IMG/VR virus record: IMGVR_UViG_3300023116_000093
Span: 1-43,612 of that record
Direction: 5' to 3' (one strand)
DNA: 43,612 nucleotides
From: a virus
Shown here: piece by piece, positions 1 to 43,612 of the stretch
Numbering within the stretch: position 1 is the first letter of the stretch
How the letters are laid out: the number at the start of each line of letters is the position of its first letter
The notes under the pieces: generated by a model
The model's input: only the letters and a program-made list of their open reading frames with translations
Databases searched by the model: none
What the model was told of the DNA's origin: nothing
Program-made: the position numbers and the translations under genes

Positions 1-94
1 TCAAACCACCCTGGATGGTAATATCACTATTTGGAGCCCCTTGGTATTTCTTTGAAGGGATTACAATTCTCATATTACTCGTTTGTTCACTCAT
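1..94 (-). CDS. Partial gene, N-terminus of unknown virion-region protein
   Basis: An ATG at 94 opens a frame that runs off the left edge. The visible 31 residues start MSEQTSNMRIVIPSKKYQ. The start overlaps the stop of the upstream 1736-residue gene in an ATGA arrangement, which signals translational coupling within the gp25-gp6 operon. Too little is visible to name a function. From T4 gene order after gp6 and gp7 it would be expected to be another baseplate or fibre component, but that is inference from position only. Confidence 0.6.
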   Translation of the reverse strand, partial: MSEQTSNMRIVIPSKKYQGAPNSDITIQGGL

Positions 95-3000
95 AATATT
101 TCTTGATTAAACATGTATTTGTCAATGTATTTATTCATTGCACTCTTTCCAATTCTTAAACCAAAGTAGAAGTGGTATGGTGCACCAACCAATAACTTCA
201 TATTTGTGATATTTGCATTTGTCGTGCTATCCAGTGTAATAACCCCCCCTGAATTAGTTGAGTTATAAATAAACCCTGGTTTTTCAGTTGTTGGTGTTGA
301 TACACTTGAAGGGAACGTATAACTACTATTTAACCTATCAACTGTTTGATAATTGATGGTATCAATATTACTTGTAGGTGTTTTATATTTCCAATCATTG
401 TATTCATTACCGAAGATGACATTGTTATTTGGTTTAATATTCCACGGATGGAAAGGTACCTCTTGGTCTTTAAAACCATATAGGTTATATAAATGACCCG
501 CTTGAGTATCTTGGAATGTTGTCCTACCTGGAGTAATCAAATCTCTATTCACTGTATTAGCCGAGAAGAATACACCCATATTTGGATTATTATTCAAATC
601 AAAATACAACGCATCTGATGGATAGTTATTACCCATATATGGTATCACACCAAACTCAGAGTTGATACTCATAAGTTGTGTTAAATCACCATCTAATCTT
701 TGATTATCTCTTGAGAATAATGAAGATATGGATGCGTTACCAAAACCAACTAAGTTTTGTAAGAAAGTTGCATTTGTAAGTCTTGATATAAAGAAGGTCT
801 GTAATAAGTCAGACGTGTCCTTATATGATGTTGATGTAATATTATCAACAATGTACCCTTGATAATCAGGGTTGAAACAAATTTGTTGTAAGAACTCGTC
901 TCTCGGACCCATATCCATCATCGTTGTTGGATTACCCAACATAACTGCATTTTGACCCTCATATAAATTACCATCACTATCTCTCGGAGGTAACTTACCT
1001 GTGAATTCTGACCCATTATATGGTGAAGAACGATAGAAGAATGAGTTATTAATTTCTTGATAAACAACAGTATCCTCACAGAATTCGTAGTCTGGTGTTG
1101 TTAGGAACTTAGTTTCATTTGGGTCATTACCGTATATATCATCTTTTTGGAATGAATACATATATAAAGCTCCGTTTACCCAGTTATTAACAAAGGTCAA
1201 TGAAATAACGTTACGACAAGCACCAAAAGTAAATCTGAATCTTGCCTTCCACTCACTAAAGTTTTGTAAGTCTCTACCAATACCAACCACATATGGTTTT
1301 TCTAATACTCTATAACATCCATTAACAACTCTTTCAGGGTTGGTATTACCAGGACAATTTGGATTAACGGTAATTGTATTCGTTATAGGGTCCACCTGAT
1401 AACATGAAAGTGGTACCATTTCCCCACATGAGAATGTACTGGTCACCGCAGTAATCTGTGGGTTGTCACCATACTCATCGGCATAATCTTGAGAAATGTC
1501 ACTACTATCGAAAGAGCTTTGACTTAACATATTTAAACTATCATCACCAACTTTATAAATCGCAAAGTTTGGATTTAAATGAAAAGCCATACTATTATAG
1601 TTATTTATCTTTTGAACATCAGAAGTTGGTAATCTATCGCTTCTCATTATAAGTTTTGGATTCGGACCCGATATGTTTACATTAATTGATGAATATCTAG
1701 GTGAGAATACTGTAGCTTCTAAATTTCCAATGTTACTAACAGGGTTAGTTATACTATTAGTATAATCTGAACCAATTAAGGTCCCTCCATTAACAATAAA
1801 TTGAGACTGATTACCATCTAACTTAATGACGTTATTACTGTTTGTTTCATACGCCCCGTTCGTCACAGTGACAAAACTAATAAGGGGTTTTTCACCCGAA
1901 GCTGCAACGAATGAAGAATTACTACCTAATGAAGAATAGAATGTTAAATTATTGGATGAAACTGAAGTGTAGGTTGAAGGGTCAACATTAAAATTGAATG
2001 GTTGATGAAATACTGACGAGGTTGAGTATGGAACCGTATGTTCCTCAGGCGACCAATAACTATTAGATGACGTATTATCTTGAATAGGTACATTTAAATA
2101 AAAATCACCTTCAACTTTAACAGATGAGTTAAAGGATATGTTACCGAATATCTTAGATAAGTCATACTTTATATACTGTTTATCTGACCAAACATCCACT
2201 CCCCTTACCATAAAAACTAATTTAAAATTATCACTTACATTTTCAATTAACTGCATTGGATTAGCGTTAAAGGATGTATTACCACCTGACGCCGGATTAT
2301 GATAAGGTATTGCATTCGTTCTAACTAAATGGTTCCACAATAAACCTGTATTATTACTAACTAAATTTCTCGCATCAGATAAAGACATTGCATCTAATAC
2401 TTGGAAATACTCAACACCCGTTTTGAATAAGTATTCTTTTTCAGTTGTCGATGCCGATAGATTTAAACTTATAGTTTGAGTTTGTCCATTTGCGTCAAGA
2501 TATGTCAATGACTTTGTAACAGAAAGTGCTGTCGTACCTGTTATTGATTGTGAGCCAAATTGATTGACAGGATTTGTGGTTGCACTATAATTAAGGTCTT
2601 GGATATTATTTACATCATTAAAAGATAAAACATCCCCCTGATTGATTGGTGAACCAGCACTTACTAACATGATAACTAAATTATCAGTAAATGATGGGTT
2701 ATTACCTACGGTGGTCTCAATTATATTTTGACCATTTATAGTATTATACGAATGATTGAAATACCTTGACCTCATATTCATAAGGTTTACGGACTGTGCC
2801 GTTGTCACCTCCTTAGCCAAGTAAAACTTACTATCATTCTGTTGGTTACCATTTGAGTATCTTCTTACTATCGGTGCTCCGTAATAAGGACTATTAGGTT
2901 CAGGATATCCTGCAATACCATACCTTACCCCCCATAAATCTGCAGAATATTTAGCGTTTTGTTTACTAGCATTTCCAGAATAATTATCAGGGTCAACACC

Positions 3001-5301
3001 TGAGGGTTCTGTATTTGTAGGGTCACCACCTAAAACTGACCACGTCAATGGATTATTAATAGGTGCCAACACTGACGAACCACTATTGTCCCAAACTGTG
3101 TATTTTCGTATCTCAAGACCATCCCCCGAGTCATCTCCACCAGGGAATCCATCTGTAATTTCATCATCAGCTAAATCATCACCCTCACATTCACATGCCA
3201 AACAGTCAGGGTAACTCATCATCGGTAACCCAAAACTCTTAAAATTAAACTTAATTAATAACGGGGCTACTTTAGCAACAAACAATGCGGTTGCAATACC
3301 CAATAGAATTGCCACTACACCGTTTAAAACCATAAGACCAACAGCAGGAAATGCCGCTGCTGTGGCAATACCATACATGATTGTTTGATATGTTAAATAA
3401 CCTGTCAAGAATATGGTTAATACCCACTTTAAAATAGGCCACAATAATGCTAAAAGATGTGTAATCGGAATTAATATTACAATTATCGGCGTTAATAATG
3501 AAATTAGAATGTTGAATAAAAAGTATAAGAAATCAAAGTTTCTTACCCCATCATTCGTTGGGAACTTATTGGTATCCCCCTCACAACCTCGGTCTAATAT
3601 CTCTTTAATACCAATAAAACGAGCTCTACCGGAACCTTTTCTATATTCCTCAATTAACTGTGCGGTAGTATATACCTTGTTATATACCATCTCATAGAAG
3701 AAGTCGTCACAATTAATACCCGCAGTTTTATCAGCATACTCATTCCAATCTAATGAGAATGCATAACTCTTTTGAAACTGTGAATACCTATAATCGTGTA
3801 ATACATAATCCAAATTAACAGGGGTAAAAGTTCCTAAGTTGCTTCTCTTGGTCACTCTTATTTCCAATGTCCCACCATTTGGAAAATCAATCCACGCTTC
3901 AGTTCTTAACTGACCATTCACATAAGTTTCAATCAACTCAGCATCGGGACTTGTCAATACCTCAACACTTGCGTTAGAAGGAATTGTAATTAATTGCGTC
4001 TCAACTTCATTTGGGTCATTAAAGACTAACGACACAGTCGTAGTATTTGATAAAGTGCTCGGGTCAGTACCTGGTGAGGATGCCGTTCCATCCCAACCAT
4101 ACTCCCTAATTTGTGGGACCACAAAATTACCTCTAATAATCTCACCTTTAATTGGGTTAAACACACTATCAATAACAGGTGGTCCATTTTCTTCAGATTG
4201 ATATTTTACTTTGAATCGATATTTGGCTTTAGACGGAATACCAATCGTTGGGTCATTCGAAATGACCTCCTCACCATATTCATTGGTATATACATAATCC
4301 AAGTTCATCGGAACCTCTGTTACAAATGTCCCATCACTGTCAATTACCTTACCTCCGTTAGGTAAAAAGTATTGTTCCAATATTGGGTCACCGTTACTAT
4401 CAACATCTATTGTTTGACGAATAGCCAAAACCTCACCCGGACCTGTAACCAAACCACAAAGGTCACCCTGCTCGGTTCTCGGCTTACAATTTTTCCTCAA
4501 CATCTGATTATCAGCAGATGAGAATATAGAACCCATAAACACCGCAGTCGGCTCAATCTCGATATTTAAATCTCTTAAATCAAAATCAACACGAGTAATA
4601 CCAATGTTACACAAATCCTCTTGACCCCAAAACGAAGCCACATCAACATCTTTCACCTGATTGACAATCTGAGGTAAGGACGCTAAGTCTGATGATGATT
4701 TGAACTGTGAGCCATTAAATTGGTCCTGAACACCACGATTCATTCTAATTAAATCCTGTGGCCTCAATGAGAAGCACCCCATGTTAGATAAGTCCAAATC
4801 TAAAATCACCTTTTGCATCCCTAATGGAACACCAACAATCATAAAGTCACCTGACTCATTGGTTTTTACACTGAACTTATAGTATTTTTCGTAGATTTCT
4901 AATACCTCTTGACGTGAAATAACATCTTGGCGTGTTGGAAATGTTCCCGTTGGTGTATGTCCACCATATTCCTGAGTATAAGGAAGAAGGTTGTATCTAA
5001 ACCCATCCTCATTCTTCTCTTCAGGACTTCTGTATGGATATAGAGATGAGATAACGGGGTCTTCTAAGTCCATATCCTCCACAGGAACAAACACTGATAC
5101 ATTCGCATTAGGAATACCATATCCACCGTTGGCTACGACCCTACCAATTACCACACCGTAATCGGCACAAAAACGAGTATAGACATCTTCTTGTCTAAGT
5201 TTCAACGATAAGACCTCAAGAAAGTCAAAATCTTGCTCAATATTGACACGAATACTTTGGTCTACCCCGATTTTGGTTTTTAATCTATACGATTTTGGCA
5301 T
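91..5301 (-). CDS. Giant virion/baseplate-region protein (position of T4 gp7) with hydrophobic segment
   Basis: A 1736-residue protein directly downstream of gp6, where T4 places gp7 (about 1030 residues), so a baseplate wedge or virion role is inferred. Residues about 48-75 and 145-170 look like a carboxypeptidase-regulatory or transthyretin-type beta-sandwich: a GRVVANGGYGIPNANVSVFV-type strand, then a TNESGDFMIVGVPLG-type strand. Residues about 588-690 are strongly hydrophobic with several membrane-helix-length stretches, followed by a short Cys-rich acidic segment (CLACECEGDD). The rest is Asn/Ser/Thr-rich beta-type sequence, as in fibre-like proteins, ending in a compact block around PYHFYFGLRIGKSAMNKYID. 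A TATTTAT motif lies 17 nt upstream of the ATG. It is a real gene by length, operon position and coupling to the next gene. I do not recognise the family. Confidence 0.85.
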   Translation of the reverse strand: MPKSYRLKTKIGVDQSIRVNIEQDFDFLEVLSLKLRQEDVYTRFCADYGVVIGRVVANGGYGIPNANVSVFVPVEDMDLEDPVISSLYPYRSPEEKNEDGFRYNLLPYTQEYGGHTPTGTFPTRQDVISRQEVLEIYEKYYKFSVKTNESGDFMIVGVPLGMQKVILDLDLSNMGCFSLRPQDLIRMNRGVQDQFNGSQFKSSSDLASLPQIVNQVKDVDVASFWGQEDLCNIGITRVDFDLRDLNIEIEPTAVFMGSIFSSADNQMLRKNCKPRTEQGDLCGLVTGPGEVLAIRQTIDVDSNGDPILEQYFLPNGGKVIDSDGTFVTEVPMNLDYVYTNEYGEEVISNDPTIGIPSKAKYRFKVKYQSEENGPPVIDSVFNPIKGEIIRGNFVVPQIREYGWDGTASSPGTDPSTLSNTTTVSLVFNDPNEVETQLITIPSNASVEVLTSPDAELIETYVNGQLRTEAWIDFPNGGTLEIRVTKRSNLGTFTPVNLDYVLHDYRYSQFQKSYAFSLDWNEYADKTAGINCDDFFYEMVYNKVYTTAQLIEEYRKGSGRARFIGIKEILDRGCEGDTNKFPTNDGVRNFDFLYFLFNILISLLTPIIVILIPITHLLALLWPILKWVLTIFLTGYLTYQTIMYGIATAAAFPAVGLMVLNGVVAILLGIATALFVAKVAPLLIKFNFKSFGLPMMSYPDCLACECEGDDLADDEITDGFPGGDDSGDGLEIRKYTVWDNSGSSVLAPINNPLTWSVLGGDPTNTEPSGVDPDNYSGNASKQNAKYSADLWGVRYGIAGYPEPNSPYYGAPIVRRYSNGNQQNDSKFYLAKEVTTAQSVNLMNMRSRYFNHSYNTINGQNIIETTVGNNPSFTDNLVIMLVSAGSPINQGDVLSFNDVNNIQDLNYSATTNPVNQFGSQSITGTTALSVTKSLTYLDANGQTQTISLNLSASTTEKEYLFKTGVEYFQVLDAMSLSDARNLVSNNTGLLWNHLVRTNAIPYHNPASGGNTSFNANPMQLIENVSDNFKLVFMVRGVDVWSDKQYIKYDLSKIFGNISFNSSVKVEGDFYLNVPIQDNTSSNSYWSPEEHTVPYSTSSVFHQPFNFNVDPSTYTSVSSNNLTFYSSLGSNSSFVAASGEKPLISFVTVTNGAYETNSNNVIKLDGNQSQFIVNGGTLIGSDYTNSITNPVSNIGNLEATVFSPRYSSINVNISGPNPKLIMRSDRLPTSDVQKINNYNSMAFHLNPNFAIYKVGDDSLNMLSQSSFDSSDISQDYADEYGDNPQITAVTSTFSCGEMVPLSCYQVDPITNTITVNPNCPGNTNPERVVNGCYRVLEKPYVVGIGRDLQNFSEWKARFRFTFGACRNVISLTFVNNWVNGALYMYSFQKDDIYGNDPNETKFLTTPDYEFCEDTVVYQEINNSFFYRSSPYNGSEFTGKLPPRDSDGNLYEGQNAVMLGNPTTMMDMGPRDEFLQQICFNPDYQGYIVDNITSTSYKDTSDLLQTFFISRLTNATFLQNLVGFGNASISSLFSRDNQRLDGDLTQLMSINSEFGVIPYMGNNYPSDALYFDLNNNPNMGVFFSANTVNRDLITPGRTTFQDTQAGHLYNLYGFKDQEVPFHPWNIKPNNNVIFGNEYNDWKYKTPTSNIDTINYQTVDRLNSSYTFPSSVSTPTTEKPGFIYNSTNSGGVITLDSTTNANITNMKLLVGAPYHFYFGLRIGKSAMNKYIDKYMFNQEIL

Positions 5302-5317
5302 AGGAAATTTCTTTTCA

Positions 5318-5335
5318 GATAAATAGCCATTTATC
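5318..5335 (-). promoter_or_regulatory. TATTTAT motif inside a perfect inverted repeat
   Basis: On the minus strand this reads GATAAATGGCTATTTATC: 7-nt arms with a 4-nt spacer, holding TATTTAT (5325-5319) 17 nt before the ATG at 5301. It is followed by CTGAAAAG, as at other occurrences of the motif. Candidate promoter or start-region signal for the 1736-residue gene. Confidence 0.4.
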
Positions 5336-5375
5336 CAATTTTAAAATAGTTTATAAGGTGTCTATGTAAATAAAC

Positions 5376-7214
5376 TTACGAGAAACTTACAGTTTTCAAG
5401 TTCTTAACTCTCACCTTGATATCTTTCTCAGGGAAACGAACTTGATAAACCTGTGAAGGTTCAGCAAAAATAGTATCGTCAACAAGTTGAATCTGACGTG
5501 TTGAACTGTTTGAATATGATTGTGACGTTTCTGACGAAGAATATTGACCACCAACCTTATTGTAGACATCAATAGATGTTAATGAAACAACACCCGCAAC
5601 ATTTTGAATATCTCTACGGATTTCTGAAACATAAACATTCTCACCCAAATCTCTAACAGCCGGTGACATCGCATTATTCACAACATCAATGATTCTCGTA
5701 ATAATTTGACCTTGGTTTTCTGAAGATTCTAATACCACAGATATGTCGTATTCCAAATCAATAACCTTCGCAACATTTACTGAGATATAATCGTTAATCA
5801 TACGATAGTTGGATAAGTAATTCGCAATATTTTGTTTCAATGTATTTGAAACCTGTTGTGTTAACTTACCTGACTCATCATAAGATAATATTTCAATGTT
5901 AATCTTATTGTCTTTTTCGGTAATTGCAACCTTTGCAGGTGCACCATACTTACCCGGCATTCTCTTAACCAACGCATTGTAATCATTTACTGTAACCGCT
6001 CTGTTCTGAGCCGCAAAGTTGAAAGATACCATGTTTCTCACTTCCTCAATTGATGGTTGATTAGCACCACCAATAGCGGCAGTTACGTTTCTAACATTCA
6101 ATGAGTTGATAACATTTTGGTTAATATTGTTAGAAGGTCCATTCACATAGAAGTTAGTATTACCAACCTGAGTGATTGAGTTTACACCAACGTTTGAGGA
6201 TAAACCACCACCAACTCTATATTTTACGAATATTGTGGTATTTGCCTTAACCGTCTTACCTAATGCAATATTGTTTTGATAATCCTGAACTCTTAATGGA
6301 ATACCTGTATTTGCAAACTCAGCAAGTTGTTCATCAGGTGTTACCGTAGCACCACCGAATTGAACCTTCATAAACCCTTCAGGAGTATATTCCGTAATAA
6401 ACTTATTATCCGTTTCAATATATCTACCCACCTTAATACCTGGCTCGTCAGAAGGTTTTGAAGGGTCTTCAACAAAAACTCTCGGCTCCGCTAATGAATC
6501 TACCTCATACCATTTGTTAGGTGAATTGATAAAGTCACTGTATGAAGGAGTTGATTGGTAAGACACCCCATCCTTTTGAATAATAGAAGTGATTGACAAT
6601 ACATTTTTTTCAGGTAAGAAGAACTCGTAGAATGGTCTTACTTCATTTGGTGTAATAACCTTTTTGAAAACTTTAGTTGTCCCATTAACCACAACCTCTC
6701 TTTTGGTAATTGTATAATTAATGAGGTTATTGTTTGAATCAAAGTTTGGTATCTTTGTTCTGTTTGGATAACCATCTGAATTGTATTGTGATGAGAAGTC
6801 GATGTCCTCAACATTCTCAAATACCTGACCACCACCAATGGCTTGTGACCCCGCTCTTAATACTCCCAAATAACGAGTATCTTCTTGGTCACCAAAGGCA
6901 GGAACTGTAATTGAAAAATCAACTAAGGCTACGGACGGTCTGTTACCCGGTATTTTAAGACCATAAGTTCTGGCGATGTTAAAGATAGATGACCTCTGTT
7001 GTGCATATTGTAAAACAGTCTCTTGGATACTACGGTCAATATGATAATGTAAGTTATCACCAATTGCAGCATTAAGGTCCATAAATACAGAGAACACCGA
7101 CGCATCATTGAAGTTATCAATAAGTTCGGGGTAATACTGTCTCGTATAATTGACTAAGTCCTGTCTTAGACTTTCAAAGTCTCTATCGGTATATGAAATT
7201 CTCTTGTCTGCCAT
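5376..7214 (-). CDS. gp6: Baseplate wedge protein, T4 gp6-like
   Basis: A 612-residue protein (T4 gp6 is about 660). In T4, gp6 dimers form the ring that holds the baseplate wedges together and starts sheath contraction. The N-terminus has the characteristic YTDRDFESLRQDLVNY block and a DASVFSVFMDLNAAIGDNLHYH block typical of gp6/baseplate J proteins. The C-terminal half has baseplate-J-like features, for example a RAVTVNDYNALVKRMPGKYG segment near residue 405 followed by an alpha/beta region. It lies 6 nt downstream of gp25, the same pair as in many T4 relatives. The start ATG at 7214 has no Shine-Dalgarno sequence. Confidence 0.93.
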   Translation of the reverse strand: MADKRISYTDRDFESLRQDLVNYTRQYYPELIDNFNDASVFSVFMDLNAAIGDNLHYHIDRSIQETVLQYAQQRSSIFNIARTYGLKIPGNRPSVALVDFSITVPAFGDQEDTRYLGVLRAGSQAIGGGQVFENVEDIDFSSQYNSDGYPNRTKIPNFDSNNNLINYTITKREVVVNGTTKVFKKVITPNEVRPFYEFFLPEKNVLSITSIIQKDGVSYQSTPSYSDFINSPNKWYEVDSLAEPRVFVEDPSKPSDEPGIKVGRYIETDNKFITEYTPEGFMKVQFGGATVTPDEQLAEFANTGIPLRVQDYQNNIALGKTVKANTTIFVKYRVGGGLSSNVGVNSITQVGNTNFYVNGPSNNINQNVINSLNVRNVTAAIGGANQPSIEEVRNMVSFNFAAQNRAVTVNDYNALVKRMPGKYGAPAKVAITEKDNKINIEILSYDESGKLTQQVSNTLKQNIANYLSNYRMINDYISVNVAKVIDLEYDISVVLESSENQGQIITRIIDVVNNAMSPAVRDLGENVYVSEIRRDIQNVAGVVSLTSIDVYNKVGGQYSSSETSQSYSNSSTRQIQLVDDTIFAEPSQVYQVRFPEKDIKVRVKNLKTVSFS

Positions 7215-7220
7215 ATACTA

Positions 7221-7685
7221 TTAAATATTGATTATTATGAAATCTTTACTCTCAAAAGTGCTATCAGTAATAGTATAATCTATTCTAACCTTCGCAGTGT
7301 ATTCCTCAGTTCCTCTTCCCGGAACCCTATAAATCCCTCCAACACCTATATTGTCCATATTTATTTCTCCTTGAGCTTCTAAATCTTCTAAATAAGGAGT
7401 GATACTAATTTCGTTAATTATTAAATTTGGCAGATATTTGTCGACGGCATCACGGATATCCGCCTTAATTGCCTCAAAACTCAAACCGTCCATTGGTTCA
7501 AATATAAATTCATAGATACGTGTACCAAAATCAGGTAAATAATACCTACTACCCTTTCGTGTTAAGATTAAATGCAATAGGTCAGTTCTTATTTCTTCAT
7601 CCGCATCTTGCGATAATGAAAGAAATTTACCATATCTACTGTCTCTAAATGGAAAGTTAACTCCGTATGTTTTGCCCTGTGCCAT
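7221..7685 (-). CDS. gp25: Baseplate wedge protein, gp25/lysozyme-fold family
   Basis: A 154-residue protein of the GPW/gp25 family (T4 gp25 is 132). It joins gp6 and gp53 in the wedge core next to the sheath. Family signature: an RTDLLHLILTRKGSRYYLPD block followed by FGTRIYEFIFEP, and then an alternating strand region (KVRIDYTITDSTFESKDFII). It is the first gene after the nrdA terminator, so it opens the gp25-gp6-1736 aa operon. The ATG lies only 5 nt after a TATTTAT motif, which leaves almost no room for a leader if that motif is the promoter. Confidence 0.93.
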   Translation of the reverse strand: MAQGKTYGVNFPFRDSRYGKFLSLSQDADEEIRTDLLHLILTRKGSRYYLPDFGTRIYEFIFEPMDGLSFEAIKADIRDAVDKYLPNLIINEISITPYLEDLEAQGEINMDNIGVGGIYRVPGRGTEEYTAKVRIDYTITDSTFESKDFIIINI

Positions 7686-7690
7686 ATCTC

Positions 7691-7697
7691 ATAAATA
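7691..7697 (-). promoter_or_regulatory. TATTTAT motif before gp25
   Basis: Sense-strand GATATTTAT between the nrdA terminator and gp25. The motif ends 5 nt before the ATG at 7685. Its place directly after a terminator and before the first gene of a new operon supports a promoter role. Confidence 0.45.
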
Positions 7698-7716
7698 TCT
7701 TAACTGATTAAATTAT

Positions 7717-7744
7717 AAAAAAAAGAGGACCGAAGTCCTCTTTT
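7717..7744 (-). terminator. Strong intrinsic terminator after nrdA
   Basis: On the minus strand a perfect 10-bp stem AAAAGAGGAC / GTCCTCTTTT encloses a UUCG tetraloop. The C(UUCG)G closure is exceptionally stable, and the stem runs into a tract of eight U. It lies 27 nt after the nrdA stop and separates the replication/nucleotide cassette from the gp25 baseplate operon. Confidence 0.92.
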
Positions 7745-7771
7745 ATATTAAATGATTGTGTTTTTTAACAA

Positions 7772-9478
7772 TTAACCCTCACAAGCCACACATTGTAAGT
7801 CGTTCAAGTTAAGTTTCTTTCTTGAGAAAGCTTGAGCCGAGTTCATTGAGTGTTGGTAGTATAATGTTTTAACTCCCAACTGCCATGCGTCGATAAGAAG
7901 TTTGTTTACATCCTTTGTCGGCATGTCAGGTGAAATCATCAAATTCAATGACTGAGATTGGTCAATATAAGACTGACGAACCGCAGCTTGGTTGATGATA
8001 GACGATTGATTAATCTCAGCAAAAGTTCTAAAGATATCTTTCTGGTCATCAGTTAAGAAGTCCAAGTGCTGAACTGAACCGTCGTTTTGTTTGATACTAT
8101 TCCACACCTCTTTGGTGTCTTTACCCATCTCACTCAACAACTCTTTAAGAATTGGATTCTTAATAGTTACCTTCATCTTAGCAACGTCCTTAACGTAACA
8201 GTTAGACCAAATTGGTTCAATTGATTGTGATACCTGACCTAAGATAAACGCTGAAGATGTTGTTGGAGCAATTGCATTCAACGTAACGTTTCTTCTACCG
8301 TAACCTTCCAAGTATTCAGGTTCACCAAACATCTTAGCTAATTCTTCAGATGCCGCGTATGACTTATCTTTGATTAGTTTGAACACTTCAACGTTCAATC
8401 TTGCAGTCTCACGAGTATCAAATGGTAATCCTCTTTTCTGTAGGAATGAATGCCACCCTAACACTCCAAGACCCAACGCTCTTTGTCTTTTAGCGAAGTT
8501 GTAAGCTTTCTCCAAATAGAAGAATCCTCTCTTACCCTCGATAGTTCCATTGTCTCTGATGTCCTCAATCTTAGTTAAGAATTCAGTAACAACCGCATCT
8601 AAGAACATTGTCATAATCTCAACAGCATCTGTGTCTTTCCACTCATCATAGTGAAGAACATTCATTGATGACAACACACAAACAAATGACTCTTCTTCAG
8701 AATTGTGAAGTGCAATCTCAGAACATAGGTTAGAGTTGTAAATCTTCGCGTCATTGTCTTTGTAAACGTCTACTGTGTTTTTGTTCATTGTGTCAGCAAA
8801 CATGATATATGGATAACCAATCTCACCACGTCTTTGAATGACCTTAGCCCAAATTGCTCGTTTTTTATCGTCACCAGCAATCATATCTTCCATAAACTCA
8901 TCAGTCACCGTGACCGCATGTGTTAGGTCCTGAATAGGGAACCCTTCAGTTCCAATCTCCAAGAACTCCATAATATCTGGATGTTCAACAGGGAGATATG
9001 GTGAAAAACGACCGCGACGAGTTGAGCCCTGAGAGATGTTATCCACAACACTCTGAAATAGGTTCATAAAGTGAACCGCACCAGGTGCATGTCCATTATC
9101 TGTAATCTCAGCACCACGACCACGAATGTTTCCGAAGTATCCTGAGGTACCACCGCCCATCTTACTCATCTCACCAACTTCAGCTTGTGTATACAAAATT
9201 GATTCAATATTATCTCCGATGTTAGAACCAAAACAACTTACAGGTAATCCTCTCTTCTTTCCGAAGTTCGCCCATACTGGTGAAGATAGTGAATACCATC
9301 CTTTACCCATATAGTCGTAGAATTTATCTGCAAACCCTTCAATACCTAACAACTTTTCTGCATGTTCTGCAATTGTTCTAATCCTCTCTAAAGGTTCTTC
9401 ACCTTCACTCAAATACCCTCTTCTAAGGAATGTTATCGATTCCTCATTAATCCAATCAAAAGGTTTTCTGTCGTTCAT
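7772..9478 (-). CDS. nrdA: Ribonucleotide reductase class I, large (catalytic) subunit
   Basis: Reduces ribonucleoside diphosphates to deoxyribonucleotides with NrdB, supplying dNTPs for phage replication. Catalytic residues are all visible: C82 (LPVSCFG) and C267 (FVCVLSS) as the redox pair, the N250-L-C252-S-E254 active-site triad with the thiyl cysteine, Y540-Y541 for radical transfer, and the C-terminal C563-x-x-C566 pair. At 568 residues it is much shorter than E. coli NrdA (761) because it has no N-terminal ATP-cone; that domain is on NrdB here. It is the last gene of the cassette, 17 nt after nrdB, and is followed by a strong terminator. Confidence 0.97.
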   Translation of the reverse strand: MNDRKPFDWINEESITFLRRGYLSEGEEPLERIRTIAEHAEKLLGIEGFADKFYDYMGKGWYSLSSPVWANFGKKRGLPVSCFGSNIGDNIESILYTQAEVGEMSKMGGGTSGYFGNIRGRGAEITDNGHAPGAVHFMNLFQSVVDNISQGSTRRGRFSPYLPVEHPDIMEFLEIGTEGFPIQDLTHAVTVTDEFMEDMIAGDDKKRAIWAKVIQRRGEIGYPYIMFADTMNKNTVDVYKDNDAKIYNSNLCSEIALHNSEEESFVCVLSSMNVLHYDEWKDTDAVEIMTMFLDAVVTEFLTKIEDIRDNGTIEGKRGFFYLEKAYNFAKRQRALGLGVLGWHSFLQKRGLPFDTRETARLNVEVFKLIKDKSYAASEELAKMFGEPEYLEGYGRRNVTLNAIAPTTSSAFILGQVSQSIEPIWSNCYVKDVAKMKVTIKNPILKELLSEMGKDTKEVWNSIKQNDGSVQHLDFLTDDQKDIFRTFAEINQSSIINQAAVRQSYIDQSQSLNLMISPDMPTKDVNKLLIDAWQLGVKTLYYQHSMNSAQAFSRKKLNLNDLQCVACEG

Positions 9479-9495
9479 ATTTTTTAGTTTTTATA

Positions 9496-10776
9496 TTAAA
9501 ATAAATCGTTTGATGTTATTGATTTAGATTTCTTACTGTAGTTAATACTTCTTTTGTTAAAGAAATCTGTATGTTTGGTGGTTAGGATTTCGTCGTCAAA
9601 CCATTCAGTTGTTTCCAACAATGGTTCATTGATTTCAAAAATACTGTCAATACCGATTGAGTTCAAAGATACGTTGAATCTATGTTTAATGAACTCCATT
9701 GTCTGAGATTTCGTCAAAAATCCTAAATCTCCTTTTTCAAAAATCCAGTCAACGATTTCACTTTCAGCCTCATAAGCTTCATTTGTTGCAACAATTAAAT
9801 CTTCAATCAATTGAGGTGTCCACCAATCAGGGTTTTCTGATTTGATAAGATTAACCAAATCAAATCCAAACTCAGCGTGAATGTTCTCCTCTTTTGATGT
9901 TGCCTCAACAGCATTTGAAATACCTTTTAGGACGTTTTTATGTTTGTTGAATGACATAATAACTAAGAATTGTGAGAACAATGAAACATTCTCCACAAAC
10001 ATTGAGAACAATACTACAGACTCAAAGTAGTCTCTGTTTTCCACAGATTTTGAGTTTGAGATAGATTTCTCAAGATATTTGATTCTTCTTCTAATTGCTG
10101 GAACCTCCAATAAGTTTTCAAACTCCCCATTCAATCCCAACAATTGAATTAAGTGAGAATACGCATCTGCGTGTCTTACTTCTGATTCTGCAAATGTAGC
10201 ACCTACGTTACCAATCTCTGGTTTCGGCATTCTTTTGTAGATATCACCCCAAAAGGTTTTAACCGCCACCTCAATCTGAGAGATTGCAAGCATCGCTCTT
10301 TCAACCGCACTTCTCTCTTTTTCGTTAAGGTGAACTTTATAGTCCTGAATATCTGAAGTGTAGTTAAACTCCGTATGTACCCAGTATGAATGACGAATAG
10401 CATCCACATATTCATTAAGATTAGGGTAGTCATAAGGTTTTAAGTTTACTCTTTTGCTAAAGATATTTGGTCTATGCTTAGAACGATAAATGATATATTC
10501 TTTGGCAACGTCGTTCAATCCGTTGTCCATCAGTTTGTTTTCAACCATATCGTGAATCTCGTCAACATGAGGGACGTGCTCTTTATTACTTCTAAAAATC
10601 GCTTTTGTAGAAATTCTTGCAATCTTTTCAGCCATCTCAGTGTCAACCTTATCAATACCATTCATTGCATTGATAACCGCTCTTTCGATTTTAGTGGTAT
10701 CGAATACTTCTTTTTCACCGCTTCTTTTTACGACATAGCGGATGTCCTTACTAACTGCGTTAACTAAACTTTCCAT
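9496..10776 (-). CDS. nrdB: Ribonucleotide reductase class I, radical-generating subunit with N-terminal ATP-cone
   Basis: A 426-residue protein with two parts. Residues about 11-102 form an ATP-cone (VVKRSGEKEVFDTTKIERAV then a helical stretch ending YIIYRSKH), the allosteric activity switch usually found on NrdA. Residues about 115-400 are the ferritin-like radical subunit. Likely metal ligands are E169, E199 and H202 (ESEVRH), E262 and E297/H300 (EENIH). Y206 lies four residues after H202, matching the radical tyrosine Y122 of E. coli. Fusion of the ATP-cone to NrdB is a described subclass, studied in flavobacteria, where ATP/dATP controls the state of NrdB itself. It is encoded 14 nt after the helicase gene and just before nrdA. 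Confidence 0.96.
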   Translation of the reverse strand: MESLVNAVSKDIRYVVKRSGEKEVFDTTKIERAVINAMNGIDKVDTEMAEKIARISTKAIFRSNKEHVPHVDEIHDMVENKLMDNGLNDVAKEYIIYRSKHRPNIFSKRVNLKPYDYPNLNEYVDAIRHSYWVHTEFNYTSDIQDYKVHLNEKERSAVERAMLAISQIEVAVKTFWGDIYKRMPKPEIGNVGATFAESEVRHADAYSHLIQLLGLNGEFENLLEVPAIRRRIKYLEKSISNSKSVENRDYFESVVLFSMFVENVSLFSQFLVIMSFNKHKNVLKGISNAVEATSKEENIHAEFGFDLVNLIKSENPDWWTPQLIEDLIVATNEAYEAESEIVDWIFEKGDLGFLTKSQTMEFIKHRFNVSLNSIGIDSIFEINEPLLETTEWFDDEILTTKHTDFFNKRSINYSKKSKSITSNDLF

Positions 10777-10790
10777 ACCTATATTTTTAC

Positions 10791-12173
10791 TTAATTATTT
10801 TGAGACTCTCTTTGTTGACGTTTTTCCATCAACATTTTAATTCTGTCTCGATTTTTTTCTTCTTTCTGTTCCTCGTGACCTAAGAAAGTCATACTCTGTT
10901 CAGTATCGATAACTAACATTTCATTATCATACTTACAATTTTCGAAGATGATTCCATCCTTTCCGATACGAGACTTCGTAATCGCAATAGTGGCAAGATT
11001 CATCTCTTTTTGAGTTAGAGACTTAGCAACTGAGATAATTACGTGACCTACCTGAGCCTTCTTAATAGAACCACCCATTTGGTCTGTTGTTACCACCTCA
11101 GAAGAAATTGATGAACGGTTACCTTGAGTTGCAGTCCAACCCACAATATCCAATTCGTGACACATCGCTTCAAACGCTCTCATCACAGAACCTTCACTCT
11201 TCCATTCATCACCCAAATTCTTATCAGGAGTGATACAATCAATGTAATCCAACACAATCATATCAATCTTATTTCCCTCTGCAATCATCTTGCGAATTTG
11301 GTTTTTGATTTGATTCATAGTCAAAGTATCCGAAGGAAGTTTTTTAAGAATCAAACTGTTCTTAGTTTTTTCCTTAATCTCTTTCACCTTAGTCATCACA
11401 TCATCTCTGTGGTTAGAAAGGTCATCAGGTGCAATTCCTGTCCATAGGGTAAAATGTTTTCTCTGAATAATCTTTGGGTTATCCTCAAAGAATACCTGTA
11501 AAACATTGTAACCCAAGTTGAATCCGTTGTTAGCAATCTTCGTTAAGAACGTCGTCTTACCAACACCTGTTGGAGCCAAAATTACACCAATTTCACCCTT
11601 AGCTAAACCACCTTTAAGTAGGTTATCAATACCTGGAACTCCCATCGGGATTGGATGACGATAATCGTCGTCCAAAACCACATCTAAGTTTGAAAAAACA
11701 TCTGCTGTTCCAGTATCAACTTCCCCCACCTGAAGTGCCTCTCTAACCATCTCTTCCAAATGGTCATAAGACTCAAAATCACCTTTGTCTATAATCTTTT
11801 GAGCTTTACTCATCACCTTCTGTAATTCTTGTTGTTTACAGAACTTCAGTGACTTTTCTTGAACAAAAGTAGAACCTTCAATTGGTGCCTCTTTTACCTC
11901 TGAGATGGTATCAAGGACCATTTTTTGAGCCATAGGAGAGGAAATCTCACTTTTTGTAAGTTGTTCTAATGTTGCGAAGGTCGGAGCATGTTCATACTTC
12001 TGATAATACTCTTTGACCATTTGCATCATTAGCTTGAAATATTGATTATCAAAATACTTCGGGTCCAAAACATCTACAATCGAATTTGAGAAATCCTTGT
12101 CAACAATGATGTTATTTAGTAGTTGTAATTGGAAGGAGTTTCCGAGGTATCCGAAGTTGATTTCTTTTGACAT
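10791..12173 (-). CDS. gp41: Replicative DNA helicase, T4 gp41/DnaB family
   Basis: A 460-residue hexameric 5'-3' helicase expected to drive the replication fork with the phage primase and polymerase. The N-terminal helical domain (about 1-150) is followed by the RecA-like motor: Walker A APTGVGKTT at 200-208, the catalytic Glu of FFEDNP at 230, Walker B KIDMIVLDYID at about 302-312, and the TQGNRSS sensor region near 350. The length matches T4 gp41 (475). A TATTTAT motif lies between the stop of the preceding gene and this ATG. No primase or helicase loader is seen beside it. Confidence 0.94.
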   Translation of the reverse strand: MSKEINFGYLGNSFQLQLLNNIIVDKDFSNSIVDVLDPKYFDNQYFKLMMQMVKEYYQKYEHAPTFATLEQLTKSEISSPMAQKMVLDTISEVKEAPIEGSTFVQEKSLKFCKQQELQKVMSKAQKIIDKGDFESYDHLEEMVREALQVGEVDTGTADVFSNLDVVLDDDYRHPIPMGVPGIDNLLKGGLAKGEIGVILAPTGVGKTTFLTKIANNGFNLGYNVLQVFFEDNPKIIQRKHFTLWTGIAPDDLSNHRDDVMTKVKEIKEKTKNSLILKKLPSDTLTMNQIKNQIRKMIAEGNKIDMIVLDYIDCITPDKNLGDEWKSEGSVMRAFEAMCHELDIVGWTATQGNRSSISSEVVTTDQMGGSIKKAQVGHVIISVAKSLTQKEMNLATIAITKSRIGKDGIIFENCKYDNEMLVIDTEQSMTFLGHEEQKEEKNRDRIKMLMEKRQQRESQNN

Positions 12174-12200
12174 ATCAATAAAATTTCTGTTGGGTAAAAT

Positions 12201-12207
12201 ATAAATA
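12201..12207 (-). promoter_or_regulatory. TATTTAT motif before gp41
   Basis: Sense-strand ACTATATTTATATTTTACCC lies just after the stop codon of the 150-residue gene and 27 nt before the helicase ATG. Possible internal promoter in the replication operon. It could also be chance in an AT-rich gap. Confidence 0.3.
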
Positions 12208-12210
12208 TAG

Positions 12211-12663
12211 TTAAGCTAACTGATAATCCATGTATTGGTAAGTTAAATCTTCAGTCGAGAAGATGTCAGTTAGAGCCCGAAGCACACTTTTTAGTTGCGG
12301 ACGTATGTCTACGGTGTATCTTATTTTTGGTGGGAATAATTTTGCGTCAATAATTTTATGACAAATTGTCTCATCACCAAGTTTAATATAGATGTTAAAA
12401 TGTTCCGGTCCGTCGGTATTTGACGTGTCAAGGATTGCTGGGTCCAACGCTATTTGGTTGTAGTGGTCCAACATGTAAACCAATGTCTTATCCTTTAAAC
12501 TCGCAATCAATTTGTTAGAGATTTCTTCTACTGTTCTGACCATCTCAATACTCTTACGAGCTTTTGGATTATACCCACGAACATTGTAGTAACGCTGAAC
12601 AACAATGTTGTCATTCAAGGTCAACAAAAACTCCATTTTAGTTACATCATTTTGATTTTTCAT
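12211..12663 (-). CDS. Unknown protein in the replication cassette
   Basis: A 150-residue protein between the RNase H-like nuclease and the gp41 helicase. Gaps of a few nt to the preceding gene point to cotranscription. It has mixed alpha/beta composition, with no membrane segment or signal peptide and no cysteine-based metal site; I see no catalytic motif. Another ATG at codon 10 (MEFLLTLND) could be the real start. A role in replication or recombination is suggested by position only. I do not recognise the family. Confidence 0.8.
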   Translation of the reverse strand: MKNQNDVTKMEFLLTLNDNIVVQRYYNVRGYNPKARKSIEMVRTVEEISNKLIASLKDKTLVYMLDHYNQIALDPAILDTSNTDGPEHFNIYIKLGDETICHKIIDAKLFPPKIRYTVDIRPQLKSVLRALTDIFSTEDLTYQYMDYQLA

Positions 12664-12667
12664 AATC

Positions 12668-13675
12668 TTACTTTTTGTTTTTAAAACGTTTTTTTTCTTT
12701 TCTAGTTAACTTCATAAAAGGTTGTAAAAAATTTACCCAAGCATCATCTCGTTTGGGTAAGTATTTGAAGATACCGTCATCCATCATCATTCTCATTAGA
12801 TTCTTGTATCCTCGACCATCAGGGTCCAAACTTTCTCGGTAATAGTCCTCAACTTCTTCCTTACCTTCCTCACTAATGATTGGGTCCGACAAATCTATGA
12901 GCTTTTTGTTGATTAGAAAAAATTCTTCACCATAAACTCCTGATTTTGTTTTCCCACTTAATAAGTTCTGTAACGCTCGGTTGTTCTTATCACTTGAGTG
13001 TAGTTCTTCAGCCTGACTTAAAATATCCTCAACAGTAAGGACTTTATCAACTATCTCAGGAAATAATTTCACAAAAGTCTTTTCACCCATGTATTGAATA
13101 CCATCAACATTGTCGGATTTATCCCCCGATATAATCTTAAATGTTTTAATGTTCTCGTGTGGAATTGAAATGTCCTTTAGATTAATCTTTTCCCCTTGTT
13201 TAAGATACTTTTTCTCACTCGGTGAGTAGATTGTCACCTTCTCTGAGATAAGTTGTGTAAGGTCCTTATCTGACGAAAATATAGTTTTGTGTTCATCTTC
13301 TGAAATGTTGCAATAATATGCAATCACATCGTCCGCTTCACACCCTTCGACTTCCAGTTGTCGAATGAACATATCCTCCAAATACTGTTTGGTTCTTGAC
13401 ATTTGCCAATCGTAAGACGCTTTCTTTTGTTCATTTAAAGATTGTCTACGATTCATTTTATAGTCGGCATAGATAAGTCGTCGTTGGGAAGAGTTGTTTT
13501 CTCCGTCCCAAACAACGATTACCTTATCATAGTTATCTTCTTCGATGAATCTTCTGAGGGTGTTGACGAAGTGATATAAACCACCAATGTGATTACCTTT
13601 GTGGTAATAATCACGAACCCCATGAAAACCAATTTTGAATAAATTGTTGCCGTCTACTAATAATGTCTTTGTCAA
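12668..13675 (-). CDS. rnh: 5'-3' exonuclease / flap endonuclease, T4 RNase H family
   Basis: A 335-residue member of the FEN/5'-nuclease family (T4 RNase H is 305), which removes RNA primers and flaps from lagging-strand fragments. Acidic metal-binding motifs are in order: LLVDGNN (D8), VVWDGEN (D57), EGCEADDVIAYY (E113, D115, D116), SSDKDLT (D136, D138) and the GDKSDNV loop (D185, D188) of the helix-3-turn-helix region. The start is a TTG at 13675. No in-frame ATG lies before the core LLVDGNN motif, and an in-frame stop lies at 13694-13696. AAAGG four to five nt upstream may aid initiation. The C-terminus is Lys/Arg-rich (MKLTRKEKKRFKNKK), fitting DNA binding. Confidence 0.92.
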   Translation of the reverse strand: MTKTLLVDGNNLFKIGFHGVRDYYHKGNHIGGLYHFVNTLRRFIEEDNYDKVIVVWDGENNSSQRRLIYADYKMNRRQSLNEQKKASYDWQMSRTKQYLEDMFIRQLEVEGCEADDVIAYYCNISEDEHKTIFSSDKDLTQLISEKVTIYSPSEKKYLKQGEKINLKDISIPHENIKTFKIISGDKSDNVDGIQYMGEKTFVKLFPEIVDKVLTVEDILSQAEELHSSDKNNRALQNLLSGKTKSGVYGEEFFLINKKLIDLSDPIISEEGKEEVEDYYRESLDPDGRGYKNLMRMMMDDGIFKYLPKRDDAWVNFLQPFMKLTRKEKKRFKNKK

Positions 13676-13693
13676 AACCTTTGTATTAAAAGG

Positions 13694-14695
13694 TTACACT
13701 TCTTTTTCTTCTTCCAATTTGTAATCGCCGTCTTTGCCGATTACCGCTTTCCAATATTCTGATTGCTCAGACTTGTATTCCTCAATTGATTTTTTCTCTT
13801 CGGTAGAATCTTTACCCGCCAAGAACCCGTGAGGTGTCACAATAATTTTTCCGTCCTCATAACCCAATCCGTTAATGTGATTTTTCATCACAGAAACTTT
13901 GGTTCGGACAGCAAATTTAACTTTTCTCTTGTCTTTGACCGCAGCAATTTTGTTGGTTCCCGCATTTTTTTGGTTACCAAACAAAAATACGATAGATGAG
14001 TTTAACCAAATAGACTCACCACCTTTTGCCTTAATCTTAGGTTGACCGAACGGATTGTCAGGTAATTCTACCCACGGTTGGTTTACGATAACCAATGTGT
14101 TCTCATATTTAGAATCCGATTTACGTGACCCTGAAATACGTTGGTTGATACCCATACCAATCTTATCGGCTAATGTTGCCGCGTTGTGTTGTTTACCACC
14201 TTTACCGTCAAAGGTCATCTTACACGGAACTGAACCCACAGAGTCCCATAGGAATAATAAGTCATATTCCAACTCACCTTTTTCTTGTGCGTCCAATAGT
14301 TCATTGATGTAGTCAGTAATTTGTTCAATATAATCAAAGTTGTTATTGAAAATAAAAAACCCATCCCAATCCAATTCACCTGTTTCTTCATCTACCACTT
14401 CCTCACACTCAAATCCCATGATTTTAGCATGGTCAAACGACCATTTTTGCTCCGTAATAATGAATACAGGTAGAATACCTTTTTTCTGTGCATCAACAGC
14501 GGCTTTGACCAACGCAGTAGTTTTACCTGTATCTGAATGACCCAAGAACATATTCAAGTGACCAATCGCAGGGCCAGGTAATCCAACCGCATCAAGAAAA
14601 GCGTCCCCTAAATCCAAAAATCTTTGGGGTTTGTATTTTGCAGAAGTTGAGAACTTCTTCTTAATACTTTGAAAATCTTTTTTCTTAATTGCCAT
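13694..14695 (-). CDS. uvsX: RecA/UvsX-like recombinase
   Basis: A 333-residue strand-exchange protein (T4 UvsX is 391), expected to load on gp32-coated ssDNA for recombination-dependent replication and repair. Walker A is at 52-60 (GHSDTGKTT), a TEQ segment with the likely catalytic Glu follows near 81-83, Walker B is at about 145-152 (LLFLWDS), and a KAKGGESIWLNSS segment near 225 corresponds to the RecA L2/ATP-cap region. The gene lies 18 nt before the RNase H TTG start and after the gp32 gene, a recombination/replication grouping like that in T4 relatives. The C-terminal about 50 residues are charged and probably flexible. Confidence 0.93.
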   Translation of the reverse strand: MAIKKKDFQSIKKKFSTSAKYKPQRFLDLGDAFLDAVGLPGPAIGHLNMFLGHSDTGKTTALVKAAVDAQKKGILPVFIITEQKWSFDHAKIMGFECEEVVDEETGELDWDGFFIFNNNFDYIEQITDYINELLDAQEKGELEYDLLFLWDSVGSVPCKMTFDGKGGKQHNAATLADKIGMGINQRISGSRKSDSKYENTLVIVNQPWVELPDNPFGQPKIKAKGGESIWLNSSIVFLFGNQKNAGTNKIAAVKDKRKVKFAVRTKVSVMKNHINGLGYEDGKIIVTPHGFLAGKDSTEEKKSIEEYKSEQSEYWKAVIGKDGDYKLEEEKEV

Positions 14696-14703
14696 ATTGA
14701 TTA

Positions 14704-14710
14704 ATAAATA
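14704..14710 (-). promoter_or_regulatory. TATTTAT motif before uvsX
   Basis: Sense-strand TTTATTTATTAATC, 8 nt before the uvsX ATG and just after the hairpin that follows gp32. It may restart transcription, or it may be AT-rich leader sequence. Confidence 0.25.
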
Positions 14711-14715
14711 AAGAC

Positions 14716-14739
14716 GGTGGGGACATTACAATCCCCACC
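14716..14739 (-). terminator. Hairpin between gp32 and uvsX (attenuator-like)
   Basis: A perfect 8-bp GC-rich stem (GGTGGGGA / TCCCCACC, 8-nt loop) lies 15 nt after the gp32 stop. The downstream sequence GTCTTTATTTATT is only moderately T-rich. It is therefore more likely a partial terminator or an mRNA-end stabiliser that keeps gp32 levels above the rest of the operon than a full stop. Confidence 0.6.
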
Positions 14740-14754
14740 ATCAGATTAGTGTTT

Positions 14755-15612
14755 TTAGAATGGTAGGTCGTCATCTACCTCAGCCTCAGACTGTGGGTCA
14801 CTTACCTCTTCTGTTTTTGTTGTTGGTGCCGATGTTCCACCGAATGTAGTTTCTGTGTCGTCACCGTAAACATATTTCTTCAATTCTGAATCCCAAACAG
14901 GTGTCTCTCCTCTTGCGATTGCCTCCAAATACTCAACAGGTTTTTGAGAATATACGTCTTGCCATGTTGTTTCATCTTCAATCCACTCTTTCATTTGAGC
15001 AGCATCTGTGTGAATTGGACATGGGTCATCATACATGATAGTCTTAACAACTGTGTATTCAATACCTGAAGGAGTCTTAGCTTTAGCCAAATCAACAATC
15101 AAATCACGACCTTCGTTTGCGTCTGTGATATCTCCCTTTTGTTTCCAAATAGGAATGATTTTATCCAAAATACCTTCTTGCTTGTAGTTGTCCTTAAATC
15201 TCCAAAACTTAGGTCCATCCAACTCGTTGTCACGGTCGATTACCTTTACAATGTAGAATTTACGTGGACGGTATTGACGAGCCAAATCTTTATCAGACTC
15301 TTTACCTGTTGATATTAGTTCTTCGTAAACCTCAGTAAGTGGTGAACGCTCCCCATCGTTTTTACCTGGGTCGTAAAGTTTTGTCCATTTACCGTCTACT
15401 TGAACTTCGTGATACCATACTTCTTTGAATGGTGATGAACCGTCAGCGGTTGGAAGGATACGAATAACCTTTTGACCTGACTTGGTTCCTTTTGGTAGAT
15501 ACGTTGTGAAGTATCTCTTCAATCTGTCTTCTTGAGACATCTTGTTTCCACCCCCTGTGCTTTGGGTGTTTTTTTCATACTGTGCTAAGACAGCGTCGAG
15601 TGCATTTCCCAT
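14755..15612 (-). CDS. gp32: Single-stranded DNA-binding protein, gp32-like
   Basis: A 285-residue ssDNA-binding protein, T4 gp32 type (301 residues). It would coat ssDNA at forks and recombination intermediates and control UvsX and helicase loading. The N-terminal about 30 residues include a basic LAST-like stretch (KMSQEDRLKRYF). The central OB-fold region holds RILPTADGSSPFKEVWYHEV and the RPRKFYIVKVIDRDN strand typical of gp32 relatives. The C-terminal about 30 residues are acidic and disordered, ending DDDLPF, much like the last residues of bacterial SSB. The Cys/His zinc site of T4 gp32 is not seen. The gene is preceded by its own promoter and a leader with a 9-nt direct repeat, and is followed by a hairpin. 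Confidence 0.9.
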   Translation of the reverse strand: MGNALDAVLAQYEKNTQSTGGGNKMSQEDRLKRYFTTYLPKGTKSGQKVIRILPTADGSSPFKEVWYHEVQVDGKWTKLYDPGKNDGERSPLTEVYEELISTGKESDKDLARQYRPRKFYIVKVIDRDNELDGPKFWRFKDNYKQEGILDKIIPIWKQKGDITDANEGRDLIVDLAKAKTPSGIEYTVVKTIMYDDPCPIHTDAAQMKEWIEDETTWQDVYSQKPVEYLEAIARGETPVWDSELKKYVYGDDTETTFGGTSAPTTKTEEVSDPQSEAEVDDDLPF

Positions 15613-15623
15613 AATTTTTCTTT

Positions 15624-15648
15624 TTACTCTTGTTAATTGTTACTCTTG
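15624..15648 (-). repeat. Direct repeat in the gp32 leader
   Basis: On the minus strand the 9-mer CAAGAGTAA occurs twice (15648-15640 and 15632-15624), separated by CAATTAA, with a period of 16 nt. Both copies lie in the untranslated leader 12-36 nt upstream of the gp32 start. T4 gp32 represses its own translation by binding its leader, so a similar operator is plausible; this is inference. Confidence 0.6.
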
Positions 15649-15658
15649 AAACTCCTAT

Positions 15659-15689
15659 AAAAGATAGACACATTCCTGTTAAAGTCAAA
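15659..15689 (-). promoter_or_regulatory. Candidate Bacteroidota-type promoter for gp32 operon
   Basis: Minus-strand TTTG (15689-15686), 19 nt, then TATCTTTT (15666-15659). This agrees with the Bacteroidota primary-sigma pattern TTTG-N19-21-TAnnTTTG except for the last base. The same stretch can be read as TTGACT-N16-TATCTT for a sigma-70 type promoter. It lies just downstream of the terminator at 15705-15730 and 46 nt before the gp32 ATG, where the replication operon should start. Confidence 0.6.
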
Positions 15690-15699
15690 TATCAAAAAC

Positions 15700-15730
15700 A
15701 AAAAAAGACCACCCAATAGTGAGTGGTCTT
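15700..15730 (-). terminator. Intrinsic terminator ending the tail-gene transcript
   Basis: Minus strand: an 8-bp stem AAGACCAC / GTGGTCTT with a 10-nt loop, followed by a further TTTTTGTTTTTG tract. It lies 34 nt after the stop of the 207-residue acidic gene and before the gp32 promoter, so it separates late tail transcription from the replication operon. Confidence 0.85.
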
Positions 15731-15763
15731 AGTATAGAAAAATATTAATTTACTGTCAATAGA

Positions 15764-16387
15764 TTACTCGTTTTCCAACGGGTCTTTGAATGACTTTCTA
15801 ATTTCGTCAGCGGAAAAGTTCTCAACTTCATCAGGTGTTAGAATATATTCGTTCTTACCTGTTTTTTCCATCTCCTCTTCTTTATCTGAGAAGAAATCAG
15901 TTAACTTCTGATTGTATGGATAACTGTCCAAACTTCTTAACTGTAGTTTTTCTTCAGGAGACTTTTCTCTGTATTTTTCAACTTTGTCCTCCAAAGAGTT
16001 AATCTTATCAAAGATTTGGTCCATTTGTGAAAGTTTACTTTCTAACTCACTCAACTTATCAAACATAGATTCCATATACTCATCTTGTTTGTCTGAGATT
16101 TCGTTTTGTTTGTTTACCAAATCAGTGATTTCCAATTCTTCAGTTCCACCTTCAGATGAAACTTCAACGTCAGATTCTACATCACCCGAATCGTCTACCT
16201 TCTCAACATCAGGGTCAGAATCAACATCAACAGGTTCTGCAATTTCTTCAGCACCTGTTTCAGCATCTAACTCAGCGTCTGCATCAGGAGCCAATGTTTC
16301 AGGGTCCTCTGCGTCTTGCTCAGTGATATACTTGTTGATTGAGTTATATCTTTTTAACTCTTCTAAAATTTTATTATCTACTGACAT
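15764..16387 (-). CDS. Acidic coiled-coil protein, unknown
   Basis: A 207-residue, strongly acidic protein. Residues 1-25 form a short charged helix (NKILEELKRYNSINKYITE). About 26-85 is Asp/Glu/Val-rich low complexity. About 88-150 is a predicted coiled coil with heptad-like Leu/Ile spacing (MESMFDKLSELESKLSQMDQ). A more ordered C-terminal region follows. There are no catalytic motifs. It is last in the tail block, before a terminator, so a scaffold, assembly or virion role is possible. The YITE|Q site after the first helix resembles sites cut by T4-type prohead proteases, which hints at a capsid-targeted protein; this is speculative. Confidence 0.8.
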   Translation of the reverse strand: MSVDNKILEELKRYNSINKYITEQDAEDPETLAPDADAELDAETGAEEIAEPVDVDSDPDVEKVDDSGDVESDVEVSSEGGTEELEITDLVNKQNEISDKQDEYMESMFDKLSELESKLSQMDQIFDKINSLEDKVEKYREKSPEEKLQLRSLDSYPYNQKLTDFFSDKEEEMEKTGKNEYILTPDEVENFSADEIRKSFKDPLENE

Positions 16388-16398
16388 ATTATATTATC

Positions 16399-16623
16399 TT
16401 AACCATTCAATAAAGTCTTAACCCCCTGAGGTGTTTCAACTTTAAGTGTTCTGTTTAGTTGCATGGTATTGTCCACTCTCTCAATAAGTCCGTCTTTCAT
16501 ACGAACAGTGTAACAATCACCAGTGTCAAGGTCACATACTTCTTTGTAACCATTTCCGGCTTCTCTCTCGGTAATACGAGTGTCTTTAGATAAATAATTA
16601 TCCAAAAGTGATTTTACGTTCAT
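16399..16623 (-). CDS. Small protein, unknown
   Basis: A 74-residue protein. The N-terminal helix (MNVKSLLDNYLSKDTRITE) is followed by a small beta-type domain with two cysteines in CDLDTGDCYTVRMKDGLIERV and an LNG C-terminus. It lies 11 nt before the acidic 207-residue gene and is likely cotranscribed. A TATTTAT motif is 15 nt before the ATG, and a hairpin separates it from the hub gene. I do not recognise the family. Confidence 0.72.
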   Translation of the reverse strand: MNVKSLLDNYLSKDTRITEREAGNGYKEVCDLDTGDCYTVRMKDGLIERVDNTMQLNRTLKVETPQGVKTLLNG

Positions 16624-16638
16624 AATAACATTTTCTTA

Positions 16639-16645
16639 ATAAATA
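16639..16645 (-). promoter_or_regulatory. TATTTAT motif before the 74-residue gene
   Basis: Sense-strand ATATATTTATTAAGAAAATG, ending 15 nt before the ATG at 16623 and directly after a hairpin that follows the hub gene. It matches the TATTTAT plus A-rich pattern seen at other starts. Confidence 0.4.
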
Positions 16646-16646
16646 T

Positions 16647-16670
16647 ATTGAAAAACCGAATTTTCTCAAT
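16647..16670 (-). terminator. Weak hairpin after the hub gene
   Basis: Minus strand ATTGAGAAA...TTTTTCAAT forms about nine pairs, including one G-U, around an ATTCGG loop, immediately after the hub stop codon. No clean U-tract follows. Possible weak terminator or mRNA 3'-end hairpin. Confidence 0.35.
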
Positions 16671-16671
16671 T

Positions 16672-19600
16672 TTATGGTTTTAACTCGTTAATTGCAGATT
16701 TATATATACTCACAGCATAATCAAATGAATCCTTACCTTCACCATTAGCATAATCAATAACTCTTTGGAAACCACCATCACGATATCCTAATCCTGTGTT
16801 CCAATGACCTAACCATGTAGCTGCATACGCCTTAGACAACCCATCACCACTGGTACCATAATAACCTTTGAATTGGTTTATTCTCTGTGTTAACGATGAG
16901 AATCTATCAAATAAAATATCTACCGAAACCGTTGAACTACTGAATGACGCATATGAAAGGTATCCCTGACCATCTCCTCTACGTAAACAAGCCTGTCCAA
17001 TAAACTTGTTTGAAACGGATTGTGACCATGTTAAATCACTTCTTAAACCAACCATATTACCGTTAAAGGAGTTAAATCCTGACTCCCCATTTGCCTTTTG
17101 TTCAATCCATGGTATACCAAAACAAACAGTAATGACATCATTATTTGATGTTTTAGAATTTAGATGATTTTTTACATCTTCAAAAGAAACAAATTCTTTT
17201 TCAATTGTAAGATATGGTAAATTAGGATATTTGGTTTGTCCCTGACATCTACCTTCACCACCTTCATCCGTATTTTCAAGAATACCCACATTCTGAGTAA
17301 TACCTGTTGTTGATTGTGATTGATTGTTAGTTTCAGTAACCTCAGTAACTTCTGCACCTTCAGTCTCAGAGTTCGGAGTGGTGAGTGCCGCTCTTCTGTT
17401 TTTATCGGCTTGTCGTCTAAGAATGTCAATATTCACACTCATCACCAACTTATCAACCTGAGGGAATGAATATTTGGATACTCTAACCCCTTCAAACGTA
17501 GTGGTAAAATTACCAGGCTGAATACTGTGAGCAACATTGGTAATCCAATATGGTCCCGTAAACATAGGAACATATCTCAAGTTAAAATACATTGTTGGTT
17601 GAATCATCATATTACCCATCGACACAATCTGAGCAGAGTAACTTCTGTTTTTGTAGATGTTGAATAATGATGTGGATTGTTGTATGGCTTTTTGACCTTT
17701 GGCTTGGTTTGCCATGTCAGTTAAAATAGCAAAAGATTCTGAAGTGTCCTTATATTGTGCTTGGTCCAAACTTATAGATTGGAATATGTTTTGGTTTCTA
17801 ACTCCAAAGTCCACATTAAATGCCACCACTTTATTTGATAACGAGTAGTCTGTCTTTCCTTCTTGGTTTTCCTCTAATGGACTACCAGGTCTTTCTATTT
17901 GGAAGGAGTCACTTTTAAATCTGTAATCAATATTTTGTGATTGGTCTGAGTGTTCTGATAACTTATCAGTATACATACAAACAAAACGAGGTCTTGTTTC
18001 TGCGGTGTCAATCTCAGTAAAGGTTCCAAATGTTTCTTGACCAGGGGATTCAGTATCCTGAGGAGACGCAGTTAGACTCGGTTGTGTAATACCGTAGAAG
18101 TTATAGTATGACGGTAACGCCATGAAAATAAAGTTGTTGTTCTGTAATAAGAATCCCAATATAGAATATATTGAGTTCTTATCATTTTTTGCGTTTAGGT
18201 ATCCTGCTAACGAGGTAACGTCCACAATAACTTTATCGCCAATGTTTAAGTTTGCCCTATCTAAGAATAAGAAATCTTCAAATAGAGTTCTATTTTGGAA
18301 GTCCCCACCAGCAATCCATTTGTCATTTAATACTTTAAATGTTTCCCACAACTCTAATTTGGCAATATCACTATCCAATGCAGTTCTCTTATTTTCTTGA
18401 GACTCTGTTAGATTTGGTAAATCTTGATTAAGAGTTCTAAATAAGATGTTTTGAATATTAGATTGATATTTGTTTAAGGTCTGTAAGTAATTGTTGAAGT
18501 CAGACATAAACTGTGTTCCGTCGTAGGTATTGTCTTCCATCTTCTTAGAACCATACATCTGTATCAACCTATGTAACTTAATAACATTGTCCTCAGTAAA
18601 CTCAATATTGTTATCAATAAAGAAGTCTGTTAAATAACTTCCTGAGTTTGAATAAACCATTCCCTGTGCACGGTATTGACCCACATACAAATACATGGCC
18701 TCCCACGCAGCAGGATTGTTAGTTATACTTTGTTGTAAATTGATGGCTCCCGTCGTATCGGGTAAGGTACCAACAACATACGTTCCATAGTTAAACGCAT
18801 CCACAGGACGATAATTAATGTCGTTAGAGAATGAGTTCCATATCTTACGGTCAAAACGAGAGGGGTTACCTCTTTTTATTAACCATTTTTGTGCAATGAA
18901 ACCATATATCTTTCTGTTAAAATATGATAACTGTTTTTCCGCAATACTCTTACCGTCCTCATCTTCATTGCCGGTCAATACAGGTTGGTCAATTAAGAAT
19001 AAATTTTTCATCATACCCTTAATGTTTCTAAATGATGGGAAAATACTTGGGGATGGAACACCATGCGAAACCGAAACTGGGTCACCACTATCAGGAACCG
19101 CTTGTGAGAATTTCAAAAACTCTCTCTCAAATGTGTCCAACTCTTCTTTTGTAAACACACCAAACAAATCTTCGATAGTTGAATACTCAGCCTGGTGAGA
19201 TAAGTTAAACTGATTTTGTGTATCAGAATTTGTATTAATAATTTTAATGTATTCATCATACGACGGCTTTTGAACGTTTGAATGGTCAAAATATCCATAG
19301 TGTGATAACCCCCATAAAGCCTTTACCGAACCATCATATAAGGTTTGGTCAAGTGGGTTACCATTTACAACACCATTATTATTCTTTTTCTCGTAACCAT
19401 ATTGTGAGAAACCCAACCCACCTACAGATGGGTAAACAAGACACTTTTGATAATTTTCCTGTTCACCTGTATCTATATTGTCGTAGTAAGTATACCAATT
19501 TTGTATTGAATATGACGTAGTTAAATCATTTGTTACCTTACCAACAGGGAATGTTACTGTTGAGTTGTTATTCTTACCTATCTTCAATCCATCACCCCCT

Positions 19601-22600
19601 AAGTCGATTGTTCCTTGCTGAGCGTTGGTAATTTCTGTTTGTGAATAGTTAGGGAACGGAGGATTGTAACCAACCAACTTAGTTACATCATTAATGATTT
19701 TTGGGTAAAACCCAACATTACTGATATTGGAAGGGTTAAACACACCAAACTGAGGAATTGTAAAGTTCATTGTATATGTGAATGCACTTCCCTGATAGTC
19801 AGTGATGTTGTAAAATGAAGTCTTTTGCCCGTTTAATGGGTCATATAGTGAATCTTCATTGATTGAAGTCCACACACTATCCAAGATATCAACCCCTGTT
19901 TGGATATATGTTTTGTATCTGTGCCATATTGAACCATATTTTAATATGAAAGCATATGGAACTTTATGTATTGCCGCAAACTTATTAAATGTATTCCCAA
20001 TAAAACTCGATTCTACAGTCGCGTCTCCAGTATTGTTGAATTTTTCTGTTAGTATTGAAACCGGCAATGAATTTAAGAATATATAACTCAAATTCTTATA
20101 CGGGTCCGCAACACCGTTTGTTTCATTATCAACGCCCTCACTAATTGCATTGATAAAGTAAGGTGTATTCAATAATGATAGAGGTTGAATTCTATTTGTA
20201 TTTCCTGAGTAATTAGGTCCATAATCGACATTACCTTCCGTCACACCGTATTCGTTGTTGACCATCATATCAATACTTTCAACCCTAAATGTTTCTTTGG
20301 TTAACCCTTCAATCTTTAATGAATTAAAGTTAAACCAATCATCTGGTAAGACCGGCGAATAATCATATCCGTTCTCCGCATTATCAGGATTAAAACTTGC
20401 CAACATTTTGAGAGTCTCAATAAAGAACATATTGTTAGTCGTTGAGTTTGCCTTTTCTAACGAGTTGTAGTCCACACCACTTGAGAAATTGTTGGTAATC
20501 CATGTTAGATTGGTATATGGATAAACATCAGTAAACGTAAGTTCATTAGTTAACGGAGAAACAATATACTCTTTAAGGTTGTCTTGAGACTCATCAGCAG
20601 GTTCTGATTGTATCCTGTTAACATCATCATCTGAAAACTTATAGATACCATTTTGAGTATCTATTAATGACTTAACAGCAGTTGAAGTGTATAAATCCCT
20701 TTCAAACAACGCCCATCTCTGACCTTGACCATTCCCCGACACACTTCTCAACAACGATAAGAAGTTCTGACTGTTCAATCCTAAGTTCTTAAGTTTCATC
20801 ATTAAGAATGGGTCAGAGCTAATAGCATCTTTAATGGTCTTAGCCTCAAACCTACCTAACACATTGTATAAGTTTTGACTACTCTGAGTTGGTCTGAATA
20901 TGTTTGAATAGTTACTTTGTAAGTATGTCCTCTCCCATATCTCATATAGGAACGTAATCTCGTTAAGGTCTGGATATGCCCTTAGTAATAAAGGATATTC
21001 CATTGCACTTACAGGAATATAGTTAGCAATCTTTTTCTGATTATTGTTTGTTAGTGGCGGAGGCATCTCCTCTCTCTGCAACTGTCCCTTAATATAGTTT
21101 TCTAAGAACCCAACCTCAGGCCATAACGAGTAGTCATACGCTCTCGTTCTATTTCTTAATTTAGGGTCACCAATGTAACGAACCACATATCTTTGGTTGT
21201 TTTGGTCGTCGTATTCTTTTTGAAAATACTGAGGCCACGGATATACAAATGAGTTTTCATTTAATACATTCCCATTTTGGACCATATCTTTCGTGTCCAC
21301 ACCATCACCCTTTTCAGGGTCCACAATAACTCTCAACCTTTGTGGGTTGTCTTTTAGGTCCCACGCCTCTCTGTGAATATCGTCCATCAAACGATAGAAC
21401 GCATCCACATTGGCCATTAAAATAGCAACAACGTTTCTAATTGTTGGTTTGAACCCTAATCCGGTTTGTGGGTCTTCAATCTTCTCGGCTAAGGCTTCGG
21501 ACAGTTCCTTCTCGATTCTCTCAGACATCACATTGAATTGTTGTTCCAATATATCCATCTTAGATAAGAACGACCCGTTAAAATATGTCGGACTATCATT
21601 GTTTTCACCAAAGAAGTAGAAGGTCACATCTCCCTGTATCAACTCCAATTCTGCATTCACATAATCTTCCCCCAATTCAAAGTTAACGGCAAATTGTGTT
21701 TTGAATGTGTTTAAATCAGATTGATTTGGAACAAAGTTTTTCTGACGAATAAATGTCTTTTCAAAATCAATATCGTCCAAAGTAAGTGAATCTGGTATCA
21801 ACATATCATAATTCACGTCAAAGCTAAGTGCAGACGATTGTTCTTTACCTAAAACAGTGTAGGTTCCGTTTGTCCCAAATGTTTCATTATTCCTTAACTC
21901 TTCAGAATATTTTTTAAACTTTGCCTTTAACTCCGCCTTAGCATCTATCTTTTCCTGAGTCTCATCAGTCTCAGCGTTAAATGTATATAACACTTTACCA
22001 TCATTTAATACGATGGCACTTGAGGGGTCTAAGTAATTTCTAAACCACGAAGCCGGAACGTTAATTGCAACATACGACCTAAATATTTCAAGTGTTTGTC
22101 TATATGTTTTAATATCATTGATGGACCTTAGGTCAACCTCAGACATTGTGTTTGTTATAAATGTCTCAATAGCGTCCAATCTATACGCCAACTGTGAGAG
22201 TGTTAACTCGGGTAAGTTTTCATCAACCAACCCTAACCCTTTATAATACTGATACGTCTGGTGAATTTTCTGCATTCCTCGAGTGGTGGTAATACGATTG
22301 TATGTTTCGTATTGTTCAGTCCCCGAAGAATCTAATGCGTTTTGTGTTTGGACATTTCTTGTTTCACGTGTGGTAACATCACCATTATAGTCTGATACAC
22401 CATCATTTTCCCTTTCCTCAAATATTGTTTCATACATATGTGGTAATGCAAATAACGCCCCCAAAGGTAAATCTGAAAGAATGGCCGCGGTCCTACCAAT
22501 AAATGATAAACTTAGTTTGTAATTGCCATCTGAAGGGTCAAATCTAGCATTGAAACTCTTCAACATCAATTCATACTTAACCGCCTTACCATAGTAACCT

Positions 22601-23196
22601 TTCACCGTTAAATAGAACAATGGATATGGCATTTGCATAAATGCAGAATATGGTGAGTTTTCCCCCTGCTCAAATAGGGTTCTCCCTTGAATGTCAACCA
22701 TCTCAATATCCACAACAGGAATAAAAGATGAGTTGTTATTAATCTTAATGTTAGTAATACCTAATAGTTGAGTGTCTTGAGAGTTACGAATTGCTCGTTT
22801 TCCCGTTTCTAAACTTGTCACCTGAGATTGATTGATACCCGCACCGTCATCTTGTCTTTGACCTGTAAACTGGTCTGTCCAACTGGTGTCCAAATAGTTT
22901 TTCCCTTGAGGTTTCAGGAAGTTAATCTTACCGTCTTCAGTCCCTCCAAAATTTGCAACCTGAATCAAATCAGACTTTTCGTCAAAGTTTTCTCCGACGG
23001 CTAATTTTGTTCTCGGTAAGATATTGGCTTGAAGATTGGCATACATCACCAAATTTTCATGTTGGACTAATCTTTCGCGTGCGTTACCTTCAGCATCTAC
23101 AACGGTGTTAGGGTCTACGAGGACTATGTTGTTATATGTTGTAAATGCGACTTTCTCACTTGCGGTGAATCTCCTGTAATTTGGGTTACCTGCCAT
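16672..23196 (-). CDS. Giant baseplate hub protein with C-terminal lysozyme-like domain
   Basis: A 2174-residue protein, the largest in the window. Residues about 165-245 (LFEQGENSPYSAFMQMPYPL, YYGKAVKYELMLKSF, SLSFIGRTAAILSDL) look like a phage hub or tube-derived beta domain. Residues about 1740-1920 contain a hub-type segment (IVSMGNMMIQPTMYFNLRY, GPYWITNVAHSIQPG) as in gp27/gpD-type proteins. Residues 1983-2174 look like a peptidoglycan hydrolase of the lysozyme/glucosaminidase kind: E2038 in NGESGFN, then NMVGLRSD, SYASFSSS and a WLGHWNTG region. A hub joined to a lysozyme parallels T4 gp27-gp5, so it probably forms the central hub and digests the cell wall during infection. It overlaps the gp53 stop by 11 nt. 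Hub assignment is moderate and hydrolase assignment is inferred from motifs. Confidence 0.85.
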   Translation of the reverse strand: MAGNPNYRRFTASEKVAFTTYNNIVLVDPNTVVDAEGNARERLVQHENLVMYANLQANILPRTKLAVGENFDEKSDLIQVANFGGTEDGKINFLKPQGKNYLDTSWTDQFTGQRQDDGAGINQSQVTSLETGKRAIRNSQDTQLLGITNIKINNNSSFIPVVDIEMVDIQGRTLFEQGENSPYSAFMQMPYPLFYLTVKGYYGKAVKYELMLKSFNARFDPSDGNYKLSLSFIGRTAAILSDLPLGALFALPHMYETIFEERENDGVSDYNGDVTTRETRNVQTQNALDSSGTEQYETYNRITTTRGMQKIHQTYQYYKGLGLVDENLPELTLSQLAYRLDAIETFITNTMSEVDLRSINDIKTYRQTLEIFRSYVAINVPASWFRNYLDPSSAIVLNDGKVLYTFNAETDETQEKIDAKAELKAKFKKYSEELRNNETFGTNGTYTVLGKEQSSALSFDVNYDMLIPDSLTLDDIDFEKTFIRQKNFVPNQSDLNTFKTQFAVNFELGEDYVNAELELIQGDVTFYFFGENNDSPTYFNGSFLSKMDILEQQFNVMSERIEKELSEALAEKIEDPQTGLGFKPTIRNVVAILMANVDAFYRLMDDIHREAWDLKDNPQRLRVIVDPEKGDGVDTKDMVQNGNVLNENSFVYPWPQYFQKEYDDQNNQRYVVRYIGDPKLRNRTRAYDYSLWPEVGFLENYIKGQLQREEMPPPLTNNNQKKIANYIPVSAMEYPLLLRAYPDLNEITFLYEIWERTYLQSNYSNIFRPTQSSQNLYNVLGRFEAKTIKDAISSDPFLMMKLKNLGLNSQNFLSLLRSVSGNGQGQRWALFERDLYTSTAVKSLIDTQNGIYKFSDDDVNRIQSEPADESQDNLKEYIVSPLTNELTFTDVYPYTNLTWITNNFSSGVDYNSLEKANSTTNNMFFIETLKMLASFNPDNAENGYDYSPVLPDDWFNFNSLKIEGLTKETFRVESIDMMVNNEYGVTEGNVDYGPNYSGNTNRIQPLSLLNTPYFINAISEGVDNETNGVADPYKNLSYIFLNSLPVSILTEKFNNTGDATVESSFIGNTFNKFAAIHKVPYAFILKYGSIWHRYKTYIQTGVDILDSVWTSINEDSLYDPLNGQKTSFYNITDYQGSAFTYTMNFTIPQFGVFNPSNISNVGFYPKIINDVTKLVGYNPPFPNYSQTEITNAQQGTIDLGGDGLKIGKNNNSTVTFPVGKVTNDLTTSYSIQNWYTYYDNIDTGEQENYQKCLVYPSVGGLGFSQYGYEKKNNNGVVNGNPLDQTLYDGSVKALWGLSHYGYFDHSNVQKPSYDEYIKIINTNSDTQNQFNLSHQAEYSTIEDLFGVFTKEELDTFEREFLKFSQAVPDSGDPVSVSHGVPSPSIFPSFRNIKGMMKNLFLIDQPVLTGNEDEDGKSIAEKQLSYFNRKIYGFIAQKWLIKRGNPSRFDRKIWNSFSNDINYRPVDAFNYGTYVVGTLPDTTGAINLQQSITNNPAAWEAMYLYVGQYRAQGMVYSNSGSYLTDFFIDNNIEFTEDNVIKLHRLIQMYGSKKMEDNTYDGTQFMSDFNNYLQTLNKYQSNIQNILFRTLNQDLPNLTESQENKRTALDSDIAKLELWETFKVLNDKWIAGGDFQNRTLFEDFLFLDRANLNIGDKVIVDVTSLAGYLNAKNDKNSIYSILGFLLQNNNFIFMALPSYYNFYGITQPSLTASPQDTESPGQETFGTFTEIDTAETRPRFVCMYTDKLSEHSDQSQNIDYRFKSDSFQIERPGSPLEENQEGKTDYSLSNKVVAFNVDFGVRNQNIFQSISLDQAQYKDTSESFAILTDMANQAKGQKAIQQSTSLFNIYKNRSYSAQIVSMGNMMIQPTMYFNLRYVPMFTGPYWITNVAHSIQPGNFTTTFEGVRVSKYSFPQVDKLVMSVNIDILRRQADKNRRAALTTPNSETEGAEVTEVTETNNQSQSTTGITQNVGILENTDEGGEGRCQGQTKYPNLPYLTIEKEFVSFEDVKNHLNSKTSNNDVITVCFGIPWIEQKANGESGFNSFNGNMVGLRSDLTWSQSVSNKFIGQACLRRGDGQGYLSYASFSSSTVSVDILFDRFSSLTQRINQFKGYYGTSGDGLSKAYAATWLGHWNTGLGYRDGGFQRVIDYANGEGKDSFDYAVSIYKSAINELKP

Positions 23197-23503
23197 AATA
23201 ATAGAAATGCGTATCTATTGCGTTTTTATAATCTTGTAGGGACTGAACCAAAGGAAACGGAATTATCAAAACAGTCCCATCAGGAATGTTATTTTCCATA
23301 CTACCCAAATTAGGATTAGCCATTTGTATCAACCAACCAAAGTATGGTGTATTGTAAAATTCATAACTAATCTTATCTAAGCGGCTCATGCCCTGTCTAT
23401 AAACATACTTCTTATCTGTAGTTTTTGAAGGCAATTTTACATTTGGAACAACAGTTTGTTGACCATTCAATAAAAAGTTCTGATATCTATTGTAATAATC
23501 CAT
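23186..23503 (-). CDS. gp53: Baseplate wedge protein with LysM-like fold, T4 gp53-like
   Basis: A 105-residue protein. The core RLDKISYEFYNTPYFGWLIQMANP followed by IPDGTVLIIPFP is the LysM-like pattern of T4 gp53 (196 residues) and the related Mu-type wedge linker. In T4, gp53 clamps neighbouring wedges together around gp6/gp25. The start overlaps the stop of the 1527-residue gene by one base (TAATG) and its end overlaps the hub start by 11 nt, so the three genes are translationally coupled. Confidence 0.88.
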   Translation of the reverse strand: MDYYNRYQNFLLNGQQTVVPNVKLPSKTTDKKYVYRQGMSRLDKISYEFYNTPYFGWLIQMANPNLGSMENNIPDGTVLIIPFPLVQSLQDYKNAIDTHFYYYGR

Positions 23504-26500
23504 TAGTTAAGTTTTACTTTGTAGTTCCATTTATTTGCAGAACCTGAGTTAACACCACTGTAAAGGTTTCTTAGACCTTCAACTTGAGTTTGTGACTGTG
23601 TAGCTGACTCAGAGAAGTTAAACTCTCTAACCTTACCCAAAGTGTATGGTTCATAGGTATTTCCAATGATGGCACTGTTTTTATAATCAGTGAATTGTGA
23701 TTCCATCTTTGATTTTTGACTCGAATATATACTATTTAATGTATCAAAAATTTTATTAATGACATCTTTCCAAATTTGTGGATTACTAAATGATTGTTCA
23801 TCTATCCACTTGATTAATTCATTTTTAAGGTTGTTACTACCAAGAACATCTTTCTGAATAACAGTAAACAATCTTTTTTGTGATGAATTTGCAAGTAGTG
23901 TTTCTTCTAAAGAAAAAGACCAACTATCACTATAATCGTCACTTATTAAATTTTTAGATTCCAGCTGTAATAAAGTCCCATTTAAATCGGCAGATATATA
24001 ATCCATATCTTGTTCCATCTCTAACAGTGTATCAGTCGCGGGACCATTAGGGTCATAAACATTAGTGGTTGCTGATAAAGAATAAATCACAACCTGACCG
24101 TTTGGTTGAATGAATCCATCATTTAATGAATATACATAGTTTAACCGGTCAATATTATAAATTAAATCTTGCTCGGCAGATATTAAATCACTTTGAATAT
24201 CATTCATTGTAATACTAAAATTGTCCTTATACGAAGCTAAGATTTCATTAACTTTATTCTTATATTTTCTAATTTCAGATTTTTTAAATGATGGCACTTG
24301 AGAAAATGTATTACTTCCATCAATCAAAAGTGGTGAGGTTTCATTATCAACATCCTTTTTTATTTCACTAAATAATGTGTCAATCTTATCTTGTAATTTT
24401 TCAGATTTACCATATAAATCTGTTTGATTGGCAGTTGTTTTCATTGAACCATTAATATACTTTCTATCTTTGGTGAACATAAACAATCCAGACTGACCAA
24501 ATTCTTCATTGATATCTTCCAATGTCTTAGTTAACGCGTCTGAATATGTCTTAGTGTTTCCAATCAAATCATCCATATTTTGTTGGTATTTGATTGTTCC
24601 TGTGATTGTTTGACCTGAGTTTGTTATATTTTGAGAAGTAATCTCACCAATAGTGGTTCCACCATCTCGGTCACCACCACCCGCAGCATCTTGTTGACTA
24701 AACGGAACTGATAAGTCCAATGCCTCAATAGTTTCCAAATCAATCTTCTTAGTATCTTCTGTGGCAGTTGCTCTCTCGTCATACATTTCAGTGTTTGCGT
24801 AATAGTTGAACGACAAGGCGTTTTGAAGTTGTTGAACAGGTTCTTTCAATCCGTGTCCACCAATAAAGTAGAAAGATAAGTTAACGTCGGCCAACATTGG
24901 TTGAACACCGATACCCTCAGGGTTTAAGTCTAATTGTAATGGCTCGTAACGAATTGTCATCTGATTGATGGCAATTTTAGTATGGAAGAAGTCACCGACC
25001 CTTAAAACACAAATTGGTGGAACACCAAACGAAGTATTCAATGCGTCGTTGTCCAATGGTTTTCCATCAGGTCCGATAGTTGGTATGGTGTTACCTGGTC
25101 TTAGACACTGTTGTAAGAAGGTAAGTCTCGAGTTTAATCCTTCTGGCGTCATTGAATGGAATACCGGATTAAAGTATTTAATCTTCTCCTTCATTCCCTC
25201 ATATAAGAACGAGGTGTCATCTGTGATTGATTCAAAGTAATTACATTCCGTCAACAATTTTCTAAGTAATTTTTTAGTAACACCCTCTCTAAGTCTTACC
25301 TCATCACTACTTCTCGTTGCAGGGGCGTTGTCAGTTTCAACATCATTATTACCCGCAGTTGGATTGGTTTGTTGTTGTATTGCCTCAGTCTCATCTAAAG
25401 TATTGTCCTGTTCAGTTTCTCTCGGCTCGAAAACAGTAATGTTTGTAACTTCAACTCTCCTACATTCCATCGCAGTTGTCGTGTATACTTCATTACCACT
25501 ATCACACTCAGATTCACCAAAACCAAAATAATTCACACTAACCTTACCCAGTTCTGTTTGTTGGTTGATTTTAGAGATTCTTGAGTCTGATAAAATATAT
25601 TGTCGAACCGCATCTACTCTTCTTTTTGACAAATCTTCATTATAACTCTTACTTGCAAGTGAAGAAGTATATCCTTTCAGGGTAATCTCAACCGTGTAAC
25701 CTTTCTCAATAGTTTCAACAATTTGAGTTATCAAAACATCTAATTGGTTTTTACCTGCAACAATTTCTGAACTAAAGAAGTTATCAATAGCAGAAACATT
25801 ACTTTTATTTTGGTTTTGATATGTTCCTTGGTTTGTAATATAATTTGAATAAACTGTTCCGTAACTTTCATTACTCCAAATACCAGAGGATGGTGAAGGT
25901 GTATTATTGTCAAAATAAACAGTAGCCCCTTCAAACTCAGATAAAGAAGGTTTCTCAGTAACATTTTCAACAACAGTAGTTTCACCTTCTGTTGGTTGCG
26001 GAAGTTCTTCTTTAGCCTTTTGGAATTGGTCAATATCTTTTGTTTTGGTAACAATCTCGTAAATCTCATTAACTGACAGCTGACCAAACTTTCTTGCCAA
26101 TTCATAAATGTCGTATTTCTTACATCCCGCAAAGAAACTGTCAACAATCTTTGTAATTTTAGAATCTGGAGTAACGTTTGCCAACTCCTTATCAATCAAT
26201 AAATTAAGGATTGAAGGGTGGTCAACAAGTATCTTAAAGGATAAACTACCCTGTCTTTGAGTGTTATTGTAAGTATAGATAGGTTCTGGTCGACCTAAAA
26301 AGTCATTCTGTGTCCACCTAACCGCAACACTCTCATCTACTCTTAAATCGTATGGAGGAAACCACATGATACGTCCACCATTAGGACCTTTCTCACAAGA
26401 CGGAAGGTCTTGTTGCATATCAGTCGTTCTCCAAGCCAAATTCTCAAGAGATAACATGTATTTCTTAACCTGACCATCAACAACATTTGTTGAACTATCA

Positions 26501-28086
26501 CCATAGTTTGGTGCAATATTTAAATTGTAGGTATTATCCAATACTGAATAACTAAACTTACGGATATTACCATCAGTCTTTTGTAAGTCATTCATCTTAA
26601 AGTATGGATTGTCTTTGGTAAACACTCTACAATATTCCGTTCCAACCAAATCACCGTTTTGGTCAATAAAAGACATAACTCTCGAACCTTTGGTAATCTC
26701 TCTGGTCCCATCATAAAATACTTTGGAAACCTGGTCGATAGCATTACCAACGTGTTGAAGTTTGGCTTGACCTCCCAATCCGTCTGCTGAATTGATAAGT
26801 CTTTGGGTCTCGTCCATAATAGACCCCTGTTTGAATGAATAGTTTGTGGATATGGTACTGTTGAATGTAGCACTTACATCGTTCCAGTTTGCATCTTCAG
26901 AACCTGTATCTCCTCCAACACCACCTTTTTTACCAGCTGCAGGTCTACTCTTTGGTGATATCCACGTAAATCCACCTTGTAAACCACCTTCCTCACTTGG
27001 AAGTGGTGCGTTTAATCCAAACTTAAAGTTTTGGTCTTCACCTTCATATAATGTTGATAACTGACCATACCCTCTAACCGCAGATTGAACTCTCTTATTC
27101 TTATAATCAACAGGAAGTTCGTTATTTGGGAATAATACATCAGTCGGAGATTGTGTTCTACTACCCACATAATATGCCCCGTTTGGTGCCGTTAAGTTAA
27201 GGTCTGAAAGGAAGTTTGCTTTATAGTCAGGTCTAAAGTCATTGTATTCCAATGCTCTAAACAACGCAGAAGATTGACCTCTACCCGTATTATTTAGGAA
27301 AATATCAGAACCGTTTCTCTTTTCAGGTAATAACTTAGGACTTGGAATTGCTCCGTCCACATTATTATCATTAGCAAATAACCCACCCACAAAGTTGGCT
27401 GCTTGGTTAATAAAACTCTTTTTACCTTCAGGGTTAAAGTAATCACCAGGTATCCATGAGAATGGAACATATACTCCACTAATCCTTGAAATATAGTCTA
27501 ACCCTTTACCAACAGGGTTTGTTGGTGATGAAATGGTCCAATCAGGTTCAATAAACTCATTCGTTCCTCTGATGATATCAGCAACTAAGAATGGGTCTTG
27601 AGCCGCATTAAGGAAGTTTAATCGACCTAATGTTTCTTGTCTAACTTCTTCATCAACTCTATATTGTAACTCATTCTTTAATGATTTTGCACCAATTTGC
27701 ATCATTATAGAGTCCTGTGATAGTGAACCACTTGAACCTACAGGATTGTCTTGAAGTAATATTTGATAAGACGTGTAGTATGATGAAACAAACTTATAGT
27801 AAGTGTCTCTGTTTTCAATTAGTCGTTGAACATCCGTAATATCTATTGGGTCGTCATAACCGCCGGCAGGTCCGTACCAGTTTTTGGTGATTAGAAAAGT
27901 TTCTTCTTGTTGACCCACATCCACAACATTTGGACTGTCAACCACAGAATAGTTTGTCTGATTCAATTCACCCTGTGCAGGTGTTGAGGACGCAACGAAA
28001 CCTCCCTCAGAATATGGCTCTAAGTTTCTAACTAATAGTTGTGTTCTGAAAGTTTCTGTAGAAGCAAACGATAATGGACTTGGCAT
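23503..28086 (-). CDS. Large tube-cap/baseplate protein with central OmpA-like domain
   Basis: A 1527-residue protein between the tape measure and gp53, where T4 relatives keep tube-initiator genes (gp48/gp54). Two segments look like tube-type beta domains: about 572-630 (IMWFPPYDLRVDES then TYNNTQRQGSLSFKILVDHP) and about 1024-1095 (CVLRVGDFFHTKIAINQMTI then VNLSFYFIGGHGL). Residues about 721-890 form an OmpA-C-like domain: VYFDN strand, long helix, VEITLKGYTSS, YNEDLSKRRVDAVRQYIL, then RRVEV. In OmpA, Asp271 and Arg286 bind diaminopimelate. Here the Arg is kept (R823) but the Asp position is Ser808, so peptidoglycan binding is uncertain. The C-terminal about 300 residues are helical and charged. 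A TATTTAT motif lies 17 nt upstream. Confidence 0.85.
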   Translation of the reverse strand: MPSPLSFASTETFRTQLLVRNLEPYSEGGFVASSTPAQGELNQTNYSVVDSPNVVDVGQQEETFLITKNWYGPAGGYDDPIDITDVQRLIENRDTYYKFVSSYYTSYQILLQDNPVGSSGSLSQDSIMMQIGAKSLKNELQYRVDEEVRQETLGRLNFLNAAQDPFLVADIIRGTNEFIEPDWTISSPTNPVGKGLDYISRISGVYVPFSWIPGDYFNPEGKKSFINQAANFVGGLFANDNNVDGAIPSPKLLPEKRNGSDIFLNNTGRGQSSALFRALEYNDFRPDYKANFLSDLNLTAPNGAYYVGSRTQSPTDVLFPNNELPVDYKNKRVQSAVRGYGQLSTLYEGEDQNFKFGLNAPLPSEEGGLQGGFTWISPKSRPAAGKKGGVGGDTGSEDANWNDVSATFNSTISTNYSFKQGSIMDETQRLINSADGLGGQAKLQHVGNAIDQVSKVFYDGTREITKGSRVMSFIDQNGDLVGTEYCRVFTKDNPYFKMNDLQKTDGNIRKFSYSVLDNTYNLNIAPNYGDSSTNVVDGQVKKYMLSLENLAWRTTDMQQDLPSCEKGPNGGRIMWFPPYDLRVDESVAVRWTQNDFLGRPEPIYTYNNTQRQGSLSFKILVDHPSILNLLIDKELANVTPDSKITKIVDSFFAGCKKYDIYELARKFGQLSVNEIYEIVTKTKDIDQFQKAKEELPQPTEGETTVVENVTEKPSLSEFEGATVYFDNNTPSPSSGIWSNESYGTVYSNYITNQGTYQNQNKSNVSAIDNFFSSEIVAGKNQLDVLITQIVETIEKGYTVEITLKGYTSSLASKSYNEDLSKRRVDAVRQYILSDSRISKINQQTELGKVSVNYFGFGESECDSGNEVYTTTAMECRRVEVTNITVFEPRETEQDNTLDETEAIQQQTNPTAGNNDVETDNAPATRSSDEVRLREGVTKKLLRKLLTECNYFESITDDTSFLYEGMKEKIKYFNPVFHSMTPEGLNSRLTFLQQCLRPGNTIPTIGPDGKPLDNDALNTSFGVPPICVLRVGDFFHTKIAINQMTIRYEPLQLDLNPEGIGVQPMLADVNLSFYFIGGHGLKEPVQQLQNALSFNYYANTEMYDERATATEDTKKIDLETIEALDLSVPFSQQDAAGGGDRDGGTTIGEITSQNITNSGQTITGTIKYQQNMDDLIGNTKTYSDALTKTLEDINEEFGQSGLFMFTKDRKYINGSMKTTANQTDLYGKSEKLQDKIDTLFSEIKKDVDNETSPLLIDGSNTFSQVPSFKKSEIRKYKNKVNEILASYKDNFSITMNDIQSDLISAEQDLIYNIDRLNYVYSLNDGFIQPNGQVVIYSLSATTNVYDPNGPATDTLLEMEQDMDYISADLNGTLLQLESKNLISDDYSDSWSFSLEETLLANSSQKRLFTVIQKDVLGSNNLKNELIKWIDEQSFSNPQIWKDVINKIFDTLNSIYSSQKSKMESQFTDYKNSAIIGNTYEPYTLGKVREFNFSESATQSQTQVEGLRNLYSGVNSGSANKWNYKVKLN

Positions 28087-28103
28087 CTATTTTCTTTTTT
28101 TAT

Positions 28104-28110
28104 ATAAATA
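28104..28110 (-). promoter_or_regulatory. TATTTAT motif before the 1527-residue gene
   Basis: Sense-strand GGCTATTTATATAAAAAAAG, ending 17 nt before the ATG at 28086. It shares GGCTATTTAT with the site before the 1736-residue gene. Confidence 0.45.
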
Positions 28111-28125
28111 GCCTAACCACTATTT

Positions 28126-29922
28126 TTATGTTCCCAAGATATTACTTGGGTCCATGTATGTTTTTAATTTAATACTTAATTCTTGTAGTTGTGTTGCCGT
28201 TAAATTATTAATATCCACACCACCAACACCCTGTAGTTGAATTGTTCCTCCGTGATTTACATTTAAGTCTTCAAAATTCATAGTCATAGGGTCAATTTTT
28301 ACAGTCACATCATTCTCAACTTTAGCTAAGTTGACAGGTAGTGGGTTATCAACTGTATATGAACCAAGATTGGTTGTTGAGGCAGTACTACTTCCACCTC
28401 CTAATCCACTTCTAATATTTCTAAGATGATTCATAATTTCCAACTGAGTCATTGATGACATGTCAATACCATATTCAGATAATTCGATTTCCGCAACTTT
28501 ACTCGACAAACCATCGAATATTGTTTTGAAGTTGGTCATCATACCCTCATATGTCGTTGGTTTTTGAAGTTTTTCACCTAACTCTTTAACTCCCGTTTGA
28601 AAACTTTTATAGAATTTTGTTATTGATTCTCCAACTACACCACTATCACCTATCATCTTGTCTGAAAACTCAGCAATAGATTCCGCAGTTCCTTTAATAG
28701 TCGACCTAATTTCGGTAAACGCTTCACTACCAGCAACCTCAGCCTGAACTTGAATTAATGGGTCTAATAATGCCTTTTCAATCTCTTCTAATGCATTCAT
28801 TTGACGAAGAGCAATTTCTCGGTCATCTAAATTGGCTTCATCGGTCATTTTATTAAGTTGGTCTGAATACTTGTTAAGGGCCTCTGATGCACTAACCAAC
28901 ACATCTTTACCTTCTTCATTTTGAACTTTTACCTTAACTTCACCGTCTTCAAGTTGACCTAAACTGGCTAACATTTCTTTTTGTTCGGGAGTAGCATCTA
29001 AGAATTGTAGATAATCAAGTTTTTGATTTCTCTCAGCGGTTTTCACGGCAGTATTAGCCAATTCCTCGTAATCCATACCCAAAGCGTCTGCTTGTGCTCT
29101 TAACCTTCTCATTTCAGTCGCCCCAATTTGGAACTCCCCTGTGGTTTCATTGAAGGTAACCGCTGCGGATGCGGCATCTAATATGGTGTTTTGTAACCCT
29201 TCCAAGTCATTCTGAGCCATGTTCATTAATTGGAATGGGTCAGCTAATGCACCAACAGCACCACCTAATACTTGAAATTGTGCGGCTAAATTAATCGCTT
29301 CAGAAGGGTCTAACAGTTTCGCAGCTAAACCTGTTACATCCGCCATATTAATACGAAGGGCTTGTGACCTCGCAACCATTCTTGTAAACCCTTCAACACC
29401 GTCTCTAAAGTTATAAGAATTCATGAGTTTAAGGTTTTCACCAACTTTCTCCATAAACTGAGCAGTATTCAAACCATATTGACGTGAAGTCTTAGCCATA
29501 TCACTCATCTGCTTTGCGGCTTCAGTAGGTCCAACACCTAAGGTTGCAAAGCCCTCTACTAATACCCCTACTTGTTCTGCGGTAATATTGGTTGCCTTTT
29601 GAAACTCAGCAAACTTAACAATCTGGTCTTCAGTTAACATAACATTAGTCCTTAATTGTTGTGCAATCGCACCATAGGTAGTAGCTAAATCATCTACTCT
29701 TACTCCCAACTCGGCAGTGCTCTGAGCAGCACCCGCCATACTGAGTCTTACAGAATCAGCAAACGCGGTTCCCTGACCAAAAATATCCGCTGTGATTTTT
29801 TTTGCCTGAGTTTCAAAATTCAAAATTGCGCTCGACATTTGAGTAAACTCTTGTCTAAAACTATTTAGAATCTCAGTTAATGATTTTGGGTCTGTATTAC
29901 CTCCTGTATCTTGTAAAAACAT
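28126..29922 (-). CDS. Tail tape measure protein, T4 gp29-like
   Basis: A 598-residue, mostly helical protein rich in Ala, Gln, Glu and Met, without cysteines. It follows the tube and gp26-like genes. It has tape-measure features: N-terminal helices (SLTEILNSFRQEFTQMSSAI), a repeated pattern of the TP901 kind (GVLVEGFATLGVGPTEAAKQ, GLNTAQFMEKVGENLKLMNS), and a Gly-rich spacer near 510 before a beta-rich C-terminus. The length is almost that of T4 gp29 (590); as tape length sets tail length, a tail near T4 size is implied. There is no clear transmembrane segment. A TATTTAT motif lies 16 nt before the ATG. Confidence 0.82.
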   Translation of the reverse strand: MFLQDTGGNTDPKSLTEILNSFRQEFTQMSSAILNFETQAKKITADIFGQGTAFADSVRLSMAGAAQSTAELGVRVDDLATTYGAIAQQLRTNVMLTEDQIVKFAEFQKATNITAEQVGVLVEGFATLGVGPTEAAKQMSDMAKTSRQYGLNTAQFMEKVGENLKLMNSYNFRDGVEGFTRMVARSQALRINMADVTGLAAKLLDPSEAINLAAQFQVLGGAVGALADPFQLMNMAQNDLEGLQNTILDAASAAVTFNETTGEFQIGATEMRRLRAQADALGMDYEELANTAVKTAERNQKLDYLQFLDATPEQKEMLASLGQLEDGEVKVKVQNEEGKDVLVSASEALNKYSDQLNKMTDEANLDDREIALRQMNALEEIEKALLDPLIQVQAEVAGSEAFTEIRSTIKGTAESIAEFSDKMIGDSGVVGESITKFYKSFQTGVKELGEKLQKPTTYEGMMTNFKTIFDGLSSKVAEIELSEYGIDMSSMTQLEIMNHLRNIRSGLGGGSSTASTTNLGSYTVDNPLPVNLAKVENDVTVKIDPMTMNFEDLNVNHGGTIQLQGVGGVDINNLTATQLQELSIKLKTYMDPSNILGT

Positions 29923-29938
29923 GAACTAATCTTTTCTA

Positions 29939-29945
29939 ATAAATA
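29939..29945 (-). promoter_or_regulatory. TATTTAT motif before tape measure gene
   Basis: Sense-strand GATATTTATTAGAAAAG, ending 16 nt before the ATG at 29922 and overlapping the end of the preceding small gene's intergenic space. Same pattern as at other starts. Confidence 0.45.
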
Positions 29946-29948
29946 TCT

Positions 29949-30098
29949 TTACTTGGATTTCCTTTGTTGTTCTTTAATTTTTTCCATATCAGAAACAAAC
30001 TTATCTATGAAATACCGTCTCTCAAAGACCGGTATGTTCATTAAGTCAGAGTAACTAAATCCAAGTTCCTTGACGCAATAGTAGATTTCGTCAAGCAT
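29949..30098 (-). CDS. Small protein downstream of gp26-like gene; possible tail assembly chaperone partner
   Basis: A 49-residue protein if started at the ATG at 30098, 13 nt after the gp26-like stop: MLDEIYYCVKELGFSYSDLM, then RRYFIDKFVSDMEKIKEQQR. The same frame stays open upstream to a TTG at 30143, overlapping the gp26-like gene by 32 nt in the +1 frame. It lies exactly between tube and tape measure, where many phages encode a tail assembly chaperone made partly by frameshifting. A T6 run lies in the overlap. Independent initiation at the ATG is the simpler reading. Its small helical, charged nature fits a chaperone extension, but the family is not recognised. Confidence 0.68.
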   Translation of the reverse strand: MLDEIYYCVKELGFSYSDLMNIPVFERRYFIDKFVSDMEKIKEQQRKSK

Positions 30099-30111
30099 AG
30101 ATTTCCTATAA

Positions 30112-30861
30112 TCAGAAGAAAGGACGAAAAAACTCAGCCCCAAAGGTGATACGAGAAGTCACCTTTTCTCCAGACGGGGCCGTAAATGTGCGGTCCAAAT
30201 CCAAACGTGGTTCCGCATCTCTCATTGAATTTCTTATGAATTTTGAATCCGCAATCGGCATTGTCATAATCTCTTGAGCAATACGACCCTTATCGGTCTC
30301 ACCATTTAATGAAACAATTTGCATCTCCAATCTTTTTGTCACCACAGGAGCAACAACACCATCAGGGTATGCATCTTGAATTTTTTGGATTTCTTTAATA
30401 TCAGACATCGTCAACAACTTACATTTCACATTTGCCTTAGAAACTGGAAGTTGGAATTCAAACAACCCGTCATTACCAGGTTCCATCGACCCCTGTTTCA
30501 CATTGAGTTCGTCCAATAGAATGGTTTGTTGGAAGTCTTTAAGAGTCTTCGGGTCCCTAAGTGTAAAAGTATATTCGGGACCAAAGGAAGAGTTCCTTAA
30601 GAAGATTAGAATGGCCTCAACATCACAATCCAATAGTTGATTAGGGTCAACATCTGGTTCGTAGATTTTGTTTCTAAGCAACGTGTGAACAATATTGTCA
30701 GGGTTCTTTTGTCCCAACAAAATGTTTTCGTCTGAGGCTGTTAAGTATCCCACTTTTAGGGATGCCTTTTTATTTCTATAAAATCTACCTTGTGAAGGTA
30801 GTGTCACCACGTCGTGTGGTAAGTTAAAGTCTTCTTGACCGTATTGTGTTGCGTTGTCCAT
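30112..30861 (-). CDS. Baseplate hub / tail assembly protein, T4 gp26-like
   Basis: A 249-residue protein resembling the T4 gp26-type baseplate family: an N-terminal LPSQGRFYRNKK block, GYLTASDENILL, a region of acidic and hydrophobic helices (LLDCDVEAILIFLRNSSFGPEY), and a C-terminal FGAEFFRPFF. T4 gp26 (208 residues) is linked to the hub and spike; homologues next to tube genes in other phages may act as tail assembly chaperones. It is encoded between tube and tape measure, after a hairpin terminator, and overlaps the open frame of the next small gene. There is no Shine-Dalgarno sequence. Confidence 0.75.
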   Translation of the reverse strand: MDNATQYGQEDFNLPHDVVTLPSQGRFYRNKKASLKVGYLTASDENILLGQKNPDNIVHTLLRNKIYEPDVDPNQLLDCDVEAILIFLRNSSFGPEYTFTLRDPKTLKDFQQTILLDELNVKQGSMEPGNDGLFEFQLPVSKANVKCKLLTMSDIKEIQKIQDAYPDGVVAPVVTKRLEMQIVSLNGETDKGRIAQEIMTMPIADSKFIRNSMRDAEPRLDLDRTFTAPSGEKVTSRITFGAEFFRPFF

Positions 30862-30873
30862 AATATATTATAT

Positions 30874-30906
30874 AAAAAAACCATAGAGAGTCTCCCCTCT
30901 ATGGTT
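30874..30906 (-). terminator. Hairpin terminator after tail tube gene
   Basis: Minus strand: a perfect 10-bp stem AACCATAGAG / CTCTATGGTT with an 8-nt loop, followed by TTTTT. It lies 37 nt after the tail tube stop. It probably ends the abundant tube transcript so that assembly genes downstream are made at lower levels. A CATTTAT variant of the motif lies just upstream of the stem (30917-30911). Confidence 0.88.
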
Positions 30907-30942
30907 AAATATAAATGAACTGATTTTATCGTAAAGAGTATA

Positions 30943-31431
30943 TTAGTATACCAAAATACATCTATCAGGACGAAGAGTTGCAGTAATTGTAGCAATACCA
31001 TCGTCACTATATCCTAACGAGTCAAAGTTTACATCAGTTAAGAATGTTCCTTGTAACAACCACTTTTCAATTGCCACCCCTGTTGGGTCTAACATTTCAA
31101 GTGTAATTTGTTTTTTGTAACCCGCCGCGTATCCCATACGACCAGTTACAGATTCAGCGTGTAAACGAACCCACTCCATAAGTGCTTGTGAAGCTGAAGG
31201 ACCGATTGGGTCACGGAATGTTACGTTAATTGTATTCCACGTAAAACGACCAGCAACATAAGTTGAAGTGTTCAAGAATGGAATTTCCACAGGATTAATA
31301 CTAACTTGTGGTCTTGATGTGGACTCAACATACCACGAATTGATACCCAAAGAAGAATCGAAAGAGAGAATAAACCTATTCTTTCTTTTTGGTTCGTAAG
31401 GTATCGGCATTTTCATTAATAAATCAGCCAT
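30943..31431 (-). CDS. gp19: Tail tube protein, T4 gp19-like
   Basis: A 162-residue protein, nearly the length of T4 gp19 (163). It stacks in hexameric rings to form the inner tail tube through which DNA passes. Family features: an N-terminal RKNRFILSFDSSLGINSWYV strand pair, NPVEIPFLNTSTYVAGRFTW, VTFRDPIGPSASQALMEWVR, KKQITLEMLDPTG and the C-terminal strands ending PDRCILVY. It is flanked by its own upstream motif and downstream terminator, as expected for a highly expressed structural gene. Confidence 0.95.
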   Translation of the reverse strand: MADLLMKMPIPYEPKRKNRFILSFDSSLGINSWYVESTSRPQVSINPVEIPFLNTSTYVAGRFTWNTINVTFRDPIGPSASQALMEWVRLHAESVTGRMGYAAGYKKQITLEMLDPTGVAIEKWLLQGTFLTDVNFDSLGYSDDGIATITATLRPDRCILVY

Positions 31432-31463
31432 TGTATTTTGGTTTTAATAGTCTTTATTTTATT

Positions 31464-31470
31464 ATAAATA
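31464..31470 (-). promoter_or_regulatory. TATTTAT motif before tail tube gene
   Basis: Sense-strand TTATATTTATAATAAAATAAAG, ending 32 nt before the ATG at 31431. The longer leader matches that of the sheath gene (33 nt), so the two most abundant tail proteins share this spacing. Confidence 0.5.
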
Positions 31471-31542
31471 TAAGTCAGAGTAATTTTTTCTATTTACTTT
31501 CCACCGGAAAACTGAATATTACATATAACCAGTCCAGTTTTT

Positions 31543-32391
31543 TTAAACTTCTATTTTTTCTCCTCCTTTAGTTAAATAAGTTTTAACTGGTTTATCTTCA
31601 TATTCCTTATCTAAGAAATCTTTAATCTTATCAATATTTCTAGGGTCATCATCAGAAAAACCAATCATAGGAACAAAATTGTTCTTTACGTCGTTTTTGA
31701 AGAATGCTCTTTTTCCAATCCTACCCGCCAACTCTTTTACATATAAAATGAACTCACGTAGTGCCTTGATTTTTCCTTCTTCAGGATTGGCAGCACTTCC
31801 TTCACCATAAGTTACTGGATGGAATTTTAATAAGTCCAAATATACCTCAATTAATTCTTCATCACTCATATCTTCTTCATCGACAAATTGACGGTATTTT
31901 CTAAGGTTTTTAACCAGTTCATTCTTACTAATTCCTTTATGGTCCGTAACAATCATGTTGTAAACCGCGTCCCTCAAAACAGAAGGGGTATGTCCTCTTG
32001 CCGTAATAATTGAAAAAATTGAACCTCCGTTGATTGCCTCAACAAAATCGTCCCATGAAGGACCAGTCTCAGCCAACATAGCATCAACAATAAATTGTGA
32101 ATCACCTTTAACGGTAAAGTTTCTATAAGGGTCCTCAGCATATCCGACAATCATCTCACCGTTGTATTCGAAAGGTTCTTGACCAATCATCCCACGGTAA
32201 TCTGCAAAGTCCTCAGTAGACATCCCAACCTCTTTACCGTCCTCCGTCTGAACAACGATTTTAGTTGGCATCTCCAAGATATTGTCGTCCCAATCAAAAG
32301 CATAATACTTTAAATCTGGGTGACCCTCTTCGTCAAAACCTTCCTTGAGTTCTTTTTCCTCAATATACTCTTTTAAGATTTTACGAATCAT
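31543..32391 (-). CDS. HAD-superfamily hydrolase-like protein
   Basis: A 282-residue protein with haloacid dehalogenase motifs: motif I YYAFDWDDNIL (D33, D35), motif II SIITARGH (T130), a possible motif III lysine (K207 in EEGKIKAL), and motif IV GFSDDDPRNID (D247-D249). This predicts a Mg-dependent phosphatase or phosphotransferase. The DWDDN variant of motif I and the roughly 70-residue insertion after it set it apart from polynucleotide kinase phosphatases. The substrate is unknown. The N-terminus MIRKILKEYIEEKELKEG is a charged amphipathic helix before the catalytic domain. The gene is inserted between sheath and tube genes and is coupled by an ATGA overlap to the 47-residue gene upstream. 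Confidence 0.85.
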   Translation of the reverse strand: MIRKILKEYIEEKELKEGFDEEGHPDLKYYAFDWDDNILEMPTKIVVQTEDGKEVGMSTEDFADYRGMIGQEPFEYNGEMIVGYAEDPYRNFTVKGDSQFIVDAMLAETGPSWDDFVEAINGGSIFSIITARGHTPSVLRDAVYNMIVTDHKGISKNELVKNLRKYRQFVDEEDMSDEELIEVYLDLLKFHPVTYGEGSAANPEEGKIKALREFILYVKELAGRIGKRAFFKNDVKNNFVPMIGFSDDDPRNIDKIKDFLDKEYEDKPVKTYLTKGGEKIEV

Positions 32392-32531
32392 TTGTTATCC
32401 GAATTAAGTTTTTCAATTAATCTTTCTAATTGTGATTCAGTCATCACAATATTCTGAGCTTTCTCAGAAAATGTCTCTTTACCCTTTTCTAAATTAAGGG
32501 CTTCTGACAAATATGATTTTTTAAATTCCAT
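32388..32531 (-). CDS. 47-residue peptide, unknown
   Basis: ATG at 32531 to TGA at 32388; the stop overlaps the HAD gene start (ATGA). The sequence is helical and charged: MEFKKSYLSEALNLEKGKET, with a MTESQLERLIEKL segment. Overlap coupling and a leader free of other features argue for a real gene. The TESQLERLIEKL helix resembles short N-terminal tags on other proteins in this window, so it may be a small virion or scaffold peptide; this is inference. Confidence 0.65.
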   Translation of the reverse strand: MEFKKSYLSEALNLEKGKETFSEKAQNIVMTESQLERLIEKLNSDNK

Positions 32532-32560
32532 GATTTTACTTTTTATTAAACGTTTAAAAA

Positions 32561-32592
32561 AGGCTAATGGGGGTCACCATCGGTAACCCCCA
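32561..32592 (-). terminator. Hairpin terminator after tail sheath gene
   Basis: Minus strand TGGGGGT / ACCCCCA stem of 7 bp with an inner ACC/GGT pairing across one mismatch, then ATTAGCC and a T-run (TTTTTT). It starts about 20 nt after the sheath stop and ends the sheath transcript before the 47-residue gene. Confidence 0.8.
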
Positions 32593-32598
32593 ACTAAT

Positions 32599-32605
32599 AT
32601 AAATA
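32599..32605 (-). promoter_or_regulatory. TATTTAT motif between sheath stop and its hairpin
   Basis: Sense-strand GTATATTTATATTAG just after the sheath stop (32612) and before the hairpin. It is about 67 nt from the 47-residue ATG. It could drive a transcript that begins with the hairpin, or be chance. Confidence 0.25.
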
Positions 32606-32611
32606 TACTAA

Positions 32612-35600
32612 TTATACATCTTCGAACGATGCTCCTGTCGGAGTAATCAAGAATTCGATGTCAATAAATTCTAACGCTCTTGTTGGTTTCAAGTAAATTT
32701 TACCAACCAATTGGTTTGAATCTAAATCTTCAGGTGAGTCAGAAACCGTTACACGGAAGTCGTATAAACCTCTGTCTCTTCTGATGGAATCCAAGATTGG
32801 GTTCACCGCATCTAAGAAATCTTGTCTTACCTGAGCGTCATTCTGTTCGAATAACAATCTCACAGCTACCGCTGAAATCAACTTACGAGCTTGTAACAAC
32901 AATCTTCTTACGTTAATTCTGTCAAGTGCAGATTCTCTAACCTGTAGAGTTTTGTTACCCCAAATTACAGTACCCACATCTGAGAATGTAGCGATTGGGT
33001 TCAATCTACCTTGATATAGAGTGTCTCTATCGTCTTGAGTCAACTTCTTACGTGCTTTAACTGAATTCACCAAACCTCTCGTGTAACCCGCAGTTGCGAA
33101 CCAAGGGAACGCGATGTTATCCGTTAACGCCAAGTTTCTCACAACTTCTGACGTTGGTGGAATGTAGATTTGAGTGTTGTTTGAACCATCTCTAACCAAA
33201 ATCCATGGATAGTAAGTCGCGGTGTAGTTAGAATCAATTCCTGAACTATCTAAGTTATCTACCGCAGTTTCAGGGTAAATAAAGTCAGTATCAAATGACG
33301 CTCCGTTTGGTGCGAACATATTGTAGTCAGGAGTTGTACAAATGTAGATTGAATCCGCTCTATCAGTTTCAACCATATCAATTGCTTCCTCAACCAAGTT
33401 TGAGTTATTTACATAATCAACACCAGGGGTTGTCAATACGTTGATGTTTACCGCTTCAGGGTTTTCAAATGACTTCTGACCTAATAGATATGCGTAGTAG
33501 TCAGTGTTCGCCCAATCAACACTATTGTCACCAACAGTAATTTGTTTGAACGCTCCCCATCCTGTTGCAGTTGGGTAAGATGCTGAAGCCGCAGCTCCCG
33601 CCAAGTATCCTGAACCTCCTAAACGGAATCTATCAGTGTTTGTTCTTGACTCTCTGTAGATATCCCATCCGTCAAAACCACCTTTAGCAAGTAAAGTAAA
33701 CTTACGTGCATTTAGTCTGTAGTATGGGTTAGTCTCTGATTGAGGGTCTGATTGGAATGTTGCATCACCAACCTCAAACGCTGATTGACCTGAAGTTGTG
33801 TAACCTGCAGGGATTGTAACAACAGTCGCTCCTGAGTCCATATGGAAACCTTTAGTAAGGTAAGCCCAATCTGAACTATCAGTTGCAGTTGCCAAGTTAG
33901 TTGGGTTTTGTTTACCTACATAATTGTAGAAATCGCTATCGATACCTACTGTGTTTGATAAACCTAAGTAAGTTTTTCTTACTTTGTCACCTGAACTTCT
34001 TGTTGAGTTATCCGCACCTGTGCTAGTTCCGAATGGTGGGTTGTAGATAACTTCACCAGGAATGTTGTATTTTGTTTTATAAACAGGGAAAGGACTTCTT
34101 GCTCCTGAGTATTCTCTGAATACGTAACCTTCAAAACCACAAGGTAATGCATCTACAGGTGCGTCCTCTTCCATTTCTATCATAATAAATGAAGACTTCA
34201 ATTCGTATTCACCATTAGCAGTACCCACTTTTCTTGCAACGTATCCGTTTTCAGTTGGGTCCAAGGTACAATTTGAGAATTTCTCTAAGACTACAGGATT
34301 TGCATCCGTATCGAAGAAGTCTCTTACAATGATATCAAATGTGTTATTATTAAATGAAATGTTAACAATAGAAATCTTAATCAACTGGTTTGCCGCGTTA
34401 CCGTCAGAGATTAAGATAAATTTAAATAGTTTTTCAACTGTATTACCTCTCAATTCTGAAACCACAAACGGAGTCGATGGAGTTTGATATTGTTCTAAAT
34501 ACCAACCAATTGATGTGTTAGTTGCATTGTCTTCTTTAGCTGAAGGTAAACCAACCAAATCACAATTCAAACCACGAATCTTACCAGTACGGTAACCGTA
34601 GTTCAACATGTTTTGGAATGTTTCTTCAATGAACAATGGAACTTCACTTCTTGATTTTGAGAAGTTAGTCATACCAAATACCTTAGTTAAGTAGTTAGTA
34701 TCACTTAAGTTCATAGATGTTCTAAAGTAGAAGTTGTCACCTGCATCGGTAATACCTGAAATTGCAAATGGTGAGTAAGGATTTTTCTGAACATCAGCGA
34801 ATGAACCTGAACAATCCATAGTTACTGCCGATAAACCAGCAATTGTACCACCACTATTAACAGTGTAAACAGGACCATCATCAGTTGAGTAAGTATCAAT
34901 ACCTCTTGAACGCAATGTTGCAACAACAACATCATTGTATGAAGTAAACGCGGTTGCAAGGTAAGAAATAACATCTCCCGAGATTGTTCCCGAGAAGTCA
35001 CCGTTACCTAAATCGTTGAATACCGACACCACACCGTTGAATGAAATACCTGAGTAGTCATCACCACTTCCTGGTTCAAACGCTCCATAATACCAAGGGT
35101 CCATTGTTGAGTCATCATAGTCAGCAACCGAGTCATATAAACCATCAACACCTAAGTTGTTAGTTACCGCAGTGTAACCCGCAGAGTCAAACAGTTGGTA
35201 AGTCGCGTCTGTTAAAACACCCCATTGAGAAACCGAAGTTGCTGACAACGCATTATCTCCAATAATATTGTAGATGAATGATTGTAACTGAGCAGACATT
35301 GTAGTCTCACTTCCATTATATAATGTAATGTCATCATTTATGTAATCAGATACAGGTGTTGGAATTGTTGACGTAAAGGATACAGTGGATGTACCACCTG
35401 TGTTACCAATAAAATCAACAGTCCATTGTGCTGTAGATGAAACTTGTAGAGTTGAAGGGTCAAGGTTTGCTTGCGTTGTTATAGACCAAGACGGTCCCGC
35501 ATCATATCCTGACAATCCTAAAACTCTTGTTACGAATAATTGATTCGATTGCTGCAAATATGCTTTGGCGATATACGCGGCCTCATATTTTGGAATTTGT

Positions 35601-35809
35601 GTGTTTACAAATTTTGCAGGGTTTGTACCACCGAAGAAGGTTCTGAACTCATCATAATTAGTGATGAAGATAGGTTCGAAAGCGGGACCTCTTAAAGTCT
35701 CACCAACAATACCCATTGTTGTTACACCGACACTCTGTGCCACAAAACTCAAATCTCTTTCAGATGTATAAACACCTGGAGAAACAAAAACTTTGTTAGA
35801 ACTAGCCAT
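32612..35809 (-). CDS. gp18: Tail sheath protein, T4 gp18-like, enlarged
   Basis: A 1065-residue contractile sheath protein, much longer than T4 gp18 (659). The N-terminus VFVSPGVYTSERDLSFVAQS, then GIVGETLRGPAFEPIFITNY and the YDEFRTFFGG block, is typical. The conserved C-terminal sheath domain is at about 880-1065 (VIWGNKTLQVRESALDRINV, RRLLLQARKLISAVAVRLLF, a VRQDFLDAVNPILDSIRRDR helix and KIYLKPTRALEFIDIEFLIT). The extra about 400 residues lie in the middle and are Ser/Thr/Asp/Gly-rich, suggesting surface-exposed insert domains. It has a long A-rich leader, an upstream TATTTAT motif and its own terminator. Confidence 0.94.
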   Translation of the reverse strand: MASSNKVFVSPGVYTSERDLSFVAQSVGVTTMGIVGETLRGPAFEPIFITNYDEFRTFFGGTNPAKFVNTQIPKYEAAYIAKAYLQQSNQLFVTRVLGLSGYDAGPSWSITTQANLDPSTLQVSSTAQWTVDFIGNTGGTSTVSFTSTIPTPVSDYINDDITLYNGSETTMSAQLQSFIYNIIGDNALSATSVSQWGVLTDATYQLFDSAGYTAVTNNLGVDGLYDSVADYDDSTMDPWYYGAFEPGSGDDYSGISFNGVVSVFNDLGNGDFSGTISGDVISYLATAFTSYNDVVVATLRSRGIDTYSTDDGPVYTVNSGGTIAGLSAVTMDCSGSFADVQKNPYSPFAISGITDAGDNFYFRTSMNLSDTNYLTKVFGMTNFSKSRSEVPLFIEETFQNMLNYGYRTGKIRGLNCDLVGLPSAKEDNATNTSIGWYLEQYQTPSTPFVVSELRGNTVEKLFKFILISDGNAANQLIKISIVNISFNNNTFDIIVRDFFDTDANPVVLEKFSNCTLDPTENGYVARKVGTANGEYELKSSFIMIEMEEDAPVDALPCGFEGYVFREYSGARSPFPVYKTKYNIPGEVIYNPPFGTSTGADNSTRSSGDKVRKTYLGLSNTVGIDSDFYNYVGKQNPTNLATATDSSDWAYLTKGFHMDSGATVVTIPAGYTTSGQSAFEVGDATFQSDPQSETNPYYRLNARKFTLLAKGGFDGWDIYRESRTNTDRFRLGGSGYLAGAAASASYPTATGWGAFKQITVGDNSVDWANTDYYAYLLGQKSFENPEAVNINVLTTPGVDYVNNSNLVEEAIDMVETDRADSIYICTTPDYNMFAPNGASFDTDFIYPETAVDNLDSSGIDSNYTATYYPWILVRDGSNNTQIYIPPTSEVVRNLALTDNIAFPWFATAGYTRGLVNSVKARKKLTQDDRDTLYQGRLNPIATFSDVGTVIWGNKTLQVRESALDRINVRRLLLQARKLISAVAVRLLFEQNDAQVRQDFLDAVNPILDSIRRDRGLYDFRVTVSDSPEDLDSNQLVGKIYLKPTRALEFIDIEFLITPTGASFEDV

Positions 35810-35842
35810 TATTTTTTTCTTTTTCTAAAGATTTATTTTTAG

Positions 35843-35849
35843 ATAAATA
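35843..35849 (-). promoter_or_regulatory. TATTTAT motif before sheath gene
   Basis: Sense-strand AAATATTTATCTAAAAATAAATC, ending 33 nt before the sheath ATG at 35809. The leader is A-rich with no Shine-Dalgarno sequence. Confidence 0.5.
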
Positions 35850-35885
35850 TTTACAAAAATACTAAAAACATTATTACCAGCGGGA

Positions 35886-35892
35886 TATTTAT
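35886..35892 (+). promoter_or_regulatory. TATTTAT motif before plus-strand small gene
   Basis: Plus-strand GGGATATTTATCATTTGG, about 40 nt before the ATG at 35933. It is in the sense orientation for a gene on the opposite strand from its neighbours, which argues against a purely positional coincidence. Confidence 0.4.
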
Positions 35893-35932
35893 CATTTGGT
35901 AGGTATTTTTTCTGCCTTTTTTCTCACCAACT

Positions 35933-36085
35933 ATGAAAAAGAAAATCAAGAATATTAAAATATCAGAGGAGTCTCATCAAGTATTAAAAGAATACTGTGA
36001 CGAGAAAGGTCTTAAAATGTATAAGTTTTTGGAGACTATGATTTTTGAGAATTGCTCAAAACCTAAAGACATCTACGGAGAGTAG
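35933..36085 (+). CDS. Small ribbon-helix-helix-like protein
   Basis: ATG at 35933 to TAG at 36085, 50 residues, the only plus-strand gene inside the minus-strand tail block. It begins with a basic strand (MKKKIKNIKIS), then helix EESHQVLKEYCDEKG and helix KMYKFLETMIFENC. This strand-helix-helix layout resembles Arc/MetJ-type DNA-binding dimers, so a small transcription regulator is possible. It fills the roughly 280-nt gap between the sheath and gp15-like genes, and its stop lies one base before the stop codon of the convergent gp15-like gene at 36087. Confidence 0.65.
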   Translation: MKKKIKNIKISEESHQVLKEYCDEKGLKMYKFLETMIFENCSKPKDIYGE

Positions 36086-36086
36086 A

Positions 36087-37127
36087 TTATTGAAGGGTGG
36101 CTTCCCACTTAATAATAGAATCCTTTGAAGGAACATCTTTAACAATTTCAAACCTTATCAAATCATTGGTATTGATTTGAAGTTTCGTTACGTTGTCCCC
36201 AACATAGTCATCATTAATGTAAACTGAAAAGTCATCAACATTATTTGTAGATGTTAGATTAAGGTCCACCATATAACTAAACCTTTCGTGAACTGAAGTG
36301 TTTCCGTTTAAGAATTGGATGTCCAAATCAAATTCATTAGGGCGTGGTGGTTGAATGTTTGCTTTACGTGCTTTTGTTTTGTTACTCACCTCATATAAAG
36401 TGAGTGCACGAGAAACACCAGGTACCAACTCAAATTCTTCTTCATCCATTAAGAAACCTAACATCTGAAACTCGTAGTTTTGAATGTAGTATTTTCTTTT
36501 GTCCAAATCCAAAACAGATTCGTCTGAAATATTATTCAATATTATTGGAATATAGTGTCCTTTAATATTTGTATACGCTTGACGAGATGAAAATTTTTGT
36601 AACACATTTTTGTTAAACTCATTAAGACCTCTCATTCTATTCACAAATATTTTAACTTCATAAGTAATATCAACAGGAATCGGTTGAGGTATCTTATATA
36701 TGTCTACACCTTTTCTTTGTCCGTCCCAAGTCGGAACTTTGGCGTAATAAAATTGTTTTCTATTTGGAATAGTATATTGTAGTGATGGGTTTGACCCATA
36801 AGGAACCTCAGGTCTACGAACTGTTGTGACAAAAGGAGGTTTAACATTTTTATCCAAATCTTGGAAGTTCCACGTCTCTGTAAACTGTGCCCAGTTCTGT
36901 GTTGTTATAATAATATCCACCGTAGGAATAACTTTACCATCTAAGATAGTTTGTAAGTCGTTCTTCACAAAATCCAACATCCCTCTGTCCAAATCTGCAT
37001 GTAATATAGATTTTGGCAAATATGTACCGTCCTCCTGAATATACTCCAAAAGTTGTTCCCTTCTTTCATATCCCGTTTTGTTTGGGATGAGGTCAATCGT
37101 CTTTTTTATTTTTTTTGGTAGTGCCAT
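36087..37127 (-). CDS. Tail terminator / sheath-stabilising protein, T4 gp15-like
   Basis: A 346-residue protein (T4 gp15 is 272). The central region resembles gp15-type tail completion proteins: VIPTVDIIITTQNWAQFTET, IPQPIPVDITYEVKIFVNRM, NVLQKFSSRQAYTNIKGHYI and YYIQNYEFQMLGFLMDEEEF. This matches the pattern of a (V/I)PxxxxYxVxIY strand followed by a helix and an F-type turn. The extra C-terminal about 70 residues form a beta-type domain. In T4, gp15 caps the tail and meets the neck. The start overlaps the stop of the upstream neck-like gene by one base (TAATG) and it precedes the sheath gene, as in T4. Assignment is from position and patterns. Confidence 0.68.
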   Translation of the reverse strand: MALPKKIKKTIDLIPNKTGYERREQLLEYIQEDGTYLPKSILHADLDRGMLDFVKNDLQTILDGKVIPTVDIIITTQNWAQFTETWNFQDLDKNVKPPFVTTVRRPEVPYGSNPSLQYTIPNRKQFYYAKVPTWDGQRKGVDIYKIPQPIPVDITYEVKIFVNRMRGLNEFNKNVLQKFSSRQAYTNIKGHYIPIILNNISDESVLDLDKRKYYIQNYEFQMLGFLMDEEEFELVPGVSRALTLYEVSNKTKARKANIQPPRPNEFDLDIQFLNGNTSVHERFSYMVDLNLTSTNNVDDFSVYINDDYVGDNVTKLQINTNDLIRFEIVKDVPSKDSIIKWEATLQ

Positions 37128-37642
37128 TAGATTCCGTTGAATTCATCATTTGTAACCGGCGACGCAGTGATGCTGCGGTAGAATGGTTTATAACCACCAT
37201 ATGTGTGCCTGTTGTCAGAAGTGATTCTACCATCATCGACGACAGAATAATACCTGACTTTATCTTCTTTTTCATAATAACCAATGTAGTCCCCAAACTC
37301 GATATCAACACCCATTTGGTCCAAATAATCCTGATAAATACCTACTTTTAAGTTACCAGGTTCCACTTGGTCAATTCTTGAGTTCCCCATAAACTTATTC
37401 TCAGGGGCTTCGATTTGTAAATAACCCTTCAACTCAACAGGTGGGTGGTATTGAATACCTTCAGAAACCACTTCACCATAGACATCGTCCTTTTTGGTTC
37501 TTTGTTTATCAACACGATAAAGCACAAAGGAAAAGTTCATATCCCCGTGCAGCCATTCTTGGCCCATGGATATGTCCAAACCAAAGTCCTCGCCGGAGAA
37601 GAACTTATTTAATCGCGTTATTGGAACTTTTCTTTGACTCAT
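37127..37642 (-). CDS. Neck / head-completion protein, probably T4 gp14-like
   Basis: 171 residues from the ATG at 37642; a TTG one codon upstream is an unlikely start. Features: GYLQIEAPENKFMGN, VDIEFGDYIGYYEKEDKVRY, YSVVDDGRITSDNRHTYGGY and KPFYRSITASP. A beta-barrel-type protein beside a gp15-like gene fits the neck or head closure role of T4 gp14 (256 residues), which closes the head and meets the tail. A gp13-like gene lies 3.4 kb away on the other strand. The name is inferred from position and should be held loosely. A TATTTAT motif lies only 6 nt before the ATG. Confidence 0.6.
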   Translation of the reverse strand: MSQRKVPITRLNKFFSGEDFGLDISMGQEWLHGDMNFSFVLYRVDKQRTKKDDVYGEVVSEGIQYHPPVELKGYLQIEAPENKFMGNSRIDQVEPGNLKVGIYQDYLDQMGVDIEFGDYIGYYEKEDKVRYYSVVDDGRITSDNRHTYGGYKPFYRSITASPVTNDEFNGI

Positions 37643-37648
37643 CAATTG

Positions 37649-37655
37649 ATAAATA
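37649..37655 (-). promoter_or_regulatory. TATTTAT motif in divergent intergenic region
   Basis: Minus-strand GATATTTATC, 6 nt before the ATG at 37642, in the 49-nt gap between the divergent neck-like and SNF2 helicase genes. If it is the promoter, the transcript would be nearly leaderless. The plus-strand gene has only a weaker TATTTAC element at its start. Confidence 0.4.
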
Positions 37656-37691
37656 TCTATAAAATGATTATATTTAAAGGTATTTACCCTT

Positions 37692-39446
37692 ATGGAAGAA
37701 AATAAAGTTATAGAAAGTATCCCTGAAATTAAGGCAACTCGTATATTGGAAAATTACGAGGGATACAACAATTACATACTATCCATCAAAAATAAGATGG
37801 AAACAAAAAAACACTTTAAGATGACTCGTGCTCAGGCCGATTACATCAATGACTTCCATCAGGTGGTTCCAAAAGTTGCGAGAAAGTGGGTAATGTTGGA
37901 TGACTACTTCGGTCAAAAAATGATGGAAGAAAAACTTCTAACTAAAAAACCAACTCAAATCTATGTTGAAAAAATCTTAGTTGAGAAAGATAAATCATTT
38001 CACATCTATGGTAAGTTATTTGAAAAACAAAAGTTATACGACTTTTGGTTACCTAAAGCTGCGGTTATTGTAAACAAAGAAAGAAAAGTTGAGATTGATT
38101 ATTCTAAGTATTCTCACCGACCACCACTATCACATCAAAAAGAATCCATTGAAAAGTTGGTGGGTAATGACAAATACATTTTAGCCGATGATATGGGATT
38201 GGGAAAAACCACCTCAACAGTGATTGCATCATTGGAGAATGGTTCCAAAAAAGTCTTAATCATCTGTCCTGCATCATTAAAGATTAACTGGGAAAGGGAG
38301 ATTAAAAATTATACCGATAAGACCACAAGTATTGTTGAAGGTAAAAAGTGGGAACCTGCCGAATACACAATCATCAACTATGATATTCTTAAAAACTTCC
38401 ACGAACCCAAAAAACCAAAAGAATCGGATGTCTTAAATTATGGGTTTGATTTGGTGATTATCGATGAGGCACATTATATTCAGAACAAACAAGCTCAACG
38501 AACAAAGATTGTAAATGACCTCTGTAAAAAAGTTGGGAGGGTTTGGTTGTTGACGGGAACCCCAATGACTTCACGACCAATCAACTACTATAATCTTTTA
38601 GAGTTGGTAGACTCACCTGTCGCCTACAATTGGATGGCATATGCAATCCGTTATTGTGAAGGTTACCAATTCAATGTTGGAAACCGAAAAGTTTGGAACG
38701 TCAATGGAGCATCCAACCTAACGGAATTAAGAGACCGAACAAAAAGCCACGTCCTCAGAAGATTGAAAGAGGACATCTTGGACTTACCTGAAAAAATATT
38801 AACCCCCGTTTACCTTCGTCTGAAGTCAAAGCAATACGAAGCATTAATGGGTGAATATTTTGAATGGTTTGAACAATCTGAGGAGTCATCCTCATTAACC
38901 GTGCAATTCTCAAAACTGATGAAGGTCCGACAGGTCATCGCAGAAGAAAAGGTTAGAGACACCATTGAGATTACACAAAATATAATCGACCAAGGAAAAA
39001 AAGTTATTATTTTCACGAATTTCACTGATACATTAAATAAAATTAAAGACCACTTCGGAAAATCTGCCGTTGCTTTAGACGGAAAAATGAGCAAACCAGC
39101 AAGACAACGTTCTGTTGATGAGTTTCAAGAAAACGAAAAGGTTATGGTCTTTGTTGGTAACCTTAAAGCCGCAGGTGTGGGTATTACCCTTACCGCAGCA
39201 GAAGCAGTTATTATGAATGACTTATCATTCGTTCCTTCTGACCACTCACAAGCCGAAGACCGTGCATACCGTTACGGTCAAAAGTCAAATGTATCCGTTT
39301 TTTATCCAATATTTGAAAACACCATTGAAGGAGTTATCTACGATATTTTGTCACAAAAGAAGAATGTTTTTGAGACAGTTATGGGGGATAATGAAAATAA
39401 GGGGGATGTTTTAGAACAAATATTGAATACAATCTCAAGAAGATAG
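37692..39446 (+). CDS. SNF2-family DNA helicase/translocase
   Basis: A 584-residue SF2 ATPase of the SNF2 type. Motif I is ADDMGLGKTT (165-174), motif Ia is near ICPASLKINW (191-200), motif II is DEAH (258-261) and motif III is LTGTP (about 287-291). In the second lobe, motif IV is VIIFTNFTDT, motif V is the AAGVGITLTAA region, and motif VI is AEDRAYRYGQ. The N-terminal about 140 residues are unlike known helicase domains. Such proteins remodel or reanneal DNA (SMARCAL1/HepA-like) and in T4-type phages act in recombination and fork repair, parallel to UvsW. It is first in a plus-strand group of four genes. Confidence 0.93.
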   Translation: MEENKVIESIPEIKATRILENYEGYNNYILSIKNKMETKKHFKMTRAQADYINDFHQVVPKVARKWVMLDDYFGQKMMEEKLLTKKPTQIYVEKILVEKDKSFHIYGKLFEKQKLYDFWLPKAAVIVNKERKVEIDYSKYSHRPPLSHQKESIEKLVGNDKYILADDMGLGKTTSTVIASLENGSKKVLIICPASLKINWEREIKNYTDKTTSIVEGKKWEPAEYTIINYDILKNFHEPKKPKESDVLNYGFDLVIIDEAHYIQNKQAQRTKIVNDLCKKVGRVWLLTGTPMTSRPINYYNLLELVDSPVAYNWMAYAIRYCEGYQFNVGNRKVWNVNGASNLTELRDRTKSHVLRRLKEDILDLPEKILTPVYLRLKSKQYEALMGEYFEWFEQSEESSSLTVQFSKLMKVRQVIAEEKVRDTIEITQNIIDQGKKVIIFTNFTDTLNKIKDHFGKSAVALDGKMSKPARQRSVDEFQENEKVMVFVGNLKAAGVGITLTAAEAVIMNDLSFVPSDHSQAEDRAYRYGQKSNVSVFYPIFENTIEGVIYDILSQKKNVFETVMGDNENKGDVLEQILNTISRR

Positions 39447-39468
39447 TAAAAATTTCCCGGTTTCCGAT

Positions 39469-39475
39469 TATTTAT
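39469..39475 (+). promoter_or_regulatory. TATTTAT motif before SOD fusion gene
   Basis: Plus-strand GATTATTTATATAAAAACG, ending 15 nt before the ATG at 39491 and 22 nt after the helicase stop. Same sense orientation and A-rich follow-up as on the minus strand. Confidence 0.45.
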
Positions 39476-39490
39476 ATAAAAACGAATGTT

Positions 39491-41053
39491 ATGGAGTTCA
39501 AAAAACAAAAGGCTCGCATTCAGGAGATTGAGAAAATATTGAAATCACAGCCAACTCAAAAACCTGATAATCAACAGGATACAATCCACGAGCAAAAACA
39601 AACTGAAATGAAAGAAATTAAGGTAGTAAAACTTCCTTATTCTTATTCTGCCCTTGAGCGTTTCATCGATGCTGAGACGATGAAAACTCATTATAATCAA
39701 CACTACAAAGGTTACGTTAAAAAACTTAATAGTGCCTTAGATAGAATTAAGGATAAAGAAATGGACCTTGAAAAAATCATTAAAGGTATTTCAAGGTATA
39801 ATAGAACAATACGAAACAACGCAGGAGGGGCTTACAACCATCAACTGTTTTGGAATATGTTATCACCAAAAAAACAAAGACCTACAGGTCCTGTTTATGA
39901 TAAGATAGTAAAGAAATTTGGAAGTTATGACAACTTCAAAAAAGAATTTGCTAAAAAATCAAGAGGTCAATTCGGTTCAGGATGGGCTTGGTTAGTATTA
40001 ACCAAATCAGGAGACCTTAAGGTGATGACCACATCAAATCAAGACAATCCACTTATGGGGGTTATCAAAGATGGTGGACATCCACTCTTAGGTTTAGACC
40101 TATGGGAACACGCATATTACCTCAAATACAAAAGTAAAAGAGACGAATACATCAACAACTTCTTCTCAGTAATCAATTGGAGTTATGTTAATCGTTTGTT
40201 TGATGAAAAGAACAAAACAAAAATTAATGAGTCTCGAGTTGCAAAAGAAATTATTACTGAAGGAGCATCTGCCGGATGTTCTCCAAAACAGGTAAATGCC
40301 TACAGAATGATATTCAACCGAAACCCTCAGATTAAAAAGAAATTCATGTATGCAATCATGGATATTCTAAAAGAAGTTTATTCTGAGTTTTGGTATGATA
40401 AAAACGAATATGCTGAAGGACAAATGTCAGGTGTTTATGATTTTGAACAACCAGGTCGTTCGGTAATCAATAAGTTGAATACCAACTACTCAGCATTCTG
40501 TATTTTATCTAATGATATCAGCATGGCGTTGAAACATTATGGGCAACCATCTTTAAACTTTATCGGTCAATCTAATACCCAACAGTTAAAAGAATTGTCA
40601 AGAATGTTAAAATTCATGATTGAATACCGTTATAGAATATTCAACCCTGAGTCTGCAACTTTCAAAGAAATTATGGCGAGTTTAGATAAATCAAACCGTT
40701 TTGGTGATACCAGAGAAATCAAAGCAGTATCAGACATGAAAAAAATATTTAACACCAAAAAAGTTTTCAAAGTAGGAGAGCTCGGTGGTAAAGATGATAT
40801 GTTAGGTGGTGTAGATGCAACTGTTGAAGAAAATGGACAAACAAAGACCATTCAAATCAAACCATTTAATAATTGGGAAGAGAAAGACGACCGAATTATT
40901 GTCTTTGGAACAGGTAATGTAAAACCTTATTCTACGGATTATATGGCTTTCCAAACTGACAAATACGGAACATTTGTATTCAATGTAGATGGAATGGAAA
41001 TTATAGACGGAAGATTTACCTTCCCAAAGGAAGGGTGGGTTAATCCACAATAA
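39491..41053 (+). CDS. Fe/Mn superoxide dismutase fused to a nuclease-like C-terminal domain
   Basis: A 520-residue protein. Residues about 47-240 are a complete Fe/Mn superoxide dismutase converting superoxide to H2O2 and O2. Metal ligands are H67 (KTHYNQHY), H117 (NNAGGAYNHQLFW), D203 and H207 (DLWEHAYY). Gly113 and Gln184 (SNQDNPL) match the Mn-type rather than Fe-type pattern. Residues 1-46 are a Gln/Lys-rich extension. A linker, NESRVAKEIITEGASAG (about 246-262), leads to a C-terminal domain whose end (GGVDATVEENGQTKTIQIKP, D442, Q455, K457) recalls the GxD...(E/Q)xK pattern of PD-(D/E)XK nucleases. IITE|G in the linker resembles a T4-type prohead protease site. SOD is certain; the nuclease reading is tentative. 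No signal peptide is present. Confidence 0.93.
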   Translation: MEFKKQKARIQEIEKILKSQPTQKPDNQQDTIHEQKQTEMKEIKVVKLPYSYSALERFIDAETMKTHYNQHYKGYVKKLNSALDRIKDKEMDLEKIIKGISRYNRTIRNNAGGAYNHQLFWNMLSPKKQRPTGPVYDKIVKKFGSYDNFKKEFAKKSRGQFGSGWAWLVLTKSGDLKVMTTSNQDNPLMGVIKDGGHPLLGLDLWEHAYYLKYKSKRDEYINNFFSVINWSYVNRLFDEKNKTKINESRVAKEIITEGASAGCSPKQVNAYRMIFNRNPQIKKKFMYAIMDILKEVYSEFWYDKNEYAEGQMSGVYDFEQPGRSVINKLNTNYSAFCILSNDISMALKHYGQPSLNFIGQSNTQQLKELSRMLKFMIEYRYRIFNPESATFKEIMASLDKSNRFGDTREIKAVSDMKKIFNTKKVFKVGELGGKDDMLGGVDATVEENGQTKTIQIKPFNNWEEKDDRIIVFGTGNVKPYSTDYMAFQTDKYGTFVFNVDGMEIIDGRFTFPKEGWVNPQ

Positions 41054-41068
41054 AGTGTTTTATTGCGA

Positions 41069-41075
41069 TATTTAT
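41069..41075 (+). promoter_or_regulatory. TATTTAT motif before gp13-like gene
   Basis: Plus-strand GCGATATTTATAATAAAAAAAG, ending 14 nt before the ATG at 41090, in a 36-nt gap. Confidence 0.45.
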
Positions 41076-41089
41076 AATAAAAAAAGAAG

Positions 41090-42202
41090 ATGTCGATAAT
41101 TAGAGAACCACAAAGAAGTAAGTTATATACGAGAATTCGTCACCTATTGGGTGCACCGTTAAGAGGTGTTGAGATAGAAGATGAGATGATGGATTCTTTG
41201 TTGGAATTATCAGTTGAAGATTACTCACAATATGTAAACGATTGGTTAATTGAGTCTCAATGGACATCTTTATACGGTATGAACCAAGATACTCAATCTG
41301 TTGCGAGAGCACTTATTACTCGTTCTTTGGATTGGGAAACTCAATACACTTACGCATATTCTAAAATTGTTGGTCTTCAGGCTGGTGGTGATTCAGTTTT
41401 GAAAAAAGACTATATCGACCTTAAACCTAACCAACAGATTTATGAAATTCCTGCAGGTCGTGAACTTAACGAATTGTTATGGTTTACACGTGCAGAGTTA
41501 GATGCCGCTTTCTTTGACCCATTTATGGGTGGTTTCGGAGGTTTTGGAGGTATTGGTCTTGGTGGTGGTGCCGGATTCTCTCAAATGGGTGGACAAGGGA
41601 ACTACTTTGTGACACCAGCATTTGACATCCTTTTAAGAATGCAAGACATCAACATCAAAAGAAGAATTATTGGTGGTGAACTTACATATAGAGTAACTGC
41701 ATTACCTGAGGGTAAGAAAGCTATTCACCTTTACAACGTACCAGGTGGTAAATTTGATTTCGGTAACATAACAAACAACCAATACCGTGTTTGGTATTGG
41801 TATTATGAAACTGATGACCGTGAATCTTGTTTGGCTGAAAATCCTGATATTGTTCGTCTACCTTCTGACGTAAACTTAGAAAACCTAAGATGGGACGAAT
41901 TAAACTCACCTGCACAGACTTGGGTTCGTAGATGGTTCACTGCTTACGTTAAAGAGTCTTTAGGTAGAGTTAGAGGTAAATTTAGTGGTAACTTAAAAAC
42001 ACCAGACTCTGAACTACAATTAGAATATGATTCATTGTTAAGTGAAGCGAAGGATGAAAAATCTAAACTCGAAGAAGAATTGAAATTGAGGTTAGAGAGA
42101 CTACGTCCTGATAAAATGATGGAAGTTAAAGCTAGCCAAGCCGAAAGTTTGAATAAATCTTTACAATATAGAGCACTTCCACGACAAATCTACATCATAT
42201 AA
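41090..42202 (+). CDS. Neck protein, T4 gp13-like
   Basis: A 370-residue protein (T4 gp13 is 309). The N-terminus RIRHLLGAPLRGVEIEDEMM followed by LLELSVEDYSQYVNDWLIES has the LGxPxxxVE(L/I)xxExx helical pattern of gp13-type head completion proteins. A Gly/Phe-rich loop (GGFGGFGGIGLGGGAG, about 147-165) interrupts the core. The C-terminal about 70 residues form a coiled coil with Glu/Lys repeats (SKLEEELKLRLERLRPD). In T4, gp13 binds the portal and is followed by gp14. No portal gene is in the window. Neck assignment is moderate. Confidence 0.72.
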   Translation: MSIIREPQRSKLYTRIRHLLGAPLRGVEIEDEMMDSLLELSVEDYSQYVNDWLIESQWTSLYGMNQDTQSVARALITRSLDWETQYTYAYSKIVGLQAGGDSVLKKDYIDLKPNQQIYEIPAGRELNELLWFTRAELDAAFFDPFMGGFGGFGGIGLGGGAGFSQMGGQGNYFVTPAFDILLRMQDINIKRRIIGGELTYRVTALPEGKKAIHLYNVPGGKFDFGNITNNQYRVWYWYYETDDRESCLAENPDIVRLPSDVNLENLRWDELNSPAQTWVRRWFTAYVKESLGRVRGKFSGNLKTPDSELQLEYDSLLSEAKDEKSKLEEELKLRLERLRPDKMMEVKASQAESLNKSLQYRALPRQIYII

Positions 42203-42203
42203 G

Positions 42204-42542
42204 ATGGGAGTATTAAAGACTTATCCTGTAACTAAGTTTATTGCGGGAGAAAAAGTTACAACCTCTGACGTTTCAATCGTAACTAGTTCAATTTACACAA
42301 CAACAGGTGAATCTGCCGTAATCGTTAAAGGTGAGGGTGATAAAACAGTTATTCTTAATCATGAAACAACTGACCATATTACCGTCAAATCACTGAGTGA
42401 TAATGTTTTAATTAAAACTACTACAGGGTCTATTGACGGTGAATATGAAGAAATCGAAATACACAAAGGAGCCTGTGTAGAACTCCGTTGTGTATTCGAC
42501 GAGTGGTATATTATGTCATCTGATGGGTTAAAGAATTCATAA
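42204..42542 (+). CDS. Small beta-type phage protein, unknown
   Basis: A 112-residue protein starting one base after the gp13-like stop (TAAGATG). The sequence is an alternating strand pattern: ESAVIVKGEGDKTVILNHET, then DHITVKSLSDNVLI, GEYEEIEIHKGACVELRCVF and DEWYIMSSDGLKNS. Repeated strands that end in WYI-SSDGLK suggest a small virion head-decoration or fibre-attachment protein, but no function is recognised. Its last 31 coding bases overlap the 3' end of the convergent DNA polymerase gene. Confidence 0.82.
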   Translation: MGVLKTYPVTKFIAGEKVTTSDVSIVTSSIYTTTGESAVIVKGEGDKTVILNHETTDHITVKSLSDNVLIKTTTGSIDGEYEEIEIHKGACVELRCVFDEWYIMSSDGLKNS

Positions 42543-43612
42543 TCTTCTGATTCTTCCCCACATATTCTTCTTCAACTAAGTCTATCGTTCCATCTACATA
42601 CATGTAATATGGGTCAATACCTGTATTTTTCCAGAAGGTAACTTCAGTATCTGAAAGTGTTAATACTTCTTCCAAATCATCTTGGTCACCATCTCTACGA
42701 GGATATCCACGAACAAGTTGTGCTTGTTGTTTAGTGAAGAATGGTCGGTCATTAGGGTCCTCAATCAAAATCTCACCACGAATTTCAGGGTCAAAAACAA
42801 CCAACAATGGTTCGATTCTTTTATTAAATGCCGCCAAGTAACGAGGAACGTTGTATTCCCCCAATTTATCAGGGTCATTAGTTATGTCCTTTTCATCTAC
42901 TAAGTAACAATTCAAAACAATCTCAACACCGTCAGACGGCATCGCTTTACCAAAGTCCATCTTATATTGTCTCTTCTCTGCTGCATTTGCAGACCACGTA
43001 TTTTTCTTTTGAACATCACCGTGAGACTTTTTCTCCCCGTTATTTACATAATAAATGGTATCACCCAACCCAACTGGAATGTTGTGTTTCATCGCCAACT
43101 CCATATGTGCTTGACGAGACATCAACGAACCTGCTTTTGTTTTCTTAGTGATATGGACCTTATAATCTGCAATTGATTGTTTAACACGTGCTTTGTTGGC
43201 AATCTTAGAAATTGGAATTTGTTGGTTATATATAACTTCAACATATTCGTAGTAGTATTCTAAAAACTCATGACCCTTACCGTCCAACAACATACGAAGA
43301 CCTTTATCCAAAAACTCAGCAACATAGGTTGGTAGTTTCTTTGACTTAATGGTGTTACCTGTAAGTTTCACCTTTCCTGTTTCAGTGAGAAGGGCGTAGT
43401 TTTTACGAGCCACATTAATGGTTGACGGCCATACACCATCCGTATCAAGACCCATCTCACCTCTCATGAAGATGTCGTTGTATTCAGCAACATCCGCTTC
43501 AGTTCCGTGATATTCTTTACCCTCAACAACCAAATCATTTAACCCTTTACCGATGTAGGTGTGTTTTTCACGACCCGGAGGGGCGGAGAAGTTTACACCA
43601 TCCGTATCCATT
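42511..43612 (-). CDS. gp43: DNA polymerase, family B (C-terminal part, cut by window edge)
   Basis: The last 366 residues of a replicative DNA polymerase of the T4 gp43 type; the gene runs off the right edge, so the first ATG near the edge is internal. Motif C is at the very start (MDTDGVNFS, with catalytic Asp residues; DTDG where T4 has DTDS). A KxY-type motif follows near residue 70 (RKNYALL), then KLTGNTIKSKKLPTYVAEFL and the thumb region. Motifs A and B and the proofreading exonuclease would lie outside the window. The C-terminus does not show an obvious PCNA-like clamp-binding peptide. The gene converges on, and overlaps, the plus-strand 112-residue gene. Confidence 0.93.
   Translation of the reverse strand, partial: MDTDGVNFSAPPGREKHTYIGKGLNDLVVEGKEYHGTEADVAEYNDIFMRGEMGLDTDGVWPSTINVARKNYALLTETGKVKLTGNTIKSKKLPTYVAEFLDKGLRMLLDGKGHEFLEYYYEYVEVIYNQQIPISKIANKARVKQSIADYKVHITKKTKAGSLMSRQAHMELAMKHNIPVGLGDTIYYVNNGEKKSHGDVQKKNTWSANAAEKRQYKMDFGKAMPSDGVEIVLNCYLVDEKDITNDPDKLGEYNVPRYLAAFNKRIEPLLVVFDPEIRGEILIEDPNDRPFFTKQQAQLVRGYPRRDGDQDDLEEVLTLSDTEVTFWKNTGIDPYYMYVDGTIDLVEEEYVGKNQKIMNSLTHQMT

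Follow-up and report, generated by a model that had tools for sequence, protein, structure and literature searches.

The prohead protease gp21 of phage T4 cleaves after L/I-x-E, and the T4 internal proteins are packed into the head via short leaders that are removed at such sites (PMC9026906). T4 Alt is cleaved at ITE-6 and LTE-619 (PMC5694885). A virion-packaged superoxide dismutase (SOD) is known from PBCV-1, whose Cu/Zn-SOD (A245R) is the product of a late gene and has been linked to less superoxide during infection (PMC7019647). SODs and other oxidative-stress genes have been reported from freshwater and uncultivated aquatic phages (PMC6802176). SODs are thus not rare in uncultivated aquatic phages, contrary to what a first-pass annotation of the DNA studied here had assumed for tailed phages.

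Here we analysed a virus record of 43,612 bases (the window), in which one gene joins a Fe/Mn-SOD to a C-terminal nuclease-like domain. The product is likely to be a capsid-targeted precursor, which the prohead protease would cleave; the resulting SOD and nuclease would be packaged and probably injected. Phage SODs (PMC6802176) and gp21-processed internal proteins were known already; the two combined in one two-enzyme precursor were not found in the literature searched. With T4 IPI-III and Alt, the protein shares a leader carrying L/I-x-E, the presence of gp21 and gp23 in its relatives and, in the case of Alt, an enzyme as cargo. In contrast to them, the presumed cargo is a SOD and a nuclease, two enzymes in one precursor with putative internal cut sites, and no sequence relation was found. 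A245R is likewise a virus-encoded SOD and sets a precedent for the packaging of one in a virion (PMC7019647). However, it belongs to an unrelated SOD class and to a eukaryotic virus, and there is no polyprotein on the chlorovirus side.

The SOD-nuclease gene and its surroundings

Positions 39491-41053 of the window (plus strand) form a single unbroken ORF of 520 amino acids, from ATG to stop (Table 1). The gene lies between a helicase and a neck gene, as the first-pass annotation had placed it: a SNF2/UvsW-like helicase is encoded on the 5' side (37692-39446) and a gp13-like neck protein on the 3' side (41090-42202; phrog_211, 1.4e-10). T4-type tail and replication genes are also found on the window.

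The motif TATTTAT precedes the gene. In the window, it occurred 11 times in 1,350 upstream positions, compared with 10 times in 85,874 other positions, and the enrichment was strong 10-40 nt upstream of starts. Among 35 relatives, 32 had it 12-32 nt ahead of the ATG. Structural genes, among them those for the sheath, tube and neck, are also preceded by it, as are UvsX and DnaB; gp23 lacks it. On the coding strand, the element TATTTATA is the reverse complement of the T4 late promoter TATAAATA, which itself had 7 matches in the window against 4.2 expected, a non-significant difference. TATTTAT is probably a late-promoter element of this phage group. The earlier suggestion of a late, possibly packaged product is supported.

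Table 1 Features of the SOD-nuclease gene. Positions refer to the window; a slash marks the putative cut point.
Feature	Position	Strand	Remarks
TATTTATA element, likely late-promoter -10 of the phage group	39469..39476	+	22 nt before ATG
Propeptide at the N-terminus (residues 1-34), a helix followed by disorder	39491..39592	+	pLDDT ~31-61; ends at candidate site IHE34/Q
Mn-type Fe/Mn-SOD (residues 45-235)	39623..40195	+	Pfam PF00081, PF02777; PDB Mn-SODs
SOD metal ligand H67	39689..39691	+	invariant
SOD metal ligand H117	39839..39841	+	invariant; Gly113 four residues earlier
SOD ligands D203 and H207	40097..40111	+	invariant
Linker site 1, I245-N-E247/S	40223..40231	+	[ILV]xE in 36/36 non-redundant relatives
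Linker site 2, I255-T-E257/G, where the C-terminal protein is predicted to be released	40253..40261	+	[IL]xE in 36/36
Residues 258-400, helical first half of the mature C-terminal protein	40262..40690	+	AF2 pLDDT mostly >85
Predicted PD-(D/E)XK nuclease core, residues 401-520	40691..41050	+	VIA and Foldseek fold matches
Candidate catalytic residues E409, D442, Q455, K457	40715..40861	+	invariant in 36 sequences

The SOD half

Both halves of the Fe/Mn-SOD family were recognized by Pfam in residues 45-235 (Sod_Fe_N, 1.8e-22; Sod_Fe_C, 5.8e-38). In end-to-end alignments, the closest solved chains were bacterial SODs, mostly of the Mn type (6gsc, 5a9g, 3tjt), and the identity to bacterial enzymes was ~50%. 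The four metal ligands claimed at first pass (H67, H117, D203 and H207) were present and invariant in an alignment of 10 diverse phage SODs, as were the second-sphere residues H71, Y72, W165, W205 and E206. The claimed Gly/Gln pair was found as well, with Gly113 (four residues before ligand His117) and Gln184 forming what we take to be the Mn-type pair. With the two Pfam domains and the full set of four metal ligands in place, the SOD half is, on sequence grounds, an intact Mn-type Fe/Mn-SOD, and it would be expected to have dismutase activity. The ligands, the Gly/Gln pair and the level of identity are shared with known Fe/Mn-SODs (PF00081/PF02777), whereas the phage SOD is embedded in a precursor between protease-type sites. 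Strong purifying selection acts on the whole protein, dN/dS being ~0.01-0.08 in the SOD half and the C-terminal half alike.

The C-terminal domain and its predicted nuclease core

Sequence searches with the C-terminal domain gave nothing credible in Pfam or the PDB. The AlphaFold2 model of the domain, built from 36 relatives, had a mean pLDDT of 90.5. For residues 401-520, the top Foldseek match was I-Ssp6803I (2ost_C, E 2.5e-3), and VIA gave Z scores of 8.1 to the archaeal Hjc of A. fulgidus (2wcw) and 7.2 to I-Ssp6803I (2ost), values of 7-8 being modest. Behind these, VIA matched restriction enzymes and the DREN domain of SPARDA, and the top rows came nearly all from one superfamily.

The last ~120 residues are predicted to adopt a PD-(D/E)XK fold and may have nuclease activity. 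The model matches agree with the nuclease-like C-terminal fold proposed by the first-pass annotation, and the GGVDAT...IQIKP pattern on which it had remarked is located at residues 440-458. The nuclease-like domain of ~260 residues described there has to be narrowed down: the last ~120 residues form the predicted core, and the helical residues 258-400 do not belong to it, the fold matches to the C-terminal model barely reaching them. This helical part (~140 residues) contains the invariant or near-invariant motif GRSVINKLNTNYxxFC. Archaeal Hjc, I-Ssp6803I and DREN share the predicted core fold and the E/D/Q-x-K arrangement with the phage domain, which differs from them by the extra 140-residue helical part and shows no detectable sequence similarity to them. 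Its likeness to the archaeal Hjc family is one of fold, with no Pfam or PDB sequence match.

A domain with a PD-(D/E)XK fold might also be a DNA-binding or structural core protein instead of a nuclease, which would be compatible with packaging and would suit the modest Foldseek and VIA scores and the missing Pfam match. We consider this quite improbable, because the four candidate catalytic residues are invariant in the 36 sequences, and because the DREN nuclease domain, a QxK variant (PMC12205087) that is also among the fold matches, has D, Q and K as its catalytic residues.

Distribution of the fusion and SOD phylogeny

For the C-terminal part, each IMG/VR scan yielded some 400 confirmed relatives or more, and the 80 best were retained each time. 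Among those retained, there were at least 113 non-identical SOD-nuclease proteins, down to ~41% identity, and the order helicase, SOD-nuclease, neck was conserved in about 80 loci. The same domain pair was thus found in related phages, with intact fusions in independent IMG/VR contigs at identities down to 41-44%. The gene is therefore not an assembly chimera. An artefact joining two genes, which the first-pass annotation had raised, was ruled out by the recurrence of the same junction in many independent contigs, from ~41% identity upward. The fusion itself has hundreds of IMG/VR relatives. It does seem to be undescribed, as had been stated: no phage SOD-nuclease fusion was found in the literature searched.

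So far, the C-terminal domain has been found in phage contigs only. No match was obtained in GenBank phages by tblastn, and a pattern-based scan of one genome per bacterial or archaeal species, which distant relatives could escape, gave no confirmed relative. UniProt A0A6J5L953 (uncultured Caudovirales phage, 501 aa), annotated merely as "superoxide dismutase", shares the C-terminal fold (TM 0.90 over 252 columns) and is therefore apparently the same fusion. The fold also occurs in a 1113-aa uncultured marine phage protein in BFVD (A0A8D9CCA0, TM 0.83).

In the SOD tree, the fused SODs clustered (90/96) and adjoined free phage SODs; the deeper joins are unsure because of long branches. The SODs of two isolates, Vibrio phage 2.275.O and Wroclawvirus MIJ3, have neither a comparable targeting leader nor the NQD Gln region. 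Nine SOD matches in records labelled as Staphylococcus, Enterococcus, Listeria, Escherichia and Salmonella phages (H1-H9) seem to be host DNA from unannotated or bacterial records, and not phage SODs. In one relative (G004, L135 14700-18559), proteins with Bacteroidota-like signal peptides ending in AQ or SQ were seen, hinting at a Bacteroidota host.

Prohead-protease-type sites in the linkers

The linkers are among the lowest-confidence parts of the full-length model. In the linker preceding the SOD, [IL]xE was found in 32 of 33 non-redundant relatives. Two relatives (L084, L088) seem leaderless, their called start being an internal Met, and have EILKE/M or EILLE/M in frame upstream. The mark of gp21-processed internal head proteins, an L/I-x-E site that separates the leader from the mature protein, is thus present.

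The two sites in the linker following the SOD are ten residues apart. Across 36 relatives, site 2 had eight different middle residues, and the next residue was G in 31, S in 3, and A or D in one each. All 113 fusions had at least one [ILVM]xE in this linker; directly ahead of the nuclease, 108 had [IL]xE and the remaining five MSE. One linker (L174) is without site 2 and retained only KLNE/S. [IL]xE is a weak motif, and neighbouring families share a few conserved columns. In a control with these families, about one or two conserved [IL]xE columns were found per protein, scattered along its length, whereas both conserved columns of the SOD-nuclease fell inside one linker of ~13 residues. Because the linkers hold conserved sites of prohead-protease type, SOD and nuclease probably do not remain joined as the first-pass annotation had described them.

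Natural variants without the SOD

SOD-less relatives accounted for 16 of 80 loci in one set, with more in a larger set, and most of them retain the site ahead of the nuclease. Two (L171, L173) read SINE/MKKIEIEKLKSIISE/GKSERC: the leader site and the pre-nuclease site are kept, the SOD core is absent, and the nuclease is 93% identical to that of SOD-fused relatives. In three others (L101, L220, L280), a leader with [IL]xE is kept before the nuclease, L280 beginning with MIMKILVSQKQYNLIKE/SKDEFC. No clear targeting leader was seen in SOD-less L305, L319 and L320.

Alternatively, the protein could remain fused as a bifunctional enzyme encoded by an auxiliary metabolic gene and work inside the infected cell, its SOD shielding host or phage against oxidative stress and its nuclease degrading host DNA. 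Such a role would fit the strong purifying selection on both halves, their collinearity in most relatives and the oxidative-stress genes, SODs included, reported in freshwater phages (PMC6802176). We find it unlikely, however, given that an otherwise variable linker preserves the [I/L]xE sites and leaves only their middle residue free, that the pre-nuclease site is retained where the SOD has been lost, and that a late-promoter-like element lies upstream of the gene.

Capsid genes and leaders in related phages

Both gp21 and gp23 scored above the Pfam cut-offs in seven of eight large related records; the window is a fragment without the gp21 and gp23 region. The gp23 of relatives has HLINE/AAN near the expected end of the propeptide. 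In a 184 kb relative (G001), the motif basic-hydrophobic-hydrophobic-x-E was found in the first 28 residues of 24 of 150 ORFs (16%), compared with 3.5% of internal windows. This was the most enriched of five pattern forms tried, all of which were enriched. When the linker profile of the SOD-nuclease was run against the same relative, the best non-self match was at residue 2 of a 450-aa protein, MAIKFSNIVKTVILE/Q; with the profile alone, the N-terminal enrichment was modest. In a second group of T4-like phages, free SODs begin with MNYDKLADLILE/E and similar sequences. These N-termini look like capsid-targeting sequences, and a record of this group (G007) has gp21 and gp23.

The protein might also be packaged with the leader alone removed, the SOD-nuclease acting as one injected protein. 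N-terminal sites are present in nearly all relatives, and T4 Alt is an example of a large packaged enzyme (PMC9026906). Nevertheless, the chances of this are slim, since no other sites are as well conserved as those between the domains, which also look like the leaders at the N-termini of further proteins from these genomes.

Proposed processing and delivery

In the favoured reading of a processed precursor, the SOD-nuclease would be expressed late and enter the prohead core, where a gp21-type prohead protease would cut after [I/L]-x-E on either side of the SOD. This would release an active Mn-SOD of ~200 residues and a nuclease of 263 residues, along with the leader and a short peptide from the linker. 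SOD and nuclease would be retained in the head with the DNA and probably be ejected into the host, like T4 Alt and IPI. Once ejected, the SOD could lower superoxide near the incoming DNA; for the nuclease, host or competing DNA is our most likely guess at a target. To the fuller proposal, a single polyprotein split by the capsid protease, with SOD and nuclease packed and both injected, and with cargo gained or lost between the protease sites, we would give even chances.

If true, aquatic phages deliver a SOD and a nuclease along with their DNA, and oxidative defence would therefore be available from the first moment of infection and not only post-expression. Capsid cargo in unculturable metagenomic phages could then be recognized by a sequence signature, a folded domain that follows a leader helix and is flanked by [I/L]xE sites, and what reads as a domain fusion in metagenomes may be a precursor processed by a protease.

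Further proteins with leader-like N-termini

The 450-aa protein with the leader MAIKFSNIVKTVILE/Q (L139 2487-3839, minus strand) has C-terminal leucine-rich-repeat similarity and TATTTAT upstream, and is a candidate packaged protein. In relative G001, a basic, Lys-rich protein of 87 aa (L132 10959-11222, plus strand) starts with MRKVRITEEQLEQIVRRVIDE/KKK, its leader being RITEEQLEQIVRRVIDE/KKK, and resembles a DNA-binding internal head protein. On the window, a 282-aa protein (31543-32391, minus strand), without a Pfam or PHROG match and possibly HAD-like by eye (YYAFDWDDNI), begins with MIRKILKEYIEE/KEL, a possible capsid-targeting leader. An acidic 207-aa protein (15764-16387, minus strand) has YNSINKYITE/Q near its N-terminus and matches a virion structural protein in PHROG very weakly (E 0.0088).
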